A DNA stretch of 64,000 bases from Nitrososphaera sp. (GTDB lineage: Archaea > Thermoproteota > Nitrososphaeria > Nitrososphaerales > Nitrososphaeraceae): positions 1-64,000 of the forward strand of contig JBDUUL010000019.1 of the NCBI GenBank assembly GCA_039938515.1, in the 5' to 3' direction. Under the pieces are notes generated by a model. That model searched no databases. It was not told the DNA's origin and saw only the letters and a list, made by a program, of their open reading frames with translations. Positions 1 to 64,000 of this stretch are shown piece by piece (the stretch's first letter is position 1; every line of letters starts with the position of its first letter). A program made the position numbers and the translations under genes.

Positions 1-429
1 CGTAGCGATTGCCGAAGGCCTGAAAGGCACTTCAATTTTATCTACAAACTTGCCTGTCGACCCATCTATAACGGAAATGATGTTTGGTTTGCAAGTGCAG
101 GCATAGGAAAAGTAGATCTTATTTGTAGCAGAGTTTACGGCCAAGTAAGTAGGAGGGGAGTTTGCAGTCAGTGTTGAATTGGTATCAGTCCAAGTGATTG
201 TTTGCTTGATCTTTTTAGTTTCATCGTCAATGGCAAGAATTGAGAATTGTTGAAAGTTTGCTACATACACGGTGTTCGTAACTGTATTAACAGCAATGCT
301 CTTAGAAATTACCCCGGTCGTTACGGGCTGAGGCAGCATTTCTGCGAGAGCGGGCCCGGGGACAAAATAAAACATTGACAGAATTGTCGCAATCAAAGCC
401 ATTATCGAAATGGATTTTTGTTGACTCAC
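1..429 (-). CDS. exported YVTN-type beta-propeller protein (N-terminal part, runs off the window)
   Basis: The reverse strand reads open from a GTG at 429 to the window edge. The product begins with a signal peptide (SQQKSISIMALIATILSMF, cleavage near ALA-E) and continues with repeats of the form IAVNTVTNTVYVAN and LAVNSATNKIYFSY, each followed by a turn such as VIDGSTGK. These are blades of a YVTN-family beta-propeller, a fold common in archaeal surface proteins. Only about 143 residues are visible, so the full blade number and any C-terminal anchor are unknown. The GTG was chosen because it directly precedes the charged start of the signal peptide. The specific role is unknown. Confidence 0.75.
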   Translation of the reverse strand, partial: MSQQKSISIMALIATILSMFYFVPGPALAEMLPQPVTTGVISKSIAVNTVTNTVYVANFQQFSILAIDDETKKIKQTITWTDTNSTLTANSPPTYLAVNSATNKIYFSYACTCKPNIISVIDGSTGKFVDKIEVPFRPSAIAT

Positions 430-562
430 GCCAAATCTCGTCTTTTGTTAAAAAATAGGCCAGGGCATTAAAAAATTCACCTTCATAATTGAATTATTTA
501 ACAAAGCTGGAGCGCCTCTGCTAGATTCTATCGCGACAGTAGTGAACAGGACAGTTTATGTA

Positions 563-571
563 TTTTATATA
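563..571 (+). promoter_or_regulatory. TATA-like box of the phosphoesterase gene
   Basis: The run ttttatata lies about 30 nt before the ATG at 598, the spacing expected for a leaderless archaeal transcript whose first base is the start codon. No Shine-Dalgarno-like sequence is visible before this ATG. Confidence 0.5.
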
Positions 572-597
572 CTACGGGCAGCTAACTAGGTTAATTC

Positions 598-1344
598 ATG
601 CAACTTGTGCAGCTGTCAGACATTCACATAGGCGGGCTGTTTATTCAGGAGATTTTTGACAAGGTCGTTAACGAAGTTAACGAGCTCAAGCCCGACGCGA
701 TTATCATCACAGGGGACTTGACCGACGATGGGCTTCTTGTGCAATTTGAAAAGGCCAGACAAGAGATAAAGCGCTTCAGCTGTCCGAACATAATCGTCCT
801 TGCGGGCAACCACGACTACCGGCATACCGGCTATTTGCTATTCAAAAAATTCTTTCCCTCAAAGCAGATTTATGAATTCCCCGATGCTGCGATAGTCACT
901 CTTGGCACTGCAAGGCCAGATAGAGATGAAGGCGAAGTCGGTTATAGGCAAAACCAGTGGATGGAAAAGACTCTTGCAAAGTTTCATGACAAAGTCAAGA
1001 TCGTCGCGATGCACCATCATCTTATCGGAATACCGGACACCGGCACCGACAAGATTATCATCCTAGACGCCGGCGATGCGCTTCGCACCTGCCTCCAGTC
1101 GAGAGTGAACCTGGTCCTTTGCGGACACAAGCACCGCCCTTGGGTCTGGAAGCTAGGCTCTCTAGAAATTGCCTACGCCGGTACTACATCCTCGCTGCGG
1201 TTCCGGGGTTTTTTTGAGAACTGCTATAACATAATCAACATCGAGAAAGGGAAAGCCCCGCGTGTGGATTTGAAAATAGTCGGCAAGAAGGGTTTTCCCC
1301 TTTCCGAACTAGTCGAGATGTACAAACCCTTCCTCGAACAATGA
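598..1344 (+). CDS. calcineurin-like metallophosphoesterase
   Basis: A 248-residue protein with the complete dinuclear-metal motif set of the calcineurin-like phosphoesterase fold: SDIHIGG near the N-terminus, GDLTDDG about residues 39-45, GNHD about 71-74, the HHH cluster near 139 and GHKHRP near 177. The family hydrolyses phosphodiesters or phosphomonoesters (cyclic nucleotides, phospholipids, nucleotides) and is cytoplasmic here because no signal peptide is present. The closest pattern is the Icc/CpdA-like group, but the substrate cannot be told from sequence. A methyltransferase gene follows 19 nt downstream on the same strand and is probably co-transcribed. Confidence 0.85.
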   Translation: MQLVQLSDIHIGGLFIQEIFDKVVNEVNELKPDAIIITGDLTDDGLLVQFEKARQEIKRFSCPNIIVLAGNHDYRHTGYLLFKKFFPSKQIYEFPDAAIVTLGTARPDRDEGEVGYRQNQWMEKTLAKFHDKVKIVAMHHHLIGIPDTGTDKIIILDAGDALRTCLQSRVNLVLCGHKHRPWVWKLGSLEIAYAGTTSSLRFRGFFENCYNIINIEKGKAPRVDLKIVGKKGFPLSELVEMYKPFLEQ

Positions 1345-1363
1345 CTTTCGGAGGAAATCTTCC

Positions 1364-2140
1364 GTGAACGCCCGCAATGCGTGGGATGCCCAAGCTTACG
1401 AGCATGTTTCCAAAGTGCAACAGGGGTGGGGCATCAGGCTTCTCAGGTCAAGAAAGTGGGGCGGAAGCGAAACGGTCATGGATGCCGGCTGCGGTCCTGG
1501 CACTTTAACGAAAGTTTTGGCAGGCGTGGTTGCACGCGGAAAGGTCTATGCCGTGGATAAGGATGCAGGGATGGCTGGAAGGGCCAAAACAAACCTCAGG
1601 GGGATTGGCAACGTCGAAGTGATTTGCGCGGATATGTCCAGGACTGGGCTGCCAGGTGCCGTGGATGTCGTATTTTCAAACGCGGCCATCCACTGGGTCA
1701 TGGACCATAGCACGCTGTTTGCCCACTTCAAAGAGCTCCTAGCGGAAGGAGGCGAACTCTTGCTCCAGTTCGGAGGCGAAGGCAACCTAGAACATGAATT
1801 GCAAATTGCAGATCGGGTAATGGAAAATGAGCATTTTGCACCGCATTTCTCCGACTGGAAGGCACCGTGGAATTTTTCTACTCGGCAGGAAACGTCTGAC
1901 CTGCTCGGCCGTCTCGGATTCCGGGATATAGTTTCAGAGATCTCATTCGAGTCTCCTGTATTCTCGACAAAGCGCGAATTTGAAGATTTTTTGCGGACTG
2001 TGATTCTGCGCCCATATCTCCAAGGCCTGCAGCCTGACGATAAAGACCGATTTGTACAAGAGTTTCTAGCCCTGTACGCAAAAGACCGCGCTAAAATGAC
2101 TCTTGATTACGTCCGGCTGACAGTAACTGCCAAAAAATAA
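1364..2140 (+). CDS. class I SAM-dependent methyltransferase (trans-aconitate methyltransferase-like)
   Basis: A 258-residue protein starting at GTG, 19 nt after the phosphoesterase gene. Residues about 40-60 carry the SAM-binding motif I (VMDAGCGPGTL), followed by the acidic motif II strand ending VYAVDKD and a motif IV region with VVFSNAAIHWV. That last motif is typical of the Methyltransf_11/25 and trans-aconitate 2-methyltransferase (Tam) group, where W and H sit near the substrate. The C-terminal half matches the Tam layout (FEDFLRTVILRPYL). The likely role is methylation of a small carboxylic or lipid-like substrate in the cytoplasm, which is an inference from fold only. Confidence 0.8.
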   Translation: MNARNAWDAQAYEHVSKVQQGWGIRLLRSRKWGGSETVMDAGCGPGTLTKVLAGVVARGKVYAVDKDAGMAGRAKTNLRGIGNVEVICADMSRTGLPGAVDVVFSNAAIHWVMDHSTLFAHFKELLAEGGELLLQFGGEGNLEHELQIADRVMENEHFAPHFSDWKAPWNFSTRQETSDLLGRLGFRDIVSEISFESPVFSTKREFEDFLRTVILRPYLQGLQPDDKDRFVQEFLALYAKDRAKMTLDYVRLTVTAKK

Positions 2141-2475
2141 TAGTCCGGACGAACCTTCCGTGGTTGGCAGCAGTGAAGACTCAGAGTTAATACTGATCGA
2201 TGAAGTGAAGGCATTTGACTGAGCTGCCTTATTTTTCGGCATTGACTCATATTCGAGTGTAGGCCTATCCGGTTCAGAATGGGATCGAGGAGTCTATTGC
2301 TAGGCACTGATGCTAATCACTGATGCTCATTCTCATGTAGCGACATTTTATTGATGATTATATGGTATTGTTTGCGTTTCTTGCATCATTGTTCATGATA
2401 TACTATAGTTTCTATCAGCATCTTTTCTAATTCTAGAATGTCATGTTAATATACCACTATTGCAAGATGTTATTC
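2141..2475. other. intergenic stretch before amoC
   Basis: About 335 bases without a credible gene. The last 130 bases are strongly A/T-rich. Two further in-frame ATG codons (2443 and 2467) precede the conserved AmoC start, but the peptide they would add (LIYHYCKMLF) is not part of the normal AmoC N-terminus. Other TATA-like runs occur at about 2356-2365 and 2397-2406 and could serve longer transcripts. Confidence 0.5.
2446..2453 (+). promoter_or_regulatory. TATA-like box of amoC
   Basis: The run ttaatata ends 22 nt before the ATG at 2476, so its first T is 29-30 nt upstream of the start. This is the spacing seen before other apparently leaderless genes in this window, and it argues against use of the upstream in-frame ATGs. 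Confidence 0.4.
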
Positions 2476-3039
2476 ATGGCTCAGATGCCAGCACTGATAC
2501 CAAAAGAAGTCGAAATTCAGAGACTGAAGAAGATCTACATCATGGTCATCATGCTGGGTTCTATTGCAGCCTCAGTAGAAGTCGACAACTTTGTCGACGG
2601 CTCACTGCACCAGACCGCAATCAGAGACAGTGCCTTTACGCCGGCACACTGGTGGCTCTACAGCCACTTCGTAGCTCTCCCGCTTGGATGGGGCTTTGTC
2701 GCTATGTACGACAGAAGAGTACCAATCCTGAGGGGTCCAGGCAACTCGATGAACACTGGTCTAAAGATCACGATCATCGGTTACTTGGCAACAATGTTCA
2801 CAATCGGCGTTAACGAGCTCTGGCACTTCTGGTTCGTCGAAGAAATCTTCTCAGTTCCGAACCACTGGATGTTCAACATGGGTGTAGTCGTTGCATTCAT
2901 GGGCGCTCTGGCATACGTAGTCAGAGTATACGCCAGACTGGTCGAACTGGGTGCAGAAACACCAGCAAAGAACCCATACGTCGCAGAAATGTACAAGCTC
3001 GCACTCGAAGGCAAGCTGTACAGCAGATCCATACCTTAG
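2476..3039 (+). CDS. amoC: ammonia monooxygenase subunit C, solitary copy
   Basis: A 187-residue integral membrane protein that is recognisably archaeal AmoC: N-terminus MAQMPALIPKEVEIQRLKK, the AASVEVDNFVDGSLHQT region with the D and H residues of the AmoC/PmoC metal site, SAFTPAHWWLYSH, and NELWHFWFVEEIF. AmoC is a subunit of the membrane-bound copper enzyme that oxidises ammonia to hydroxylamine. Four to six hydrophobic helices are visible. The start at 2476 is chosen over 2443 because it matches the conserved N-terminus and the TATA spacing. No amoA, amoB or amoX lies nearby. Nitrososphaera species are known to carry several separate amoC copies, so this is probably one of those extra copies; whether it is the housekeeping or a stress-induced copy cannot be judged. 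Confidence 0.96.
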   Translation: MAQMPALIPKEVEIQRLKKIYIMVIMLGSIAASVEVDNFVDGSLHQTAIRDSAFTPAHWWLYSHFVALPLGWGFVAMYDRRVPILRGPGNSMNTGLKITIIGYLATMFTIGVNELWHFWFVEEIFSVPNHWMFNMGVVVAFMGALAYVVRVYARLVELGAETPAKNPYVAEMYKLALEGKLYSRSIP

Positions 3040-3052
3040 AATTTCGACACAT

Positions 3053-3082
3053 CCTGGAGAAATCCAGGCCTTTTTCCTTTTT
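3053..3082 (+). terminator. hairpin plus T-tract after amoC
   Basis: A perfect 6-bp stem (CCTGGA/TCCAGG) closes a GAAA tetraloop at 3053-3068 and is followed by two T-rich runs to 3082, starting 14 nt after the amoC stop codon. Archaea terminate mainly at T-tracts, so the T-runs are the likely active part and the hairpin may stabilise the abundant amoC mRNA. Confidence 0.6.
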
Positions 3083-3291
3083 ATCTTACAAACTCAGCCT
3101 TCTTGCGCTAGCCATTAAGCGTAAACGAGTTCTCGATGAGGTTTTCACCCATCAATTAAAGAGCGTATCGAAAGGCAATTGGACAGCTGTCCGACTCTGC
3201 ATTACCACCATGTATTGATGTAAGGGGAAGCGCAGCTGGCTACCTTCCACAAACCGCATGCTAGCCGCAAGTTTCTCGAGATCTTGGTGAC

Positions 3292-4545
3292 TTATTCTCT
3301 TCTCAGAGCAACTATTGGCGGCAGTCTTGATGCTTTCCAGGCAGGATAAATTCCTGCGAATATGGCGAGTCCTACTGAAAGCCCCCATACTTGTGCGAGG
3401 TCCGCCGGCCGAAAAACCGGTACAAGGCCCGCCGTTGCGTCCGAGCCTCTCGATGCAAAGCCTGTTACGAGAGCGTATCCTCCGCCTATTCCGGTCAGGA
3501 GGCCCAGAGTTGCACCTATAACGCCAATTATCAGAGCCTCCACGAGAAACAGGACAAGGATGAAGCTGTTCTGCGCGCCGATTGCCTTCATCGTTCCGAT
3601 CTCCCGGATTCGCTCGGTGACTGAAGTGTACAGCGTCGTGATAATGCCTACGCCTCCAACCAAAAGCGCCACAAGGGCAATGCTGAGAATAAACGAGGTA
3701 AACCCGGTGGTAAACTGCTGTATGGTTTCAAGAATCGCCTTCGGGGTCGTGATCCCGATGTCATTCCCGTAAAGCCTCCTTATCTCGTCCTGAACGACGT
3801 CAACAAACTCGCCGGACTTGGCAGCCACCAAAAGCGCGTCGAACTTGCTGTTCTTGTTCAGCAAATCGTTTCCTGCAAGCCGGTTAAACACAACTGCCGA
3901 GTCCACGGTCGGGTTCCCGGTCGGCTTGATTATGCCGGTTACGACAAAACTCTTGGTGTGAGTGACCTCTTTCCCGGTCTTGTCGTCAACGTAGGTATAT
4001 TGAGCAAGGATGGTCTGCCCCACCGTGGCAAAGGGCGTCTTGTCGCCGGGCGGGTTTGCAATCTTGTCGGAAAGAATGATGGCCGACGGGTCGTTCTGCC
4101 GGACAGACGAGCCGTCAACAAACTTGATAGTGGGCGCTATGACGTACAGCTTTTGCGGGTCTATCGAGAACACCGTTGTCTGGATGGTCTTGCCCTGCGA
4201 CTTTAGTGCGACCTGCCCCTGATAGGAAGGGATGACGTCGCTTACAAAGGGAAGCGACCTTATCCTCGATACGACGACCTCGTTCAGGGTTATCTTGGGG
4301 GCCGGAGGAGGGCCGCTACCGCCGAACGGGTTTGAGTTGCTGGCCTGCGCGCTTGTCACAAAGAGCACGTTTGGGGCCAGCTTGTTGAACTGGTTGTTGA
4401 TAAAGTCGCCAAAGCCTGCCCCAAGGCCGTTCAGGGCGACCATGAGGCTACTCCCGACCACTACCATCAGGACTGTGAGCGCCGACCTGACCTTGCGCTC
4501 GCGGAGGGCGTCAAATGCGAGCGAAAATATCTGCGCGATATTCAT
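3292..4545 (-). CDS. ABC transporter permease, MacB/FtsX type
   Basis: A 417-residue permease with the MacB layout: one N-terminal helix (residues about 18-45, starting at RKVRSALTVLMVVVGSS), a large extracytoplasmic MacB-type core domain (about 50-275), then three helices including the conserved FtsX motif (VALLVGGVGIITTLYTSVTERIREIGTMK split over helix and loop) and a basic C-terminus ASRLPPIVALRRE. It overlaps the preceding gene by four bases (ATGA), so it is the last gene of the ATPase-adaptor-permease operon. The family couples ATP hydrolysis to outward movement or extracytoplasmic work (MacB, LolCDE). The substrate is unknown. Confidence 0.88.
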   Translation of the reverse strand: MNIAQIFSLAFDALRERKVRSALTVLMVVVGSSLMVALNGLGAGFGDFINNQFNKLAPNVLFVTSAQASNSNPFGGSGPPPAPKITLNEVVVSRIRSLPFVSDVIPSYQGQVALKSQGKTIQTTVFSIDPQKLYVIAPTIKFVDGSSVRQNDPSAIILSDKIANPPGDKTPFATVGQTILAQYTYVDDKTGKEVTHTKSFVVTGIIKPTGNPTVDSAVVFNRLAGNDLLNKNSKFDALLVAAKSGEFVDVVQDEIRRLYGNDIGITTPKAILETIQQFTTGFTSFILSIALVALLVGGVGIITTLYTSVTERIREIGTMKAIGAQNSFILVLFLVEALIIGVIGATLGLLTGIGGGYALVTGFASRGSDATAGLVPVFRPADLAQVWGLSVGLAIFAGIYPAWKASRLPPIVALRRE

Positions 4546-6320
4546 TTGCGATCTTCAGTTCTTTTTTCGGGCCGGTGGCTGTCAAGGACGGACTCTATAT
4601 TGCCTTCCTTTCTTGACTCAAACCGCTTCTTCAGTGCGCTGCGCTTGCGCCTTCTCGCAATTACAATGCCTGCGATTATAGCGACTATTACTATTGCAAT
4701 GATTGCTATCATTGGTGCAGACTGGCCAATCGGGCCGGCCGAACCCTGCGATGATTGCGTGCTGTTTGTCTCTGCGACGAAATTGGCGCTCTGCGTTGTC
4801 TCGAACGTATGGCTCTGCCTGAGACTGTCTTTGTATGTGACTTTGAGGGAGACAGGATAGTTTGTCCCAGACGTCGCCCCTTTGCTTACCTGAATTGGAA
4901 TGCTAAACGGAAGTGGCGAATTCTGATCCAAGTCGCCCAAATACTGCTGCGGGGGGAGGGACGTTACGAGCCCTTCTGCGTTTGTGAGCTCGATGGTCGT
5001 AAATAGCGCCTGCGTGTTTCCTTCGTTTAACAAATTGCCAATGACGTTTGGAATGCCTCCGATGTAACTGACGCCGACGTCGTACGCGGTGACGTTTATC
5101 TGGCCGTCCACATACGATCCAACGCTTACAGACTCTGTCCTGGACTGACCGCCGGATAGGTACTTGACGCTCAGGTTAAAGGTCACGGGACTTCCGATCA
5201 TTGTAGTCGGCGCAAATACCTGCGTGGCAAATTCCTGGCTCGCACCAGCATCAAGAGTGGTGATTGACCACTTGGAATCTTTGAGAATCTTGAGCGTGTC
5301 GGAAGGCGATGCCAATGTGACCAGCAGGTCTGACAGCGGCCTGTCGGAGTTGTTTGTCACCTTGAACTTGTAGTCATATATCTGCCCTGCAGTAATGACA
5401 TTGGAGCTGTTGCTGCCAGTCTCTGGAGTGATTGTTACTTCCGACTGGACGGCCTTTGGCAGCACGATAAGTCCGAAGGTAAGTGTCTGAAGCTGCTTGA
5501 TGCCGTATGCGTCCCGGTACGACACTTGGAGCGAACCTACCTGCAACGTGTCAGCTGCATTGTTGCTTGCGTAGATTAGTGGCTTTATTTGTACTGACGA
5601 GCCTACTGGGATGGTCCCGATGTTAAAAGTTGAGACGCCTACACCCGCAACCATCGAACTAAGGTTGCTGGGGCCGCCTGCTCCCAGCGTAGCTATAACA
5701 GCCGAAGCGTTCGTGCTTCCGATGTTAGAAAGATTGATGGTGACCGGACTTGACGTCCCGGGCGACAGCTGGTCGCTTGAACTGGCTGACAGAACTATCT
5801 TTCCCGTAACCCTGAACGGCACGTCAATATTTGCATGCCGTGGGCTACCCGTCTCAACTACGCGCGAATAGTCGATGCCAAGTGAACCGGTGTACGCGCC
5901 CACCTTGGCGCTGTCTGTGACATCTACCTGGAAGAAAAGCGTAAAAGAATCCCCTGCCTTGACAATGCCACTCTGGCTTGCGTATGCGGTCGCCTGGTTT
6001 GTTCCGCTTGCCTTAAAACCAGGAGGGAGCGAGAGCGCCCCGGAAATCGATGTAATGTCAGAGAGGCCTCTGTTAGTTACAATGACTGCGAGTATCGAAG
6101 GTCCCTCGCCAGGACCGACCTCGACCTTGTCGAGACTGGTGCCAACAGGCGGAGCAGTTGTCCTGTCAGTCCAAAAAGCGTCGACAAAGACCGGGCCGCT
6201 TATCGGATTGTAGACCTGGCCCTGAACGCCGCTTTCCTGCGCGAACGATAGAGCAGGCGAGGATACCAGAATCGCAAATGAAAGCGCCGCCAATACCGAT
6301 ACGGTTAACCTTCTGTTCAA
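4542..6320 (-). CDS. exported, C-terminally anchored protein with CARDB/NEW3-like repeats of an ABC exporter operon
   Basis: A 592-residue protein with a signal peptide (LTVSVLAALSFAILVSSPA, cleavage near FAQ-E), several roughly 110-130-residue beta-sandwich repeats of the COG1361/CARDB kind (for example GSTNASAVIATLG, NNSDRPLSDLLVTL, NEGNTQALFTTIEL), a membrane helix near residues 537-557 (IAIIAIVIVAIIAGIVI) and a highly charged cytoplasmic tail. It sits between the ATPase and permease genes with 4-base overlaps on both sides. It therefore probably forms the outer part of the exporter, as adaptor or substrate-binding component. That role is inferred from operon position; the repeats are adhesive or protein-binding in other archaeal surface proteins. 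Confidence 0.75.
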   Translation of the reverse strand: MNRRLTVSVLAALSFAILVSSPALSFAQESGVQGQVYNPISGPVFVDAFWTDRTTAPPVGTSLDKVEVGPGEGPSILAVIVTNRGLSDITSISGALSLPPGFKASGTNQATAYASQSGIVKAGDSFTLFFQVDVTDSAKVGAYTGSLGIDYSRVVETGSPRHANIDVPFRVTGKIVLSASSSDQLSPGTSSPVTINLSNIGSTNASAVIATLGAGGPSNLSSMVAGVGVSTFNIGTIPVGSSVQIKPLIYASNNAADTLQVGSLQVSYRDAYGIKQLQTLTFGLIVLPKAVQSEVTITPETGSNSSNVITAGQIYDYKFKVTNNSDRPLSDLLVTLASPSDTLKILKDSKWSITTLDAGASQEFATQVFAPTTMIGSPVTFNLSVKYLSGGQSRTESVSVGSYVDGQINVTAYDVGVSYIGGIPNVIGNLLNEGNTQALFTTIELTNAEGLVTSLPPQQYLGDLDQNSPLPFSIPIQVSKGATSGTNYPVSLKVTYKDSLRQSHTFETTQSANFVAETNSTQSSQGSAGPIGQSAPMIAIIAIVIVAIIAGIVIARRRKRSALKKRFESRKEGNIESVLDSHRPEKRTEDRK

Positions 6321-7063
6321 TTTTTGTAGGCCACCTCTTTTTCGACAACGCCATCTCGTATAAAAATTGCCCTGTCGGTGCGCTCGGCAAGCTCTGGGTT
6401 GTGAGTAACCATTACGATTGTCCTTCGGAACTTGCTTGAGAGCATTCGCATAAGGTCAAACACCTCCCAGCCAGTTTTTGTATCCAGATTCCCTGTAGGC
6501 TCGTCTGCAAGAATTATCGCTGGGTCATTCATCAGCGACCTGGCAATCGCGACCCGCTGCTGCTGTCCACCGCTGAGGTTTGAGGGCTTGAAGCCGGCCT
6601 TGTTGCCTATCCCGAGAATCTCAAGGAGCTTGGCAGACCTCAGAGACCTCTGCGCGCCGGGCATGTCTGCAAGAATTCCGGGGAGCTCCACGTTCTTCTG
6701 GACCGTGGTCCTGTTTATCAAATTGTAGGATTGAAAAATAAAGCCGATGAGATGGTTGCGCATGGTCGCAATCTCACTGTCTGCCAGTTCAAAGATGTCG
6801 ACGCCGCTGATAAAGACCTTGCCGGTGGTAGGCCGGTCAAGGGCCCCGATGATATTGAGCAGAGTGGACTTGCCGCTGCCAGACGGACCGACTATGGAGA
6901 CGAACTCGCCCCTGTTTATTTCGATGTTGATCGAGTCCAGTGCAGTTACAACGCCGGCGGAGGACTGGAAGACCTTTGATATCCCGTCCACTTTCAGTAC
7001 GGGACCCTCGGCTGCTGCATCCTCAAACACTTCCGAAGTGGATGAAACCTCATGACGGGACAA
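6317..7063 (-). CDS. ABC transporter ATP-binding protein, LolD/MacB type
   Basis: A 248-residue ATPase with all ABC motifs: Walker A GPSGSGKST (about residue 60), Q-loop FIFQSYNLI, signature LSGGQQQR (about 167), Walker B AIILADEPTGNLD and H-loop VTHN. The sequence pattern (ALDSINIEINRGEFVSIVG, and INRTTVQKNVELP after the Q-loop) is that of the LolD/MacB/YknY group, which pairs with FtsX-type permeases. The start codon is TTG. About 20 residues precede the domain. First gene of the three-gene operon that continues with the exported protein and the permease; an inverted repeat lies 39-58 nt upstream of the start. Confidence 0.92.
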   Translation of the reverse strand: MSRHEVSSTSEVFEDAAAEGPVLKVDGISKVFQSSAGVVTALDSINIEINRGEFVSIVGPSGSGKSTLLNIIGALDRPTTGKVFISGVDIFELADSEIATMRNHLIGFIFQSYNLINRTTVQKNVELPGILADMPGAQRSLRSAKLLEILGIGNKAGFKPSNLSGGQQQRVAIARSLMNDPAIILADEPTGNLDTKTGWEVFDLMRMLSSKFRRTIVMVTHNPELAERTDRAIFIRDGVVEKEVAYKN

Positions 7064-7101
7064 TTATCGCTTCTATCGAGCCGTTTGAGCCTAATAAGTA
7101 T

Positions 7102-7121
7102 AACTGACTTGCCGGTCAGTT
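7102..7121. promoter_or_regulatory. perfect inverted repeat in the promoter of the ABC operon
   Basis: AACTGAC and GTCAGTT form a perfect 7-bp inverted repeat with a 6-bp spacer (TTGCCG). It overlaps the A/T-rich stretch 7092-7103 that would hold the minus-strand TATA box of the ABC operon starting at 7063, so a bound dimer would block transcription factor access. It is a candidate operator; no regulator gene is adjacent. Confidence 0.4.
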
Positions 7122-7205
7122 TTAGATTATCTTTGAACCGGGTTCCTGCAGTTAGAATACTTGCGGGTAAAAATTAAATACGAATTGCATACTCTGCTTG
7201 CCAGC

Positions 7206-7346
7206 GTGCCAGTTGATCCGGTATGTGGTATTGAAATGGCTCAGGAACTGGCTGTGGCGCACGATCATAAGGGCAAGACCTACTATTTTTGCTGCGAGGG
7301 CTGCAAGCGGATTTTCGTAAAAAAACCGGGCAAGTACTCCCGCTAG
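7206..7346 (+). CDS. YHS-domain small metal-binding protein
   Basis: A 46-residue protein consisting only of a YHS domain: DPVCGIEM, then KTYYFCCEGCKRIFVKKPGKY. The paired cysteines (C in DPVCG, CC and C in CCEGC) are those that bind copper or other soft metals in YHS/TRASH domains of heavy-metal proteins. The GTG at 7206 is preferred over an in-frame TTG at 7161 because the family begins right before DPVCG and a TATA-like run (ttaaata, 7174-7180) ends 25 nt before it, which would make the transcript leaderless. It may act as a small copper or iron carrier; the target is unknown. Confidence 0.75.
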   Translation: MPVDPVCGIEMAQELAVAHDHKGKTYYFCCEGCKRIFVKKPGKYSR

Positions 7347-7347
7347 G

Positions 7348-8379
7348 CTACCGTGGGTCGACGGGAAAGGCGCCGCAAGTTCTGCAGAATTTCCCCGCAG
7401 TTCTGAACAGCGCCCGACATTCCGGGCAGCGGCCTGCGGAATGATCCATTTCGGAAGAATATGAGTCTGGGGGGTCGAAATACTTGAGATAGCTTTGGTA
7501 GTAGAACATGTGTTCCTTTGACCTTAGTTTCACTTTTTGCGCTGCGGCGGCTTTGGCTCCTCTTGCAAAGTCATCGTCGCTGATGCCAGATTCCAGAATT
7601 GTCTTGATTTCACTCATCCCTGATCCTTCTTCCTGAGCCATCTTGCGCCTCCACGCTAGCTCTGGTCCTATCACCTCTTCAAAGCACCTCCGCAACAAGA
7701 ACTTGCCCATAGAGACGCCGTCATGCGTCCCAACTTTTTCAGAGACATCAAGTGACTTGGAAAATTCCACGAACTCGCTGTCAAGATACGGGGTTGAAAT
7801 TCTGACTCCTTCCGCATGCCCGAGTGCCAGGGATGAAAAGTGCATTACGGACCATAGCCTTTCAAGTTCTTTCTGCAGCCGGGGCAGGTCCGAATGATAG
7901 CGGGTTAGAAAGTTGTAGCCTGCAAACAGTTCGTCTGCCCCGTCGCCTGTCATTAGTTTATCGCATCCTTCGAGCTTGGCTGCGCGGATTCCTTCAAGCA
8001 CCACAAGGGAATTTCTTATCTCTATAGGGTCAAACGTCTTCAGAGTTTTGATTACAGAGTCCACAAGCAAAGGAATAGACTTGTCGCTGACGATCGATAT
8101 ACTGTGACGCTTGCAGAACTTCACGGCCGCCATTTTAGAGTATGCAAAGTCCGGCGCATGAGCGGAAAGGACGACTGTCACTGCCAATTCAGGCCTTGAC
8201 ACCGACGCAAGGATTGCGCTGTCCAGGCCGCCTGAAAGCAGTACGGCGCAAGCGTTGTTTCGCGCACTGCACTTCTCCAGTATGCTGATAAGTTCGTGGC
8301 ATCGGGTATTCTGAGCGCCGCTGTAACTCGAAAGTGCAGATGCGGAAGAACTATCCGGGAATCGGTTGCTACTGGTCAA
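7348..8379 (-). CDS. asparagine-synthase-like PP-loop ATPase with a C-terminal zinc ribbon
   Basis: A 343-residue protein with the ATP-pyrophosphatase signature AVLLSGGLDSAIL (about residue 45) and the asparagine-synthetase motif MTGDGADELFAGYNF (about 140), plus ISTPYLDSEFVEF. The N-terminal glutamine amidotransferase domain of AsnB is absent. In its place there is only a short lead-in, and the C-terminus carries a four-cysteine zinc ribbon (CPEC...CRTC, residues about 317-335). The enzyme probably adenylates a carboxylate and uses free ammonia or an amine, but it may be a diverged amidating or modification enzyme rather than true asparagine synthetase. It ends the minus-strand methylmalonyl-CoA gene run. 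Confidence 0.72.
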   Translation of the reverse strand: MTSSNRFPDSSSASALSSYSGAQNTRCHELISILEKCSARNNACAVLLSGGLDSAILASVSRPELAVTVVLSAHAPDFAYSKMAAVKFCKRHSISIVSDKSIPLLVDSVIKTLKTFDPIEIRNSLVVLEGIRAAKLEGCDKLMTGDGADELFAGYNFLTRYHSDLPRLQKELERLWSVMHFSSLALGHAEGVRISTPYLDSEFVEFSKSLDVSEKVGTHDGVSMGKFLLRRCFEEVIGPELAWRRKMAQEEGSGMSEIKTILESGISDDDFARGAKAAAAQKVKLRSKEHMFYYQSYLKYFDPPDSYSSEMDHSAGRCPECRALFRTAGKFCRTCGAFPVDPR

Positions 8380-8407
8380 GCTGCGACCGGCCCGCAGAAA
8401 GGCTGCG

Positions 8408-8818
8408 CTACTCGTGCTCTTGTCCGGAGGGTGCTTCGCAGAACTCTGTAAGAACCCCGTGCAGAGATTTTGGATGAATGAAAGTTATTCTTCTGCCGTA
8501 CGAGCCGGTCCGGAGCCCCCCGAGCATCTTCATGCCGTTTGCGGATGCCCGCTCGACGTCCTTTTCAATGTCGTCGGCCGTTATGGCGATGTGGTGAATT
8601 CCCTCACCGCGGTCTGTCAGGAATTTGGAGATGGGGCTGTCCGGCGCAGTGGGCTCCATAAGCTCTATTCGGGTATCCTCAAGCATAAGCATAGCGACCT
8701 TTACCTTTTCGTTTGGCACTTCCTCGATTTTCAGCTCGTCAACATTGAGAATCTTCTTGTAGTCTTCAAGCGCCTTTTCAACGCTGCTTACCGCAATCGC
8801 AATATGGTCAACTCTCAT
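8408..8818 (-). CDS. mce: methylmalonyl-CoA epimerase
   Basis: A 136-residue vicinal-oxygen-chelate fold protein. It shows DHIAIAVSSVEKALEDYKK at the N-terminus, ARIELMEP-like DTRIELMEPTAPDSPI, GEGIHHIAI, and HPKSLHGVLTEFCE at the end, which together are diagnostic of methylmalonyl-CoA epimerase (metal ligands H, E, H and E). It interconverts (S)- and (R)-methylmalonyl-CoA in the cytoplasm and feeds the mutase encoded just upstream on the same strand. In thaumarchaea this step belongs to the 3-hydroxypropionate/4-hydroxybutyrate carbon-fixation cycle. Length equals the family norm. Confidence 0.93.
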   Translation of the reverse strand: MRVDHIAIAVSSVEKALEDYKKILNVDELKIEEVPNEKVKVAMLMLEDTRIELMEPTAPDSPISKFLTDRGEGIHHIAITADDIEKDVERASANGMKMLGGLRTGSYGRRITFIHPKSLHGVLTEFCEAPSGQEHE

Positions 8819-8889
8819 GTCCTAGCCTAACCTGCGAGTAGTCGGTCTCTGATCGTTTTATACGTATTGCAGGATTGTTGGCGATTTAT

Positions 8890-10527
8890 CTAGAACGATA
8901 CCCGGGGTTCGTACCTGCCAAAGACTGTCCTCAAGGTGCTGCTGATTTCTCCAAGCGTTGTGTGGCTCTTGACTGAATTTATGATAAGGGGCATCAGATT
9001 CTCGTCCGGCCTTTCGGCGGCCTTTTGCAATTCCGACAATGCGGCTGACGCCTTTGAGGAGTCCCGGCCATTCTTGAATTCGCGAAGCCTGGCCAGCTGC
9101 TTTGCCTCAAGCTCGGGGTCGATCCTGTTCAACTTGGGCTCGACGTCATGTGCATCCTGGTACTTGTTGACGCCAACAATAACCCGCTTGTTTTCATCGA
9201 TCTCCTTCTTTAGTCTGTATGCATTGTTTCGGATTTCCTCCTGGAAGAACCCTTTCTCAACGGCTGCGAGCGCGCCTCCCATTTTGTCAATTCTCTTGAG
9301 GTATTTTTCAACCCCGTCTTCGATTTCGGAAGTCAGGTACTCTATGTAGTAAGAGCCCGCCAGCGGGTCGGCGGTTTTGACAACCCCGGTTTCGCTGGCG
9401 ATTATCTGTTGCGTCCTCAGGGCGACCTTTACGGACTCCTCGGTCGGAAGTGCCAGCGCCTCGTCGCGAGAGTTGGTATGCAATGACTGGCAGCCTCCCA
9501 GTACTGCGGCAAGTGCTTCCGTTGCGACTCGGACGATGTTATTGTCCACCTGCTGCGCTGTAAGCGACTCGCCAGAGGTTTGCACGTGGAAGCGCAGGTG
9601 CATCGACTTGTCGTTCTTTGCCCTGAAACGCTTCTTCATAATGTTGGCGTAAATTCTCCTGGCCGCCCTGAACTTGGCAATCTCTTCGCAGAACTCCATC
9701 GTGCAGCAGAAAAAGAATGAGAGCCTCGGGGCAAAGTCGTCGACCTTGAGTCCCCTGTCAGTACAGGTCTCGATGTAGGCGATGGCGTTTGCGAATGTAA
9801 ATGCGAGCTCCTGCACCGCGTTGCTACCAGCCTCGCGCATGTGGTAGCCGGAGATACTGATAGGGTACCACTGTGGAACCTTTTTGGAGCAGTACTCTAT
9901 CATGTCTCCAATGAGCCTCATGGAGGGCTTGGGGGGATAGATGTACGTGTTTCTGGCAATGTACTCCTTCAGGATATCGTTCTGCGTAGTGCCTCGAAGC
10001 TGGTCCGGGCTAACCCCCTGTGATTCTGCGACGGTTACGTACAGCGACAACAGAGTAGAGGCAGTAGAGTTGATTGTCATTGACGTGCTAACCTTGTCGA
10101 GAGGAATCCCGTCAAAGCAGGTCAGCATGTCCTTAATGGACGAGATGGCGACGCCGGTTCTTCCTACCTCGCCTTCAGATTGTGCTTCGTCAGAGTCCCT
10201 GCCGGTTTGCGTCGGCAGGTCAAAAGCAAGCGAGAGACCGGTCTGACCGTGGTCCAGCAGGAATTTGAAGCGCTTGTTTGTTTCCTCGGCGCTGCCAAAG
10301 CCGCTGTACTGCCGCATGGTCCAGACGCGCTCGCGGTACATGTCGGGGTACAGGCCGCGGGTAAATGGAAACTTGCCGGGTTCCTCGCTGGCGCCGGCTG
10401 GTATGGCATCCTTTCGGGAATAGAAACGCTTCACGGCTATGCCAGAGTCTGTGACAAAGTCAGCCTGACCTTTGGATGCCGAAGCGGGGGCCTTTCGAGC
10501 AGTCTTTTTGCCTGCCAACTTGATCAC
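8890..10527 (-). CDS. mcmA1: methylmalonyl-CoA mutase, large (catalytic) subunit
   Basis: A 545-residue (beta/alpha)8-barrel subunit. Recognised by PFTRGLYPDMYRERVWTMRQY, GLSLAFDLPTQTGRDSD, TSMTINSTAS, and LHTNSRDEALALPTEE. It lacks the C-terminal B12-binding domain, which is encoded separately and divergently at 11779-12216, as is usual in archaea. The enzyme rearranges (R)-methylmalonyl-CoA to succinyl-CoA with adenosylcobalamin. About 30 extra residues at the N-terminus (lysine/alanine-rich, KTARKAPASASKGQ) precede the conserved start of the family. It overlaps the end of the MeaB gene by four bases, so the two are translationally coupled. Confidence 0.95.
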   Translation of the reverse strand: MIKLAGKKTARKAPASASKGQADFVTDSGIAVKRFYSRKDAIPAGASEEPGKFPFTRGLYPDMYRERVWTMRQYSGFGSAEETNKRFKFLLDHGQTGLSLAFDLPTQTGRDSDEAQSEGEVGRTGVAISSIKDMLTCFDGIPLDKVSTSMTINSTASTLLSLYVTVAESQGVSPDQLRGTTQNDILKEYIARNTYIYPPKPSMRLIGDMIEYCSKKVPQWYPISISGYHMREAGSNAVQELAFTFANAIAYIETCTDRGLKVDDFAPRLSFFFCCTMEFCEEIAKFRAARRIYANIMKKRFRAKNDKSMHLRFHVQTSGESLTAQQVDNNIVRVATEALAAVLGGCQSLHTNSRDEALALPTEESVKVALRTQQIIASETGVVKTADPLAGSYYIEYLTSEIEDGVEKYLKRIDKMGGALAAVEKGFFQEEIRNNAYRLKKEIDENKRVIVGVNKYQDAHDVEPKLNRIDPELEAKQLARLREFKNGRDSSKASAALSELQKAAERPDENLMPLIINSVKSHTTLGEISSTLRTVFGRYEPRVSF

Positions 10528-11444
10528 CTGATAAAATTGGCAGAAATCCTTTCTGCCGCCGTGTACGGGTCAATTTCCTTCCGGGCCAGACTCTCTACTA
10601 GCTCTGAAAATTTCGGATCCTTTTCAAGAATCAACGCGACCTTGCTTTCAATATTGTCAAGCACCAATTCTCGCAGCTCCTCTTCCAACATCTTTCTATT
10701 GCGTTCTTTATAATTACTGCTCTTATCCTTTAGCGACTTTTCTACACTTCTTGCTAACTCTTTCAGTCCGGCCCCGGTCTTTGCGGAGACCTTGAGAACC
10801 GGGGGTTTTCTTTCAGTGTCGCCTATCAGGTCAAGCAGTGTCGTATAGAGCTCCGACGATCCGTCCAAGTCTGCCTTGTTTACCACGTACATGTCCCCGA
10901 TTTCAGTCAGTCCCGCCTTGACGGCCTGAACGTTATCCCCGGTGTTGGGAGTGAAAACAACTATCGTAAGGTCCACTACCTTCGAGATCTCTATTTCCAG
11001 CTGGCCGGCGCCGACGCTTTCCACGAGAATGAGGTCGTAACCCGCCGCGTCGAGCACCCTGATTGCGTTTCGGAGCGACTTGGACACGCCGCCGACTGCC
11101 CCGCGAGATGCCATGCTCCGCATGAATACCTCGCTGTCCAGACTGCTCTGCATCCGGACCCTGTCGCCCAAAATTGCTCCGCCAGTAAGCGGGCTAGTAG
11201 GGTCCACAGCAAGGACCGCGACTTTGTGCTTGAGGGCCACAAACTCCGGGATCAGCCTGCCTACTAGCGAGCTTTTACCTGCGCCTCCCGGCCCCGTCAG
11301 GCCGACGGTTTTGGCCTTGCCGGTCTTAGCGAATATTTCGAGTATTATCTTCCGAGAGTCTTTTTCGTCATTATCTATCGACGAGATGGCCCGGGCAAGA
11401 GAGCGCCGGTCGCCGGCAAGAAGTCCCTTTACGATAGGGAGCAT
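10524..11444 (-). CDS. meaB: MeaB/ArgK-family G-protein chaperone of methylmalonyl-CoA mutase
   Basis: A 306-residue P-loop GTPase of the SIMIBI class with Walker A GLTGPGGAGKSSLVG (about residue 44), AVDPTSPLTGGAILGDRVRM, the VESVGAGQLEIEI switch region and the base-specificity motif NKAD. This is the MeaB/ArgK pattern; MeaB loads and protects adenosylcobalamin in methylmalonyl-CoA mutase. The gene directly precedes and overlaps the mutase large-subunit gene by ATGA, which supports that role. C-terminal helix for dimerisation is present. Confidence 0.93.
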   Translation of the reverse strand: MLPIVKGLLAGDRRSLARAISSIDNDEKDSRKIILEIFAKTGKAKTVGLTGPGGAGKSSLVGRLIPEFVALKHKVAVLAVDPTSPLTGGAILGDRVRMQSSLDSEVFMRSMASRGAVGGVSKSLRNAIRVLDAAGYDLILVESVGAGQLEIEISKVVDLTIVVFTPNTGDNVQAVKAGLTEIGDMYVVNKADLDGSSELYTTLLDLIGDTERKPPVLKVSAKTGAGLKELARSVEKSLKDKSSNYKERNRKMLEEELRELVLDNIESKVALILEKDPKFSELVESLARKEIDPYTAAERISANFIR

Positions 11445-11489
11445 GCACGCGGTGGTCTTTTCCGAGAAATATTAACGAACTCCTATGCC

Positions 11490-11663
11490 TCACTCTAGAG
11501 ACTGCAAAATGACCCTTGCAAGCGACTCCTTTCCGCTGCGCTTGTATATCTCTGCTTCGTGAAGCAATTGTTCCTTTAACTGCTTGTAAAGGTCGACCTG
11601 ATGACGGACGGAGTCTTCTTCCTGGCCTTGAAGCAGTCGCCGTTCGCTTTCATCTGTCGTCAT
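11490..11663 (-). CDS. 57-residue charged ORF upstream of meaB
   Basis: Reverse-strand reading gives a 57-residue open frame from ATG to TGA: it begins TTDESERRLLQGQEEDS, continues with a helical, charged stretch (QVDLYKQLKEQLLHEAEIYK) and ends VILQSLE. It has 45 nt to meaB and a TATA-like run (aataatat on the minus strand near 11682-11690) about 27 nt before the ATG. Alternating hydrophobic spacing suggests a short amphipathic helix or coiled coil. It resembles no family I know. Position suggests it is the first gene of the meaB-mutase-epimerase operon. Confidence 0.5.
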   Translation of the reverse strand: MTTDESERRLLQGQEEDSVRHQVDLYKQLKEQLLHEAEIYKRSGKESLARVILQSLE

Positions 11664-11744
11664 GCACACAGGTACTTTTTGATATTATTTATGGCGTCAG
11701 TACGTAAGGACTGGTATTTACTTCTCGGATTTGAACTGAATAAA

Positions 11745-11752
11745 TTATTTAA
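11745..11752 (+). promoter_or_regulatory. TATA-like box of the B12-binding mutase subunit
   Basis: The run ttatttaa starts 34 nt and its last T-rich part 28-31 nt before the ATG at 11779. This fits a leaderless transcript diverging from the meaB operon. Confidence 0.45.
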
Positions 11753-11778
11753 GAGGCAGACTCGGATCTAGTGCTAGA

Positions 11779-12216
11779 ATGTCATCGCACTCCCTTCAGG
11801 AGCAACAGCTCGCAAAACGCCCCATCAGGGTTCTCGTTTCCAAGCTCGGACTAGACGGACACGATAGGGGCGCGCTCGTCATCTGCAGGGCATTTCGTGA
11901 TGCAGGCATGGAAGTCATTTACTCTGGGCTGTTTTGCACACCTGAGCAGGTAGCAAATATTGCGATTGACGAAGATGTTGACGCCGTGGCAATGAGCCTG
12001 CTAAACGGCGCCCATCTAACGCTCTTTCCAAAGGTCGCCAGACTCTTGAAGGAAAAAGGCGCCGAAGACATACTGGTAGTAGGAGGCGGCATCATACCGG
12101 AAAGCGACAGAAAGGAGCTTGAGAGCCGGGGCGTAACCGGCAACTTTGGTCCCGGCACCCCGCTGCCGGTGATAATAAGGCACATTCAGGAGAACGTAAA
12201 AAAGCCGAGAGACTAG
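11779..12216 (+). CDS. mcmA2: methylmalonyl-CoA mutase, small (cobalamin-binding) subunit
   Basis: A 145-residue Rossmann-like B12-binding subunit with the DxHxxG motif in KLGLDGHDRGA (His is the lower cobalt ligand), VAMSLLNGAHLTLFP and VVGGGIIPESD. It supplies the cobalamin half of methylmalonyl-CoA mutase, whose barrel subunit lies on the other strand at 8890-10527. Its length is standard for a free B12 subunit. It converges on ilvC, and the two genes share the palindrome CTAG at 12213-12216 as their stop codons. Confidence 0.95.
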   Translation: MSSHSLQEQQLAKRPIRVLVSKLGLDGHDRGALVICRAFRDAGMEVIYSGLFCTPEQVANIAIDEDVDAVAMSLLNGAHLTLFPKVARLLKEKGAEDILVVGGGIIPESDRKELESRGVTGNFGPGTPLPVIIRHIQENVKKPRD

Positions 12217-13217
12217 ACCTCTTCGGCCTTGGGCCACATCATCCTTCGCATCTCCTTGCCGACCTTTTCTATCTGGTGGGCCTCTATTTCCTTCATGTAA
12301 CGCGCAAACGAGTTCTTGCCCTCCTTCTTGTACATGCTAACCCACTCGTTCGCAAACTCGCCGGACTGAATTTCGCCGAGCACCTGCTTCATCTTCTTTT
12401 TGCTCTCCTTGTCGACAACTCTAGGTCCGCGGGTAAGCCCGCCGTACCTTGCAGTCTCGCTGACGCGGTTGTACATGCCTGTTATGCCGTACTTTTGGAT
12501 TAGGTCCACGATGAGCTTTAGCTCGTGCAGGCACTCAAAGTAGGCGACTTCAGGCTGATAGCCGGCCTCAACAAGGGTTTCAAAAGCGTTCATGACAAGC
12601 GCATGAGCACCTCCGCAAAGGTCGACCTGCTCGCCGAACCAGTCGGTTTCGACCTCCTCCTTGAAGTTGGTCTGCAGAACCCCCGGCCTTGTGCTCCCTA
12701 TCGCCTTGGAAAGCGCTAGAACCCTGTCAAGCGCCTTGCCGGTAAAGTCCTGATAGACGGCAACAAGCGAAGGTGTGCCAAAGCCTTCCTGGTAAAGCTC
12801 CCTTACTCGCTGGCCCGGACCCTTTGGGGCAACCATGATAACGTCTACGTCTTTTGGGGGCACTATCCACTTCCAGTGAATTGCAGCGCCATGAGAAAAG
12901 CAGAGCGCCTTTCCCTTAGTGACGTGCTTTGAAATTTCTTTGCTGTACGTGTCTGCCTGCTCCATGTCGGGAATCAGGACATGGATAATGTCGCCTAGCT
13001 TGGCGGCCTCTGACACTTCCATTACCTTGTGGCCGTCGTCTTCAGCCTGCTTCCATGTCTTGCCCCCCTTGCGAAGTCCCACAACTACCTTGAGTCCCGA
13101 GTCCTTCATGTTTGAGGCCTGCGCGCGGCCCTGGATGCCGTATCCTATTACTGCAACCGTCTGATTCTTGAGAGCGTCAAGAGTAACTTGGTCGTCAAGC
13201 CATTTCTTGGCTGGCAT
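12213..13217 (-). CDS. ilvC: ketol-acid reductoisomerase
   Basis: A 334-residue class I (short) KARI. The Rossmann motif VIGYGIQGRAQASNMKDSG lies at residues about 23-42, followed by the NADPH-specificity loop VGLRKGGKTWKQAE, the metal site ETDWFGEQVDLCGG with the conserved D and E, and SETARYGGLTRGPRV. It performs the second step of valine and isoleucine synthesis (acetolactate to dihydroxyisovalerate). No ilvB, ilvN or leu genes are adjacent. A TATA-like box (minus strand, around 13240-13247) lies about 28 nt before the ATG. Confidence 0.97.
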   Translation of the reverse strand: MPAKKWLDDQVTLDALKNQTVAVIGYGIQGRAQASNMKDSGLKVVVGLRKGGKTWKQAEDDGHKVMEVSEAAKLGDIIHVLIPDMEQADTYSKEISKHVTKGKALCFSHGAAIHWKWIVPPKDVDVIMVAPKGPGQRVRELYQEGFGTPSLVAVYQDFTGKALDRVLALSKAIGSTRPGVLQTNFKEEVETDWFGEQVDLCGGAHALVMNAFETLVEAGYQPEVAYFECLHELKLIVDLIQKYGITGMYNRVSETARYGGLTRGPRVVDKESKKKMKQVLGEIQSGEFANEWVSMYKKEGKNSFARYMKEIEAHQIEKVGKEMRRMMWPKAEEV

Positions 13218-13338
13218 AAGTTGAGACGTCTTGACGCATAATATTATCCTAATGAGGCGTATCCGGCCATGGTTCTCTGGCCGCGGTTTTGCAGGATCAG
13301 TAGGTTTTTAATGCATGGAGGCGTCTTCATTTCGTCGT

Positions 13339-14340
13339 CTGATGCAAGCCAGACAGCAAGGACTCGACGAGATTGACAAGGCGTTGCTAAACGACATACA
13401 GTGGGTTTTTCCTCTCGCTGAAAGGCCTTACCTTGAGATCGGCAAAAAGCACGGCATATCCGAGCAGGAAGTAATGAGCAGGATTTCGGGCTTGAAGCAG
13501 ATGGGACTAATCCGGCAGATAAACGCGATTTTTGATACGAGAAGGCTGGGCTACAAGAGCGCGCTGGTAGCATTTTCAGTAATCCCCGATAAACTCGACT
13601 GGGTGGCAGAACAGGTCAACAAGCACCCGGGAGTCAGCCACAACTATGAGCGAAACCACGAGTACAACATGTGGTTTACACTGGCTGTTCCCCCCGGCTC
13701 CGACATGAAGGCCGACCTGGACAGGATGGCTTCGCTTGATGGCGTGATAAAGTACCGCCTGCTTCCCACCCTGAAACTGTACAAGATAGGCGTGAGGCTG
13801 GACATGGTAAATTCGGACGCCGAAAAGCCGCAGCCGACAGACGAGGTCAAGCACATGAGCTCTGAAAAGTTGGAGATAACAGAACGCGACAAAGAGTTTG
13901 TCCGCCAGCTTCAGAAAGACCTTCCGGTAGTCGAAGAACCGTTTGCATCTGCCGCTCGGAGCCTGGGCATAACCACAGAGGAACTTTTTGCCAAGGCACG
14001 CGAGTACGAGGCAAGCGGCCTGATGAGGCGCTTTGCAGCGATTCTCAGGCACAGGGACGCGGGCTTTGTAGCAAACGGCATGGTGGTATGGAACGTGCCC
14101 GAGGACAGGGTGGACGAGGCTGGCTTCAAGCTTGCCGAGTTTCCACAGGTCAGCCACTGCTACAGGCGCCCCGTGTATCCGGACTGGAACTACAATGTGT
14201 TTAGCATGGTGCATGCAAGATCGCTTGCCGCCGCGGAAAAGATGGCCGCTGAAATGTCCGCAGCGATTCGGATTGACGATTATAGAATCCTGTTTAGCTC
14301 GCGGGAATTCAAAAAAGAGCGCGTGAAGTACTTTGAATAG
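13339..14340 (+). CDS. ahbAB: fused siroheme decarboxylase (AhbA-AhbB type, NirDL-like)
   Basis: A 333-residue protein made of two tandem AsnC/Lrp-fold halves. Each half has a winged helix (DEIDKALLNDIQ; then TERDKEFVRQLQKDLP), a ligand-binding domain, and the histidine-rich siroheme decarboxylase motif: HNYERNHEYNMWF near residue 101 and HCYRRPVYPDWNYNVF near residue 273. AhbA and AhbB together convert siroheme to 12,18-didecarboxysiroheme in the alternative archaeal haem pathway. Here both are one polypeptide. The ATG at 13339 is preferred over 13315 because a TATA-like run (tttttaat, 13305-13312) lies about 30 nt before it, while 13315 would be inside the promoter; the family also begins near the first winged helix. 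A plain Lrp regulator is unlikely given the duplicated motif. Confidence 0.82.
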   Translation: MMQARQQGLDEIDKALLNDIQWVFPLAERPYLEIGKKHGISEQEVMSRISGLKQMGLIRQINAIFDTRRLGYKSALVAFSVIPDKLDWVAEQVNKHPGVSHNYERNHEYNMWFTLAVPPGSDMKADLDRMASLDGVIKYRLLPTLKLYKIGVRLDMVNSDAEKPQPTDEVKHMSSEKLEITERDKEFVRQLQKDLPVVEEPFASAARSLGITTEELFAKAREYEASGLMRRFAAILRHRDAGFVANGMVVWNVPEDRVDEAGFKLAEFPQVSHCYRRPVYPDWNYNVFSMVHARSLAAAEKMAAEMSAAIRIDDYRILFSSREFKKERVKYFE

Positions 14341-15357
14341 CTAGCCGGTCGGGGATACGGCCTGCTGTTCAGGGCGGGGTTGGACGTAAAAGTTGCTTTC
14401 GTACATTCGCTCGATTTGCTCCAGCTCCTTGTGAGTCAGGTAGCTCCCGTCAGAGTAGGAGCAGAATAGCTCTATTTCCTCGATGCTAATCATAGTCGGC
14501 AGCACGACTGAAACCTGCTTTTGCGAGAGAATGAACTTGATGGCTAGCTCGGGAACGGTCCAGTTCCTGTTTTCTGCTATTGGCCGGAGGTGGTCAATTT
14601 TTTCCATTGCCTCCAGAATGAACTCCCGCTTCCTGAAACTGCGATGGTCATTCTTGTCAAACTTGGTCTCGGCAGTAACCTTGCCGGTAAGGAGGCCTGA
14701 AGCATCCGGCACGCGGACCATTATCCCCACGCTGTCATTGCAATTTGAGGCTTCGGACATGAAAGCCCTCCCCGGATCCTGCTCCAGTATATTATAGACA
14801 GTTTGCAGGCATGTGATGTTTCTTTTCCTTATTGCCTCGAGACCTTCGTCCTTCCAGCCAATTGCGGGCCCAAGTGCCACACCGTGGCTTTTTATTTTGC
14901 CATCCCTTACCAGTGCGTCGAGGGCAGCGAACAGCGAGTCATTCTGGATGGCATCCATCTTTGGATTATGCAGGCTGTAGACGTCGACATAATCGGTCTG
15001 GAGCCTTGACATGCTCTGAGAGAGCGCATAATCTAGAAATTCAGGGTTGTGTTTTTGGGGCAGTTCGCCGTGGCCGATCTGTTCGGCGTTGTACATGTCA
15101 TAGCCCCATTTTGTAGAATAGACAACTTCCCCTCGGCGGCCTTCAAACGCCTTTGCAAGCAGCTTTTCGCTCCTGCCCTTGCCGTACATGTCGGCAGTCT
15201 CGTAAAAGTTGATGCCAAGGTCAAATGCGCGGTTGAGCATCTTGATGCCCTCCTCTTCGTCAATCTTCTTGCCCCACCAGTCAAGGCCGATTGTCCATGC
15301 GCCAAAGCCTATTTCGCTGACCTTGAGGCCGCTTCGACCAAGTCTCCTGTATTTCAT
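14341..15357 (-). CDS. aldo/keto reductase
   Basis: A 338-residue AKR-fold oxidoreductase. N-terminal MKYRRLGRSGLKVSEIGFGAW (strand and loop), catalytic tetrad region NFYETADMYGKGRSEKLLAKA (D and Y), YSTKWGYD (K), VDVYSLHNPK (H or equivalent), and NADP-binding C-terminal elements. It reduces aldehydes or ketones with NADPH in the cytoplasm; the substrate cannot be assigned. It starts the minus-strand run with the DUF1802 gene, with which it overlaps by 4 bases, and with the chlorite-dismutase-family gene. It ends head-on at the stop codon of the siroheme decarboxylase gene. Confidence 0.9.
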   Translation of the reverse strand: MKYRRLGRSGLKVSEIGFGAWTIGLDWWGKKIDEEEGIKMLNRAFDLGINFYETADMYGKGRSEKLLAKAFEGRRGEVVYSTKWGYDMYNAEQIGHGELPQKHNPEFLDYALSQSMSRLQTDYVDVYSLHNPKMDAIQNDSLFAALDALVRDGKIKSHGVALGPAIGWKDEGLEAIRKRNITCLQTVYNILEQDPGRAFMSEASNCNDSVGIMVRVPDASGLLTGKVTAETKFDKNDHRSFRKREFILEAMEKIDHLRPIAENRNWTVPELAIKFILSQKQVSVVLPTMISIEEIELFCSYSDGSYLTHKELEQIERMYESNFYVQPRPEQQAVSPTG

Positions 15358-15923
15358 GCCGGAACTGATAACACCCGCCTCACCTTAGAAGCTACTCTTG
15401 AAAAGTCGTGCTCGTCCATGACCGGAACTGCGCTTTCAAGTTCAATATCAACAGGAAGCCAGGACTTGCAGCCGGCCCACTCCGGCTTTGGATCGACGGC
15501 AACAGGACTTGCCAGCCTGTAAATGCGGAGTAACAAGACGCTCATTGGTTTGCTAGGGTTATATTCCATCCTCGCGTTAACATAGCTTTCGGTCCAGATG
15601 TGAAAAGGCTCGAGAGCAGGGAGCACGGATTTGTCTGAAATCTCCTTAACCTCGGCGACCTCTGCATAATATTCAAGGGTTGTGTGATTTGATCGGGGGA
15701 TCTGGCTGCCAGAAAACTCGGCTTCAAAAACGTGGCGATAGTCGCCCTGTATATAATTTGCATCTTGGTGCTCGAATGTCGGGTAGAGCAGGAACCTGTC
15801 GTGCTTTACCTGAAAGCCCTGTCGGTATTCCATGATTCCTCCCTTGCGCAGCAGGACAACCTGCCGGCCGGTTCCAAGGGCCCTGCACACTATGGCCCAT
15901 TCCTTGAGTGCCTGTACCCTCAT
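15354..15923 (-). CDS. DUF1802 family protein
   Basis: A 189-residue protein that begins ALKEWAIVCRALGTGRQVVLLRKGGI and contains HDRFLLYPTFEHQ and HIWTESYVNARM. These are the recurring blocks of DUF1802 (PF08819), a family with no known activity that is found in bacteria and archaea. No signal peptide or membrane helix is present. Both ends overlap neighbours by four bases (ATGA), so it is translated as the middle gene of a unit: chlorite-dismutase-family protein, DUF1802, aldo/keto reductase. Confidence 0.75.
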   Translation of the reverse strand: MRVQALKEWAIVCRALGTGRQVVLLRKGGIMEYRQGFQVKHDRFLLYPTFEHQDANYIQGDYRHVFEAEFSGSQIPRSNHTTLEYYAEVAEVKEISDKSVLPALEPFHIWTESYVNARMEYNPSKPMSVLLLRIYRLASPVAVDPKPEWAGCKSWLPVDIELESAVPVMDEHDFSRVASKVRRVLSVPA

Positions 15924-16633
15924 GCCAGACTCTTGATGATGTCCTCGATTGGCTTATAAACGCAGACAATCATGGGAGTGTCCCTCACCACGTGACGGCT
16001 TACCTGTGTCTCCCGAAGCTGCATGATAAGGTCCTGAAAGGCCCTCAGGTCCTGAGTCTCAAAGGCAAGCATAAAGTCTTGATCGTCAAGGCCAAACGAA
16101 TACGTCGTGTTGAGCCTTACCTGCGGGAATTTCCGGCCCACGGTAATGTGCTCTTCCATCATTTTCTTTCGCTCCTCAAAGGGGAGAAGGTACCATTCCC
16201 GTGTCTTGACGAAAGGATAGACAACGACGTACTTCATTGGCAACTCGTCTGTCATAAAGCCGGGGACAATCTGCCTCTTCGAGTAGGCCGAGGGGCGCGA
16301 TGCCGAAAGAAAAACATGGGCCAGCTCGACGTACTTGCCAAGAACAGTCGAATAGATTTTCGATGCAAGGACCTGCATTTTTTCTACCGACTCGGATATC
16401 ATCCAGATCATAAAGTCGCAGTCCTTGCGAAGTCCCAGCGTCGAGTAGGTCCTCACCTTCATTTTGGTATTTGCGACCTCGATTAGCGTGGCAAACTCTT
16501 TAGCCGCCTCGTCCCTCCCAACTTCGTTTAGCCACCTCCACTTAGGGTCAACCTTGAAGAACGAAAAATTCAGAAAGAATTGCGATGCCTCGGCGCCTGC
16601 TGCCTTGTCAACCTTGCCTGCCTCGCCAGACAT
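15920..16633 (-). CDS. chlorite dismutase/HemQ family haem protein
   Basis: A 237-residue protein of the Cld/Dyp superfamily: FFLNFSFFKVDPKWRWL, RTYSTLGLRKDCDFMIWMIS, YVVVYPFVKTREWYLLPFE, the proximal-histidine region EEHITVGRKFP, and SFGLDDQDFMLAFET. The tyrosine in YPFVKTREWY corresponds to the reactive tyrosine of HemQ-type coproheme decarboxylases. The distal arginine typical of true chlorite dismutases is not evident where expected. The protein therefore more likely handles coproheme or haem than chlorite. It heads a three-gene unit and lies 1.6 kb from the fused siroheme decarboxylase, so haem metabolism is a reasonable theme. Confidence 0.82.
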   Translation of the reverse strand: MSGEAGKVDKAAGAEASQFFLNFSFFKVDPKWRWLNEVGRDEAAKEFATLIEVANTKMKVRTYSTLGLRKDCDFMIWMISESVEKMQVLASKIYSTVLGKYVELAHVFLSASRPSAYSKRQIVPGFMTDELPMKYVVVYPFVKTREWYLLPFEERKKMMEEHITVGRKFPQVRLNTTYSFGLDDQDFMLAFETQDLRAFQDLIMQLRETQVSRHVVRDTPMIVCVYKPIEDIIKSLA

Positions 16634-16675
16634 TGAAAAAAGTTAAGGCAAAGCCTAATTTAACTTGAATCTGAC

Positions 16676-17449
16676 CTACGTGTCCTCGAGGCCGAGCCAT
16701 CCGTAGCCCTTGGTTTCCAGTTCCTCGGAAAGCTCTTTTCCTCCTGACTTGATTACCTTGCCTTTGGCCACGACGTGGACATAGTCGAGCTTTTTCAGGT
16801 ATCGGAGAATTCGAGCGTAGTGGGTTATAACGAGGATCCCGGCGCCGGCCTCTATGAGCTTGTTAATAGCCTCGGCGACAGCCTTGACCGCGTCGATGTC
16901 AAGACCGGAGTCCGGCTCGTCAAGAATGGCAATGTGAGGTTTGAGCACCAGCATCTGCATAACCTCCGACCTCTTTTTCTCGCCGCCTGAAAACCCTTCG
17001 TTCAGGTACCTTCCCAGGAACGACTGGTCAAGCCCTACGGCGGCAAGGTTCTTCTTCACGTATTCGTGAAATTCCCTCACGGTGAGAAACACTTCGCGGT
17101 TCTGATCTTCAGAAAGAGATTTGTTTAAAGTGTTGTAGGCGTTGCGCAGAAAGTGGCTGTAGCCGACGCCTGATATTTCCGTCGGGTACTGAAATCCAAG
17201 GAAAATGCCCTTCCTCGCCCGAAGGTCAGTCGAGAGGTCCTTGATGCTCTCGCCTTTGACGAGGATGTCGCCGCCTGTTATCCTGTACTTTGGGTGCCCG
17301 AGGATTGCATTGGCAAGCGTGCTCTTGCCGGAGCCGTTGGGACCCATGATGGCGTGGACTTCGCCCCTGTCTATTGACAAGTTGAGCCCCGTGAGAATCT
17401 CCTTATCGTCGATATTTACCCGCAAATCCTTGACTTCGAGAAACGCCAT
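16676..17449 (-). CDS. sufC: Fe-S cluster assembly ATPase SufC
   Basis: A 257-residue ABC ATPase of the SufC type: LNLSIDRGEVHAIMGPNGSGKST with Walker A, GIFLGFQYPTEISGVGYSHF (SufC-specific Q-loop region), signature FSGGEKKRSEVMQM, Walker B AILDEPDSGLDIDAVK and H-loop VITHYARIL. SufC drives SufBCD in building Fe-S clusters. sufB and sufD are not next to it; they are presumably elsewhere. A TATA-like run ttatat (minus strand, about 17472-17478) sits 28 nt before the ATG, consistent with its own leaderless transcript. Confidence 0.95.
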   Translation of the reverse strand: MAFLEVKDLRVNIDDKEILTGLNLSIDRGEVHAIMGPNGSGKSTLANAILGHPKYRITGGDILVKGESIKDLSTDLRARKGIFLGFQYPTEISGVGYSHFLRNAYNTLNKSLSEDQNREVFLTVREFHEYVKKNLAAVGLDQSFLGRYLNEGFSGGEKKRSEVMQMLVLKPHIAILDEPDSGLDIDAVKAVAEAINKLIEAGAGILVITHYARILRYLKKLDYVHVVAKGKVIKSGGKELSEELETKGYGWLGLEDT

Positions 17450-17576
17450 ATAACGGTGTTTTACCAGAACTTGATATAAGCGTAATGGTCTTTCGGGTGC
17501 CGTTCTGCGGGACGCAAATCACACTGCCGTTGCGAGGTACACTCAAAAGGCGCCTAGCATTTTAGAGCCACAAAAC

Positions 17577-18554
17577 ATGAGACTTGGTCGATCTGAAGGC
17601 GTATTAGTCAGGCCGCTTGAGAGGTCCGAATTGGACGAGGCCGACAGGATAACCAGACTGGCCTTTGGGACGTTTCTTGGGATGCCGGATCCCATGAAAT
17701 TCATGGGAGACGCGGATTTTGTAAGAACCAGGTTTGAGACAAACCCGGAAGGAGCACTTGCAGCTGAAGTAAACGGCAGGCTCGTGGGCTCGAACTTTTT
17801 GCTCGACTGGGGAAGCGTGGGAATTTTCGGGCCTCTCACAATCCACCCTGACTACTGGCAGAAGGGTATCGCCCAAGCGCTGCTCGACAGGACCTTGGCT
17901 ATATTCGAAAAGTGGGGTACGCGCCACGTGGGGCTATTTACATTCGCCCAGAGTTCAAAGCATGTCCACCTCTACCAGAAATACGGTTTTTGGCCGCGTT
18001 TTCTCGTCGCAATCATGTCCAAAGATCTTGCCGCGGGCGATCCAGGCAGATTAAGTGGCAACTCTAGTGTCGTCATGTATTCAGAACTTTCAGACGACGA
18101 AAAGATGGCGTCAACTAAAATGTGCGCTGAAATGACTAACCAGCTTTTTTCTGGCCTTGACCTTCGCAGGGAAATTGCGGCGGTGCACAAACAAGAGCTC
18201 GGCGACACCCTGCTGCTAAGGTCAAGGGAAGGACGGGTTCTGGCAATGGCAATTTGCCATCTGGGGCCGGGCACCGAGGCCGGCGGCGGAAACTGCTACG
18301 TAAAGTTTGGCGCCGTCAGCCCAGTGCAAGAATCTGACACGGTATTTACCGACTTGATTGCCGCGTGCGAGCGTTTTGCCAAGTCAAGAGGAATTAACCG
18401 ACTGACAGCCGGTGCAAACACTGCCCGGCATAACTCATACAAGAAAATGATCGAGCTTGGATTCAAGACCGACATGCATGGTGTGGCGATGGACAGGCCA
18501 AATGAGCCTGCATACAACAGACCTGAAGTCTATGCCCTCGATGACTGGCGATGA
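17577..18554 (+). CDS. GNAT-family acetyltransferase
   Basis: A 325-residue protein. The N-terminal half is a GNAT domain: VRPLERSELDEADRI, GSVGIFGPLTIHPDYWQKGIAQALLD with the acetyl-CoA-binding motif A (QKGIAQAL in place of the usual R/Q-x-x-G-x-A), and the C-terminal part of the domain HLYQKYGFWPRFLVAIM. The second half (from about 170) looks like a diverged repeat of the fold, ending ARHNSYKKMIELGFKTDMHGVAM, which again resembles a GNAT beta5-alpha4 end. The substrate is unknown. It is transcribed alone, divergently from sufC. Confidence 0.8.
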   Translation: MRLGRSEGVLVRPLERSELDEADRITRLAFGTFLGMPDPMKFMGDADFVRTRFETNPEGALAAEVNGRLVGSNFLLDWGSVGIFGPLTIHPDYWQKGIAQALLDRTLAIFEKWGTRHVGLFTFAQSSKHVHLYQKYGFWPRFLVAIMSKDLAAGDPGRLSGNSSVVMYSELSDDEKMASTKMCAEMTNQLFSGLDLRREIAAVHKQELGDTLLLRSREGRVLAMAICHLGPGTEAGGGNCYVKFGAVSPVQESDTVFTDLIAACERFAKSRGINRLTAGANTARHNSYKKMIELGFKTDMHGVAMDRPNEPAYNRPEVYALDDWR

Positions 18555-18614
18555 CCGGTGTGCGCAAGGTAACCGTAGGGGCATGAGAAATTAGGTGCGA
18601 GCTTTGGACGGCTC

Positions 18615-18728
18615 TTATTCCTCGTCCTCCCCGTTGTCCTCCTCTTCTTCCTGGTCTTCGTCCTCGACCTGATGGGTTTCGTCTTTTATTTCGTCTCTTT
18701 CGGAGTCCTTTTCGCTCATTGAAGGCAT
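18615..18728 (-). CDS. very acidic 37-residue ORF
   Basis: On the minus strand, ATG at 18728 (or 18719) opens a short frame rich in Asp and Glu: SEKDSERDEIKDE, then a nearly pure D/E run to the stop. An overlapping 99-residue frame on the same strand is arginine/glycine-rich and looks like the out-of-frame shadow of the acidic codons. Acidic tails of this kind occur in small archaeal proteins, but low complexity limits confidence and no family is recognised. Confidence 0.35.
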   Translation of the reverse strand: MPSMSEKDSERDEIKDETHQVEDEDQEEEEDNGEDEE

Positions 18729-18819
18729 CTTGGCGCCGCTTGACTAATTGAGCTTTCGCCAAATATCTCTCGGCAGAGGCTTCCGCGAGCAGAATGCCCG
18801 ATCCCCTTGTGTCTCTAAT

Positions 18820-18999
18820 TCAGTGCGTTTTGCCAATGCGGCATGCCTGGCATGCCTCGCAACTGTCACAGTCGACTATTGAAGCGGATGATTCTCCAAC
18901 TGCGTACAGCATTGAGGCGTGAACGGAGCACAGCAAACCACCTTCGCCCAACAGGCCGCCCGCGGCGGGCCTTTCGCGAGTGCTGTTTTTTACGGGCAT
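18820..18999 (-). CDS. small cysteine-rich protein (putative metal binding)
   Basis: A 59-residue frame ending in the compact motif CDSCEACQACRIGKTH, four cysteines spaced C-x2-C-x2-C-x2-C and a terminal histidine, preceded by LLCSVHASMLYAVGESSAS. The ATG at 18999 is chosen over an upstream in-frame ATG at 19122 because a TATA-like run (tataatt on the plus strand at 19024-19030) lies about 28 nt upstream. The cysteine spacing suits a zinc or Fe-S site. I do not recognise the family. Confidence 0.45.
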   Translation of the reverse strand: MPVKNSTRERPAAGGLLGEGGLLCSVHASMLYAVGESSASIVDCDSCEACQACRIGKTH

Positions 19000-19212
19000 G
19001 CAAACATAATCACCAACGATGACTATAATTTTTTCTCCCCTTGGAAAGCAACAGAGACCTCCGCGTTCCAGCATCCGGACTTCGCACATGTGCGCCTGAA
19101 GGTTCTTGCGAAGAATTCCCACAGAGCAAGCATCATGAGTTCTTGCCTGCCAGACTGACGGGCGATTCGATTCAGGATTGTTTATGTAAAACCGGCGCTA
19201 AGTGTTACTCCA

Positions 19213-19437
19213 ATGAAAAGCCTTGACGGTCAGGGTTTCAAGTACCAGAACTACGCGTCAAAGGAAATTAACGGGTCTTTTGGCAGGCCCGACTGGATTT
19301 GCGACAAGTGCAGGGCGGTTTTTTCTGGGTATGAGCGTCTTAGGGAGCACAAGCGCGAGAATCACGCGTATGCCATTATCGCCGCCGTGTGCGGGGTCGA
19401 GTTGCTGAGCGCAATTTCGTCGGCACCTTGCTGCTAG
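19213..19437 (+). CDS. small C2H2 zinc-finger protein
   Basis: A 74-residue protein with one classical finger: CDKCRAVFSGYERLREHKRENH, that is C-x2-C-x12-H-x5-H, at residues about 30-51. The N-terminus is polar (KSLDGQGFKYQNYASKE) and the C-terminus is mildly hydrophobic with a final cysteine pair. Single-finger C2H2 proteins are common in thaumarchaea and are presumed nucleic-acid or protein binders. A TATA-like run (tttatgtaa, 19178-19186) precedes the ATG by about 30 nt. Confidence 0.72.
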   Translation: MKSLDGQGFKYQNYASKEINGSFGRPDWICDKCRAVFSGYERLREHKRENHAYAIIAAVCGVELLSAISSAPCC

Positions 19438-19477
19438 ATTCCTTTCCGGATTTTGCAAAAGAAAAGGTAAGCGCCGG

Positions 19478-20491
19478 CTACAGAGGCGTGATGTTTACGT
19501 TGCTAAAAGTCACCTGTGAATCCTCTGCATAAAGTCCGATGGTCCCGCTGCTGTATGTCGACGTATCGTAAAAGTCAAACACCTTGACACCGTTGACAAT
19601 GATCACCACGTGGCTGCCCTGAACCGTAATGTCCCAGTGCATTCCTCCGCCAATTGTAGCTCTGGGGGTTGTAGAGGTCTGGAGTATTTTCTGGTCAGTG
19701 GGATTTACACCTCCGTCGTACTTGCCGGATTCAGAACCATCGGTCTTTACGAGAAAGTACTTGAAGTGCGTGTTGTCATTGTAATGCCAGAATATCCAGG
19801 CTACCTCCCAGTTGTTAGGGGAACTGTAGAGCCGGGTCTGCTTGTTGGTAGAAACATCAAGCGACAGTTCAAAGTTCTTGAATGTTTGCGTCGAAAGTGT
19901 GAGGGCTGATTGCGATTGCGAGCTTTGAGTCACAGGATTTGTGTTCTCAAAATATACGTTCTTGCCGCCAATCGGCGTCACTCCAAATGCTCCGGCTCCA
20001 TTCCAGACGCCATACCACTTACCGTTTGGACTGGTATAGGTAGGCGTCAGGGTATAGGTAGAGGGAAAGCTGTCATAGAGGGAATAGGTAACGTAGACCT
20101 CGGACCAGTTCTGGTTTCCAGCGTTATCAGTTGCCCTTGCCAGAATTCTATAGTGTCCCACCGCCAGCGAACTCAGGTCAATCGAGACAGACCATGTAGA
20201 CCAGTCGCCCGCAGCGCGGGGTGTAGCCAGACGATATGCAGTGTCGTTCAACCTCACTTCGACTCGGTTTATGCCGCTTCCAACGTCTTGCGCGGTGCCC
20301 TGCACTAGCAGCGCGCCGGAGCTGACCTTCGCACCCCCCACCGGACTTGTTATGGATAGGTTTGGAAGAGTCGTATCGGTTGGAGATTGCGAGATCGCCG
20401 AGGCCTGATTCAAAAGTCCGGGAATCACAGAATAGGGCGGTGTCAAAGTGCAGATCAATAGTGCAGACAATATTAGATAAGATTTCTTCAT
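19478..20491 (-). CDS. exported protein with an Ig-like domain and a LamG/DUF1080-like beta-jelly-roll
   Basis: A 337-residue protein with a signal peptide (KSYLILSALLICTLTPPYSVIP). Residues about 42-135 form an Ig-like domain of the bacterial Big type: SITSPVGGAKVSSGALLVQG, VEVRLNDTAY, RILARATDNAGNQNW. Residues about 160-337 look like a concanavalin-type jelly roll: FKNFELSLDVSTNKQTR, WEVAWIFWHYNDNTHFKYFL, and a final strand pair GTIGLYAEDSQVTFSNVNI. Such domains bind or hydrolyse sugars (3-keto-disaccharide hydrolase, laminin-G). No C-terminal anchor is visible, so it may be released or bound non-covalently. Confidence 0.75.
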   Translation of the reverse strand: MKKSYLILSALLICTLTPPYSVIPGLLNQASAISQSPTDTTLPNLSITSPVGGAKVSSGALLVQGTAQDVGSGINRVEVRLNDTAYRLATPRAAGDWSTWSVSIDLSSLAVGHYRILARATDNAGNQNWSEVYVTYSLYDSFPSTYTLTPTYTSPNGKWYGVWNGAGAFGVTPIGGKNVYFENTNPVTQSSQSQSALTLSTQTFKNFELSLDVSTNKQTRLYSSPNNWEVAWIFWHYNDNTHFKYFLVKTDGSESGKYDGGVNPTDQKILQTSTTPRATIGGGMHWDITVQGSHVVIIVNGVKVFDFYDTSTYSSGTIGLYAEDSQVTFSNVNITPL

Positions 20492-20675
20492 TTTTCGGGG
20501 AAGACGAACCCATGCGATATAGTGATTGATGAGCGCTTGGCTGAGAACACGAGAATTGCCAAGGATTCTGGCTCATGCTGAATTCTTGAGTTTCGCATTC
20601 CATCGCGGGTGCGGGGTTATTATACGGCGGGCGATCACTCAAGATGTTGGCCTTGCGCCTTGTAGAGATCGCAAA

Positions 20676-21740
20676 ATGAAACCGATAATTCTAGTGACCT
20701 ATCCCGACGATTTTGCCATGGAGGAGGCAACCAGCCTGGTCGAATCTGCAGACAGGACCGTGCTCAAGGTTTACACCCAGAAATACCTTAACCATTCAAA
20801 GTACGGAATCGGGGCGGGCAAGGCCGAGGAAATCACCGAGTTTGTGCAGGAATCAAAGGCCGAACAGGTGATCGTTGACGAACACCTGACATCAAAGCAA
20901 ATTCACAACCTGGAAAAATTGACAGGAGTGCAGGTCATTGACAGGGAGCGACTGATACTTGACATTTTTTACTCCCGGGCAACAACGAACGAGGCGAAAT
21001 TGCAGATTCAGCTGGCCGAGGTTCAGTACGAGATGCCGCGCGTAAGGGAGATGGCCAAGCTTCTAAGTGGCGACGAGAGGCCCGGCAAAGGCGGCAGCGG
21101 CGAGTACACAGTGGACGTCAAGTTCCGCGACCTGAAAAGAAGGATGGGGTTTATCAGGGCAAAATTAAGGGAAGCAGAGAGCAAGCGGCAGCTTTACCAG
21201 CAGCAGAGAGCAAGGACGGGGACGCCCATCGTTTCGCTGGTTGGATACACAAGCGCCGGCAAGACCACGCTTTTCAACCTGCTGACGCAGGAACAAAAGG
21301 AAACTTCGGCCAGCCTTTTTACGACGCTCTCGACAACCACCAGATCTGCAAAGCTTGACGAGCAGACCGGCGTGCTTATGACTGACACGGTGGGTTTTAT
21401 CAGCAGGCTCCCGACGTACATGATAGACGCTTTCAAGTCGACGCTTGAAGAGTCGCTTCATGCAGACCTTATCCTGCTGCTCGTCGATTGTTCAGAAAAT
21501 CTGGATGAAATCCGGATCAAGTACCACAGCTGCCTAAACGTGCTAAAGGAGCTGCATGCCGACGAATCCAAAATCCAGGTAGTGCTGACCAAGCAGGATC
21601 GTGCTGAGAATCAGCCCGCGGATCAGGTCGCCAGTATGCTCGGCCTTCAGGATCCCGTCATCCTTTCGTCCAAATCCGGCTATGGGCTTCGAAAGCTAAA
21701 AAATACAATTCGAGAGCGCCTGAAGGCAGTTCGTCAGTAG
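20676..21740 (+). CDS. hflX: HflX-family GTPase
   Basis: A 354-residue ribosome-associated GTPase. Residues 1-180 hold the HflX N-terminal domain (YGIGAGKAEEITEFVQE, VIVDEHLTSKQIHNLEKL, QIQLAEVQYEMPRVR), followed by a coiled coil (LKRRMGFIRAKLREAESKR). The G domain has G1 GYTSAGKTTLFNLL, G3 DTVGFI and G4 TKQD. HflX splits or rescues ribosomes and is widespread in archaea. The ATG at 20676 is chosen because the family starts at about MKPIILVTYPDD; an in-frame ATG 50 codons upstream would add a sequence unlike HflX. Confidence 0.93.
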   Translation: MKPIILVTYPDDFAMEEATSLVESADRTVLKVYTQKYLNHSKYGIGAGKAEEITEFVQESKAEQVIVDEHLTSKQIHNLEKLTGVQVIDRERLILDIFYSRATTNEAKLQIQLAEVQYEMPRVREMAKLLSGDERPGKGGSGEYTVDVKFRDLKRRMGFIRAKLREAESKRQLYQQQRARTGTPIVSLVGYTSAGKTTLFNLLTQEQKETSASLFTTLSTTTRSAKLDEQTGVLMTDTVGFISRLPTYMIDAFKSTLEESLHADLILLLVDCSENLDEIRIKYHSCLNVLKELHADESKIQVVLTKQDRAENQPADQVASMLGLQDPVILSSKSGYGLRKLKNTIRERLKAVRQ

Positions 21741-21742
21741 GA

Positions 21743-23833
21743 TCAATTTCGCACAGCGAGCTGCGAAATGGAGACGCCGCTTAGGCTCGAAGGCACTTGG
21801 AGGTTGTCGACCACAAACACCCTCAGCTCATAGTTGCCTCCAGCTGAGGGGACCCATGCGCCGGTTGAATTGATTGCAAAGGTTTGTTCGTTCTTTGCAG
21901 GGTCGGCAGCGCCGTAGTCAAGATATTCCGTGACGCCGGTTTCAAGCGATCTTACTTCAAAGATAGCGAATATTTTGCCAGTTCCGGACGTGCGGATCGA
22001 AGTGGCGTTTATCGCAAAGTGAACCTTGTCGCCGGCTGCAGGTGTGACAGTGGAAGCAGGCATTTTTCCCTCGATAGACCCGAAGGGTTTTGAGATTTCC
22101 ACCGAGCGCGAGGTCAGGTTATCCGCTGTCACGACCAAGCTGATAACATAATCCTGCAGATGCGGCTTGGAGGTGCTGGTCGGATATGGTGAGACGTTTT
22201 GCAGGGTCACCGTAAGGCCATCAAGCGCGCCTGTAACTGAAGCGCCCGACCCGGCTGGCGCGGTCAAATTCAGTTGCGCCATTGGCTGGTCGCTGTCCGC
22301 TGCTTTGGCGTTTAGCAACACCGAAACACGTCCTGCCCAGATGCATCGAACGTCAGATGGACAGCGCGAGTCCTCGGTGACATTTGCAAAATGTAGCGCA
22401 AGGTTAGCATCCTTCACAGTCACCGACTGGTTATAGGCGAGAAGAAAAGGCTCGCCGAGTGTGGCATTTGCCGGCAAGATGTTGACCGTCAGAGACTGCG
22501 TCACGTCGGAGGGAGAACCGGCACCGCCCCCGGTCTGGTACTCAAAGTGGACCGTGGCATTATCCGATCCTGACTGGTTTGCCTCGAGGTACTGGCCAAC
22601 CAGGCCGGGGATTTTTACGCTATCTGTCTGGCCGGGCTGGAGCTGCCTGAGCACTGGCATGATGTTGCACGGCCTACCCTGATAGCTTGCCAAGCCTTTG
22701 GCAAAGGAAACTGAAAAGGACGGGCTGCAGGAAGGGCTGTATTGAATCGTCTGGGTCGAGTTGTTTACGACTGTTGCGTTAATCCAGAAGGGGACGCCCG
22801 CTCGGATTACCGGTGGAATAATCCTTGCCTTCAGTGTGACAGGGTTCCCGGTTTGCTGTCCGTTTGATTGAGGCGGGCTTACGATGCTCACCACCCCACC
22901 AGAGTTCTGCAACACCACGTTCTGGCTCGAGCTTGCCTGCGGATTTGGAGTCACCGCGTTATAAGGCGGAGTTGCGGCGGGAACCGAAGTATATACGTCA
23001 AAGCCGTGCACCGTAAACTGGGCCACGCTTGGAAATTCCACGCCACTAAGCGTGGCGCCGAATGGGGGATTTTGCATGTTTTCGGTACCGCTTGAAACTT
23101 GAATTACGAGGTCAAACATGGCGGTGTTCTGTCCTTCCTCGATAAACATGGCGCCGGTATAGTTCATTGTCCCGCCAGTAACTGAAAGTACGGATGCATT
23201 GGCTGGAAACCGATCTATTGCGGTAGGGTCAATGTTTGCATTCTGGTCCGAGATTGTAAGGACAATCCTGTTGCCATCTCCTGCGGTAGTCCTGTCGACG
23301 CTTGCGACTGCGATTGACTTGGAAAACTGGATTATCTGTGACTGGCCGCCATAACTCACTGATACGGAATCCCCGTCGCGCATGTAATTGCCCGAGCCCA
23401 GTGCAAGCGAGAAATCTCGCGGTCCGAGCTGCGGGCTCGAGTTAATCCTACCAACCTCGTAATCATTTGGGAAGGTTGGGTTTGCCGGAACGAGTGCGTT
23501 TGAAGTGGTGAGGTAGAGCTCGAAAGTGCCGGAAGAGCCCTCGCTCGCAATCAGGGTGTCGGCGCTGGCAAGGACTGTAGAACCGCGTCTGGCTTCGATA
23601 TGCGGCGTGATTGTCGAGCCGGCGGTGTTCTTGAGCGGGTCGGAAATAACGACCCGGACAAGTCCTGGCCCGTACCAGTGATCCGCGCTCGGGGTAATGG
23701 TTGTGGAAAGCGCTGAAGAGAGATTTGGAGGTGATACAGCCAGCATTAAAGTCGCTACAAGGCAAAGCGTCCCGGCCAAAATCCGGCGCAGTGGCAGGGT
23801 TCTTGAAAAATTTTGAAGCATTAACGGCAGCAA
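21743..23833 (-). CDS. large exported beta-sandwich protein of unknown function
   Basis: A 696-residue protein with a signal peptide (RRILAGTLCLVATLMLAVSPP). The mature part is all beta in character, with many N-x-S/T sequons, an early region typical of archaeal surface proteins (WYGPGLVRVVISDPLKN, then GDGNRIVLTISDQNANIDPT) and a region near residues 490-520 with EDSRCPSDVRCIWAGRVSV, a block seen in several exported bacterial and archaeal proteins of unknown role. No membrane anchor or sorting tail is visible at the C-terminus. It converges tail-to-tail with hflX, with only 2 nt between them. Confidence 0.7.
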   Translation of the reverse strand: MLPLMLQNFSRTLPLRRILAGTLCLVATLMLAVSPPNLSSALSTTITPSADHWYGPGLVRVVISDPLKNTAGSTITPHIEARRGSTVLASADTLIASEGSSGTFELYLTTSNALVPANPTFPNDYEVGRINSSPQLGPRDFSLALGSGNYMRDGDSVSVSYGGQSQIIQFSKSIAVASVDRTTAGDGNRIVLTISDQNANIDPTAIDRFPANASVLSVTGGTMNYTGAMFIEEGQNTAMFDLVIQVSSGTENMQNPPFGATLSGVEFPSVAQFTVHGFDVYTSVPAATPPYNAVTPNPQASSSQNVVLQNSGGVVSIVSPPQSNGQQTGNPVTLKARIIPPVIRAGVPFWINATVVNNSTQTIQYSPSCSPSFSVSFAKGLASYQGRPCNIMPVLRQLQPGQTDSVKIPGLVGQYLEANQSGSDNATVHFEYQTGGGAGSPSDVTQSLTVNILPANATLGEPFLLAYNQSVTVKDANLALHFANVTEDSRCPSDVRCIWAGRVSVLLNAKAADSDQPMAQLNLTAPAGSGASVTGALDGLTVTLQNVSPYPTSTSKPHLQDYVISLVVTADNLTSRSVEISKPFGSIEGKMPASTVTPAAGDKVHFAINATSIRTSGTGKIFAIFEVRSLETGVTEYLDYGAADPAKNEQTFAINSTGAWVPSAGGNYELRVFVVDNLQVPSSLSGVSISQLAVRN

Positions 23834-24067
23834 TTATGGGCCCTGCAGGTTATAACCCATCCGGAGCTGCCACTCTTGACTTGAAATTCCCGTAGCCTTC
23901 CTCTGGCCCGAGGGTTCCTAGTGATCATGTCTCCTTTGCGCGGTCTGCAGCACTCATTAGTCATTTTGTGCATACCAAAGCGTTGGCGGCCAAACGGAAA
24001 ACCACGCTTGTAGACATGTCGGGAAAGAACAGACTCCCGGCGTGGAGGGCTGAAGAAAACGCCAATA

Positions 24068-24190
24068 CTAGTGTATCAGATTGCCCAGCTCGGCCAAGGC
24101 TATCGCAACAGCGGCGAGAAGAGCCCCAGAGCCAAGAATCTTGAATATGCGTCTGCTTCGAGGCGCGTCAAGGACGCTTGATGTCTGCAT
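24068..24190 (-). CDS. 40-residue single-span membrane protein
   Basis: The minus strand gives a 40-residue frame from ATG at 24190: a basic N-terminus (QTSSVLDAPRSRRIFKI) followed by one hydrophobic helix (LGSGALLAAVAIALAELG) and NLIH at the end. The positive-inside layout and length are those of small accessory subunits of membrane complexes, though none can be named. It is too short to be found by length filters and no homologue is known to me. Confidence 0.45.
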   Translation of the reverse strand: MQTSSVLDAPRSRRIFKILGSGALLAAVAIALAELGNLIH

Positions 24191-24508
24191 CACAGGAGCA
24201 GTTCAACAGGCATTCAATAGCTTAGTGGTGAAAGTGATTTCACAAATAGCTAACAATTTACCGGCACATTCTACTTGGACTTTGAGTCCACTGCAGGAGC
24301 TTGCCCATCAGCGCGGATTCAGCAGCCTGCATGGAGGCATGGGAATTGCACTGCAAATTCATTCTGCCGCTTGCCAGAGAGACAAAACCCGAATACGCAT
24401 GAACCCCGTCGGCAGCCGCCGAATAGAGATTCGCACACAAGAAAGTACAAAGTTCTAGAACGCTTCTGCCTCTGATCTTAAATTAGAGTTCTTTTGTAGC
24501 AACGGTAT
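24191..24508. other. intergenic stretch before the histidine kinase gene
   Basis: About 318 bases. Open frames exist on both strands (plus 24081-24458, minus 24258-24440), but their products show no domain, signal or repeated motif and they overlap each other. The last 35 bases hold a TATA-like run (ttaaatta, 24478-24485) 30-31 nt before the TTG start of the kinase. Nothing else stands out. Confidence 0.4.
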
Positions 24509-26620
24509 TTGACGCTTATCTCGGATAAGGAAATCACCCAGGTCTGGGAGGGCGCGGACATCACGCTTCGTGAAAGCCTGAGGGTCCTGTACGGGCTGAA
24601 GAAGAGCCTAGACGTATGCGGTGATGCAATTAGCCCCTCGGTGATGCTTTCTGTGCATCCCGTCAAAGCTGCATACACCGCCATTCATAACCGGGGCATC
24701 AGGATACGCTTCATTACCGAGATCACTCGGACCAATCTTTCATTTTGCAAAGAAATGATGCAGATAGCAGAAGTGCGTCACCTTGACGGTATCAAGGGGA
24801 ATTTCTCAATCGCAGATAGCAGCGACTATGCGGGCATCTCTAATCTTACTGACTCAAGGCCGATAACCCAGCTGATTGTCAGCAATGTCGAAGGCTTTGT
24901 TGAACAGCAGCAATATTTCTTTGAAACGTTGTGGGGCAAGGCCATCCCGGCAAAGCAGAGAATTGCGGAGCTGGAGGAGGGACGGACTCGGACAAGCACG
25001 AAGGTCGTCGAGGAGCCGGGCAAGATACTATCAGAGACCAAACGGATGGTGTTTGAATCAGAAAGCTATGTAGTTTGCTCTGTTCCCGATGGCCTGAAAT
25101 ATGCATACTATTACGCAAGGGATGTTTTCACCGAAGTCCTTGAGCGCCACAAAGCCGGCAGGCATGGAGGCATCAGGTGGCTTACCACAATAGACGGCAA
25201 GGACGCCGAGGTGCTCGAGCTTGCAAAAAAATTTGCATCGCTTGGAATGGAGGTCCGGCACACCGATGTCCTGCCGCCCATGAGCTTTGGTGTTTCCGAC
25301 AGGGAGACAGGCGTGACTATAGAAAAACTGGAAGGAGGCGAGCTGAATTCCAGTGCGATATTCAGTGACGACCCGCTGTATCTAAAGTACTATTCCTCAA
25401 TGATTGACGAGCTCTGGCGTACGGCAATGCCCCTTGAAAAGAGAATACAAGAGATCGAGTCCGGCGTGGAGCACGCCAGGGTCAGGATAATCTCTGATGC
25501 CAGAGAATCGCTTGCGATTGCCAGAAGCACCGTGTCCGGTGCAAAGAATGAAGTGCTCGTGATGTTTGCCTCCGCCGCCGCGTTCATCAGGCAGATGAGG
25601 ATGGGCAGCTTGCGGCAGCTTTCAGAGGCGCTGACAAACGGGGCATCAGCCAGGATTATTGTTCCCGACCACCTAGGAGTCGTAGAGTCTGTCAAGATAG
25701 CAAGCGATGCATGCCCCCGCGCTGACTTTAGGATTGTAGACAGCAGGCTCGAATCGGACATGACGATCGTGCTGGTTGATGGAACAAAATGCATCGTATT
25801 TGAGCTTGGCGACGACAGCCTTGCCGACTCGCTCCAGGCAGTGGGGTTTGCCATCTACATGAACAGCCGCAAGCTGGCTTCGTCGTACAGGGCGATCTTT
25901 GAAAGCTTTTGGAAGCAGACTGAATTGTACGAAAGGATCCAAAGGCATGACGCGATGCAGCGAGAATTTATCAATGTCGCCGCTCACGAGCTCAAGACGC
26001 CAATGCAGCCGATTGTAGGTATTGCTGAACTTGTCGCAGAGAGGTCTCCAGGTCAGGAGGTGCTTGAAATTTCGAGGACTGAGATGGAAATAATTCTGCG
26101 AAACGCAAGGAGGCTGGAACGGCTGTCATCCGCTATTCTCGACACGGCGAAGATAGAGTCGGGGACGCTCGCGATACACAGGTCGCGGTTTGAGCTTGAC
26201 AGTATAATTAGGCCTGCAGTCGAGGAAGCCAGGCAGAGGCTCAGTGGCAGGCAAGTAACCGTCATTTACCTCCCCGCTCGAATGGAAATCGAGGCAGACA
26301 GGGACAAAATCGCGCAGGTCGTGCAAAACCTCTTTGACAATGCCATAAAATCGACTGCTACCGGAACCATCGCAATAGCGATCACGCAGAGCGATGACAG
26401 GGCGATATTTGCGATAAAGGATACGGGCCGCGGGATCCCGGCCGAGATACTCACCAGGTTATTTACCAAGTTTGCCACAAGGTCGGAAAGGGGAACGGGT
26501 CTTGGGCTGTTTATCTCAAAGAGTATCATAGAGGCCCACGGCGGAACTATTTCCGGACAGAACAACGCCGACGGCCCCGGCGCTACCTTCACTTTCAGCA
26601 TACCAATGAAGGGCGACTAG
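24509..26620 (+). CDS. soluble sensor histidine kinase with three tandem sensor modules
   Basis: A 703-residue kinase without membrane helices, starting at TTG. The C-terminal third is a HisKA/HATPase_c pair: phosphoacceptor VAAHELKTPMQPIVG (His near residue 493), N-box NLFDNAIKS, G1 DTGRGIP, G2 GTGLGLFISKSI. The N-terminal 480 residues contain three related modules, each about 150-170 residues and each closing with a helix of the form W-x5-P-x3-RI (FFETLWGKAIPAKQRIAE; DELWRTAMPLEKRIQEIE; IFESFWKQTELYERIQ). They resemble the TrmB-C/PLD-like sensor domains of thaumarchaeal kinases. It should sense a cytoplasmic signal. No response regulator is adjacent. Confidence 0.9.
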   Translation: MTLISDKEITQVWEGADITLRESLRVLYGLKKSLDVCGDAISPSVMLSVHPVKAAYTAIHNRGIRIRFITEITRTNLSFCKEMMQIAEVRHLDGIKGNFSIADSSDYAGISNLTDSRPITQLIVSNVEGFVEQQQYFFETLWGKAIPAKQRIAELEEGRTRTSTKVVEEPGKILSETKRMVFESESYVVCSVPDGLKYAYYYARDVFTEVLERHKAGRHGGIRWLTTIDGKDAEVLELAKKFASLGMEVRHTDVLPPMSFGVSDRETGVTIEKLEGGELNSSAIFSDDPLYLKYYSSMIDELWRTAMPLEKRIQEIESGVEHARVRIISDARESLAIARSTVSGAKNEVLVMFASAAAFIRQMRMGSLRQLSEALTNGASARIIVPDHLGVVESVKIASDACPRADFRIVDSRLESDMTIVLVDGTKCIVFELGDDSLADSLQAVGFAIYMNSRKLASSYRAIFESFWKQTELYERIQRHDAMQREFINVAAHELKTPMQPIVGIAELVAERSPGQEVLEISRTEMEIILRNARRLERLSSAILDTAKIESGTLAIHRSRFELDSIIRPAVEEARQRLSGRQVTVIYLPARMEIEADRDKIAQVVQNLFDNAIKSTATGTIAIAITQSDDRAIFAIKDTGRGIPAEILTRLFTKFATRSERGTGLGLFISKSIIEAHGGTISGQNNADGPGATFTFSIPMKGD

Positions 26621-26675
26621 CCGCCTTGGCTCGGCACCATACCGTCATAAATCCCACCGTGCAGCCATTAACTGT

Positions 26676-27245
26676 ATGAAAGGATATCAAAAATTTCTGA
26701 TAATAGGCACCATCCTGCTGGTAGCAGGGATTGCTATAGCGGGAGCCTCAATCTTTGGCGTTGCAAAAGAAGTGCTGCGAAACTCTGTTCCGGTTGACAG
26801 CACTCTTGACGCGGGAAAATCCCAGGTGTTTATCCTGCCAAACCTTCCCGCCGGACAGCAGGTCCTGATGTCTCTTTCGGGCGGGGGCATTAACAAGCCC
26901 TTTGAGGCCAGCGTTACTGGGCCGAACGGAAACAAGGTTGCCTCATTTAACGTAACGTCAACCCCTTTTGTAGGGCAGGCGACAACGAAGGAAGAAGGCA
27001 ACTACACTGTGACGCTGGCTAACGCCGGTCCGGGCCAGGTACTTGTACAGGGGCAGGTTACCGTTCTGTCCACGGGCATCCAGGGCGGCTCGGCGCAGGG
27101 CGCAAAACTGCAATCCGTCGTCGCATACGGCGCTGGCGTTGCAGGAGGCTTTGCCATTGTAATCGCGGGCATTACGATGCTCGTAATCGGATTGATCAAG
27201 TATTTCAGGGACAGGAATCCGAGCCACCAAGGATATGGCAGATAG
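26676..27245 (+). CDS. small membrane protein with an extracytoplasmic beta domain
   Basis: A 189-residue protein with an N-terminal helix (FLIIGTILLVAGIAIAGAS), an outside domain of about 110 residues with a pre-peptidase or emp24-like beta pattern (QQVLMSLSGGGINKPFEAS, GNYTVTLANAGPGQVLVQG), and a second helix near the C-terminus (GGFAIVIAGITMLVIGLIK) followed by a basic tail. Both ends thus lie inside. Similar small proteins are widespread in thaumarchaea without a known role. A TATA-like run (taaatc, 26648) lies 28 nt before the ATG. Confidence 0.7.
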   Translation: MKGYQKFLIIGTILLVAGIAIAGASIFGVAKEVLRNSVPVDSTLDAGKSQVFILPNLPAGQQVLMSLSGGGINKPFEASVTGPNGNKVASFNVTSTPFVGQATTKEEGNYTVTLANAGPGQVLVQGQVTVLSTGIQGGSAQGAKLQSVVAYGAGVAGGFAIVIAGITMLVIGLIKYFRDRNPSHQGYGR

Positions 27246-27288
27246 CAACTTCCCCAGATTTATCGGGAAAGCAGATCCCCAGCGGGGA

Positions 27289-27296
27289 TTAAATAC
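27289..27296 (+). promoter_or_regulatory. TATA-like box before the 124-residue ORF
   Basis: The run ttaaatac begins exactly 28 nt before the GTG at 27317. The in-frame TTG at 27302 would lie only 13 nt after it, inside the promoter, so it was not used as the start. Confidence 0.5.
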
Positions 27297-27316
27297 GCGT
27301 CTTGCGGATAAGAATC

Positions 27317-27691
27317 GTGTCCGAGAAAACGGAGCAGATGGTCCCGATGTTCTCCATCGTCTCAAACGACTTTGAGAAAGACCTTGGAGTGATCAGGGGA
27401 CTTTTTGCCGGCTTGGAGAGAATGAGTCATAGCGACAACGCATACAGGCTAAGCGAAAGGGCTGAATTTGCGGCCGGCTGGTGGTTCTATGACGTCTATA
27501 TGACAGAAGAATTTGCAAAGCAGCTGTTCGCTTTGATAGTCCCAGGCGCGATGCGCAACCCAAAACGCGCGACAGCTGAACTTGTCGAGGCGCTTCAGGG
27601 ACAGCTAAAAAAGTACGGTACTGACGCCAAGATAAAGCTGCACGGCAGTCACCCGTTTGCCGCGCGCTGGTTTGCATGGCTCATGAGCTAG
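27317..27691 (+). CDS. conserved-looking hypothetical protein
   Basis: A 124-residue protein with start GTG chosen from TATA spacing. Sequence features: MFSIVSNDFEKDLGVIRGLFAGLERMS, a central aromatic segment (EFAAGWWFYDVYMTEEFAKQLF), and a C-terminal part KIKLHGSHPFAARWFAWLMS. It looks like a compact, soluble alpha/beta protein; no signal peptide or cysteine motif. I do not recognise the family. It is probably transcribed alone. Confidence 0.6.
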   Translation: MSEKTEQMVPMFSIVSNDFEKDLGVIRGLFAGLERMSHSDNAYRLSERAEFAAGWWFYDVYMTEEFAKQLFALIVPGAMRNPKRATAELVEALQGQLKKYGTDAKIKLHGSHPFAARWFAWLMS

Positions 27692-27771
27692 CGGCCAGCT
27701 GATCTTCAGAGGATTCGCCGGCCTGATATGAAATCTTAATCCGCAATGTCTGCGTCTTTGACTGTCGGCAA

Positions 27772-30228
27772 TTGAGCTCAGCCTTTGGCATCTTCCTCCT
27801 AGTAGTACTCTTCTTTACATCCCTTTCAGCGATCCTATTGGAACTTGCGCTTACACGCATATTTTCCATAGTTCTCTGGTACGACTACGCATTCATGGCA
27901 ATATCTATCGCCTTTTTTGGCCTGGGGGTTGGTTCTCTCGTCTCGCACCTGCAGGGGCAGAGCGCAAGATGGAAGGACAGGTACGGGACCAGGGAGGGCA
28001 TCAGCGGGAGGATTGTGTACTTTGCCGTGGGGTATGCCGTATCAGTTCCCCTTTTTATTTTTGCGTTATCCAGGATTCCACCAAGCACGGCCGATATTTA
28101 CCTGTTCTACATCGTCTCTTCAGTACCTTTTTTCTTTGCGGGAATGGTGATGGCACTAGTATTTCACGCGATGCCCAGGAAGATCAACAAGCTGTATTTC
28201 GCGGATCTTGTAGGCGCTGCAGCGGCGACTCTGCTGCTCGACCCGCTCATGCAGGTGGCAGGGGCCGAGCAGGTCATCATGATAACGGCGCCGCTTGTCG
28301 CTGGCTCGGCCATCTTGGCTGCGGCATTTGCGCGAAGATTTGCTCCCGCGGAATTGGTGTCCATCTCGCCGCGGCTCCAGGCACTCGGCATTGCGGTTCT
28401 GGCATTTACGATACTTGCGCCGGCCCTTGAGAAGGCATCCGGCGCCGGTTTTCTTGACGTAAACCCGGGTCCAAACAAGGGCCTGTACTATCAGCTGGTA
28501 AATCCGTCGCGCTTCCAGCATCTTTCGGAGCAGTGGAATTCTTTCTCAAGGATTGACGTCACACGCAAGACGCCCCTATTGTCAAATGCGACCTCGGGAA
28601 TCGAGTCGCAGAGGGAGCTGGCATCCATAATCATAGATGCCGACGCGGGCACTCCGATTTTCGCCTGGAACGGCAGCAGGTCAGACCTTTCCTGGCTTCG
28701 TTCCTATGCGGACTATTTGCCCTACAGGCTCGTAGCTGCAAATTCCTCGCTTGTCATAGGGGGCGGGGGCGGAGAGGACATCCAGATGGCCCTTGCGGGA
28801 GGTTCAAGGAACGTGACGGTGGTGGAGCTGAACCCGCTGATAGTCTCGGCCGTCAATAGGTTTGGAAGCCAGGGTCCAGGCGACGTATATCACAGAAACG
28901 ACGTGCATCTTTACATAGACGACGGCAGGCACTTTGTCGGCGCAAGCACTGAGGCATATGACGTAATAACTATCAAGCTGGTCGATTCGTGGGCCGCGCA
29001 GCTTGCAGGCGGCTATGCACTCTCCGAGAACTACCTATACACGACGGAGGCTTTTCAAAAGTACCTTGGCCACTTGACCCAGCACGGCATGCTTGCCATG
29101 GTAAGATGGAACTTTGAGCTGCCCAGGCTGATGCCTCTGGTTGTTGATGCGGTCATGAAGAGCACAGGCGAGAGCCGCGAGGAGGCAGCAAAGAACATTG
29201 TCGTAATTGAGGACAGGCCGGGTCTCTATTTCGGCAGGAGCTCTGACAGTCAGACATACTACCCCATGCTTGTCATGGTAAAGCCCACGCCCTTCACCCC
29301 TGCTCAGCTTGATACTGCAGCAGGAGCAGCTGCTCAGGGAAGGGCGGACGTGGCCATGCTTGGTGGCAGGTACGTCAGCCAGCATTACGCGCCGCTGTTC
29401 GACTCTCGGACATATCAGGGGTATCTTGCAGCCCTTGAAAACCCAAACATACCGTCTGACGACTCGCCGTTTTATTTTGCCAAGCAGCCCGTGCCCGTGC
29501 AGATGATTACGCTGCTTGCCACTGTTATTGCGTTAGCGGCTGCCCTTTTTGCAGTCCTTGCAATGTGGACCAGGCGCAGAAACGCAGCTTCAAGGCTGCC
29601 CTTTGCAAAGACTGTGCCCTTGCTCTTTTTTGCAGGCCTTATCGGCCTCGGCTTCATGGCCCTTGAAGTGACTTTTATCCAGAAATTTCTTCTTCTCCTG
29701 GGGACCCCCATACTGGCGCTTACCGTCATATTGTTCTCCATACTGCTTTTTGGCGGCATAGGTGCATACCTGAGCGGGCGGCTTTTCGGCGGCAGGCCTT
29801 TTAAGGCTGCCCTTGTCACCCTGCCGCTGCTCGCAGGAGTCGTGCTGTTTGACGTCGTGTTTTTGCAGCAGATTATAGACTCGGCCGTCGCCGGCGACAT
29901 GACCTACAGGATTGCGCTCACCGTGGGCCTGCTTATGCCTGCAGGGCTGCTGATGGGATTTCAGTTCCCTTCCCTTGTCGGCATGGCTGCCGCCGCGAAA
30001 AGCAGGTACGGCGACATTACCACGCTTCTCTGGGGAGTAAACGTCGTAGCATCCATCATTGGCACCGTGCTTGCAGCGACTCTGGCAATGGTCATCGGCT
30101 TTAGCGGCACCCTCCTGTTTGGTCTGGCAATGTACGCGGCCGCTGCCGCCTCTGCACTCGCCGCACACCATTCGTGGAACCGGCTGCGCGTTACAGTGCC
30201 CGGCAGCAGGCAGTCCGAGAGCGCTTAG
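27772..30228 (+). CDS. polytopic membrane protein with a spermidine-synthase-like domain
   Basis: An 818-residue protein starting at TTG. About seven helices fill residues 1-230 (VVLFFTSLSAILLELALTR at the start), then a soluble Rossmann domain of the SpeE/PABP type: LVIGGGGGEDIQMALAGG (SAM/dcSAM-binding loop), VTVVELNPLIVSAVN, VHLYIDDGRHFVG. About seven more helices follow (from VPVQMITLLATVIALAA). The aminopropyl-acceptor acidic residues are only partly matched, so it may be a membrane-bound methyltransferase-like enzyme rather than true spermidine synthase. Such fused proteins are common in environmental bacteria and archaea without proven function. Confidence 0.8.
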   Translation: MSSAFGIFLLVVLFFTSLSAILLELALTRIFSIVLWYDYAFMAISIAFFGLGVGSLVSHLQGQSARWKDRYGTREGISGRIVYFAVGYAVSVPLFIFALSRIPPSTADIYLFYIVSSVPFFFAGMVMALVFHAMPRKINKLYFADLVGAAAATLLLDPLMQVAGAEQVIMITAPLVAGSAILAAAFARRFAPAELVSISPRLQALGIAVLAFTILAPALEKASGAGFLDVNPGPNKGLYYQLVNPSRFQHLSEQWNSFSRIDVTRKTPLLSNATSGIESQRELASIIIDADAGTPIFAWNGSRSDLSWLRSYADYLPYRLVAANSSLVIGGGGGEDIQMALAGGSRNVTVVELNPLIVSAVNRFGSQGPGDVYHRNDVHLYIDDGRHFVGASTEAYDVITIKLVDSWAAQLAGGYALSENYLYTTEAFQKYLGHLTQHGMLAMVRWNFELPRLMPLVVDAVMKSTGESREEAAKNIVVIEDRPGLYFGRSSDSQTYYPMLVMVKPTPFTPAQLDTAAGAAAQGRADVAMLGGRYVSQHYAPLFDSRTYQGYLAALENPNIPSDDSPFYFAKQPVPVQMITLLATVIALAAALFAVLAMWTRRRNAASRLPFAKTVPLLFFAGLIGLGFMALEVTFIQKFLLLLGTPILALTVILFSILLFGGIGAYLSGRLFGGRPFKAALVTLPLLAGVVLFDVVFLQQIIDSAVAGDMTYRIALTVGLLMPAGLLMGFQFPSLVGMAAAAKSRYGDITTLLWGVNVVASIIGTVLAATLAMVIGFSGTLLFGLAMYAAAAASALAAHHSWNRLRVTVPGSRQSESA

Positions 30229-30303
30229 CAGCTTTTTCGCTAAGAAAGCACCAGAGGGTTCAATAGCTTGCAACCGCAACCGGCTTGAGGTTTGCACCAG
30301 GCA

Positions 30304-30438
30304 TTGAAAGAGACTATTGACAGGACATACAGATGCCTGAGGTGTGGCGCAACTTTTCTTTTCAGAGAGGATGTGGAGCGCCACAGGCAGGCGAGCTGCC
30401 GCGGCGGCTTTTCGGAACGCACGCTGCGAAGGCATTAG
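30304..30438 (+). CDS. 44-residue C2HC zinc-finger protein
   Basis: A frame missed by length filters. From a TTG at 30304 it reads KETIDRTYRCLRCGATFL, REDVERHRQASC, and ends RTLRRH. The finger is C-x2-C-x12-H-x4-C, a C2HC variant of the classical finger, with the usual aromatic and Leu core positions. A second in-frame TTG lies at 30292. The gene is just before ppk2 on the same strand, 36 nt away, and may be co-transcribed. A role in nucleic-acid or protein binding is an inference from the motif. Confidence 0.6.
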   Translation: MKETIDRTYRCLRCGATFLFREDVERHRQASCRGGFSERTLRRH

Positions 30439-30474
30439 GCGATACTCTCAAGTAGCACATGCTGTTCACGACCA

Positions 30475-31296
30475 GTGTTGGGAAATGAGGGCATCAGCAT
30501 TGCAGACTTTCTGATAGAGCACGGACAGAAGGTGCGCCTTGACAAGACTGACCCCGACGGGACGAAAGCGATAAAAAAGCAGGCGGTGCTTGCGGAAACC
30601 GAAAAGCTGGTCGAGAAGCTTTCAGGCCTTCAGGAGCTTCTCTATGCAGGACAGGAGCAAAAGGTGCTAATAGTCCTGCAGGCGATGGACACCGGCGGCA
30701 AGGACGGAACCATAAAGCATGTCTTTCAGGGCGTCAATCCGCAGGGCGTGAAGGTCGTGAACTTTAGGCAGCCGAGCCAGACAGAGCTGCAGCACGACTA
30801 CCTCTGGAGGGTGCATCAGAATGTGCCGGCAAGCGGAGAGATTGTAATTTTTAACCGAAGCCACTATGAAAGTGTCACTGTCGTCAGGGTGCACAGACAG
30901 ATATCCGACGAGGAGGCGAGCCGCCGCTTCAAGCAGATAAACAAGTTTGAGCGGTACCTGACCGAAGAGGGCATGACAATCTTGAAGTTCTACCTGCACA
31001 TCGATTCCGCGGAGCAGAAAAAACGCCTAATCCAGCGGCTAAACGATCCTACAAAGCAGTGGAAGTTCAACATCAACGACCTCACCGAGCGGAAGCTGTG
31101 GACGAAGTACATGGAAGCGTACGAGCAGGCGATAGAAAACACCTCGACGGATTATGCGCCATGGTACATTGTTCCCGCGAACCACAACTTTCTCCGGAAT
31201 TATATCGTGTCCAAGGTGATTGTCAAGAGCCTTGAAAAGCTCGGCCTTCGGTACCCGAAATTAAAACAGGACGTCAACCCCGCCGATATCCAGTAA
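30475..31296 (+). CDS. ppk2: polyphosphate kinase 2 family phosphotransferase
   Basis: A 273-residue PPK2 protein starting at GTG. Walker A-like VLQAMDTGGKDGTIKHVF with the D of the first Asp-containing loop, the lid region FRQPSQTELQHDYLWRVH, Walker B region IVIFNRSHYESVTVVRVH, and KFYLHIDSAEQKKRLIQR. PPK2 enzymes transfer phosphate between polyphosphate and nucleotides. The single-domain length and the acidic/aromatic pattern suit the class that phosphorylates AMP or ADP/GDP, but the class cannot be settled by eye. Cytoplasmic. Confidence 0.93.
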   Translation: MLGNEGISIADFLIEHGQKVRLDKTDPDGTKAIKKQAVLAETEKLVEKLSGLQELLYAGQEQKVLIVLQAMDTGGKDGTIKHVFQGVNPQGVKVVNFRQPSQTELQHDYLWRVHQNVPASGEIVIFNRSHYESVTVVRVHRQISDEEASRRFKQINKFERYLTEEGMTILKFYLHIDSAEQKKRLIQRLNDPTKQWKFNINDLTERKLWTKYMEAYEQAIENTSTDYAPWYIVPANHNFLRNYIVSKVIVKSLEKLGLRYPKLKQDVNPADIQ

Positions 31297-31365
31297 TCGG
31301 GCCTGCGGCCGTGGATCCGAAAGAAGCTTCAAAGGGGTCCGGCCTGCGGATAGATAAAACCCGGG

Positions 31366-31773
31366 TCAGGGACTCATGTACGTTACTGACTCGGGGCTTA
31401 TCTTGAGCAATACCCGCTTTTCACCGGGCGCTCGAAATGGATACTTGTCCTGGTTCAGGTACTTCTTGGCCATCCGGTCGATGTGTGCGTCAGCGCCGCC
31501 TGTGTCCTGCTCGACTATCCTGCCACGCACGGAAACCATGGTGTAGGGATTTGAGCTGTCAGTGACTGAAACCGCAACCTTGGGGTTTCTCGAAACGTTT
31601 CTGAGCTTCGTCCTTCCCTGCGCGGTGTTTATCAGGATTCTTCCCTCAGCATAATCCACCCAGACCGGCGTGACCTGTGGCGACCCGTCTTCCATTACTG
31701 TTGCAAACGATGCAAAGTTTCGGTCCTTGAACAGCTTCTCGACTTCAGGCGTGATCTCTCTCAGTATCTTCAT
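31366..31773 (-). CDS. PPOX/F420-type flavin-binding split-barrel protein
   Basis: A 135-residue split beta-barrel protein: ASFATVMEDGSPQVTPVWVDY, ILINTAQGRTKLRNVSRNPKVAVSV, MVSVRGRIVEQD and DAHIDRMAKKYLNQDKYPF. This is the pyridoxamine-phosphate-oxidase-like group whose archaeal and actinobacterial members use F420 (F420-dependent reductases or biliverdin reductase-like). The start at 31773 is used instead of an in-frame ATG at 31920 because the family begins here and a TATA-like run (ttatttta, minus strand) lies about 27 nt upstream. The upstream frame also overlaps the opposite methyltransferase gene. Confidence 0.85.
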   Translation of the reverse strand: MKILREITPEVEKLFKDRNFASFATVMEDGSPQVTPVWVDYAEGRILINTAQGRTKLRNVSRNPKVAVSVTDSSNPYTMVSVRGRIVEQDTGGADAHIDRMAKKYLNQDKYPFRAPGEKRVLLKISPESVTYMSP

Positions 31774-31869
31774 GGCAAGAGTAGCTGCCTCGTCGCTAAA
31801 ATAACTTTGCAGTTTGCCCGGGAGGCCGGAGCGGCGCGGGCAACTTGATATAGCGAATGATGCTCTCCA

Positions 31870-32709
31870 TTGCAGAGAGTCGTGGCCGGCAAGGCTGAAC
31901 AGAAATTGTACTGGTCGCAATCTGCGGCTGCCATGGAGCGATGGCTGCCGGTTTCCAGGCAGGCTTCAGGACGCCTGGTAGAAAGAATGATCTCGCTTTC
32001 AAACATCCGGCCTAGAAGCAATGTTCTGGATATTGCCACGGGAATAGGCGACCCGGCAATTGACATCGCACGGAGCAACCCTTCCGCGCGCGTTGTCGGA
32101 ATCGACATATCGCCGGAGAGGCTCCAGGTCGCCAGAAAAAGGAGTATCGAGGAGGGGCTGGGCAATACCGAGTTTGTGGAAGGCGACTTTGAGGAGATGC
32201 AGCTCGATAATCACTTTGACGCCGTGTTCTGCAAGTGGGGATTGATGTTCTTTGCCGACGTTCCAAAGGCGATACGCAAAGTCCATTCCATCCTGAGGCC
32301 CGGCGGCACTTTTACGGCCGCCGTCTGGGCAGAGAAAAGTCAGGTCCACAGCACAAAAATGACATCCGACTTGCTCGCACTGCTTGAAATTGCGCCCCCT
32401 CCGCAGGTAGTCGACCCTTTCCGGTTTTCAGACCATTCAAAGCTGGCAGGCATGCTGTCGGCCGCCGGCTTTGCCGGAACCTCGGTCGAGGCCGTTTCGG
32501 TGGACTATAGGTATGAATCGATAGAACTGTTGCAGGAATTTCTGTACGATGCAAACTATACCTTCAGGGAGGCGCTGAGCCTGGCAAAAGACGGTCCAGG
32601 CAAGGCAGAGGTCGAAAAGGCAATCCGCGAGGCGGCAAGACCGTACATGAACCGGCTGGCAGTGGTACTGCCGAACAAGAGCATCCTGCTTCATTGCACA
32701 AGGCCATGA
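31870..32709 (+). CDS. class I SAM-dependent methyltransferase, UbiE-like
   Basis: A 279-residue protein from a TTG start. Motif I NVLDIATGIGDPAIDIA (about residues 51-67), motif II VVGIDISPERLQVARKR, motif III/IV VEGDFEEMQL and HFDAVFCKWGLMFF, and post-motif HSILRPGGTFTAAVW. The pattern is that of UbiE/MenG-like and related small-molecule C- or O-methyltransferases. Diverges from the flavin-type gene. Substrate unknown. Confidence 0.83.
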   Translation: MQRVVAGKAEQKLYWSQSAAAMERWLPVSRQASGRLVERMISLSNIRPRSNVLDIATGIGDPAIDIARSNPSARVVGIDISPERLQVARKRSIEEGLGNTEFVEGDFEEMQLDNHFDAVFCKWGLMFFADVPKAIRKVHSILRPGGTFTAAVWAEKSQVHSTKMTSDLLALLEIAPPPQVVDPFRFSDHSKLAGMLSAAGFAGTSVEAVSVDYRYESIELLQEFLYDANYTFREALSLAKDGPGKAEVEKAIREAARPYMNRLAVVLPNKSILLHCTRP

Positions 32710-32858
32710 TCGCCTCCTGGCGCTTTGCAGGATTCCACTAGGACCTGCCTGCGGGGTAAGCAATTAAGTACAAAATTGTGATACTACTAGTGCGGAGAAT
32801 CTTCAGTGGCTGTGCCCTGCATTTTGGCCCAATGGTTTGCAGCGGGAAGTAGCGGCAT

Positions 32859-34463
32859 ATGAGCCGGCCCGACCAGCCGTCCTCGGACCTATCGCCGCTT
32901 CGATATTCCATCTTTAGGGCGCTATGGCTTGCGGCAATTGCCTCCAACATTGGCTCGCTGATGGAGGCGGTCGGAGAAAGCTGGCTTATGGCATCTCTGA
33001 CGTCGTCGGCCCTTTTGATAGCCCTTGCCTATGCCGCTGACAGCATCTCAATAGTGCTGCTCGCACTCCCAGCAGGCGCGCTTGCAGACATCGTAAACAG
33101 GCGGAGGCTCCTGATTGCAAGCCAGGCATGGATGCTTGCCGTTGCAGCAGCTCTCGGAGTAATGACTGCGCTTTCGCTGGTTACACCAGGAATGCTCTTG
33201 GCGCTGATTGCGCTCTTGGGAATCGGAGAGGCGGTAAGCCTTCCCGCCTTTTCACCGTTCATGCTTGGCAGCCTGCCAAGGTCTGAAACAAGGGGAGCAG
33301 TGACTCTCATAGGCGTCGCCATGAACCTTGGACGGGGGGTCGGGCCGGCTATCGGAGGCCTTGTCATAGCACTGTCCGGACCTGCGGCCGTGTTCTTCAT
33401 AAACGCGGCTTCCTTTATGGGCGTGATAGCGGCGCTGTACTGGTCAAAAGACCAGTACAAGAACCCGACGCAGTCCTCCCTCCCGGCAGAGCGCATTGCA
33501 GGCGCGATCAAGGCAGGGGTAAGGTATGTTCGCCATAGCTCCCAGATTCGCGCCGTGCTAGCACGGTCCGCCGCTTTCACGGTCCCCATAAGCATAGTGC
33601 CGGCGTTGCTGCCGACTTTTGTCAAGTACGACCTCCGGCTGGGCTCCGAGGCGTACGGCATATTCTATGGGATTTTTGGCCTCGGGGCAATCGTGGGGGG
33701 CCTTGTTATAATACCGCGTCTCTCAAAACGCTACTCCCCGGATAGACTTGTGTTTGCAGGCACGCTGATGTTCATGGGAGCGCTCGCGCTTCTCTCGGTT
33801 ACAAGCAGCCCCGTGCTTATTGCGCTGGCAATGGTTGTCGCAGGGACTGCACAACTTATGTCCTATGCGTCGCTTGGATACTCGCTCTATGGTTCGCTTC
33901 CAAACTGGGTGACTGCGAGAGTGGCATCTTTTTACCAGCTGGTCGTGCAGGCAGCGCTGGTAGGCGGGAGCATCGCATGGGGCTCGATTGCTGACGTGGT
34001 CGGTGTGAGAATATCCCTGATTGTTGCCGCTGCCTCGTTTGGGGCGGGTCTTGCAATCCGATACCGGTACAGGCTGATGGGCGAAAAGGCGCCGGACCTT
34101 TCTCCATCGGTAAGGTGGCCCGCGTCAGAGCTTATATCGTCGGCGGGGTATGACGAAGGCCCGGTAATGGTCCTGATTGAATACGTCATTGACCCGGCGA
34201 GGATTGAAGAATTTACCGCCGCGATGGACAGGGTGAGCGTAATTCGCAAGCGCGACGGCGCCTTCTTTTGGGGGCTCTTTCGACACGACTCAAAGCCGAA
34301 CGTCTTTGTCGAGAGCTTTTTGGTCGACTCGTGGGTCGAGCATCTCCGCCAGCACGAACGCGTAACGGTTGCAGACAGGCAGGTGTTGGACAGGGCAATT
34401 TCATTTCACACGGGCGCAACCCCTCCGGCAGTGTCGCACTTTATTGCCGAGTCTTCAGCCTGA
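32859..34463 (+). CDS. MFS transporter (EntS-like) with a soluble C-terminal domain
   Basis: A 534-residue MFS_3 protein. The 12 membrane helices fill residues about 15-410; the first loop shows NIGSLMEAVGESWLM, typical of EntS-like and DUF894 exporters, with the loop 2-3 motif GALADIVNRRRLL. The last 110 residues are a soluble dimeric alpha/beta domain of the antibiotic-monooxygenase kind (VMVLIEYVIDPARIEEFTAAM, DGAFFWGLFRHDSKPN). This fusion is also seen in bacterial MFS_3 proteins. It is likely an exporter of a small hydrophobic compound; the substrate is unknown. Confidence 0.88.
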   Translation: MSRPDQPSSDLSPLRYSIFRALWLAAIASNIGSLMEAVGESWLMASLTSSALLIALAYAADSISIVLLALPAGALADIVNRRRLLIASQAWMLAVAAALGVMTALSLVTPGMLLALIALLGIGEAVSLPAFSPFMLGSLPRSETRGAVTLIGVAMNLGRGVGPAIGGLVIALSGPAAVFFINAASFMGVIAALYWSKDQYKNPTQSSLPAERIAGAIKAGVRYVRHSSQIRAVLARSAAFTVPISIVPALLPTFVKYDLRLGSEAYGIFYGIFGLGAIVGGLVIIPRLSKRYSPDRLVFAGTLMFMGALALLSVTSSPVLIALAMVVAGTAQLMSYASLGYSLYGSLPNWVTARVASFYQLVVQAALVGGSIAWGSIADVVGVRISLIVAAASFGAGLAIRYRYRLMGEKAPDLSPSVRWPASELISSAGYDEGPVMVLIEYVIDPARIEEFTAAMDRVSVIRKRDGAFFWGLFRHDSKPNVFVESFLVDSWVEHLRQHERVTVADRQVLDRAISFHTGATPPAVSHFIAESSA

Positions 34464-34503
34464 CGGCTGGCGAGAATAGTAAAATTGGTCGCGTCCGGAT
34501 GCA

Positions 34504-35085
34504 ATGGTATTGCAGCTTCGTTGGGGCACATCTAGCATAAGCATGCTGAGGGGTGACATCGTGGACCAGGACGCCGACGCGATCGTGAATGCCGCGAACT
34601 CGAGTCTTTACGGCGGTGGCGGCGTTGATGGCGCAATTCACGCCAGAGGCGGGCCGCAGATACTCGCAGAGTGCAGGCGCGTCAGGCAGACCCTGTGGCC
34701 AAACGGGCTGCCGACAGGGATGGCGGCTGCCACCGGCGGAGGGAACTTGAAGGCCAGAATTGTGATCCACACCGTCGGGCCAGTATGGTCTGGCGGCCTC
34801 CTCGATGAGCCCAGGCTGCTGTCTGGCTGCTACCGCAACTGCCTGGCGATTGCAAACCAAAGTTCAGTGAAAAGCATTGCATTTCCCGGGATAAGCATCG
34901 GGGCGTACGGATATCCTTTGGAGGCGGCCACAAGAATTGCTTTATCGACTGTCTGGGAGTTTGCCGAAAAGAAAGGGGCCCCAGAAAGGATTGCCTTTGT
35001 TCTGTTTGACGAGCGGACGCTTCAGGTCTACCGGCAGACGGCTGCCGAGCTTGATCAAGGCCGCCTGAGCTCAGACAGACTTTAG
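34504..35085 (+). CDS. macrodomain protein, O-acetyl-ADP-ribose deacetylase-like
   Basis: A 193-residue macrodomain: SISMLRGDIVDQDADAIV, NAANSSLYGGGGVDGAIH (ADP-ribose-binding loop), ARIVIHTVGPVW, and FPGISIGAYGYPLEAA (second phosphate loop). This is the MacroD/YmdB group, which removes ADP-ribose from proteins or deacetylates O-acetyl-ADP-ribose; the N and D of the active site (NAAN and GGVD) are present. Its last 15 bases overlap the tail of the converging coiled-coil gene. Confidence 0.93.
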   Translation: MVLQLRWGTSSISMLRGDIVDQDADAIVNAANSSLYGGGGVDGAIHARGGPQILAECRRVRQTLWPNGLPTGMAAATGGGNLKARIVIHTVGPVWSGGLLDEPRLLSGCYRNCLAIANQSSVKSIAFPGISIGAYGYPLEAATRIALSTVWEFAEKKGAPERIAFVLFDERTLQVYRQTAAELDQGRLSSDRL

Positions 35086-35610
35086 GCGCTTTGCCATCCG
35101 CTGGCGAGCTTCAATTACCCGAAGCTGCTCTTCGAGCAGCGTCCTGTACCCAATGAGCATCCTCTCCTGGTCGGCATAGTCCTGTGTCTGAATGACTGCC
35201 ATGGTTTGCTCAAACGAAGCAGCAAGGTTTTCCGCATATGGCGAAAGCCTGCTGATGTCCCTTGCGTCCCTTTTAGCGTCAATATTGTCCGGCCGCATCG
35301 CATCGCGGTTTTCAATCACCTTGTTTGTAGTCTCTTTCAGTTTTTCCTTTGCAGCCGTTCCGACTGCACTTGCAAGCTCCTTGAGGGACTCGCCGGCCTG
35401 GTGTGCCTTTGCCGATACCGTCTCCTCTGCCGGCTGACTCACTTCGCGCTTGTACGTTATCACGTCCGCACTGTCCGCGTCGACTATAATGTCAGAAGGC
35501 GAGACGGATTCAGAAGGACTTCTCTTGTGTTCAATAACCACGGTTTCTTCCTCGAGGCTCTCTTCAGGGTAATCGGGGTCTGCCCCGCTGACGCCTTCGC
35601 TTCCGCTCAT
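35071..35610 (-). CDS. charged coiled-coil protein, family member A
   Basis: A 179-residue soluble protein. The N-terminal 60 residues are acidic and disordered-looking (YPEESLEEETVVIEHKR). Residues about 70-110 form a LEA-like helix (AGESLKELASAVGTAAKEKL, then KETTNKVIENRD), and the C-terminal helix ends YRTLLEEQLRVIEARQRMAK. The same middle and C-terminal blocks recur in the gene at 36040-36405 and partly in 35729-36043. I know no function; phasin-like granule binding or desiccation protection would fit the helix type but are guesses. Confidence 0.65.
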   Translation of the reverse strand: MSGSEGVSGADPDYPEESLEEETVVIEHKRSPSESVSPSDIIVDADSADVITYKREVSQPAEETVSAKAHQAGESLKELASAVGTAAKEKLKETTNKVIENRDAMRPDNIDAKRDARDISRLSPYAENLAASFEQTMAVIQTQDYADQERMLIGYRTLLEEQLRVIEARQRMAKRLKSV

Positions 35611-35728
35611 ACTGGATATTGACGCTCTCTAATGCTTATTACACCTTCCAAACAATCCTCAATAACCAATCATCATTTAACTGGCGGCTGCTAAAACAGT
35701 TAAACCCGATATTTTTCATGCTGTTATC

Positions 35729-36043
35729 ATGAGCTATCCCACCCAGGAGGACGAACTGCGAGCCAAGGAGGCGCAGGCTGACAGCATCGCGCGAACCGAG
35801 CAGTCAAACTTTGTTGCCTCATTCCAGCAGATACCGAAAAGAAATGGCGCGAGACTGCAGGAGCTGTCGCAAAAGATAGTTCGCGAGTTCAACGGGACGA
35901 TGGAGAGTGCAAGGCTCGAGCCATACGAGCGCCAGGAAGACCTGATGGCAGAGCTTAAAAAACTGCTACAGGAAGAGTCAAACGTGGTCCAGGCAAAAAA
36001 GGAATTTGCAGCCAAGGTGGCAGGGTCAAAGCACGAGCCTTAA
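35729..36043 (+). CDS. charged helical protein, family member B
   Basis: A 104-residue protein that is helical throughout: TQEDELRAKEAQADSIART, IPKRNGARLQELSQKIVREF, RQEDLMAELKKLLQEESNVV, QAKKEFAAKVAGSK. The last block resembles the C-terminal block of the two minus-strand neighbours (L-x2-E-x4-V-x-A). It starts at ATG with a TATA-like run 28-29 nt upstream (ttaaac at 35700). It is convergent with the gene at 36040 and shares its final 4 bases. Confidence 0.6.
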   Translation: MSYPTQEDELRAKEAQADSIARTEQSNFVASFQQIPKRNGARLQELSQKIVREFNGTMESARLEPYERQEDLMAELKKLLQEESNVVQAKKEFAAKVAGSKHEP

Positions 36044-36405
36044 GCCCCGGGCTTTAGCGTTCTGGCCAGGTCCATCCTTGCCTGAACAACCTGCATTTGT
36101 TCCCGCAGGAATTTTTGATAGCTGTCGAACAGCGCCGCCTGTTCTTCATAGCCCTCTTTTCCTATTTCCATTATAGCTTCTTCAAACAGCAGCAGAGTCT
36201 TGTCGATTCTGCTGCCAAGATGGCCTATTTCGCGGCTGTCCGCGGCAGCTGAAACATCAGAGTACGAGCGAGCTTTTTCGGCCGTATCTCTGGCCGCTTC
36301 CTTGGCCTTGGCCGCGACTGCGCGGGCCAGGTCGCCTACGGACTCTGCAGTCTTTTTCGCATTTGCTGACACCTGGTCGTCTGAAGCTGTGTCGTATTCC
36401 ATCAA
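36040..36405 (-). CDS. charged coiled-coil protein, family member C
   Basis: A 121-residue protein that repeats the plan of the 35071-35610 product in shorter form: NAKKTAESVGDLARAVAAKA, AKEAARDTAEKARSYSD, then a globular helix (IDKTLLLFEEAIMEIGKEGY) and the C-terminal FLREQMQVVQARMDLARTL. The A/K/E-rich 11-residue periodicity is that of LEA-type or phasin-like amphipathic helices. No signal peptide or membrane helix. Function unknown. Confidence 0.65.
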   Translation of the reverse strand: MMEYDTASDDQVSANAKKTAESVGDLARAVAAKAKEAARDTAEKARSYSDVSAAADSREIGHLGSRIDKTLLLFEEAIMEIGKEGYEEQAALFDSYQKFLREQMQVVQARMDLARTLKPGA

Positions 36406-36549
36406 AGATAGATCTGCGCCAAGCCTAATAAGCCGTTTTTTGAGTGTGACAGCAGAATCATCTAGAAGTATCAGATCTGCGGTTCCGTCTATGCATTTCT
36501 AGAATCTGCAGATATCTATTTTAGCACATCTCCTGCAAAGATTCCGGAC

Positions 36550-36987
36550 ATGTCAAGAACGTTCGTCGCGGAGCAGTCGTACTACTTCAAGTCGCCGCCG
36601 GGAAAAGTGTTTGATTCGCTTACAGAGCCGGGGCTGCTTGTCAAGTGGTTTCTCTCCAAAGCAAAGTTGGACAAAAAAAGTGGCGGTGCATACCAGTTTG
36701 ACTGGATTGGCGGCTACCACATGGAAGGCAAGGTGAAGGAGTTTGAAGAGGGCAAGAGGGTGACGTTTTCAAGGCATGACAAGATACCTAGCGGCGAGAT
36801 GGTCGAGACCAGCGCGTCGTTTCAGGTTGAAAAAAAGGGCAGCGGGTCGATCCTGAGCCTGCGGCACTCTGGCTTTAGAGACCCCGAACACCTTGCGGAA
36901 TGCTCGTCGAGGTGGGCGTACTATCTGACCAATCTAAAGTCGGTCCTTGAGTACGGCCACGACCTCCGGTCCGAATACGACTGGTAG
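36550..36987 (+). CDS. SRPBCC (AHSA1-like) protein
   Basis: A 145-residue helix-grip protein: YYFKSPPGKVFDSLTEPGLL, VKWFLSKAKLDKKSGGAYQF, GKVKEFEEGKRVTFSR and SILSLRHSGFRDPEHLAECS. This is the activator-of-Hsp90/START-like (SRPBCC) fold, a ligand-binding cavity fold of very broad use. No partner can be inferred. It ends 3 nt before the converging formate dehydrogenase gene. Confidence 0.82.
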   Translation: MSRTFVAEQSYYFKSPPGKVFDSLTEPGLLVKWFLSKAKLDKKSGGAYQFDWIGGYHMEGKVKEFEEGKRVTFSRHDKIPSGEMVETSASFQVEKKGSGSILSLRHSGFRDPEHLAECSSRWAYYLTNLKSVLEYGHDLRSEYDW

Positions 36988-36990
36988 AAT

Positions 36991-38043
36991 CTATTTGAAA
37001 GCGTAGCTGTAACTCGGGCTTACAACCCTGCCGCCGTCGACTATTAGGTACTCGCGCTCTATCGGCTTTCCGGAGAGGAACCGATCGATGCAGTCCCGCA
37101 CCCCGTCGGCGTACCTCTTTTGCGCCTCAAGCGTCGTGCCAGAGTAATGGGGAACCATCGCGTGGTTGGGCATGTGCCGCCAGGGGTGGCTGGACGGCGC
37201 AGGTTGCGGATACCAGACATCGCCGGCGTAACCCGCAAGGTGTCCTTTCTCAAGCGCCTCGACCAGCGCGGCGGTATCGACAATTTTCCCTCTGGCAGTG
37301 TTTACAAGGTAGGCGCCCTTTTTCATGCGAAACAGCACGTCGCGGCTAAACAGGCCGTCTGTTTCAGGGGTAAGCGGAGTGTTTATCGTAATGACGTCGG
37401 ACCGCTCGATAATCTGGTCCAGCGGCGCGTACCTCGCGCCCAGGATTACTTCCTCCGCGGTCGTCAGCCGCCTGTTATCGTAATAAAACATTGTAACATC
37501 AAAGGCCTTTAGCCTGGCGCATACTCGCTGGCCGATCCTGCCGGTCCCGACGATCCCGACGGTCTTGCCTTCCAAGTCGTGCGCATTGGACGCTATTTCG
37601 GCAATGTCCCACCTTCCCTCAAGCACCTGCTTGTACGCGGGAATGTAGTTTCGTACTAGTGCAAGTATGTGCATTACAACCTGCTCTGCGACGCTGACAA
37701 CGTTGCTGCCGGTGATTTCTGCGACAGTGATTCCCCGGCGGGCCGCTGCCGCTAGGTCGATGTGGTCGGAGCCGATTCCTGCGGTGAGCACGAGTCTGAG
37801 CTTGGGGGCCTTTGCGATGCGCTCCTGCGTGACGTATGCAGGCCAGAAGGGCGTGGTAATGAGAATGTCAGTATCGGGAAGATTCTTTTCAAGCTCTGTG
37901 TCCTTGTCTGTCAGGACCACAAGCTCGTGTCCCTTGTTCTTTAGAAAGTCACGGAGTCCCAAGGCATTTTCGGCACTTCCTAGCAGTTCGGGGTTGCGCT
38001 GCGCCGCTGCGCCACCAGAGTAGAGCACCGCCACTATTTTCAA
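36991..38043 (-). CDS. fdh: NAD-dependent formate dehydrogenase
   Basis: A 350-residue D-2-hydroxyacid-dehydrogenase-fold protein that carries the formate-dehydrogenase residues rather than only those of the general family. TAGIGSDHIDL holds the substrate-side Ile, GSNVVSVAEQVVMHILALVR the Asn, GIVGTGRIGQRV is the NAD-binding glycine loop, NTARGKIVD holds the catalytic Arg, VWYPQPAPSSHPWRHMPNHA holds the Gln, and MVPHYSGTTLEAQKRYA the catalytic His with the FDH-specific Ser-Gly. The typical C-terminal stretch REYLIVDGGRV is also present. It should oxidise formate to CO2 with NAD+ in the cytoplasm, without metal cofactor. Specificity for NAD over NADP is not certain. Confidence 0.85.
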   Translation of the reverse strand: MKIVAVLYSGGAAAQRNPELLGSAENALGLRDFLKNKGHELVVLTDKDTELEKNLPDTDILITTPFWPAYVTQERIAKAPKLRLVLTAGIGSDHIDLAAAARRGITVAEITGSNVVSVAEQVVMHILALVRNYIPAYKQVLEGRWDIAEIASNAHDLEGKTVGIVGTGRIGQRVCARLKAFDVTMFYYDNRRLTTAEEVILGARYAPLDQIIERSDVITINTPLTPETDGLFSRDVLFRMKKGAYLVNTARGKIVDTAALVEALEKGHLAGYAGDVWYPQPAPSSHPWRHMPNHAMVPHYSGTTLEAQKRYADGVRDCIDRFLSGKPIEREYLIVDGGRVVSPSYSYAFK

Positions 38044-38120
38044 GCATAGAGTATGCGACCAAGGTAAGAGATAAGCGCTTTGGTTGCAGTTACCCCGCGC
38101 CAGTGTACCTAACTATAAAG

Positions 38121-38255
38121 TCATGGGCCAGCCTTGCTGCATACGTGCTTTGAGAAATCCCTGTTGAATATGCCAAGGGGCTTTTCGCCGTCGGTAATCC
38201 GGTATATTGGCTTGTTGCACTGGTTACAGTTCTCATGGAACCGAGTCATGCCCAT
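38121..38255 (-). CDS. 44-residue zinc-binding protein
   Basis: A minus-strand frame missed by length filters: it begins GMTRFHENCNQCNKPIYRIT and ends FNRDFSKHVCSKAGP. C-x2-C and H-x-C pairs 24 residues apart form a plausible zinc site (C10, C13, H37, C39). A second in-frame ATG at 38249 lies about 27 nt after a TATA-like run (ttaaaa on the minus strand, about 38271-38276), so the shorter 42-residue form may be the leaderless product. Role unknown; the frame is intact and cysteines are well placed, which argues for a real gene. Confidence 0.6.
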   Translation of the reverse strand: MGMTRFHENCNQCNKPIYRITDGEKPLGIFNRDFSKHVCSKAGP

Positions 38256-38393
38256 TCTCGGGCAATTCGATTTTAATCCTTCATCTAGTAATCTTGTACT
38301 ACACTATGATAGAATGTGTTCCGCTTTCAGCCTTAGCGTAAATTGCCGCAAACATTTCTCTATTGTTAACTCGGGAGTACAAAAAAAGGGAGG

Positions 38394-39509
38394 TTAGTTG
38401 GCAGCGGCCAAACCAACTATTCCTTTCACGCTGCCGACCGTCTGAATCAGGCCGAGGGTCCCGTCAGAGTGTACCTTGAACGCCTGGATCTCGCTTGTGC
38501 CCGAGTCCACAACATACAGGTACTTGCTGCCGTGGCTCAGTGCCATGTCCGTGGGAGCAGCGTCCGTGCTTGCACTCAGTCCCTGCAACAGGCTGAGCGA
38601 TCCATTGCCCGCGATAGAGTAGCTTGAGATGGTGTTGCTGTGGGCATTGGTGGTAAATGCAATCTTGTCGTCTGAGGTGATGACTACCCAGCAGGCCGCC
38701 GCATAGCCGTCAGTGACCGAGCCGCTAATCGTAGTTAGCGCGCCGGATTTGGACACCGAGTATGATGAGAGAGCTCCACTGACAGCCTCGCTTACTACAA
38801 TGTGACCCCTGTTGTCAACTGCAAATCCAAACGGAGTAATGCCACGAGACGTGTTCAGTACTGGACCTGACGCAACACCCTTCGGGTCGACGGTGTAAGT
38901 GTCGATTGTGTTTGTCGACTTTTCAGTCACTATGAGAAGGTTACCCTGTGGATTGAAGGATATCTGGGCAGCTGCTGCTACTCCAGAGAGCGGCTTGATA
39001 GAATGCGGGATTGCGAAGAGCTTGCCTGACTCAAGGTGGTAGCCTGCAATGTTGCCTGCTGAGGTTGTGCCGTTGTCTAGCACGTAAACTACGTTACCAC
39101 TTGCCGTGATGCTGATTGGCCTGATGCCGTTCGAGCTGACCTTGTCTGTTAGCGTAAGCGACAGCGCCGGGTTCTTGGTCAACTTGAAGACAGAGATTTC
39201 GTTGCTGCCTGCATTAACAGCTAAAAGCCAGTGGCCGTTGTCAGCAGTTGTAATCGAACCCTGACTTCCCAGTCCCGCACCTGTGCCTGACCCGCCGGTT
39301 GGAAATGTTCCTGCGATGCTGATGCTGCCGTTCGCTGCCCTGTCGTATGCGACGATGCTGTTGCCTGACGCAGAGTTTGTCATGGTAAACACGGCGCCTG
39401 CTGCCGCGCTATTGCTTGTCTCAGCTGCAGCAAACCGCCCTGTGCCTGAAACAACCAGGGACAGCAAAGCTGCCGCAAAGACCACGGATAGAAAACGCAT
39501 CTTGTTCAT
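38394..39509 (-). CDS. exported beta-propeller protein (lactonase/6-phosphogluconolactonase-like)
   Basis: A 371-residue protein with a signal peptide (RFLSVVFAAALLSLVVSGT, cleavage near AAA-E). The mature part is a seven-bladed propeller with blade ends such as LLAVNAGSNEISVFKLTK, LLIVTEKSTNTIDTYTVD and YLYVVDSGTSEIQAFKVH. It belongs with the Lactonase_7-bladed group (COG2706), but secretion makes a pentose-phosphate role unlikely; a surface binding or scaffold role is more probable. No C-terminal anchor. Confidence 0.85.
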   Translation of the reverse strand: MNKMRFLSVVFAAALLSLVVSGTGRFAAAETSNSAAAGAVFTMTNSASGNSIVAYDRAANGSISIAGTFPTGGSGTGAGLGSQGSITTADNGHWLLAVNAGSNEISVFKLTKNPALSLTLTDKVSSNGIRPISITASGNVVYVLDNGTTSAGNIAGYHLESGKLFAIPHSIKPLSGVAAAAQISFNPQGNLLIVTEKSTNTIDTYTVDPKGVASGPVLNTSRGITPFGFAVDNRGHIVVSEAVSGALSSYSVSKSGALTTISGSVTDGYAAACWVVITSDDKIAFTTNAHSNTISSYSIAGNGSLSLLQGLSASTDAAPTDMALSHGSKYLYVVDSGTSEIQAFKVHSDGTLGLIQTVGSVKGIVGLAAAN

Positions 39510-39544
39510 TTCAAGCGAGCATCCTTCGCCTTTGTTATTACCAT

Positions 39545-39679
39545 TTATCCAAATTCATTCCAGATCTCGGAAATCAGTCCAAAAAAGCGGGGGCAATGAC
39601 TGTCGTAGGAGTGCATTTCTTTGGGCGAGCACATTGGCTGAATCGGCAGTCCGAAAAGTAGATAATTCATCAGTGTCAT
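39545..39679 (-). CDS. possible 44-residue protein
   Basis: A minus-strand frame from ATG at 39679: TLMNYLLFGLPIQPMCSPKE, then MHSYDSHCPRFFGLISEIW. The ATG is exactly 30 nt after the first T of a TATA-like run (tatttaga on the minus strand, about 39702-39709), which also faces the divergent 39736 gene. Cysteines and histidines could bind a metal. There is no independent support, so this is a candidate only. Confidence 0.3.
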   Translation of the reverse strand: MTLMNYLLFGLPIQPMCSPKEMHSYDSHCPRFFGLISEIWNEFG

Positions 39680-39735
39680 GTCTGGGCATTACCCACTAGA
39701 TTCTAAATACTTGGAGCCACGATGCTTCGTCCGGT

Positions 39736-40068
39736 TTGGCTTACAGGATTCTAAGCGAGGAGCAAAAAAGGTACCTTGGCGAGCAGCTCGCGTTGGCAGT
39801 GCTGGACAAGGAGGCTCCGAATCCAGCTGACCTTGAGCGGGCGGCCCTGATTTTTTACGATGTCAGCCGGTTTGGATACATTTTAGTAGACGACGTGGTG
39901 CGAGAAATGCTTGCAAAGTCCGGCAGGCGCTATTCCGATGCAATGCTTATTCTGCTGGCGGATATGGCAAATGCGATTTCGTCGCTTGCGTCCGCGCTCA
40001 ACAATCAGGGGATTCTCAGAAAGCGCATGGCAAAAGAGGACCTCGAGTCGCTCTCGCTCTCGGCGTAA
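39736..40068 (+). CDS. hypothetical helical protein
   Basis: A 110-residue protein starting at TTG, 32 nt after a TATA-like run (taaata, 39704). The sequence is helical: LSEEQKRYLGEQLALAVLDK, DLERAALIFYDVSRFGYILV, DDVVREMLAKSGRRYSDAML, DMANAISSLASALNNQG. No motif I recognise. It lies at the left border of the A/T-rich exported-protein region and has the codon style of the left flank. Confidence 0.6.
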   Translation: MAYRILSEEQKRYLGEQLALAVLDKEAPNPADLERAALIFYDVSRFGYILVDDVVREMLAKSGRRYSDAMLILLADMANAISSLASALNNQGILRKRMAKEDLESLSLSA

Positions 40069-40143
40069 CAATTTCTAGGCAATCGCTCCGGATAAGCCTG
40101 AGCCTAGGCGCAAAAACGCGCATAATTGGGAAGAGCATATGCC

Positions 40144-40638
40144 TCAGTAAACACATCTGGTGTTCCTTAGGTAATCTAGAACCTGTCCATCAGTGGCAGG
40201 CTGCTCAACATGAACCCATTTGTACGCATTTGATGGTGATGGCTCAGTGCAGGTAGCGTTCATACTTACCAGCTTGGCATATGGATAATTCTGTATGTTG
40301 TCATATGTCTCGTCATACGTTACAAAAAGGTCCAGCCTGCGAACTGTTTCTTTGAATCCGTCGCCATTTGTATCGACTGACTTTCGAACAATATAGTCAA
40401 ACGTAATGGTCTTGTCGCCTCTTGAAAAGCCATAAGTCGTAGCGTTGGAAGGGTATTTTGAAAAGAGAAGCTTTACCTCAGGGAGCTTGTTGGGAGTGTT
40501 AAATTCAAGCAGTTGACCTGAACCGGGAGGAGTGCCCTCTGAGAGTATGTATGAATAGAAATACCAGACGGATGCAATCAAGATGACGCCAACTGCCAGT
40601 CCCACAACGACGGGCAGAGTTAGGTGGTTCTTTTGCAT
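40144..40638 (-). CDS. membrane-anchored protein, small-anchor family (164 residues)
   Basis: One N-terminal helix (LPVVVGLAVGVILIASVWYF) anchors an outside domain. The domain shows LPEVKLLFSKYPSNAT, RLDLFVTYDETYDN and two cysteines (NATC near residue 138 and NTRC near the end) that may pair. The block P-E-V-K-x3-x-KYP recurs in the 44942-45370 product (VPEVKYFMNKYPDA), so the two are paralogues. No sorting tail. Function unknown. Confidence 0.65.
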   Translation of the reverse strand: MQKNHLTLPVVVGLAVGVILIASVWYFYSYILSEGTPPGSGQLLEFNTPNKLPEVKLLFSKYPSNATTYGFSRGDKTITFDYIVRKSVDTNGDGFKETVRRLDLFVTYDETYDNIQNYPYAKLVSMNATCTEPSPSNAYKWVHVEQPATDGQVLDYLRNTRCVY

Positions 40639-40864
40639 CAGCCTTGACCAATACTATTCTAGCAGTAATTGAAACTATCGAACGGTGTCTGTAGCGAGTT
40701 AACAGCGAACTGTTCATACCTCAATGACCAGACAAGATTAAGCCCTGCAACTCAGCTCACAAAACTTATGGACAACCGAATTGCCATGCCTGTTTCGACA
40801 CATTTTTCACTTGGCTGTCGATTCACGGAGTTTGATTTTCGGGCTTCAGGACTCAAATACCTCA

Positions 40865-41353
40865 TCACGGGTCTTGCGGAAGAACAGTCGAGATGTCAAA
40901 GGCGGCTTTCGTAGTAATGTCGCAGCTGAGGTCAAGATTGTAATTAGCAGATTCAGATGTAATGTTAATCCTGCCAGCCGAGCAGTAGTAATGCGAGTAC
41001 TCTATCCAGTACTGAAGCAGAACCAGGTACGTCTTGTTGTTTTGCAGGTGAGTCTTGTAGTGAGGTATGGCATTCTCGTCTGAGAAGTTGTAGACAGTAT
41101 CAGCGCGTGTATAGTTCTTGGCTGACTCGTCAACAAAATATACAAAAGCTGTCTTGAGCGGCCGCGTGACATCTGGTCGCATTGATGGCGTCTGAGTCAA
41201 ACTGTGCGTCAATATTGCGTCGCCTTCAATGGTAATGTTTGTTGGCAAACTTTTAGCGTTGGACGTGGTGTTGTTCTGGGCGGCAGCATAATAGGCCACA
41301 ACAACTCCAAAAACGGCAGCAATGGAAAAACCGATAACTGCTTGTGCTTTCAA
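40865..41353 (-). CDS. exported or anchored hypothetical protein (162 residues)
   Basis: An N-terminal hydrophobic segment (AVIGFSIAAVFGVVVAYYAA) precedes a polar domain with seven N-x-S/T sequons (for example QNNTTS, NYTRAD, NKTYLV, RINITS), typical of glycosylated archaeal surface proteins. Two cysteines in YYCSAGR and LSCDITT may pair. It is short and has no C-terminal anchor. Role unknown; its setting and composition match the exported cluster. Confidence 0.6.
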   Translation of the reverse strand: MKAQAVIGFSIAAVFGVVVAYYAAAQNNTTSNAKSLPTNITIEGDAILTHSLTQTPSMRPDVTRPLKTAFVYFVDESAKNYTRADTVYNFSDENAIPHYKTHLQNNKTYLVLLQYWIEYSHYYCSAGRINITSESANYNLDLSCDITTKAAFDISTVLPQDP

Positions 41354-41543
41354 CTGTAGGCGTTAGTTTCGGCTAGGTAATTACTTTTGTAGTCCAGTCG
41401 AGCAAGAATCCTTGGACGGACCTGAAACGCATCTGTTTTATCTCTATCAGGAAGCATAGAAGATGGCAAGGACGGCATTCGTCGCTCATTGTCGAGCATG
41501 CCTGAGGACTAGAAATTTTAAGAGTACAAGCAATCGTAAAGTT

Positions 41544-41702
41544 ATGCCCCGCATCATGAAATGCACATGCGGCAGTAGAGAAATGGTAGAGCCAAGGTAC
41601 GGTGATACGGACTTCCAGTACACAGGGCGCAGGAAATGCAGTAATTGTGGCAAGCGCGGCGAGTGGAAGATACTGTCTGAAGAAGAAGCAAAATTGGACT
41701 AG
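41544..41702 (+). CDS. 52-residue zinc-ribbon protein
   Basis: PRIMKCTCGSREMVEPRYGD then RRKCSNCGKRGEWKIL gives a C-x-C ... C-x2-C zinc ribbon with a short acidic tail. The ATG at 41544 is preferred to an in-frame ATG at 41463 because a TATA-like run (attttaag, 41515-41522) starts 29 nt before it and because the extra 27 residues do not belong to the ribbon. Such ribbons bind nucleic acid or protein partners. Role unknown. It is the only apparently cytoplasmic gene among its exported neighbours. Confidence 0.65.
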   Translation: MPRIMKCTCGSREMVEPRYGDTDFQYTGRRKCSNCGKRGEWKILSEEEAKLD

Positions 41703-41728
41703 CCTGCAGCCACAGAGTCACAGAACCG

Positions 41729-42208
41729 TCAAAGCATGTATGCCCCAACAATCTCTACAACGGCAGAACCTGCATCAATTGGGATTCGTACAACTGTCCA
41801 TGCTCTAGTATGATTCCATGTGACGGGCGTGTCAATATCATCTACGAACGCTGTCAGTGCACTGCTGTCGCTACTTCTTGGCGGGCATTTCGAGCAAGCA
41901 GGACTAATGAGCGCGTCCAATGTTGAATTTGGAAGGTACAGTATCAGCGTAGTTGCATTTGGTGCTTCGATGTTCACTCTAAGTCCCTGCCCGCCCGGGA
42001 TTGCCGTCATGTTTACTACTTTAGCAACCCTGTCTTCAAACTGGTAGTGCATTGAGTAGCTATTGTTATCGATGGTTAAATCGTACGTCTGAAATTGATC
42101 CTTGGTAGAAATCGAAGAAGGAACCTGTAGCTGATGCACTGCGAATAATGCCAGCAAGCAAATGCCCGCAGCGAGTCCCGCAACGGCCGGTACTGCTAAA
42201 CCTGGCAT
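41729..42208 (-). CDS. membrane-anchored single beta-domain protein (159 residues)
   Basis: An N-terminal helix (PAVAGLAAGICLLALFAVHQ) is followed by one copy of the beta-sandwich module shared by the cluster: YDLTIDNNSYSMHYQFED, VVNMTAIPGG, TLILYLPNSTLDALI, FVDDIDTPVTWNHTRAWTVV and the closing strand SAVVEIVGAYML. In the PEFG-tailed relatives this closing strand leads into VPEF and a helix; here the protein ends at that point and is held at the N-terminus instead. Two cysteines (ACSKCP) could bind a metal. Confidence 0.65.
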   Translation of the reverse strand: MPGLAVPAVAGLAAGICLLALFAVHQLQVPSSISTKDQFQTYDLTIDNNSYSMHYQFEDRVAKVVNMTAIPGGQGLRVNIEAPNATTLILYLPNSTLDALISPACSKCPPRSSDSSALTAFVDDIDTPVTWNHTRAWTVVRIPIDAGSAVVEIVGAYML

Positions 42209-42246
42209 GTCTTACCAGCTGTTTTTCACAAGTAATTCAATGTTAT

Positions 42247-43890
42247 CTAATTCTGATACGTCCCAATAATCGTGACCGAGCTTTGATATGCTTCAATTGG
42301 TATTGCAAGTATCCTGTACTTGTCAGGCATTTCGTTGATTCCAAGTTCCCTTGACCATTGGCTGTCTTTGCTCGATGGGTATTCAGTAAAGTTCTCAAGC
42401 ACCCTACTATCGACTGCTACTTGGAAATGCTCGTCTCTATTGAGTGGAGTTTTCGAATCCAGCAGCTGCCTTGGTATTGCAATTTCAAGCGTTCCGCTTT
42501 CTAATGGGTTGATGGATATTTCCAGAGCTTTGGATACAGAGGCATTATCAAAGGTGATGTTTTGTATTGTTCCATGGAACTTTAATGGAATTTGATAGGT
42601 GTTGCCGCCTACCTCAAGCGTATACGAGCAAACTTGTCCAATTTGGCAGCTGACCTGATTGGTTGAATTGATTGTCAGATTGCTAGCAAGAGTCCATCCT
42701 TTCTGTTTCAGTAACGCCTCATGAGATAGCTTTACACAATATGGTTTTCCGTGCGTATCTAGAAACAATGCATATTGAGAAGCGGCTAACTCCTTTTGTG
42801 GGCAGATGACATCAGTTGGAGATACTCCTGCCTTTAGTTGTTGCAATGGGCTAATGGAGCCATCGTGCCTCGTTGGTACGTTCGGAACGACTGTTCGGGA
42901 TATGCAGCTGTCAGGTACGCTATCGCCATGGAATGCCATCTCGCTTGGATAAGAAGTCCAAGCCAGCCCCACGGTTGAGGAGCTGTTTACTGGCAGCGAA
43001 ATAACGTCAAAGCAATCCGTCGTTGTAATGACGCTGGCATCAAAAGGGGTGTCTACACCATTGACAAAGAATGCAAGCTGGTCTTGAACTGATGCTCCAG
43101 GGACATTGGTTAATGGATAAATTCGAGGGACCATTACGTCGAGAGTGCCATTATTTGAGTTGCCTATTCGGGCTGAAATACTACCCCCTTTAAAGTCAAA
43201 CCTGTCTATTGTTGAATTCACGCCCCTATAGTATATCTTGAAAACCTGATCAGGTTTGTCTGTGTATAGAAACTGACCAACGCTATAGATAATGTTCCAA
43301 TTTTTTTGCAAACTAAATCGCTCGTAAAATTGTGGCGAGGTGGTATCAGATAACAAAATCCTAAAGTCATCAATGGTTAATACTTGTATGCGAAGAGTAA
43401 AGTTTCCGCCGCTAGTTCCAATGGAGCAATGTCGAATATTGATCAAGCCACCAGGTTCGGCTAGCCAATCAGAAATGAAAGGATTCTGCATACCTGTAAC
43501 TTGTGGCTGCATGCAATTTCCATCACTAGGCATTTCAGGATGCGTAAGGTTGAGCAACAATACTCCGCTCTCTGTTGAAAAATAATTGTCAAGCAATGTC
43601 TGATCGCCGCTCGGAGTTACTCGGTCAAGCGTCAATCGAAATGTTGCGCCATGTATAGTTTGATTTGTCTTTGAGTCGTAAAGGCGAATCTTCATTATCG
43701 TATCTTCATTGGGGCTATCTGAAACTGCTACAGGCGTTACCCAGAAGTCAATCGCAGCCGTTCGATTGCCCACAGTTCCATATGGAATAGAACGCGATTG
43801 TGCGTGGGCTGTAATCATTGGGGTGGAAAGTAGCAAAGTCAATGAAATTAATGCGAAAGTGAGTAATGACACTGGCGAGGCCTGCATCAT
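42247..43890 (-). CDS. large exported protein with cluster-specific beta modules (547 residues)
   Basis: Signal peptide (SLLTFALISLTLLLSTPMITA, cleavage near AHA-Q). The mature protein has an N-terminal part with TIMKIRLYDSKTNQTIHG and LTIDDFRILLSDTTSPQF, the latter matching LTVDYARQLFSDSTAPHF of the 53711-55207 protein. Two copies of the cluster beta module follow, the second beginning YTLEVGGNTYQIPLKFHG and closing with SVTIIGTYQN at the very end. It thus stops exactly where relatives continue into the VPEF tail, so it lacks the sorting signal. Function unknown. Confidence 0.7.
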   Translation of the reverse strand: MMQASPVSLLTFALISLTLLLSTPMITAHAQSRSIPYGTVGNRTAAIDFWVTPVAVSDSPNEDTIMKIRLYDSKTNQTIHGATFRLTLDRVTPSGDQTLLDNYFSTESGVLLLNLTHPEMPSDGNCMQPQVTGMQNPFISDWLAEPGGLINIRHCSIGTSGGNFTLRIQVLTIDDFRILLSDTTSPQFYERFSLQKNWNIIYSVGQFLYTDKPDQVFKIYYRGVNSTIDRFDFKGGSISARIGNSNNGTLDVMVPRIYPLTNVPGASVQDQLAFFVNGVDTPFDASVITTTDCFDVISLPVNSSSTVGLAWTSYPSEMAFHGDSVPDSCISRTVVPNVPTRHDGSISPLQQLKAGVSPTDVICPQKELAASQYALFLDTHGKPYCVKLSHEALLKQKGWTLASNLTINSTNQVSCQIGQVCSYTLEVGGNTYQIPLKFHGTIQNITFDNASVSKALEISINPLESGTLEIAIPRQLLDSKTPLNRDEHFQVAVDSRVLENFTEYPSSKDSQWSRELGINEMPDKYRILAIPIEAYQSSVTIIGTYQN

Positions 43891-43905
43891 GAATCGTTCA
43901 TCATT

Positions 43906-44835
43906 TCAAGTGAACGAATTATGCTGTCGGTGTGATATAACTGCAAATACACCTACGATTGCAATTGCCATAACCACTATCGATATTCCAAATTCAGGCA
44001 CCATATTAGTCCCTATTATCTGAATAGTGCTCACCCCAGAAGGATAATCGAACGATACGACTCTGGTATACCTGCCACATGTTTCGCTACCTATATGATG
44101 CACAAAGGCCGGATTGTTTGTTATGTTAGTAATAAATTGAATGTCATCGCCGCCAGCCTGCCAAGCAACAGAGCTGTCACCAGATTCGCTACAGCCAATT
44201 TGGTTTGTGGCTGAATGATTTGCATTAAAAATAGCGCGCGGAAATTCCACAGAGAACAACCTTTCTTGGTCGCTGGAATTATCGTAATAATCTTTGATTG
44301 TGACGGTAACTGTTTTAGTTGAGGTATTGGCGGTCATGTTCTCAATAGTTCCATTGTCCAAAAAGCCATAGCGTATCGGATATGTTTGATTTGCGATCGT
44401 TAGGTTGTATACGTGAGTAAGTCCGGCTTGAGGTATCGGCAATCCAAGTAAATGCAGTGGATGACAATCTGCTGAAATAGCACCGCCGGGGCGGATAAAC
44501 GCCGTCACATTTTCAGGGTTAAGCCTATCTTTTGGTAGGCTGCACACAAAATTAGACTGAATTATGCCAAATTGAGGAATGTAATACCTGTCTTCAAGCA
44601 TATTGCAATTTCCCTGGCTGTCAAAGCCTGTAATGTTGTATGTTATCCATTTCATATTTGTGGAATCATCAGGACGTGTCAGATTCATGTATGTAGGCCG
44701 ACATGATTTGAGAAGGTCTGCGCATCCAGAATCCTGGCATCTAGGAACATCAGCTTGTGCCTGACGAGAGATGGTTCCTGCTTGAGCTAGGATTAGCGTT
44801 AGCACGAGAAAAAGGAAAAGTACTTTATGCTGCAC
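43906..44835 (-). CDS. exported protein with PEFG-CTERM-like sorting tail (309 residues)
   Basis: Signal peptide (KVLFLFLVLTLILAQAGT), a cysteine-containing N-terminal domain (CQDSGCADLLKSC), one cluster beta module (YNLTIANQTYPIRYGFLD, NGTIENMTANTST, LFSVEFPRAIFN, STIQIIGTN), then the tripartite tail: VPEFG, hydrophobic ISIVVMAIAIVGVFAVI, basic SHRQHNS. This tail matches the thaumarchaeal PEFG-CTERM class, thought to be processed by an archaeosortase-type enzyme. Start is GTG. No such enzyme is encoded in the window. Likely a surface protein. Confidence 0.75.
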   Translation of the reverse strand: MQHKVLFLFLVLTLILAQAGTISRQAQADVPRCQDSGCADLLKSCRPTYMNLTRPDDSTNMKWITYNITGFDSQGNCNMLEDRYYIPQFGIIQSNFVCSLPKDRLNPENVTAFIRPGGAISADCHPLHLLGLPIPQAGLTHVYNLTIANQTYPIRYGFLDNGTIENMTANTSTKTVTVTIKDYYDNSSDQERLFSVEFPRAIFNANHSATNQIGCSESGDSSVAWQAGGDDIQFITNITNNPAFVHHIGSETCGRYTRVVSFDYPSGVSTIQIIGTNMVPEFGISIVVMAIAIVGVFAVISHRQHNSFT

Positions 44836-44941
44836 TTTCTCCTAGCACGATAATACTTCGGCCAGATTAACCTTATTCACCAATGCTCCATTACGAACAT
44901 CTCGAACGCCTTTGTTGACAAGAGTTGAGTTTCAAAAACAC

Positions 44942-45370
44942 TCATGTTTGAGGAGCAAAACAGCCACTTGCGAAAGCGTCTATCATGCTTACATTTGACA
45001 AGGCTGCATTCAAGGTCATGCCGCCAACTCCGCATCCTATTTCCAAGGTCAGAGGATGAAGAGATTGTCCTAATACTGAAATGTAGAGGCGATGGGAACC
45101 AGATTCAATCATTGTAGGAGTATCGACCTGTCTATCTATTGCATATGTAACGCTTGTCATAGGCGTCCCATAGTCATATCTGTCTACACTGACAATTGCA
45201 TCAGGGTACTTGTTCATGAAATACTTGACTTCTGGAACATTGCTGTACCGTGCAATCAATTCTTTGTCAGACAGCAGATTGTCTGAGCGAACAAATTCAG
45301 AGAATATTGCGATGGTAGCAATTCCCAAAGCCAGGCCAACTAATATGGGAATCACAGAGCCTGATTGCAC
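44942..45370 (-). CDS. membrane-anchored protein, small-anchor family (142 residues)
   Basis: N-terminal helix IPILVGLALGIATIAIFSEF, then an outside domain starting VPEVKYFMNKYPDAIVSVD and SVTYAIDRQVDTP, which parallels the 40144-40638 product (LPEVKLLFSKYP, TFDYIVRKSVDT). Two cysteines (EIGCGVGG and ASGCFAP). Start GTG. The pair are clear paralogues despite lying 4.3 kb apart with other exported genes between. Function unknown. Confidence 0.65.
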   Translation of the reverse strand: MQSGSVIPILVGLALGIATIAIFSEFVRSDNLLSDKELIARYSNVPEVKYFMNKYPDAIVSVDRYDYGTPMTSVTYAIDRQVDTPTMIESGSHRLYISVLGQSLHPLTLEIGCGVGGMTLNAALSNVSMIDAFASGCFAPQT

Positions 45371-45490
45371 AGTTGCGATTTCAAGAGAGGATGCAATTGA
45401 ACTTTACGCTCATAAAATAAGTCAGTGTTTCGCCAGCCAAAATCAAGGCTCAATACGAGATTCGATTGCCTCAATGAGGAAAGTGGCAGT

Positions 45491-45640
45491 TAAGCAAAGC
45501 CTATATCTCAAGGCAACTGAATTGCTAATACGCACTTTCTGGTCTGCTTGCTGATATTCGCTTTGCTACTGGAGTGTTTACAAACGTCTGCGAGTTTCGC
45601 TGATCAACCCAGCAGCAATGTTTGGAATGTTGGCAAAGGC
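45491..45640 (+). repeat. 150-bp direct repeat, copy 1
   Basis: This stretch covers the promoter and the signal-peptide codons of the 45548 gene and matches 50983-51132, in the same orientation and register, with 8 differences over 150 bases by my count (about 95% identity). Similarity drops sharply at both ends, which indicates recent duplication or gene conversion. Confidence 0.85.
45502..45508 (+). promoter_or_regulatory. TATA-like box, 28 nt before an in-frame ACG
   Basis: tatatct preceded by CC. The first T is 28 nt before an ACG at 45530 that is in frame with the downstream exported-protein gene and just precedes its signal-peptide core. Confidence 0.5.
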
Positions 45641-47113
45641 GTAGGTATTGGCACCTTTGTGAAATACCATGTCGTAGTTAGAGGCATCGGAGACATAGAC
45701 GCCAAACAAATCAACCCATCGATAAATGACGTTTTTAACATAACGCTTCACTTCAAGAGTTTTGATAGCAAATACGGTGCATGGACGGTATCAGTAGACG
45801 AAGAAAACGTCTCTTCTGACCAAGACCAGGGCTTCCCACCACGAAACCTCAATGATACAATCTATCTTGCAGATCAAAACATGTCCATTTTTGCAGACAA
45901 GGACTCGCCGTATAGTGTTCTCAACCGGCAGTCCTTTGCCGTTCCAAATATCTATGGTGATGCGCTTGGTGCAGTGATAATTTGGTTTTCAAAACCCGCA
46001 AAAGACATTTCTGCGGACAGTTCGGTATGTGCCTACCAGTCTTGTGATTGGCGATACCATGTAATTGGAATAGAGAACACGACAACTCCTGCAGGTACTT
46101 TTTCCAACACTACAGTGCTTGCACTTTACGGACCAAACCAAATTGGCAAGTTCACTAGCACTGCCTATATCGACAAGGACTCTCCGTTTCCAATTAAAGG
46201 CTCAATACTTTCGCGGTCAGGTTGCGGCATAAACATAGGACAAGTGAATGGCACGTGCTCTGCAAATATTTCAGATTATGAGCTGATTGGATATCGAAAT
46301 ATCGCCAGTAATGGTAGTGAGCTGACTACCAAGAGCATTACTTGGAATGACCACAGCTATGAAATACGATACTCCATGGTCAATGGAACGGTATCATCTG
46401 CAAATGCCACTAGAGGAAATCTGCACCTATTCCTTAACGATACTGGTCAAGGAGCAGGTCTGCTGACGCTTGAATTACCCTTGCACCTTGTAAAACCACT
46501 GCTTGGAAACGGTAGCGATTCAGAATCCGTGGGAGAGCAACTTGCAGTCTTTGTCTACGACATAGACACAACTAACTTTGTAACAGAATCGACATGCGAC
46601 ACTCTGACAATAAAGATACCCACAGACTTGGGATCGGGTCAGGTCACCGTCGTTGGTTCTGATGGCATAATGGGTGAATATCCAGCACCAGCTCCTACTG
46701 ACGTGGCAAACGTATCTCCTACATTGCAGGTCGATAACAAACAGTTTAGGCTTAATACTTTGACAAATGCAGATAGCTGCAGCTTTTCTTTGGACACTGG
46801 TACGAAGACTCTGCACGTTGCCATCCGAAATCCTGCCTTTAAATCTGGATATATGAAAATCACGCTGCCCCATGAGCTCCTTGGAGGTAACTATACGGTG
46901 CTTGCAGATGGCGAACCTTTTAGCAATTACACTATTCTCGCCGATAATTCAAATCGCACAACAATCGTGACATGGTATAGCCCAAAAGTGGCGTCACTCG
47001 ATATAGTTGGTACATCCGTTGTTCCAGAGTTTCCATCAATACAAGCGGGATTTGCATCGTTAGCGGCTATTTTTAGTGTCATTATTGGTGTGCGAAGAAC
47101 ACGCCATTCCTAA
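45548..47113 (+). CDS. exported protein, GKG module plus two beta modules plus PEF-type tail (521 residues)
   Basis: The signal peptide core is LLIFALLLECLQTSAS, cleavage near FAD. The mature protein starts with the module marked WNVGKGVGIGTF (shared W-x-x-GKG), with AYIDKDSPFPIKGS later. Two cluster beta modules follow (ITWNDHSYEIRYSMVNGT; LQVDNKQFRLNTLTNADS) and close with ASLDIVGTS, then VPEF, helix and RRTRHS. The TTG at 45548 is the first canonical start but leaves a signal peptide without a basic or polar front. The frame stays open upstream to 45521 and includes an ACG at 45530 (HFLVC follows) at the position expected for a leaderless start. Function unknown; cell-surface location likely. 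Confidence 0.72.
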   Translation: MLIFALLLECLQTSASFADQPSSNVWNVGKGVGIGTFVKYHVVVRGIGDIDAKQINPSINDVFNITLHFKSFDSKYGAWTVSVDEENVSSDQDQGFPPRNLNDTIYLADQNMSIFADKDSPYSVLNRQSFAVPNIYGDALGAVIIWFSKPAKDISADSSVCAYQSCDWRYHVIGIENTTTPAGTFSNTTVLALYGPNQIGKFTSTAYIDKDSPFPIKGSILSRSGCGINIGQVNGTCSANISDYELIGYRNIASNGSELTTKSITWNDHSYEIRYSMVNGTVSSANATRGNLHLFLNDTGQGAGLLTLELPLHLVKPLLGNGSDSESVGEQLAVFVYDIDTTNFVTESTCDTLTIKIPTDLGSGQVTVVGSDGIMGEYPAPAPTDVANVSPTLQVDNKQFRLNTLTNADSCSFSLDTGTKTLHVAIRNPAFKSGYMKITLPHELLGGNYTVLADGEPFSNYTILADNSNRTTIVTWYSPKVASLDIVGTSVVPEFPSIQAGFASLAAIFSVIIGVRRTRHS

Positions 47114-47190
47114 TGACTATGATGATTCGACTGGCTTTCAACCGGTAAAGATAGCATTCCGAACAGCTTGAATCTCTCAAGTAAATATTC

Positions 47191-47198
47191 TTAATAAT
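47191..47198 (+). promoter_or_regulatory. TATA-like box before the 47262 gene
   Basis: ttaataat. Counting from 47192, an in-frame ACG at 47220 lies 28 nt downstream. A second A/T run, taaatatt at 47182-47189, lies 27 nt before a TTG at 47209 that is in a different frame. Confidence 0.35.
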
Positions 47199-47261
47199 TG
47201 GAATTGGCTTGCCAAAACCACGCCTTTCATTTCTTGTGCGAAGCTGGTCTTAGCCTCCTGC

Positions 47262-48290
47262 GTGACATTAGTTCTGCTTTGTCTGCCTGCTTATGGCTTT
47301 GCGCAGTCAAGGCTCAACTCTCCATTGGAAATTCAACCTCCACTTCAAGTTGCGTCGCCGGATGGTGATTACAAAGTTGTACTGAACTGGACGCCTGTTA
47401 TCATACGATCAGCCAGCAACGTTACCTTCTCTATTGCCTTTGAAAAAACCAATGGCACAGCCCTGTCAAACGTCACCTATGACTTTGAAGTCAAGGCACA
47501 ACAAGAACCGATAGTACAAAAGAGAAACATTTCAGCCTATGCTATTTCTGAGCAGCAATTGAGACTACCGAATATTGGGCTACAACCTTTGCAGGTCGGC
47601 ATTTATGTTATATCTATCAACGGGATGCCCGTTGACCACAGTCAAACGTCTTCTTTCAATTTGTACATGATTCCAACAGACACTGAGATGCGGCAATGCA
47701 GTTCACTTGGTATTGTTGAAGATAACTGTAACATCGAGCATGTGGCATTTTTCTCGTCTACCAATCAACCTGTGTTTATCCTAAAGACGCAAGGTGGCAA
47801 AGTCCCTCTAGACGTAGGTGTTGAGCCAATCTGGGGCAGCGATGGCAACGTACAATTCAAAATCAACTTTTCTCCATTGCAACAAAACAATGCGCTTACT
47901 CCGTCTGTTCACTATGACCTCAAGATATTCAGAGACAATGGAACCGCTGTTTCAGCTGAACCTGTCTACGATTATGTGAGGACACTTATGATAAACTGTC
48001 CTCCTGTAGGATACTTTTGTTCCTTTGCCGTTGCACACAATGGGACAACTATAGTTCCAGACGTGTCTTCTAATTTGCCGCTAAAACTTGACGCAGGCAA
48101 CTACAGGCTCAGAATTGAGGTGTACAGCGTATATGCCAATCAATCAGACGATCCTAATAGTCCTGCAGTTGTGGAAATGCCAATACAGGTTACGCCAGAA
48201 TATCCATTTGCACAGGCAAGTATTGGAGTGCTGGCGGTTGCCTTTGGTGCAATTGTTGGTCTTGGACGAAAGACGCATTCTTTCAGATGA
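47262..48290 (+). CDS. exported protein with PEY-type sorting tail (342 residues)
   Basis: From GTG 47262 the product begins with a short hydrophobic stretch (TLVLLCLPAYGFAQS). The open frame extends upstream to give a fuller signal peptide from ACG 47220 (PFISCAKLVLASCV). The mature protein has two related beta domains; the second (VPLDVGVEPIWGSDGNVQF, then VHYDLKIFRDNGTAVS and LDAGNYRLRIEVYSVY) is shared with the C-terminal half of the 48417 product. The tail is VTPEYPFAQ, helix SIGVLAVAFGAIVGLG, basic RKTHSFR. Same gene style as its neighbours. Function unknown. Confidence 0.7.
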   Translation: MTLVLLCLPAYGFAQSRLNSPLEIQPPLQVASPDGDYKVVLNWTPVIIRSASNVTFSIAFEKTNGTALSNVTYDFEVKAQQEPIVQKRNISAYAISEQQLRLPNIGLQPLQVGIYVISINGMPVDHSQTSSFNLYMIPTDTEMRQCSSLGIVEDNCNIEHVAFFSSTNQPVFILKTQGGKVPLDVGVEPIWGSDGNVQFKINFSPLQQNNALTPSVHYDLKIFRDNGTAVSAEPVYDYVRTLMINCPPVGYFCSFAVAHNGTTIVPDVSSNLPLKLDAGNYRLRIEVYSVYANQSDDPNSPAVVEMPIQVTPEYPFAQASIGVLAVAFGAIVGLGRKTHSFR

Positions 48291-48343
48291 CCGCAAGGCT
48301 TCGACTGGCTATCAAGTGGAAAGAATAGCAGCTGGATAAAACC

Positions 48344-48350
48344 TATATCT
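48344..48350 (+). promoter_or_regulatory. TATA-like box, 28 nt before an in-frame ACG
   Basis: tatatct preceded by CC, the same 9-mer as at 45500-45508. The first T is 28 nt before an ACG at 48372, which is in frame with the exported-protein gene that has its first canonical start only at 48417. Confidence 0.5.
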
Positions 48351-48416
48351 TAATGCAGATGCATTCGTCGTACGAATATCATACTTTATCTCACGATACT
48401 TTGCTGCTTTGCATTC

Positions 48417-49622
48417 TTGCTATCTCTGCCCTCAACATGTATTGCCCAAAAGCCGTTGAGTTCAAACAACACTAATCCAGACAATACTTGGTATTTCGGT
48501 AAGGGAATCAAGCCCCACAGTTACTTGCTCTACAAGTACGGAAGCTATTCTGTTGACAACAATGGAACAATGACCCTTGGTTCCAGTGAGTATTACTTTG
48601 CGGTGTACTATGACCACTTCGATAATTTGACAAGCTCTTGGAGCGGCAAGGTAATTACAAACCAAGTAAGCCCAACATCGATTAACAATTTCACCTTGGT
48701 TCCCCGTCGGGCTATCGGCGATACTAATCTTGTTTACAACTACCATGAGAATGCTGCTGGCTCGTTGACTAAGCGGCAGGAAGCCCTAGATCAAGCTGCA
48801 AGAAACTACAACTTTGGCGTACATATGCTGTACGAGTACGCTCCTTATCCCAGGAGCCTTTCTGACAGCAACTGGTCTTCAGTAGACCACCCGGCATCTT
48901 ATGCCAAACTGAACGGAACCAAGATGGTGACCGTAGAAGCTGGAACATTCAACTGCACTGAATTGGACGTAAAGGATGGATACTGGGAGGACAACAAGGC
49001 ATGGATAAACAAAGACCTGCCGTTGCCCGTCAAGGGCTCGTCTTATACGAGCTCTAACGGTACATCTCATCATTACGTCAAATACTATTCAACTTATCGT
49101 CTCGCGGCAATAGGCAACAACATGCCAACGGTGGCGGAGTTTCCACCAAAGACGGCTACTATGGTTTATTCCATGAATGGTCAAGTGCCAGTAGACGTGT
49201 CAGTCATGCCAATCTGGACGCAAGGGGGCAATGTACGATTTAACCTCACCTTTTTCCAAAAGGGGACGTCTATGCCACAGGCAGCAAACTATGATCTGTG
49301 GATTCTAAATCAAACGGGCAAGGTGGTTTACAAGGAAACAAGCTACGGGGTTTATACTGTGCCACCAGAATTGCAAGTCTCAAAGGGTGCAACTTCTCAA
49401 ACAACGGTACCCGACGATCCGACAAGAAATATCCATCTTGAAAATGGAAACTATGTTGTCAGAGTGATAGTAGTCGGTGTTGATAATAATCCCATTGACA
49501 CGGAGAGCGTAGATTTTCCAATGCAGGTGACACCGGAATTGCCATCAATGCAAACAGGGATTGCAGCATTGACAGTTGCCTTGGGCGTAATTATCAGTCT
49601 TCGAAGAATACGCCAATCGTAG
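48417..49622 (+). CDS. exported protein, GKG module plus PIW-type beta domain plus PEL-type tail (401 residues)
   Basis: From TTG 48417 the product starts LSLPSTCIAQ, which is only the end of a signal peptide. Reading the same frame upstream to ACG 48372 gives NIILYLTILCCFAFLLSLPS, a complete hydrophobic core. The mature protein starts with the GKG module (TWYFGKGIKPHSYLLYKYGS, YYDHFDNLTSSWSGKV), matches the 51040 product over about 230 residues, then switches to the domain found in the 47262 product (VPVDVSVMPIWTQGGNVRF). Tail: VTPELPSMQ, helix, LRRIRQS. A mosaic of its two neighbours. Confidence 0.72.
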   Translation: MLSLPSTCIAQKPLSSNNTNPDNTWYFGKGIKPHSYLLYKYGSYSVDNNGTMTLGSSEYYFAVYYDHFDNLTSSWSGKVITNQVSPTSINNFTLVPRRAIGDTNLVYNYHENAAGSLTKRQEALDQAARNYNFGVHMLYEYAPYPRSLSDSNWSSVDHPASYAKLNGTKMVTVEAGTFNCTELDVKDGYWEDNKAWINKDLPLPVKGSSYTSSNGTSHHYVKYYSTYRLAAIGNNMPTVAEFPPKTATMVYSMNGQVPVDVSVMPIWTQGGNVRFNLTFFQKGTSMPQAANYDLWILNQTGKVVYKETSYGVYTVPPELQVSKGATSQTTVPDDPTRNIHLENGNYVVRVIVVGVDNNPIDTESVDFPMQVTPELPSMQTGIAALTVALGVIISLRRIRQS

Positions 49623-49669
49623 CGGCTGCGCGCTGCTGGTTATCTCATGCAATGATAATATTCGCTGGC

Positions 49670-50251
49670 TTAGTAGCTATCAACTGTTATTATCTGGGAT
49701 TTTCCCAAATCTGCAAAGCTGGTATTTGCATACAATGTATGGTAAACAGGCTCGGTAAAATTACTTACACCGGAAGGACGATATGACACCGTGTAAGGAG
49801 CAGCCTGTACCTGTATGTGTACAAAGTCGCCCGGAGTGAGCCGAGCGGTATTGAACAATTGTATATGCTGAGACGGCGGCAACTCCGCCCAGCCTTCGGT
49901 GCTGTCCGCTGCAAAGCAATCGCCGCTTTGTTCGTCGCAAACCCGATATCCAATTATCGATATTGTACGCGGCGACGCTACGAAAAGTGTATACATTGAC
50001 ACGTGACACGGAGAGAAAGGACAGGAGACAGGTGCTCTTAGCACATACTCGACCTTGGCGCTAATCTGAAGAGGATTAGCGGCAGACCAAGGGGCATCTC
50101 GCAATATGTCTGTAGCCTGCTGCTGAGGCGAAGGATAAGTAGTAGTCAAAAGGACCCAGACTGGCAGGATTATTCCAATTGCGATGGCGGTGCCAGCTAG
50201 TATCCATATTGTTTGCCTGCTCATGTCGCGTTCAGGTGCTGAATCTGACAT
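49670..50251 (-). CDS. membrane-anchored hypothetical protein (193 residues)
   Basis: An N-terminal basic segment and helix (RQTIWILAGTAIAIGIILPVW) anchor an outside domain with four cysteines (SCPFSPC, RVCDEQSGDC), likely two disulfides, and beta strands such as TPGDFVHIQVQAAPYTVSYR. The ATG at 50251 is chosen because it begins 4 nt after the stop codon of the upstream anchored-protein gene; the ATG 14 codons earlier would overlap that gene. The two form an operon. Function unknown. Confidence 0.6.
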   Translation of the reverse strand: MSDSAPERDMSRQTIWILAGTAIAIGIILPVWVLLTTTYPSPQQQATDILRDAPWSAANPLQISAKVEYVLRAPVSCPFSPCHVSMYTLFVASPRTISIIGYRVCDEQSGDCFAADSTEGWAELPPSQHIQLFNTARLTPGDFVHIQVQAAPYTVSYRPSGVSNFTEPVYHTLYANTSFADLGKSQIITVDSY

Positions 50252-50255
50252 GAAT

Positions 50256-50891
50256 TCACTTGTACCACTGCGGGTCTGTAGGCAAACAGTCATAGTTCTT
50301 CAGTTCTTGAATGGCTGCAGTATCATAGCCGTTGTACGGCTCATTCGCATAGGAATGAGTTGCTCCTCCTCCCCCTATACTTCCAAATGAGCCTTGACTT
50401 ATGCAATCATAGTCCGAGCTAACAGGCTGCCAAACTCCACCAGTATGGTTAACTCGAACGGAGAGGATCAGAGTCATAGAGAGACGCATCCGCTCATAAT
50501 TTGAGGCTGTCACATTCCCAGTGCTGTTGTCAAATGGAATGCCACTAGGATTGAGAATGCCGCCTGTCTTGATGTCATGATATGCGATATAGGGTACATA
50601 CTCCTCAAATCCAACTGTCGACGAGCCATTAGTACTCTGATTGTAGATAAGCGAACCGCTTGCTAAGCTGACATTTGCCTTTGGATAAAGGTAGAGAAAT
50701 GCCCTTGCAATCGAAGTAGTCTTGGCACCATCGATAGCCGTTTCATTAGCCGGATTTGTAAAAGAGCCAAGAACTTGGATATTTGATGCAGGCGGTAAGA
50801 CTGGGGCTAGTATGGCAAATACTACAATGAATGCAATGCCGGTTGCCAGACCCGTGACCACCGCAGCAGTCAAGGCGTTACCCTGAAGCAC
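50256..50891 (-). CDS. membrane-anchored protein, small-anchor family (211 residues)
   Basis: N-terminal helix AAVVTGLATGIAFIVVFAIL belongs to the V-x-GLA-x-G anchor type of this cluster. The outside domain includes KTTSIARAFLYLYPKANVSL (compare KYP region of the relatives), MRLSMTLILSVRVNHTGGV and a glycine-rich turn near QGSFGSIGGGG. Two cysteines near the C-terminus. Followed by the 193-residue anchored protein 4 nt downstream. Function unknown. Confidence 0.62.
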   Translation of the reverse strand: MLQGNALTAAVVTGLATGIAFIVVFAILAPVLPPASNIQVLGSFTNPANETAIDGAKTTSIARAFLYLYPKANVSLASGSLIYNQSTNGSSTVGFEEYVPYIAYHDIKTGGILNPSGIPFDNSTGNVTASNYERMRLSMTLILSVRVNHTGGVWQPVSSDYDCISQGSFGSIGGGGATHSYANEPYNGYDTAAIQELKNYDCLPTDPQWYK

Positions 50892-50982
50892 AGTTGTGAT
50901 TTGAAGAGAAGTTCAAAATGAATTTTATGTTCGTGCAAAGTCCCGGTCGTGACTTCAATGACTTACTAGTGGCAATAAGGTC

Positions 50983-51132
50983 TAAGCAAAGCCTATATCT
51001 CAAGGCAACTGAAATGCTGATACGCACTTTCTGGTCTGCTTGCTGATATTCGCTTTGCTAGTGGGGTGTTTTCAAACGTCTGCGAGTTATGCTGATCAAC
51101 CCAGCAGCAATGTTTGGTATGTTGGCAAAGGC
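50983..51132 (+). repeat. 150-bp direct repeat, copy 2
   Basis: Matches 45491-45640 with 8 differences by my count. Like copy 1 it includes the promoter and signal-peptide codons of the gene that follows. The flanks are unrelated. Confidence 0.85.
50994..51000 (+). promoter_or_regulatory. TATA-like box, 28 nt before an in-frame ACG
   Basis: tatatct preceded by CC. The first T is 28 nt before an ACG at 51022 that is in frame with the 51040 gene. An ATG at 51014, 20 nt after the T, is in another frame and meets a stop after ten codons. Confidence 0.5.
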
Positions 51133-51840
51133 ATCAAGCCCAACACTTACTTGCTTTACAAGTTCGGGAGCTATTCTATCAATATTAATGGGACCGTAAG
51201 CTCGGACACTTCCAAAGACTACTATCTGGCAGTATACTTTGACCACTTCGACAACTCCACAGACTCTTGGAATGGCAAAGTTCTTACAAATCAGGTAAAC
51301 CCGATTTCAATAAACAACTTCACGTTTTCTCCCCAGAAAGTGAATGGCTGGTATGTCGCCTATAACTATAATGCTCCCTGCATTGATTGCATAACACCAC
51401 AAGAGGCTGCCCTAGACGAGGCTGCAAGAGTCTTTGGCTACCTTCAGCGATTTGGAGATTTCTTTCCATACCCCGGTAAGAGCCTAAGCACTAATTCAGT
51501 CACCTCGACAATTAGTCCTTTGAGTACTGCTATAATCAACGGAACGCGATTGATTACAGTCGAGGCTGGAACCTTCAATTGCACGGAATTGGAAGGTGAA
51601 GGCTCTACAGCATGGATAAACCATGAACTGCCGTTTCCAGTCAAGGGTTCGTCTTTTAATGGAGAATCATATTCGTCGGCTACAAAACAAGGATTCATGT
51701 ATTACACCTCATACCGTCTTGTGGCTATGGGTAACAATTTTCCGACAGTGCCAGAATTCCCGTTTATGCCAGCAAGTATCGGAGTCTTGGCGGTTGCCTT
51801 TGGTGTTATTATTGGTCTGCGAAGAATGCATCAGCCTTAG
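51040..51840 (+). CDS. exported protein, GKG module with PEF-type tail (266 residues)
   Basis: Signal peptide core LLIFALLVGCFQTSASYAD. The mature part is essentially one GKG module (VWYVGKGIKPNTYLLYKFGS, YFDHFDNSTDSWNGKVLTNQ, ELPFPVKGSSF) that matches the N-terminal half of the 48417 product, followed directly by VPEFPFM, helix ASIGVLAVAFGVIIGL and RRMHQP. It is the shortest member and defines the module boundary. The first canonical start is TTG 51040; ACG 51022 is in frame upstream at the leaderless position. Function unknown. Confidence 0.72.
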   Translation: MLIFALLVGCFQTSASYADQPSSNVWYVGKGIKPNTYLLYKFGSYSININGTVSSDTSKDYYLAVYFDHFDNSTDSWNGKVLTNQVNPISINNFTFSPQKVNGWYVAYNYNAPCIDCITPQEAALDEAARVFGYLQRFGDFFPYPGKSLSTNSVTSTISPLSTAIINGTRLITVEAGTFNCTELEGEGSTAWINHELPFPVKGSSFNGESYSSATKQGFMYYTSYRLVAMGNNFPTVPEFPFMPASIGVLAVAFGVIIGLRRMHQP

Positions 51841-51902
51841 CAACTGCCGGGAAATTTCGTTACTTTCGAGAGAGATGGCTGCTGGCTACGGACACAAAAA
51901 GT

Positions 51903-52247
51903 TTGCTAAGCTGTCCACATGATAAGAAGTCGATTCTCCCCGACATACCGCTCAATATTGGAGATATCAATGTGCGCCGCAAGCCATACGAGCTCTACGC
52001 ACTAATTGTAAAGGCAGTGCAAATTGCCCCTGAACTAAAGATTATTCAAGGTAACGAGGAAGCACTCAAACTGAGAATTTCCATTCTAAACAAAGATTTG
52101 TCCGAGTCATCTTATGATATTGCAATAAAGTTCAAAGGTAATTACTCGATCGCAAGGATGACACCATTAAATTTGGGCGACTGGAATCGCATCTCGGCTC
52201 ACAGGAAAGCTTTGGTAACTGCGCTAACTAGATACAGCTTGTATTAG
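51903..52247 (+). CDS. hypothetical protein (114 residues), doubtful start
   Basis: An open frame from TTG 51903: CPHDKKSILPDIPLNIGDIN, RRKPYELYALIVKAVQIAPE, ALKLRISILNKDLSESSYDI, NLGDWNRISAHRKALVTALT. It reads like a soluble alpha/beta protein and lacks a signal peptide, which sets it apart from its neighbours. No TATA-like box at leaderless distance from the TTG; a GTG at codon 24 or later is possible. It could be a truncated remnant. No family recognised. Confidence 0.4.
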   Translation: MLSCPHDKKSILPDIPLNIGDINVRRKPYELYALIVKAVQIAPELKIIQGNEEALKLRISILNKDLSESSYDIAIKFKGNYSIARMTPLNLGDWNRISAHRKALVTALTRYSLY

Positions 52248-52278
52248 ACTTTGACATTGATAACGCCAATTTTCAATT

Positions 52279-52356
52279 ATGCAAGCCAGTCTTGCTACCT
52301 TCCTAACGGTCATTGGTTCGGCCATTGTTCTTGCACGCAAGAGAACTCGCAGTTAA
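52279..52356 (+). pseudogene. remnant of a sorting-tail gene
   Basis: A 25-codon frame reads QASLATFLTVIGSAIVLARK and ends RTRS. This is the hydrophobic helix plus basic end of the PEF-type tail (compare QAGFASLAAIFSVIIGV-RRTRHS of the 45548 product). Just upstream, in the next frame, the bases read TPIFNYAS, a possible decayed VTPE-type motif. No protein body precedes it. It looks like the broken 3' end of another family member. Confidence 0.4.
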
Positions 52357-52420
52357 CCTGCGAGGAAATCAGAAGGAACTTGTAATTTAGAATATCCTTG
52401 CGCTTGGATTTTGATTCATA

Positions 52421-52828
52421 CTACGGCTGACCTGTGACCACCAGATTTACTCCTTGTGGCTCCGCCAATAACGTCGGCAGCCTGTTATCGGATACAATGA
52501 ACTGAAGAATGGTATAATTGCCTGTTTTTTGAGGTGTCCATTGATCGCCAACCCAAACGCTCTGGAGAGCTGGAATTTGCACATTCAAAGTCCTGATTGA
52601 ATCAGGGTAGCCATCTTTATCAAATACTGTCGTAACGACTGTACTATTTACCTGCTTGGCAAATGTATTGTCTATCGGCGTTTCTAGGTACTGTTTCTGA
52701 CCAACAGGTATCTTGCCCATAAGCGCACTGTCTTCGAGCACCTCAAGCCTGTGGGATATTAACGGAAAATTGCCTTGAGAGAACAGCAAAGTCATATGCA
52801 GCAGGATTGCTGATGTTGTAGCAAGCAT
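52421..52828 (-). CDS. small exported protein (135 residues)
   Basis: A weak signal peptide (LATTSAILLHMTLLFSQGNF) and a beta-rich body: FAKQVNSTVVTTVFDKDGYP, LNVQIPALQSVWVGDQWTPQ, NYTILQFIVSDNRLPTLLAE, VNLVVTG. This resembles the strand pattern of Ig-like or CARDB domains in thaumarchaeal surface proteins (phrases such as GDQWTPQKTGNYTILQF are common there). No anchor or sorting tail. Function unknown. Confidence 0.6.
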   Translation of the reverse strand: MLATTSAILLHMTLLFSQGNFPLISHRLEVLEDSALMGKIPVGQKQYLETPIDNTFAKQVNSTVVTTVFDKDGYPDSIRTLNVQIPALQSVWVGDQWTPQKTGNYTILQFIVSDNRLPTLLAEPQGVNLVVTGQP

Positions 52829-52940
52829 GGCAACTCAGTTCCGAACGAGGCAGAAGAATGTAGTGCTCAAATCGTCCTTGGAGGCGTGAGACCAAAGTTA
52901 TAGCAGAATTTCGCGAACCTGGCTCGCCAAAAATATTGGT

Positions 52941-52947
52941 TATATCT
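52941..52947 (+). promoter_or_regulatory. TATA-like box, 28 nt before a TTG start
   Basis: tatatct, the same core as at 45502, 48344 and 50994. The first T is 28 nt before TTG 52969, which opens a textbook signal peptide. This calibrates the spacing used to interpret the sibling genes. Confidence 0.5.
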
Positions 52948-52968
52948 CCTCGTCTTGATTGGAACTTG

Positions 52969-53553
52969 TTGCGGACAATTCTCTATCGGACAATCGTCGC
53001 CGTTTTCCTTTTAGTCTCTTGGGTTTTCGTCACCTGCGATGGCGCGTCATTCATTGTATTTCCGACCGCTTATGGCGCTGTTCCGGACAAGTTCACCTCA
53101 TTTGTGCTGCACTCATCGGATAACCAGAATTATGTGATTAGCGGCAGAACTGACTGCAGCGACCTTATGGCAAACTACACAAGCGGATTTACTGTTAGCC
53201 CCCAAGACCGGTCTATTGAAATTCATTTCAAGGGTCGGAATGGAGATAATTATCCCGGATGTGTAATCGAGCTCGCACTTCCTCGCTCCCTTATCGACAA
53301 TTTAACCTACATCGATATCGACGCGTCAGATTACCGCGTGGGTGCCCATATCGTAAAGTCTTCTGTTAACGCGACACACACTGTTGTCAGTTTTAATGCG
53401 TCCGACAGTGACCATCACGACATTATTATGACAGGGATGATGGTAGTCCCTGAATTTGGCGGAAAGCTGATAGCCCCTCTGAGCATAGCTTTGGCAGTAT
53501 TAATGCCGCTTGTGATTAAGCAGCGTTTCCGAATCAAGAATGGCAAAATGTGA
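52969..53553 (+). CDS. exported protein with PEFG-CTERM-like tail (194 residues)
   Basis: TTG 52969 is chosen over upstream in-frame TTGs (52936, 52966) by TATA spacing and because RTILYRTIVAVFLLVSWVF is then a complete signal peptide. The mature protein is one cluster beta module (NYVISGRTDCSDLMANYTSG, RSIEIHFKGRNG, CVIELALPRSLIDNLTYID, HDIIMTGMM) followed by VPEFGG, helix LIAPLSIALAVLMPLVI and KQRFRIKNGK. The same order of elements occurs in the 43906-44835 product. Function unknown; surface location likely. Confidence 0.72.
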   Translation: MRTILYRTIVAVFLLVSWVFVTCDGASFIVFPTAYGAVPDKFTSFVLHSSDNQNYVISGRTDCSDLMANYTSGFTVSPQDRSIEIHFKGRNGDNYPGCVIELALPRSLIDNLTYIDIDASDYRVGAHIVKSSVNATHTVVSFNASDSDHHDIIMTGMMVVPEFGGKLIAPLSIALAVLMPLVIKQRFRIKNGKM

Positions 53554-53648
53554 ATACTGCATCTTCCAACACCGATTGTGGAGAGGAGGATGCACTGAGT
53601 GGTATTGAAATGTCATATCGATAAGAAAATTGCGGTCTCTAAAGTGAG

Positions 53649-53690
53649 CGGATCATGACACTTTGTGGGAGGAAAGGCATCACTCGTGAA
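53649..53690 (+). repeat. 42-bp inverted repeat, left copy
   Basis: This 42-base stretch recurs in reverse complement at 56081-56122 with two mismatches (40 of 42). Weaker similarity continues for about 12 bases toward the inside. The pair encloses the 53711-55207 and 55404-56021 genes, whose 3' ends face the repeats. Confidence 0.8.
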
Positions 53691-53710
53691 GGTTACAGCA
53701 CCGATTGCAG

Positions 53711-55207
53711 TCATCTGAAGGAACGCGGCTTTCGTCCAAGACCAATAATTACACCAAAGGCAACCGCAAGTACTCCAGTACCAATTTGAGCAAATTGAAA
53801 TTCAGGGACCGGTTCAATCTTGGCAGAGTCGCCGACCCGCCAGTCTGACACAAAGTGAGGAGCTGTGCTATCAGAAAATAGTTGTCTCGCATAGTCTACA
53901 GTGAGTATCGTAATCTCGGCGTGATACCTGCCGGGCTTCAAGAGTTCATTGCTTTTGAGTGCGATTGGCAAGGCAGTAGCTTGATTGTCCTCGGACGAAT
54001 AGTTGGCGGCAAATGCATCGTTAAAGGGATCTTCCTTTGCATAAACCAGGGCAAGCCCCTTTGTGGAGAGCTCTGCTGAACCGCAATGGGCATTAGTCCT
54101 GTTGCTCTCGAGACAGTTCACGTCATTCGGATTGGGTCTGCCAATATCAAGGACAAGGCTTCCAGCTCTTGACAGAAAAACATCGTCCAGAATAAATCTC
54201 GCGCCGGACTGATTATCGTAGGTTCTTGTGATGTTTATCACGTACGTAACCCACATTGCAGTAGAGTTTGTTTTCAGGTCCCTTAGGTTGAAAATCAGTC
54301 TCAGTCCATTGTCACTCTGAACGCCCACCGAGTCTCTGTCGTCAGATGACTTGGCATTGTAATTGCTAGCGTTAAACTCCAAGTCAAAGACTCTATTGCC
54401 AATTGCAAGGGGCGGGTACTCCAGATTTGAGAGTGTATGCCCGTATGCAAGAAGTTCAAACTCATAGGCATCGTAATTACCACATCCGCCTCCGCCGGTA
54501 GCTGCGTGGCAAGCCGAAGCTCCCGTGAACCTTCCGTTTACAGGGTACGGCAAGTTCCTGTCAATGTAGGCATAGAAGGTCTCGTTGCCAGCTTTCAGCT
54601 TTTCGACGTTTACGTTAAATGAGCCGGCCGTCGTAATGACATTTTCTTGCCCAAGGCCAGCATAAGAGAATGCACAGTGAGGGCACCCGGCAGTTGTATT
54701 TGCATAAAGATCTCTGCCTGGTTTTCCAAACCATTCATTTGCATAACCTATCGAGCGGTAAAAGTAGTCGGAGTCTAGCGATTCATTGCGATTGGGAGAA
54801 TTGGGATCACTAACGTCAGTCATGTTGCGGTCTGCAATGTACAGTGTATCGCCAGGAGCAAGCAGCATCTTGGTAGCATCGTCCTGAACGTTAATCAAGA
54901 CTGTCCATACATGTGTAGAATTGTCAAAGTCCCTTACGTAAATATTCATCGTGACGTTTGCCACCGATAGAGGAGCAGTTTTGTTAGAAACAGTGCTGCC
55001 ATAGTGTGTATGAATTATGCTATATGAAAAAAAGTCGCCGGCTGTCAAGCCTTTGCCGACATACCAGTGGTTATCGGAACTGGCGGTGGGCGTTTGTTGA
55101 GCAAAAACCTCGTTGGGAGAAATAAACAGGCTGACAAAAATGCCGAGGACTATCAAAGGGCCTTGGAACCGCGTATGTGAATCCCATGGACTTGGGAATA
55201 TAGACAT
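53711..55207 (-). CDS. exported protein, GKG module with PEF-type tail (498 residues)
   Basis: The ATG at 55207 is preferred to 55228 because a TATA-like run (attatc on the minus strand, about 55232-55237) is 29-30 nt before it but only about 9 nt from the other. Signal peptide core GPLIVLGIFVSLFISPNEVFA. The mature protein starts with the GKG module (HWYVGKGLTAGDFFSYSI, TLYIADRNMTDVSDPNSPNR, paralogous to the 45548 product), then two further domains; the last contains LTVDYARQLFSDSTAPHF, shared with the 42247 product. Tail: PVPEFQFAQ, helix, LGRKPRSFR. Only long tail-bearing member on the minus strand besides 43906. Confidence 0.72.
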   Translation of the reverse strand: MSIFPSPWDSHTRFQGPLIVLGIFVSLFISPNEVFAQQTPTASSDNHWYVGKGLTAGDFFSYSIIHTHYGSTVSNKTAPLSVANVTMNIYVRDFDNSTHVWTVLINVQDDATKMLLAPGDTLYIADRNMTDVSDPNSPNRNESLDSDYFYRSIGYANEWFGKPGRDLYANTTAGCPHCAFSYAGLGQENVITTAGSFNVNVEKLKAGNETFYAYIDRNLPYPVNGRFTGASACHAATGGGGCGNYDAYEFELLAYGHTLSNLEYPPLAIGNRVFDLEFNASNYNAKSSDDRDSVGVQSDNGLRLIFNLRDLKTNSTAMWVTYVINITRTYDNQSGARFILDDVFLSRAGSLVLDIGRPNPNDVNCLESNRTNAHCGSAELSTKGLALVYAKEDPFNDAFAANYSSEDNQATALPIALKSNELLKPGRYHAEITILTVDYARQLFSDSTAPHFVSDWRVGDSAKIEPVPEFQFAQIGTGVLAVAFGVIIGLGRKPRSFR

Positions 55208-55403
55208 TTTGAAATTAGCCAGGTCCATTGTGATAATGGTCTTGCAATGGTGGTTTGATTGGCAGTAGTTCTTCCGAAGTGTTAATTTGTATATTGGGCA
55301 AGAATATCAGAGCGACATGATATCATTGTCAAATACTCGTTGAGAGGGAAGACTCAATTCACGTGGTAAACGTTTTTAGTTGAAGATTATTACGGTGTGT
55401 CTG

Positions 55404-56021
55404 ATGGAGAGTATAGGTCATGCCCGTGTCCCAATTCAAATAGGTCGAGAGCAGTGGCAGGAATTTGTTAAAGAGCATAACGATGATCAGAGACAATTTT
55501 TCATTGAAAGGCTAAGCAGAGAAGTGACATATACTCCGCTCACCGTTGGGGCGGTTAATGCTGTTGCCGACCTCCAAGATAATCTGGAAAAAGCGAAAAA
55601 GACAATCGCGCTGGGAGTGATTAACCCTATTGGAACGGAATTGACGGAGCTTGTCTCAACGTTAACACAAAAGGAACTTGTTCTGTTATCTCAGGCAATC
55701 TGGGATTACAGCGTGCCTTCGGATGAACTAACCAAAGAGGTTGCTAAATCTCAGGACGTTTTGATCCCGCTTACACACATGATGCAAAGAACCCGTTGGA
55801 CATTAGATGACCTCACCCAGTTGTCATATGATGATTTGACTCTGTTGATTGACAGCATTAACAAGAGTGATGAAGTATTTCAATTCCTGTCGGAAAAATA
55901 TGGCATGAAGCGTCCGGATTTGCTTGAACAAGAATTTACAGACTTTATAATGTCCCTTATTCCGGATTATGACAAGGCAATTAAGGAGTATGAGTCGAAG
56001 CAGCGACGCAGGCGAATATAG
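55404..56021 (+). CDS. hypothetical soluble protein (205 residues)
   Basis: The ATG at 55404 lies 28-29 nt after a TATA-like run (ttttag, about 55375-55379); an upstream in-frame TTG at 55380 would fall inside the promoter. The product is helical and charged: REQWQEFVKEHNDDQRQFFI, AVADLQDNLEKAKKTIALGV, KELVLLSQAIWDYSVPSDEL, DDLTQLSYDDLTLLIDSINK and a basic end KQRRRRI. No signal peptide or cysteine. A/T-rich codon use. It lies between the inverted repeats and resembles no family I know. Confidence 0.55.
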   Translation: MESIGHARVPIQIGREQWQEFVKEHNDDQRQFFIERLSREVTYTPLTVGAVNAVADLQDNLEKAKKTIALGVINPIGTELTELVSTLTQKELVLLSQAIWDYSVPSDELTKEVAKSQDVLIPLTHMMQRTRWTLDDLTQLSYDDLTLLIDSINKSDEVFQFLSEKYGMKRPDLLEQEFTDFIMSLIPDYDKAIKEYESKQRRRRI

Positions 56022-56080
56022 TACTAGCGCACTCGGCAAAAACAAAGTCGAGCCCAAAAGGAAGAAAAGGTGCTATAATT

Positions 56081-56122
56081 TTCACGGGTGATGCCTTTCC
56101 TCCCACAAAGTGTCATCATCCG
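56081..56122 (-). repeat. 42-bp inverted repeat, right copy
   Basis: Reverse complement matches 53649-53690 at 40 of 42 positions. Read outward, both copies can be translated from an ATG as TLCGRKGITRE-x-YST, with silent third-base changes, but neither has a convincing promoter or a conserved downstream frame. Confidence 0.8.
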
Positions 56123-56151
56123 CCAACGTTACAGAACCCTAATTACTAGTC

Positions 56152-56616
56152 TCAGGCTTCTGCAAGCGCTTTGAAGCCTTTCATCGTAAATCTGTGGATC
56201 CGCTTGACTGTCGTCTTGAAGATTATTGCCTTGATAAATGAAAGTGCGCCAATAGTTTCAAAGTTAGTTTGGCGGGTCAGGGTTGTAGAATCAGAAGTTT
56301 GCTCCAGAGTAAACGTGTCATGCATTTCTCGAATGTGCCTGTACAAGCCGATTGTGTCAGACGTAGCGACAAAGGTGAGACGACGCGGAGGAAGCCACTC
56401 AGTGATTCGCTGGTCAACAAAGCCTTGGTTTGTCTGGCACTGGCGATGAGCCCCTACGCCTGTTGTCTCGCCTACTATCCTGCATGTTTTCGGCGTGGGC
56501 ACACCAAATTGAAAGCACCAAGGGGCTGTAGGCATATGAGCGTCGCACAGGTATTTCCAAACAATCTCCGGAGGGGCTCTGATTGCTATGCTGCTTGTGA
56601 CCTGCACCTTGCCCAT
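56152..56616 (-). CDS. SRPBCC/polyketide cyclase-like protein
   Basis: A 154-residue helix-grip protein: VTSSIAIRAPPEIVWKYLCD, FGVPTPKTCRIVGETTGVGA, RQCQTNQGFVDQRITEWLPP, HDTFTLEQTSDSTTLTRQ. This is the START/Bet v1-like polyketide cyclase group, which binds hydrophobic ligands. The ATG at 56616 is used, since the family starts with a strand right after it; an in-frame ATG 17 codons upstream adds nothing recognisable. Marks the right edge of the A/T-rich region. Confidence 0.72.
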   Translation of the reverse strand: MGKVQVTSSIAIRAPPEIVWKYLCDAHMPTAPWCFQFGVPTPKTCRIVGETTGVGAHRQCQTNQGFVDQRITEWLPPRRLTFVATSDTIGLYRHIREMHDTFTLEQTSDSTTLTRQTNFETIGALSFIKAIIFKTTVKRIHRFTMKGFKALAEA

Positions 56617-56838
56617 TAGTACGATGCTATGAACTCGTTGATTTATTTGCATTGGTAAATCTAGCAATGGACTGGAAGGACACCCAGTTTCTGTCTCCCT
56701 AATTCAACACTTTTTGCCGTCCCATCTCCCCTAATCAACGCGGGGTCAGTTTTTTAGCCGAATATTCACCAGTGTCCGCAATTTTGCTTTGTGATCCAAG
56801 TCTTAAAAGACTATACGGTACAGTACCCTCGAGATAAG

Positions 56839-56943
56839 CGCCGGGAGAGGGATTTGAACCCTCGGGACCCTCACGGGTCACGAGCTGGCTGGAAAACTCC
56901 AACTATTCCAGGCTCGCGCCCTTCCGGGCTAGGCGACCCCGGC
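56839..56943 (-). tRNA. trnS-GGA: tRNA-Ser(GGA) with a 19-nt intron
   Basis: Read on the minus strand: acceptor GCCGGGG/TCCCGGC with discriminator G, D arm GCC/GGC, anticodon stem CGAGC/GCTCG, a long variable arm GACCC-GTGA-GGGTC (class II), and T arm GAGGG-TTCAAAT-CCCTC. The anticodon loop is CU-GGA-A...A and is interrupted between positions 37 and 38 by 19 nt (56887-56905). CTGGAA of the loop can pair with TTCCAG of the intron, giving the bulge-helix-bulge form cut by the archaeal splicing endonuclease. GGA plus long arm and discriminator G indicate serine. CCA is not encoded. Confidence 0.93.
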
Positions 56944-56969
56944 ACGCAGATTGCCTGAAGCCTACATAC

Positions 56970-56980
56970 CGTATATATGT
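56970..56980 (-). promoter_or_regulatory. TATA box of tRNA-Ser
   Basis: catatatac on the minus strand lies 27-37 nt upstream of the tRNA 5' end at 56943. The core is nearly palindromic, so it could also fire toward the zinc-ribbon frame on the plus strand. Confidence 0.55.
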
Positions 56981-56991
56981 TAATTCTACAG

Positions 56992-57196
56992 ATGGCGCAT
57001 AACCTAGAAATGCCGGAAGTGCACAGCAACTGTGCTTTTGAGTACGCAGACCCTGTCCGAACTTTGCAAGGATGGGAACCATGTGGATTGTCAGGATTGC
57101 CTTTGCAGGTGCCACATCCCCGGTACCATGGAAAACCTTGCCAAAAAGATTGCCAGGCTCGACCGCAAGCGGCCGGGCATAGGCGAAAATCTTTAG
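56992..57196 (+). pseudogene. small cysteine-rich zinc-ribbon gene, apparently frameshifted at its 5' end
   Basis: ATG 56992 starts AHNLE in one frame. One base later, at about 57008, the next frame reads KCRKCTATVLLSTQTLSELC, KDGNHVDCQDCLCRCHIPG and ends RLDRKRPGIGENL at 57196. The second frame is preceded by an in-frame TAG, so no start leads into the first CxxC pair. Removing one G near 57007 would give an intact 67-residue protein starting AHNLKCRKC. From GTG 57032 alone, a 54-residue product without the first CxxC is possible. The cysteine pattern (C-x2-C ... C-x7-C-x2-C-x-C-x-CH) indicates a metal-binding protein. Mutation, sequencing error and recoding cannot be told apart. Confidence 0.5.
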
Positions 57197-57221
57197 CTCT
57201 TTCTCTTTCCCTTTTTTGTAA

Positions 57222-58301
57222 CTAGTAATCGGCGTCGCTCTCGTTTTCGAGCTTTTCAAGGTTGACTGAGGAAGTCGGAAGCGGGGCAGATAGCGCCGGC
57301 CCGGCGTGGTCGCCGCGAGTCCTCCACCCTTTTGGATAGGTGCCGGGTCTCATGATTATCCTGTTCATGACCAGCGCGACTCCCTTTGTGGCCTGCTCGA
57401 TTTCGTCCTTTGTCATTGCGGCCTGGCCGAGTCCGATAATCTCGCCCTTTATGGTATACACTCCCACGAGCTCGCCCCTTGCAAGGTCGGCAGGCACCGA
57501 CAGGACGCCGGGCACGGCTAGCGGCGCCCCGTGGCAGATTGCGTCCACCGCGGTGTCCCTGACGACTATGGCCCGTATCAATTCAAGCGACTCCTCGACG
57601 GGCCTTATGAGCCTCCTGAGCTTTTGCTCGTCGCCGCTCTCCTTGTACCTCTGGAACGCGTCCGCGAGGTCGTGCAGCCGCACGAACCCCTGCTTGGACT
57701 CGCTAAAGTTGCTGACGCGGGTCCTGCGAAGCTCGACCATGGTTGCGCCCGGCGACAGCACCTCGCCGACGTCGTAGATTATCTTGCGGATGTAGGTGCC
57801 GGCCTCGCAGAGCACCCTCAAAAGCACGAGCCGGTCGTATTCCTCCAGGGCCTCAAACTCGTAGACGTTCCTCACGCGTGTCTGCCTCTTGACAGACGAG
57901 CGCTGTGGAGGCCTCTGGTAAATTTCGCCGGTAAACTCGGATATGGTCCTGCGCAGCTTTTCAGGCGAGACGTGGGCATGGAGCCGGGCAAGCGCATAGT
58001 ACTCCTTGGGACCTATCAGCAGCACGGAAAGCGCCTTTGTGCCCTCGCCAAGGCCCATGGGAAGAAGCCCTGTCGCGCCGGGGTCCAGCGTTCCGCTGTG
58101 CCCCGCCTTTTCTATCTGGAGCATCTTTTTTACCCAGGCGACGACCTCGTGGCTGGTCGGGCCCGCGGGCTTGTCTATCAGCACAAGGCCGTAATACAGC
58201 AGGTCCTCGACCGGCCTCTGGTACGGGTAGTGGCCATGCTTGTCGTCGGTGGTGTCATCGTCCACCTTGACAAGGTTCTGCAGCTGGGGTAATGCTGACA
58301 A
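57222..58301 (-). CDS. cbf5: tRNA/rRNA pseudouridine synthase Cbf5 (archaeal TruB)
   Basis: A 359-residue TruB-family enzyme: GLVLIDKPAGPTSHEVVAWV, the catalytic-Asp motif GHSGTLDPGATGLLPMGLG (Asp near residue 77), LARLHAHVSPEKLRRTISEF, YIRKIIYDVGEVLSPGATM, and a C-terminal PUA domain (GVLSVPADLARGELVGVYT, GEIIGLGQAAM). Archaeal Cbf5 is the catalytic subunit of H/ACA guide RNPs and also makes Psi55 in tRNA. Last gene of the ribosomal-protein/secY run. The lysine/glutamate-rich tail of eukaryotic dyskerin is absent. Confidence 0.95.
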   Translation of the reverse strand: MSALPQLQNLVKVDDDTTDDKHGHYPYQRPVEDLLYYGLVLIDKPAGPTSHEVVAWVKKMLQIEKAGHSGTLDPGATGLLPMGLGEGTKALSVLLIGPKEYYALARLHAHVSPEKLRRTISEFTGEIYQRPPQRSSVKRQTRVRNVYEFEALEEYDRLVLLRVLCEAGTYIRKIIYDVGEVLSPGATMVELRRTRVSNFSESKQGFVRLHDLADAFQRYKESGDEQKLRRLIRPVEESLELIRAIVVRDTAVDAICHGAPLAVPGVLSVPADLARGELVGVYTIKGEIIGLGQAAMTKDEIEQATKGVALVMNRIIMRPGTYPKGWRTRGDHAGPALSAPLPTSSVNLEKLENESDADY

Positions 58302-58967
58302 CTATGCCGCCAGGCCTGAAACGTGATTTGTGACTATGACCTTTGAAATCTCGATGAGTTTTTCAAGCTTCAATACGTCGGTGTTTAGCATGTAGTCAAA
58401 CACCTCAAGGTCCTCCCCGAACTCAAAGCCGTAGAGGTGCTTGTAGATTTTCCTGTTCTCCTCGTCGCGGAGCGACACAATGGCCCCGGCATCCGACACT
58501 CGTATGTGGTCCCTGTTTGCCATCCTCTTGGCCCGGTTCTCAGGCGAGCCTTTCAGCCAGAACTTGATTATGTTGCTCGAGACTGAATGCGCAAGGACCG
58601 TCTCGCCGGCCCTCCTCGTGCTTGACTCTGACTGCTTCTGGCCCATTGCGACGAGCCATGGCAGGGTGTAGCTTGTAATGACGACGCCTCCCTTGTGCAC
58701 CAGGTCCTGCAGCTTTGTGTCGACGCTCTTGTCAAAGGAAGGGTCGGCCTCCCGCTCCTCCATGAACTTTTTTGCATCCTCGGTGTCCCACCAGTCATCC
58801 CTTGTGGCCGCGTCCCGGTAGCCCTTGTCCGCAGCCAGCATTTTCAAAATGTCGCCCCCGTTGTACATCTTTAGTTTGAACTGGTCCGCAAGGGCGCGGG
58901 CTATTGTCGTCTTGCCGACCGCGGGCCACCCCGAAATCACTATGCTAAACGTCGCTTGGCCGGGCAT
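58302..58967 (-). CDS. cmk: cytidylate kinase, archaeal type
   Basis: A 221-residue P-loop kinase: SIVISGWPAVGKTTIARALAD (Walker A), MYNGGDILKMLA, WWDTEDAKKFMEEREADPSF and the lid/NMP region RAKRMANRDHIRV. This is the archaeal CMP kinase, which in archaea sits between adk and cbf5 in the spc operon, as here. It phosphorylates CMP and dCMP. It joins cbf5 with no gap (adjacent bases). Standard archaeal length plus a C-terminal extension of about 20 residues. Confidence 0.9.
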   Translation of the reverse strand: MPGQATFSIVISGWPAVGKTTIARALADQFKLKMYNGGDILKMLAADKGYRDAATRDDWWDTEDAKKFMEEREADPSFDKSVDTKLQDLVHKGGVVITSYTLPWLVAMGQKQSESSTRRAGETVLAHSVSSNIIKFWLKGSPENRAKRMANRDHIRVSDAGAIVSLRDEENRKIYKHLYGFEFGEDLEVFDYMLNTDVLKLEKLIEISKVIVTNHVSGLAA

Positions 58968-58976
58968 ACGCGCACC

Positions 58977-59579
58977 CTAAATCGGCGACGGCATGCCGGT
59001 CTTGGTAATCTTTGCTACGACGCCGTTGAAAGCAAAAGACGTGACAAAGAACATGCCCCAGAGGTACATCTCGTTCACCTCGGTGCAGGGGCTTCCGGGT
59101 TTCCCATGCGCGTCCAGCTGGGCGTGCTTGGCCACATCGGCCTGGGTGCATGTCACAAACGGGAGCTGTACCGGAGACAGGGCAACGACTGCCCCGAATA
59201 TGTTGGGAAACACGTAAAACCAGACAAGGAGCGAGGGGATAAAGTAGATCAGCATCGGCCGCATGCTCTGCTGCTGGGTCTCCAGCGTCAGCTTGTTGAC
59301 GTAGGCCTGCTTCTTCTTTAATTCCTCGATTCGGGGCTTGTCCTGCTTTTTGATGGCGTCGGTGTACTGCTTGCGCCATTCCGTGGTCTCCTTCATGACC
59401 CGGTTCATTTTTTCAATGTCGGTTGTCTTTTTGCGGAGGAACGCAAAACCAAAATTCATGCCAATTGAAATCGAAATGGCGGCAAGCACAGCCGTAAGAA
59501 AGTCCGGAAACAAGGGATGGGAGGTGTAGGTCGTCTGGCCAAAGATCTGGCCAATAAGCGCGCCCAAGTCCGGGATCAT
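58977..59579 (-). CDS. DUF106 membrane protein, EMC3/Oxa1-like insertase
   Basis: A 200-residue protein with three hydrophobic helices (LTAVLAAISISIGMNFGFAF; MLIYFIPSLLVWFYVFPNIF; LWGMFFVTSFAFNGVVAK) and a charged cytoplasmic coiled coil between the first two (KMNRVMKETTEWRKQYTDAI, ELKKKQAYVNKLTLETQQQS). This is the archaeal DUF106 family, structurally related to YidC/Oxa1/EMC3/TMCO1 insertases. Its place between adk and cmk, behind secY, fits a role in membrane protein insertion. Confidence 0.9.
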   Translation of the reverse strand: MIPDLGALIGQIFGQTTYTSHPLFPDFLTAVLAAISISIGMNFGFAFLRKKTTDIEKMNRVMKETTEWRKQYTDAIKKQDKPRIEELKKKQAYVNKLTLETQQQSMRPMLIYFIPSLLVWFYVFPNIFGAVVALSPVQLPFVTCTQADVAKHAQLDAHGKPGSPCTEVNEMYLWGMFFVTSFAFNGVVAKITKTGMPSPI

Positions 59580-59580
59580 T

Positions 59581-60207
59581 TTACTTCATCCCATCTCCGA
59601 GTATTCTGGCTATTTGCCTGGCGGCGTGCTCCACTCCGTTTTCGCTGTTCATCACTACTGCAAACGGCGCTCCTGTAAGGACAGAGCAGCTTGCTATCAT
59701 TGACTTTGAAACCTCCAGGTCGCCCTGGATCTCTGCAGGGCTTGCCGAGTCGCGTTTTCTTGTCTGGTCGTTCTTTCGCCTGCCTGCAATTTCATCCGGC
59801 GTCGCTGCGACCATTATCAAATTGGTGGGCTTCATGACATTGAGCAACCGCATCGGCAAGCCGGGATAATAGCCTTCGCCGGTGCTGATAAAGAGGTGGG
59901 TATCCACTATAACGACCTCCTCGTCCATCTCTGAAATCCGCTGGGCGGCGTTTTCCTGCAGCCTCCGCTGGGTTTCCACGGGCAACCGCCGCATCTCGTC
60001 GCGGTCTTTGATGCCGAGCGTCTTTTTCGCCTCCTCAAACATCAGGGTGCCAAAGACGACGGTGCGGGACCTTTTTTTCTGGCTGAGGATCTCTGAAGCG
60101 CGGGCAATGACGGTGGTCTTGCCGACGCCCGGAATGCCGACGATGACGGCACGCTTGCTTGAGTGGATTTCGCCTGCGGGTCCTGAAATGGTGTTACTTC
60201 CTTCCAA
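59581..60207 (-). CDS. adkA: archaeal adenylate kinase
   Basis: A 208-residue P-loop kinase: KRAVIVGIPGVGKTTVIARA (Walker A near residue 23), VFGTLMFEEAKKTLGIKDRD, RRLPVETQRRLQENAAQRIS, VIVDTHLFISTGEGYYPGLP and IAGRRKNDQTRKRDSASPAE. This is the trimeric archaeal Adk (AdkA) that balances AMP, ADP and ATP. It follows secY with a 14-base overlap, the standard archaeal order. Start ATG. Confidence 0.93.
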   Translation of the reverse strand: MEGSNTISGPAGEIHSSKRAVIVGIPGVGKTTVIARASEILSQKKRSRTVVFGTLMFEEAKKTLGIKDRDEMRRLPVETQRRLQENAAQRISEMDEEVVIVDTHLFISTGEGYYPGLPMRLLNVMKPTNLIMVAATPDEIAGRRKNDQTRKRDSASPAEIQGDLEVSKSMIASCSVLTGAPFAVVMNSENGVEHAARQIARILGDGMK

Positions 60208-61636
60208 GTAGAGCCGCCAATTTTGGCATGTAAGTGTCTACCTGCTCCTTGACCAGCGTCTGGTAATAGCTGACCATGATGTTGACCATAAGCAGCATGC
60301 CTGTGCCTGTGCCAAAGACGTTGAGGACGTCAGAGGTTGCGGCAAGGAGCCCTATAATGACACCGCTGATAATCGTTAGCGACGGTATATACCTGTTGAG
60401 CAGGTTCTCCACCGATCCTTCCGAACGCCTGAAACCTGGCACCTGCACGTCCGCGTCAAGAAGGTTCTTTGCGGCCTTGCTGGCAGAGAGGCCGCCAAGC
60501 TCCACCCAAAGCCTGGAGAAGAGAGTGACCACCGTCGTGAGGAATACCACGTAAATGGCAGCCCTTGCAGGATCTGCGGCGGTGGCTTCTAGAGACCTTG
60601 GCGCGGTTACGTAATAGAGGATGCCGCCTGTAGGCGTTGCCCTTCCTCCCTGCGGGTTTGGATCAAACGTCGCTATCCAGTTGAACGCGGGGTTCTGGTT
60701 GTTGGGATTGTAGTTCTGCCAGAGCAGCTGGCCCATAAAGACAGCATTTGCGATAAGCGCCGATGATAGTATAACGGGGATGACGGATGTGTATAGGAGC
60801 TTGATCGGGTACACGGCGGTAAAGCCCCTGTACTTTGTTGATACGATGGGAATGTCGACGTGTATCCCTTCGATATACACGAGCACGAGGATTATGGCGA
60901 CGGTAACGCCGAGCGCGAACAGGCTTGGCAGCTGGCCGGTCCTAAAGATGGCGTCGCTTGCATGGCCATTCTGTGCGGCATCTATCGTGAAGGGAAGGAT
61001 GCCCACAGGCCCGTCCTGAGCTGGAACGGGGCTGAAGATGCTCCACAGTATGGTCTGCGCAATGCCGGCCATGATAAACAGAGACAGGCCGGAACCTATG
61101 CCCCAGCCTTTCTGGACCATTTCGTCAAGCAGCATGACGATGATACTGGAAGAGACCAGCTGGGCTATGACAATCGGAATGATGCTGGGGGACGCGACGA
61201 GAGGGCCGTACACGGAAGCCCCGTACAGCGTTCCCTCTGCAACGATTACTATGATAGTGACTATCTTGGTCGCGGACGTAAAGAGCGACCTGTCGTCAGG
61301 GTTCTTGAAATCAAGCCGGATAAGATCAGAGCCCTTTAGCAGCTGCATGAGCAAGCCGGCCGTGACTATGGGGCCGATGCCGAGCTCCATCAGCGTTCCC
61401 TGCTGGGCTGCGAAAATTACGCGTGCAAAAGCAAGAAAGTCAAACTTGGGGTCGTTCGTGACTCCGTAGAGCGGTATCTGACCCATGACAAGGTAAGCGA
61501 GTAGCGCGATTCCTGTCCAAACAAACTTTTCTGTAAGGGATATCTTTTTCTTTGGCTTTGGGACCTGCGGGACGTAAGCAGAGACGGCCTTGATGGACCG
61601 CCTGAAAAATCCTTCACTGCTCGCCTGTGTGTTCAT
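60194..61636 (-). CDS. secY: protein translocase subunit SecY
   Basis: A 480-residue channel protein with ten membrane helices. Recognised by SLTEKFVWTGIALLAYLVMG (helix 1), the plug/helix 2 region AAQQGTLMELGIGPIVTAGL, QKGWGIGSGLSLFIMAGIAQ, IPIVSTKYRGFTAVYPIKLL, and the C-terminal RRSEGSVENLLNRYIPSLTI. It forms the Sec pore with SecE and Secbeta and serves the many exported proteins in this window. The large loop after helix 6-7 (about residues 300-340) has a PNQNPAFNWIATFDPNPQGG insert. Its first 23 bases overlap the L15 gene. Confidence 0.97.
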   Translation of the reverse strand: MNTQASSEGFFRRSIKAVSAYVPQVPKPKKKISLTEKFVWTGIALLAYLVMGQIPLYGVTNDPKFDFLAFARVIFAAQQGTLMELGIGPIVTAGLLMQLLKGSDLIRLDFKNPDDRSLFTSATKIVTIIVIVAEGTLYGASVYGPLVASPSIIPIVIAQLVSSSIIVMLLDEMVQKGWGIGSGLSLFIMAGIAQTILWSIFSPVPAQDGPVGILPFTIDAAQNGHASDAIFRTGQLPSLFALGVTVAIILVLVYIEGIHVDIPIVSTKYRGFTAVYPIKLLYTSVIPVILSSALIANAVFMGQLLWQNYNPNNQNPAFNWIATFDPNPQGGRATPTGGILYYVTAPRSLEATAADPARAAIYVVFLTTVVTLFSRLWVELGGLSASKAAKNLLDADVQVPGFRRSEGSVENLLNRYIPSLTIISGVIIGLLAATSDVLNVFGTGTGMLLMVNIMVSYYQTLVKEQVDTYMPKLAALLGRK

Positions 61637-62054
61637 TTTCTGTAATGACCTCTCCGCCAGCGGACTCGATCTTTGCCTTGGCGCTTTCCGAAATTTTCTC
61701 TATCTTGACGGCAAATGCGCCGGTTACCTTGCCTCCGCCAAGCAACTTGTCATAACCAAGAGAAGTCAAGTCAAGGACCACCTTGCCGTTCTCTTCCTTG
61801 CCGTGCTTTGCAAATACGGCTTCCAGGTCCCTGACGTTTATCCAGCGCTCAACAAGATTTCGGTTGAATGAATTGAACGGGTCATGTCCGAAGTGATCAG
61901 GCTCTTCGATGACCGTCCTCATGAAAAAGTGCTTGTGCTTTCCGGCACCGCCGATGCCTCCGCGGCTGCCTGCCTGTCGGTGCTGGCCAATCTGGCCCCA
62001 GCCGCAGTACCGCGAGCCGCGCTGCCTTCGACTTTTTCTAAAACGAGTAGCCAT
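61614..62054 (-). CDS. rpl15: ribosomal protein L15
   Basis: A 146-residue uL15. N-terminal glycine/arginine-rich segment (RKSRRQRGSRYCGWGQIGQH, GGIGGAGKHKHFFM), then the globular part LVERWINVRDLEAVFAKHGK, VLDLTSLGYDKLLGGGKVTG and KISESAKAKIESAGGEVI. It is a 50S subunit protein. Lies directly before secY, the standard position, and overlaps its first 23 bases. Confidence 0.95.
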   Translation of the reverse strand: MATRFRKSRRQRGSRYCGWGQIGQHRQAGSRGGIGGAGKHKHFFMRTVIEEPDHFGHDPFNSFNRNLVERWINVRDLEAVFAKHGKEENGKVVLDLTSLGYDKLLGGGKVTGAFAVKIEKISESAKAKIESAGGEVITENEHTGEQ

Positions 62055-62137
62055 TGATAATTATCATTACTCCCTATGGTATTGGTTGGTGAGAGTCACG
62101 TGTCGCTGCACCTTACTTAAGTCTTGCTGCATAAAAG

Positions 62138-62596
62138 TCACATCATCCTTTTTACAATTTCTATCAATTCTGCGTCTTCGCCAAGCACTCCGGCCTGCTG
62201 GTACTGCGTCTTGGTCTTGCGCTTAAAGCCGCCGCGCGGAGGATTCAGTGCAAACCATGGCTTGAGTCCCTCGACCTTGGACATCGTTGTCTTGCTGTCC
62301 GCAAGCGCAGATGCAAGATCATCCATGCTCTTGAATTCCTTTGGCAGATCCGTGCTTGTGAGCGGCCTGTAACCTTCCTTGCGGCCCCTCTTTTCGAGAA
62401 GCTCGCGGACCATCGCAGCGTCGGCCTTTGTCCATGCGACAATGTCCTTTACCTTGCGCAGCATGCCGAGCGACTCGGGGGTTTCGGGTACTATCGTGGC
62501 CCTGAAGCGCCTGTCAAGGTTGAGGCCGTCGAGCGTAGTCTTTGCCCAGTGCGGGATGTTTACAGTTCCTTTGATTCTAACAACTAGATACGCCAT
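62138..62596 (-). CDS. rpl30: ribosomal protein L30
   Basis: A 152-residue uL30 of the long archaeal/eukaryotic L7-type: YLVVRIKGTVNIPHWAKTTL, LRKVKDIVAWTKADAAMVRE, LEKRGRKEGYRPLTSTDLPK, and the C-terminal FALNPPRGGFKRKTKTQYQQ. It is a 50S subunit protein. Sits between S5 and L15 as in other archaea; 3 nt separate it from S5. Confidence 0.95.
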   Translation of the reverse strand: MAYLVVRIKGTVNIPHWAKTTLDGLNLDRRFRATIVPETPESLGMLRKVKDIVAWTKADAAMVRELLEKRGRKEGYRPLTSTDLPKEFKSMDDLASALADSKTTMSKVEGLKPWFALNPPRGGFKRKTKTQYQQAGVLGEDAELIEIVKRMM

Positions 62597-62599
62597 TTC

Positions 62600-63226
62600 T
62601 CAACCCACGCTGTAAGTGCTCCGCAGAGCGTTGAATATCGCCTTGGTAGTCGAGGACATCGTGCTTGTCGAGCCAAACGATTTCGTCCACGCGTCCTTCA
62701 ATCCTGCAAGCTTTAACAGGCTCTTGATGTTTTCTCCTGCAACAAGCCCCAGACCTCGGGGACCCGGAATTAGCTCCAGAGTTACGCTTCCGCCCTTGCC
62801 GCGGACCTTGAATGGGACAGAATGAAGCTGGTTGCACTTGCACTCCCAGCTGCCGCAGCCAAGCTTTACAGGGATGACGTTGAGGTAAGCGGCAGTTGTT
62901 GCCTTGTCTATTGAAATCCTCATCTGGGAAGCTTTGCCTTTTCCTATGCCAAACCACCCGGCCTCGTTTCCGACGGCTACAAGGGCGTTAAAGCGAGTCA
63001 TCTCGCCAGCGTCGGTCTGCTTCTGCACAATGCCGACGTGGACTACCTGGCTCTTGATGTCAGGCAAAAGGTGCCTTACGATCTCAGACTCTTGGATTCT
63101 CAGGCCATTCTCGTAAACCTGGTCCATCGAGTTTATCTTGCCTGCAAGGACCATGCTGCCAAGCGTCGTGCGGGGCTTCCACTCGGCCATCGGTGCTTCT
63201 CTTGACGTCTGGTACTGTCGGCTCAC
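62600..63226 (-). CDS. rps5: ribosomal protein S5
   Basis: A 208-residue uS5: LPDIKSQVVHVGIVQKQTDA, RFNALVAVGNEAGWFGIGKG (the S5 N-terminal RNA-binding loop), LNVIPVKLGCGSWECKCNQL and VTLELIPGPRGLGLVAGENI. It is a 30S protein that affects decoding accuracy. Extra N-terminal residues up to MAEWKPRTTLGSM are present; an internal ATG at codon 13 is an alternative start. Overlaps the end of L18 by 4 bases. Confidence 0.95.
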   Translation of the reverse strand: MSRQYQTSREAPMAEWKPRTTLGSMVLAGKINSMDQVYENGLRIQESEIVRHLLPDIKSQVVHVGIVQKQTDAGEMTRFNALVAVGNEAGWFGIGKGKASQMRISIDKATTAAYLNVIPVKLGCGSWECKCNQLHSVPFKVRGKGGSVTLELIPGPRGLGLVAGENIKSLLKLAGLKDAWTKSFGSTSTMSSTTKAIFNALRSTYSVG

Positions 63227-63945
63227 TTGGACTTCTTACCTCCCTCTTTCTTGGCTTCTGATTTTTTCTCGCCCTTTTCCGCCTTTTCCTTCGGTTTTCC
63301 GCCAGCTGCCTGCTCCTTCTTGCCTTCCTTGCCCTTCTTGGAGGCCTTGTCCTCCTTTGCTTCCTTGGGCTTCATGGTGGATGGCTTGCCGGAGATCTTG
63401 AAGCGGACTTCCTCAAAATGAGCGGGATAGTTTTCGGGATTGAGGCCATTTTTCAAGAGAGTTGAAAAACGAGAGTTGTATTCGTCCTGGTTTTGTTTCA
63501 GGGCAGAGGCATAATCAGCAATGTGCCTGCCGGTGATGCGGTCGTCTTCTGGCAGCGAGTCTTCAGAGACCGGGATCTTGATGCCGGCATCAACAACGCC
63601 CCGAAGGCACGCGGCGACGCGGCTCGTGAACTTGTCCTTGCCTATGTACAGGATGGCGTTCGAGGTGCCTTTGGCAAGCGCCTTTGTACCCAGGAGCAGG
63701 CCTGTCAGATAGCAGGCCGGCAGGCTGTTAAGGGATCCTTTCCAGCCGCTCTTTTCCAGCTCGCGGCTGTGGGCCGACGTAAGCACTAGATCTCCGTTTT
63801 GCGTGGGCTTTAGCAACTGAGCGGCAACGTTCTGATCGCTCACTTTGATTGTAACAAAAGAATGCCTTCCAAGAATTAGGGCAGCCCTCTTTCGATAGTT
63901 GGTCTTGTCCTGTCTAATCCTTTTGAGGGTGCGAACATAAGTCAA
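63223..63945 (-). CDS. rpl18: ribosomal protein L18 with a long K/E-rich C-terminal tail
   Basis: A 240-residue uL18 starting at TTG. Residues 1-185 are normal archaeal L18 (TLKRIRQDKTNYRKRAALIL, HSFVTIKVSDQNVAAQLLKP, CYLTGLLLGTKALAKGTSNA, GVVDAGIKIPVSEDSLPEDD). From about residue 186 a low-complexity tail of some 55 residues follows, almost only K, E, G and A (KEAKEDKASKKGKEGKKEQA and onward). Such a tail is much longer than in typical archaeal L18 and may be disordered and RNA-binding. The 5S rRNA-binding core is intact. Confidence 0.93.
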   Translation of the reverse strand: MTYVRTLKRIRQDKTNYRKRAALILGRHSFVTIKVSDQNVAAQLLKPTQNGDLVLTSAHSRELEKSGWKGSLNSLPACYLTGLLLGTKALAKGTSNAILYIGKDKFTSRVAACLRGVVDAGIKIPVSEDSLPEDDRITGRHIADYASALKQNQDEYNSRFSTLLKNGLNPENYPAHFEEVRFKISGKPSTMKPKEAKEDKASKKGKEGKKEQAAGGKPKEKAEKGEKKSEAKKEGGKKSK

Positions 63946-63972
63946 AGTATTTCATCTACCTTCCTTTAACGA

Positions 63973-64000
63973 TTAGAATGCAACGTCGGCGATGCTCTTA
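63973..64000 (-). CDS. rpl19e: end of ribosomal protein L19e (partial)
   Basis: The last 28 bases of the window read on the minus strand as KSIADVAF and a TAA stop, 27 nt before the L18 start. L19e precedes L18 in the archaeal spc operon. The assignment rests on position and eight residues only. Confidence 0.5.

What the first reader, a model, noticed from the sequence alone, without database searches (positions are those of the whole stretch)
45491..51060. Four exported-protein genes with in-frame ACG where the start codon is expected
In the genes at 45548, 48417 and 51040, the identical box CCTATATCT is followed at exactly 28 nt (from its first T) by an ACG that is in frame with the protein and opens a complete signal peptide (45530, 48372, 51022). 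The 47262 gene has the same ACG (47220) 28 nt after a weaker TATA-like run. The first ATG/GTG/TTG in frame lies 18-45 nt further on and leaves a truncated signal peptide. The sibling gene at 52969 has the same box at the same 28-nt spacing with a TTG, and 27317 (GTG) and 26676 (ATG) fit the same spacing, which calibrates the rule. Leaderless initiation at ACG is the simplest reading; a -1 frameshift from out-of-frame starts at 45522, 47209 and 51014 (each opening a short basic peptide that stops where the hydrophobic frame begins) is an alternative. Either would be unusual translation shared by one protein family.
Basis: partly seen in the sequence, partly recalled or inferred. Interest (0 to 1): 0.8.

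Follow-up and report, generated by a model that had tools for sequence, protein, structure and literature searches.

The report
Surface-protein genes probably start at ACG
In this Nitrososphaera-like archaeon, four surface-protein genes and at least one conserved housekeeping gene have an ACG where the mRNA is predicted to begin and where ATG, GTG or TTG is expected, and a second conserved gene shows similar non-standard start codons across its genus, so the ribosome probably begins at weak start codons that annotation misses.

Summary
ACG at 45530, 47220, 48372 and 51022 is in frame, opens a full signal peptide and lies 28-29 nt after the TATA box. A promoter motif learned without reference to these genes shows that most genes here are leaderless, with the start codon about 28-33 nt after the TATA core. 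The four are not independent: 45530 and 51022 share a 150-nt, 95% duplicate, and the box-to-ACG segment of 48372 is probably homologous. In the whole genome TATATCT + 20-22 nt + ACG occurs 8 times; only these three open an ORF longer than 30 codons.

The feature is not confined to one family. NEP1/EMG1 in the same genome has no canonical start before its domain and an ACG 28 nt after TATATA. The DUF99 gene lacks any canonical start in 8 of 13 same-genus genomes, with ATC, ATA, ATT or ACG near the predicted mRNA 5' end; outgroups have ATG or TTG. A sugar-isomerase-like gene has CTG where orthologs have ATG.

Leaderless near-cognate initiation is the best explanation (0.6). Programmed frameshifting is not supported. 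There is no transcript or protein evidence. By-product: a BHB-type micro-intron in carB.

The parts
45502..45508 (+). TATA box TATATCT of gene 1
   Evidence: motif model
45530..45532 (+). ACG, proposed leaderless start codon of gene 1, 28 nt after the first T of the box
45530..47113 (+). gene 1: exported protein (signal peptide 45530-45601, PEF-type C-terminus); first canonical codon TTG 45548
47191..47196 (+). TATA core TTAATA of gene 2, best-scoring promoter of the four
47220..47222 (+). ACG, proposed leaderless start codon of gene 2, 29 nt after the core start
   Evidence: start score 4.63
47220..48290 (+). gene 2: exported protein (signal peptide 47220-47303); first canonical codon GTG 47262
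48344..48350 (+). TATA box TATATCT of gene 3
48372..48374 (+). ACG, proposed leaderless start codon of gene 3 (ATC 48378 and ATT 48363 are weaker alternatives)
48372..49622 (+). gene 3: exported protein (signal peptide 48372-48446); first canonical codon TTG 48417
50994..51000 (+). TATA box TATATCT of gene 4
51022..51024 (+). ACG, proposed leaderless start codon of gene 4
51022..51840 (+). gene 4: exported protein (signal peptide 51022-51093); first canonical codon TTG 51040
45491..45640 (+). 5' tract of gene 1, 95% identical to 50983-51132 of gene 4
50983..51132 (+). 5' tract of gene 4, copy of the tract at 45491-45640
52941..52971 (+). sibling promoter TATATCT with canonical TTG at 52969, the same 28-nt spacing

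Best explanation
Transcription starts at, or within a nucleotide or two of, the A of ACG, directed by a TATA box 28-29 nt upstream. The leaderless mRNA presents ACG at its 5' end and the initiator Met-tRNA is placed there despite the mismatch at the second codon position, so translation starts with Met and yields a full-length signal peptide. The same tolerance of near-cognate codons at the 5' end of leaderless mRNAs (ACG, AUC, probably AUA and AUU) serves other genes of this genome and genus. Shown: positions, frames, promoter statistics, and recurrence in NEP1 and DUF99. Inferred: the transcript 5' ends, actual initiation at ACG, and any reason for it, such as low expression from weak starts.
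For: An unsupervised BRE/TATA motif at leaderless spacing precedes about 65% of 158 intergenic ATG starts; YTATAW-to-ATG spacing peaks at 29-30. ACGs score 0.24, 0.24, -1.32 and 4.63 as leaderless starts; the 95th and 99th percentiles of internal codons are -0.38 and 1.51. All four have pyrimidine at -1 and A at +1. Only 8 box-spacing-ACG sites exist in the genome and only the cluster's three open long ORFs. NEP1: no canonical start before the domain, ACG 28 nt after TATATA, complete EMG1 domain from it, E=2e-54. DUF99: no canonical in-frame start in 8 of 13 same-genus genomes, ATC the top or joint-top TATA-offset codon in G000, G001 and G003, ACG scoring 4.6 in G012; outgroups ATG/TTG. Sugar-isomerase-like gene: CTG where three orthologs have ATG. 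ORFs intact although the shared 5' tract has diverged about 5%.
Against: No 5'-end or peptide data. Promoter resolution is about one codon; neighbouring in-frame codons score alike, and ATC 48378 scores above ACG in gene 3. Spacing 28 is 1-2 nt shorter than the peak; if transcription began at the G of ACG the codon would be lost. Three of four cases share ancestry. GUG is weak and UUG inactive on short-leader mRNAs in Haloferax (PMC4574771), and aIF1 discriminates against non-canonical starts (PMC8211752). No close orthologs of the four genes were found. Ortholog comparison with G014 found no further cases. In G011, G014 and G015 the DUF99 promoter scores are weak.
Confidence: 0.6

Rival explanations
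1. Initiation is at another codon close by: a different near-cognate (ATC 48378, ATA 48381 or ATT 48363 in gene 3; ATT 47229 in gene 2), or the canonical TTG 45548/51040 after a short leader with a shorter signal peptide. The ACG is incidental.
For: ATC 48378 scores 0.70 against -1.32 for ACG 48372; ATT 48363 would give a classical Arg-Arg signal-peptide start. TTG 45548/51040 leaves an 18-residue hydrophobic stretch. Many genes of this genome appear to have short leaders of 10-25 nt.
Against: TTG 48417 leaves 10 residues and GTG 47262 leaves 14, too short for a signal peptide. Only ACG sits at the same offset in all four, with ACG making up 1.3% of codons. NEP1 repeats it.
Confidence: 0.2
2. 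Start-codon loss: these paralogs lost ATG by mutation and are poorly or not translated, in a region where surface-protein genes duplicate and decay.
For: A C-terminal remnant of a paralog lies at about 52280-52355. The recent shared tract shows no suppression of amino-acid changes (dN 0.068, dS 0.047).
Against: Four uninterrupted ORFs of 272-527 codons. The two copies sharing the ACG tract have diverged about 5%, for which several stops or frameshifts would be expected in neutral sequence (estimate, not a tool result). Long-term constraint between genes 3 and 4: pS 0.79, pN 0.31. Does not explain NEP1 or DUF99.
Confidence: 0.1
3. Frameshift, micro-intron or assembly indel joining an out-of-frame ATG/TTG start (45522, 51014, 47209, 48359) to the main frame.
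For: The out-of-frame peptides MLIRTFWSAC and MPKPRLSFLVRSWS have basic n-regions, and the two differences between the duplicates there (TTG/ATG, CTA/CTG) are silent in that frame. carB in this genus carries a BHB-type micro-intron. Possible 1-nt frame breaks occur elsewhere (trpE-like L045, MFS L033).
Against: Starts 45522 and 51014 are only 20 nt after the TATA core (scores -4.9, -4.1); 47209 scores -1.15 and 48359 -8.1. The direction differs for gene 3. No slippery heptamer or BHB-like hairpin seen on reading the sequence. The same sequence at two separate loci argues against a sequencing error.
Confidence: 0.07
4. C-to-U RNA editing turns ACG into AUG before translation, as in plastids.
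For: The codon is ACG in all four genes and in NEP1, the only near-cognate that one C-to-U change turns into AUG.
Against: The equivalent codon in DUF99 is mostly ATC, ATA or ATT, which C-to-U editing cannot turn into ATG. Archaeal C-to-U editing of mRNA is not known to me.
Confidence: 0.02

Closest known systems
GUC-initiated leaderless mRNA in Halobacterium salinarum (Srinivasan, Krebs, RajBhandary 2006, cited in PMC4574771)
   Same: Archaeal leaderless mRNA beginning at a codon other than AUG, GUG or UUG
   Different: An experimental result in a haloarchaeon with another codon; here ACG/ATC/ATA/ATT occur naturally, in several genes and, for DUF99, across a genus, but only by sequence inference
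Archaeal leaderless genes with AUG, GUG or UUG (PMC7531240, PMC5316973)
   Same: TATA box at fixed distance from the start codon; no leader, no Shine-Dalgarno
   Different: The codon at the 5' end is a near-cognate
Non-AUG initiation in eukaryotes, e.g. ACG in yeast ALA1 (from own knowledge)
   Same: ACG read by initiator Met-tRNA with eukaryote-like factors
   Different: Eukaryotic cases use scanning and a leader; here no leader
Programmed -1 frameshift in Saccharolobus alpha-L-fucosidase (PMC8211752)
   Same: Archaeal gene without a single open frame from a canonical start
   Different: It has a slippery heptamer A-AAA-AAT and a stem-loop; neither was seen here

Membership tests
Archaeal leaderless gene | TATA/BRE at the spacing that puts the transcript start on the start codon | tested here: met
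   Core to ACG 28-29 nt; genome rule 28-33 with peak 29-30
Archaeal leaderless gene | Transcript 5' end at the start codon | not testable with these tools
   Needs 5'-end mapping
Archaeal leaderless gene | AUG, GUG or UUG as start codon | tested here: not met
   ACG at the predicted position in all four genes
Near-cognate (non-AUG) initiation | No canonical in-frame start that gives the complete functional protein | tested here: met
   Clear for genes 2 and 3 (14 and 10 residues of signal peptide left), NEP1 and DUF99; ambiguous for genes 1 and 4
Near-cognate (non-AUG) initiation | Codon one mismatch from AUG conserved at the start position in relatives | tested here: inconclusive
   Met for DUF99 across the genus and for one CTG gene; no close orthologs of the four genes themselves
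Near-cognate (non-AUG) initiation | Protein starting with Met from that codon | not testable with these tools
   Needs N-terminal proteomics
Programmed -1 frameshifting | Slippery heptamer in the overlap of the two frames | tested here: not met
   None in the overlap on reading; frame relation differs between genes
BHB-type mRNA intron | Bulge-helix-bulge between an upstream start and the main frame | not tested
   Only looked for by eye in the four genes, none seen; present in carB
Dedicated initiator tRNA for ACG | Initiator-type tRNA with CGU anticodon | tested here: inconclusive
   One CGT tRNA among those typed, an ordinary tRNA-Thr; about 15 of the 40 Rfam tRNA hits were not typed by ARAGORN

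The most novel reading that the evidence does not exclude
Nitrososphaera-type archaea define the start of leaderless mRNAs largely by 5'-end position rather than by codon identity, so that ACG, AUC, AUA and AUU are natural, conserved start codons in about 1% of genes, including the rRNA methyltransferase NEP1.
Probability: 0.45. Interest if true: 0.78.

Novelty: new variant of a known kind. Interest (0 to 1): 0.6.

Why it matters
Archaeal gene finders accept only ATG, GTG and TTG, so such genes are truncated or missed. If confirmed, an archaeal ribosome with eukaryote-like factors tolerates near-cognate codons when the mRNA has no leader. How a leaderless start is chosen, by the 5' end or by the codon, then becomes directly testable with DUF99, NEP1 and these surface genes.

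Tried and rejected
EM over all 61 possible start codons failed because coding bias swamped the start signal. Pfam and NCBIfam gave no family for the four proteins. DNA of the promoter region in 40 relatives: own-genome matches only. Ortholog start comparison between 772 kb of G000 and 400 kb of G014 gave no further ATG-to-near-cognate change, so the phenomenon is rare. A G014 sample of 375 genes showed the carB intron but no clear new near-cognate leaderless start. Literature searches for ACG starts in archaea found nothing in the held library. The whole genome was not available as a file, so a sample of stretches was used. Rfam found no structured RNA in 40-58 kb of the window.
Full report
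Setting. The window is C19:1-64000 of a 2.56-Mb, 24-contig, 99.8% complete genome (G000) with 17 same-genus genomes held. That it is Nitrososphaera-like is my inference from size, GC, promoter type and protein families; no tool named it. The finding lies in a low-GC stretch (43-47% at 40-56 kb against 52-57% on either side) that carries paralogous exported proteins with a signal peptide, a WYVGKGxKP motif and a C-terminal PEF/transmembrane/arginine tail. Pfam and NCBIfam give no family for the four.

The observation. All coordinates are right. Starting at the ACGs the proteins begin THFLVCLLIFALLLECLQTSASFA-DQ (45530), TPFISCAKLVLASCVTLVLLCLPAYGFA-QS (47220), TNIILYLTILCCFAFLLSLPSTCIA-QK (48372) and THFLVCLLIFALLVGCFQTSASYA-DQ (51022). 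The first canonical codons leave 18, 14, 10 and 18 residues before the likely cleavage sites. Genes 1 and 4 share a 150-nt 5' tract at 95%, and the segment between box and ACG of gene 3 is probably homologous to theirs (12 of 21 identical, shuffle mean 5.3, P about 0.002). There are therefore two or three evolutionary cases, not four.

The leaderless rule. An unsupervised motif search upstream of 158 intergenic ATG starts recovered a BRE/TATA motif with weight 0.65, its start peaking 35-38 nt before the ATG. For YTATAW boxes the first T lies most often 29-30 nt before ATG (9 and 4 sites; 28-33 hold 21). The ACGs fall at 28 (three) and 29 (47220). The model scores them 0.24, 0.24, -1.32 and 4.63; the 95th and 99th percentiles of internal codons are -0.38 and 1.51, so genes 1 and 4 are above the 95th, gene 2 far above, and gene 3 is not exceptional. 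Resolution is about one codon. In genes 1, 2 and 4 ACG is the best-placed near-cognate; in gene 3 ATC 48378 is also possible.

Genome-wide specificity. TATATCT followed by 20-22 nt and ACG occurs eight times in the whole genome, fewer than the reversed-pattern control (14), and only the three in this cluster open more than 30 codons. ACG is 1.3% of in-frame codons in the sample.

Other genes. In a 772-kb sample I listed genes whose coding signal extends upstream of the first ATG/GTG/TTG (15 genes). Several are conserved. NEP1/EMG1 (L056, minus strand): the frame opens only 7 codons before an ACG that stands 28 nt after TATATA; from that ACG the EMG1 domain is complete (residues 5-228, profile 1-197 of 197), while the first canonical start, GTG, lies 33 codons downstream. 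DUF99/Endo_dU (L057, minus strand): ATC 28 nt after TATATC, no canonical start before the domain. A xylose-isomerase-like protein (L029): CTG where three orthologs have ATG. A DUF488 protein (L053) has ACG-ATT before its domain with a weak promoter. An exported protein (L047) has ATC near the TATA offset.

DUF99 across the genus. Of 13 same-genus sequences inspected, 8 (G000, G003, G005, G007, G011, G012, G014, G015) have no ATG/GTG/TTG between the upstream stop and the conserved EKKG motif; G001 has only a TTG inside the promoter spacer. ATC is the best or joint-best TATA-offset codon in G000, G001 and G003; ACG scores 4.6 in G012, ATA 2.4 in G007, ATT 1.6 in G005. In G011, G014 and G015 the ATC promoter scores are weak (-1.1 to -0.1). 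G004, G008, G010 and G013 have a TTG or GTG in frame. Order-level outgroups have ATG or TTG at the corresponding Met. The arginines just upstream of the conserved Val/Ile/Leu-His are kept with synonymous codon changes, so this region appears to be translated. This is the strongest evidence that near-cognate codons act as starts in these archaea, ACG among them.

Rivals. A frameshift needs different directions (-1 from 45522, 47209 and 51014; +1 from 48359), has no slippery heptamer, and its starts are badly placed for the TATA box (scores -4.9, -1.15, -4.1, -8.1). The duplicates' differences in that frame are silent (TTG/ATG, CTA/CTG), which keeps this alternative alive at low weight. Start-codon loss in decaying genes is disfavoured by four intact ORFs and by NEP1 and DUF99. 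The proteins were under constraint in the long run (pS 0.79, pN 0.31 between genes 3 and 4), though the recently shared tract shows no suppression of amino-acid changes. A dedicated initiator tRNA was not seen among the tRNAs typed, which were not all. C-to-U editing is unlikely because the DUF99 codons are mostly ATC, ATA and ATT.

Literature. GUC initiation on a leaderless mRNA is reported for Halobacterium (Srinivasan 2006, cited in PMC4574771). In Haloferax, GUG was weak and UUG inactive on short-leader and leaderless reporters (PMC4574771). A review of archaeal initiation lists AUG, GUG and UUG only (PMC7531240). aIF1 discriminates against non-canonical starts (PMC8211752). I found no report of ACG starts in archaea in the held library, which lacks most subscription papers.

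Verdict. Observation confirmed, interpretation partly supported: leaderless ACG initiation is likely, but as part of a rare, genome-wide and, in DUF99, genus-wide use of near-cognate starts, not as a peculiarity of one family. It remains a sequence inference until transcript and protein ends are mapped.

Noticed in passing
L049 11700-11860 (G000:C6 about 71.7-71.9 kb); same position in L092-L102 and L104: carB is interrupted after ...KIGEAGE by a variable insert (40 nt in G000, about 20-35 nt in most others) with conserved ends GGCGAAAGCCAG...CTGGCCGCAAATTYGAC; the fold is bulge-helix-bulge-like with two compensatory pairs in G032, and G013 lacks it. It looks like an archaeal pre-mRNA micro-intron conserved across the order. 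I found no report of it in the held library.
   Followed up: partly
L045 minus strand 13537-13600 and L033 minus strand 7700-7760: A TrpE-like gene and an MFS gene look as if a 1-nt difference separates an upstream ATG/TTG start from the main frame; real frameshift, sequencing error or non-canonical start is not resolved.
   Followed up: partly
window 52280-52355: A short C-terminal remnant (MQASLATFLTVIGSAIVLARKRTRS) of a paralog of the surface-protein family, a sign of gene duplication and decay in the cluster.
   Followed up: no
window 56839-56943, minus strand: A tRNA-like gene with probable intron, found by the whole-genome RF00005 search (E 1.5e-6) but not by ARAGORN or by the gathering-threshold Rfam scan of the window; it stands at the edge of the low-GC stretch and may mark an integration boundary.
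   Followed up: no
window 44942-45370 and 50256-50891, minus strand: Two paralogous minus-strand genes share the start context ATC[AG]CAACTGTGC with GTG 36 nt after TAAA[AG]TT, longer than the usual leaderless spacing; possibly short-leader transcripts.
   Followed up: no
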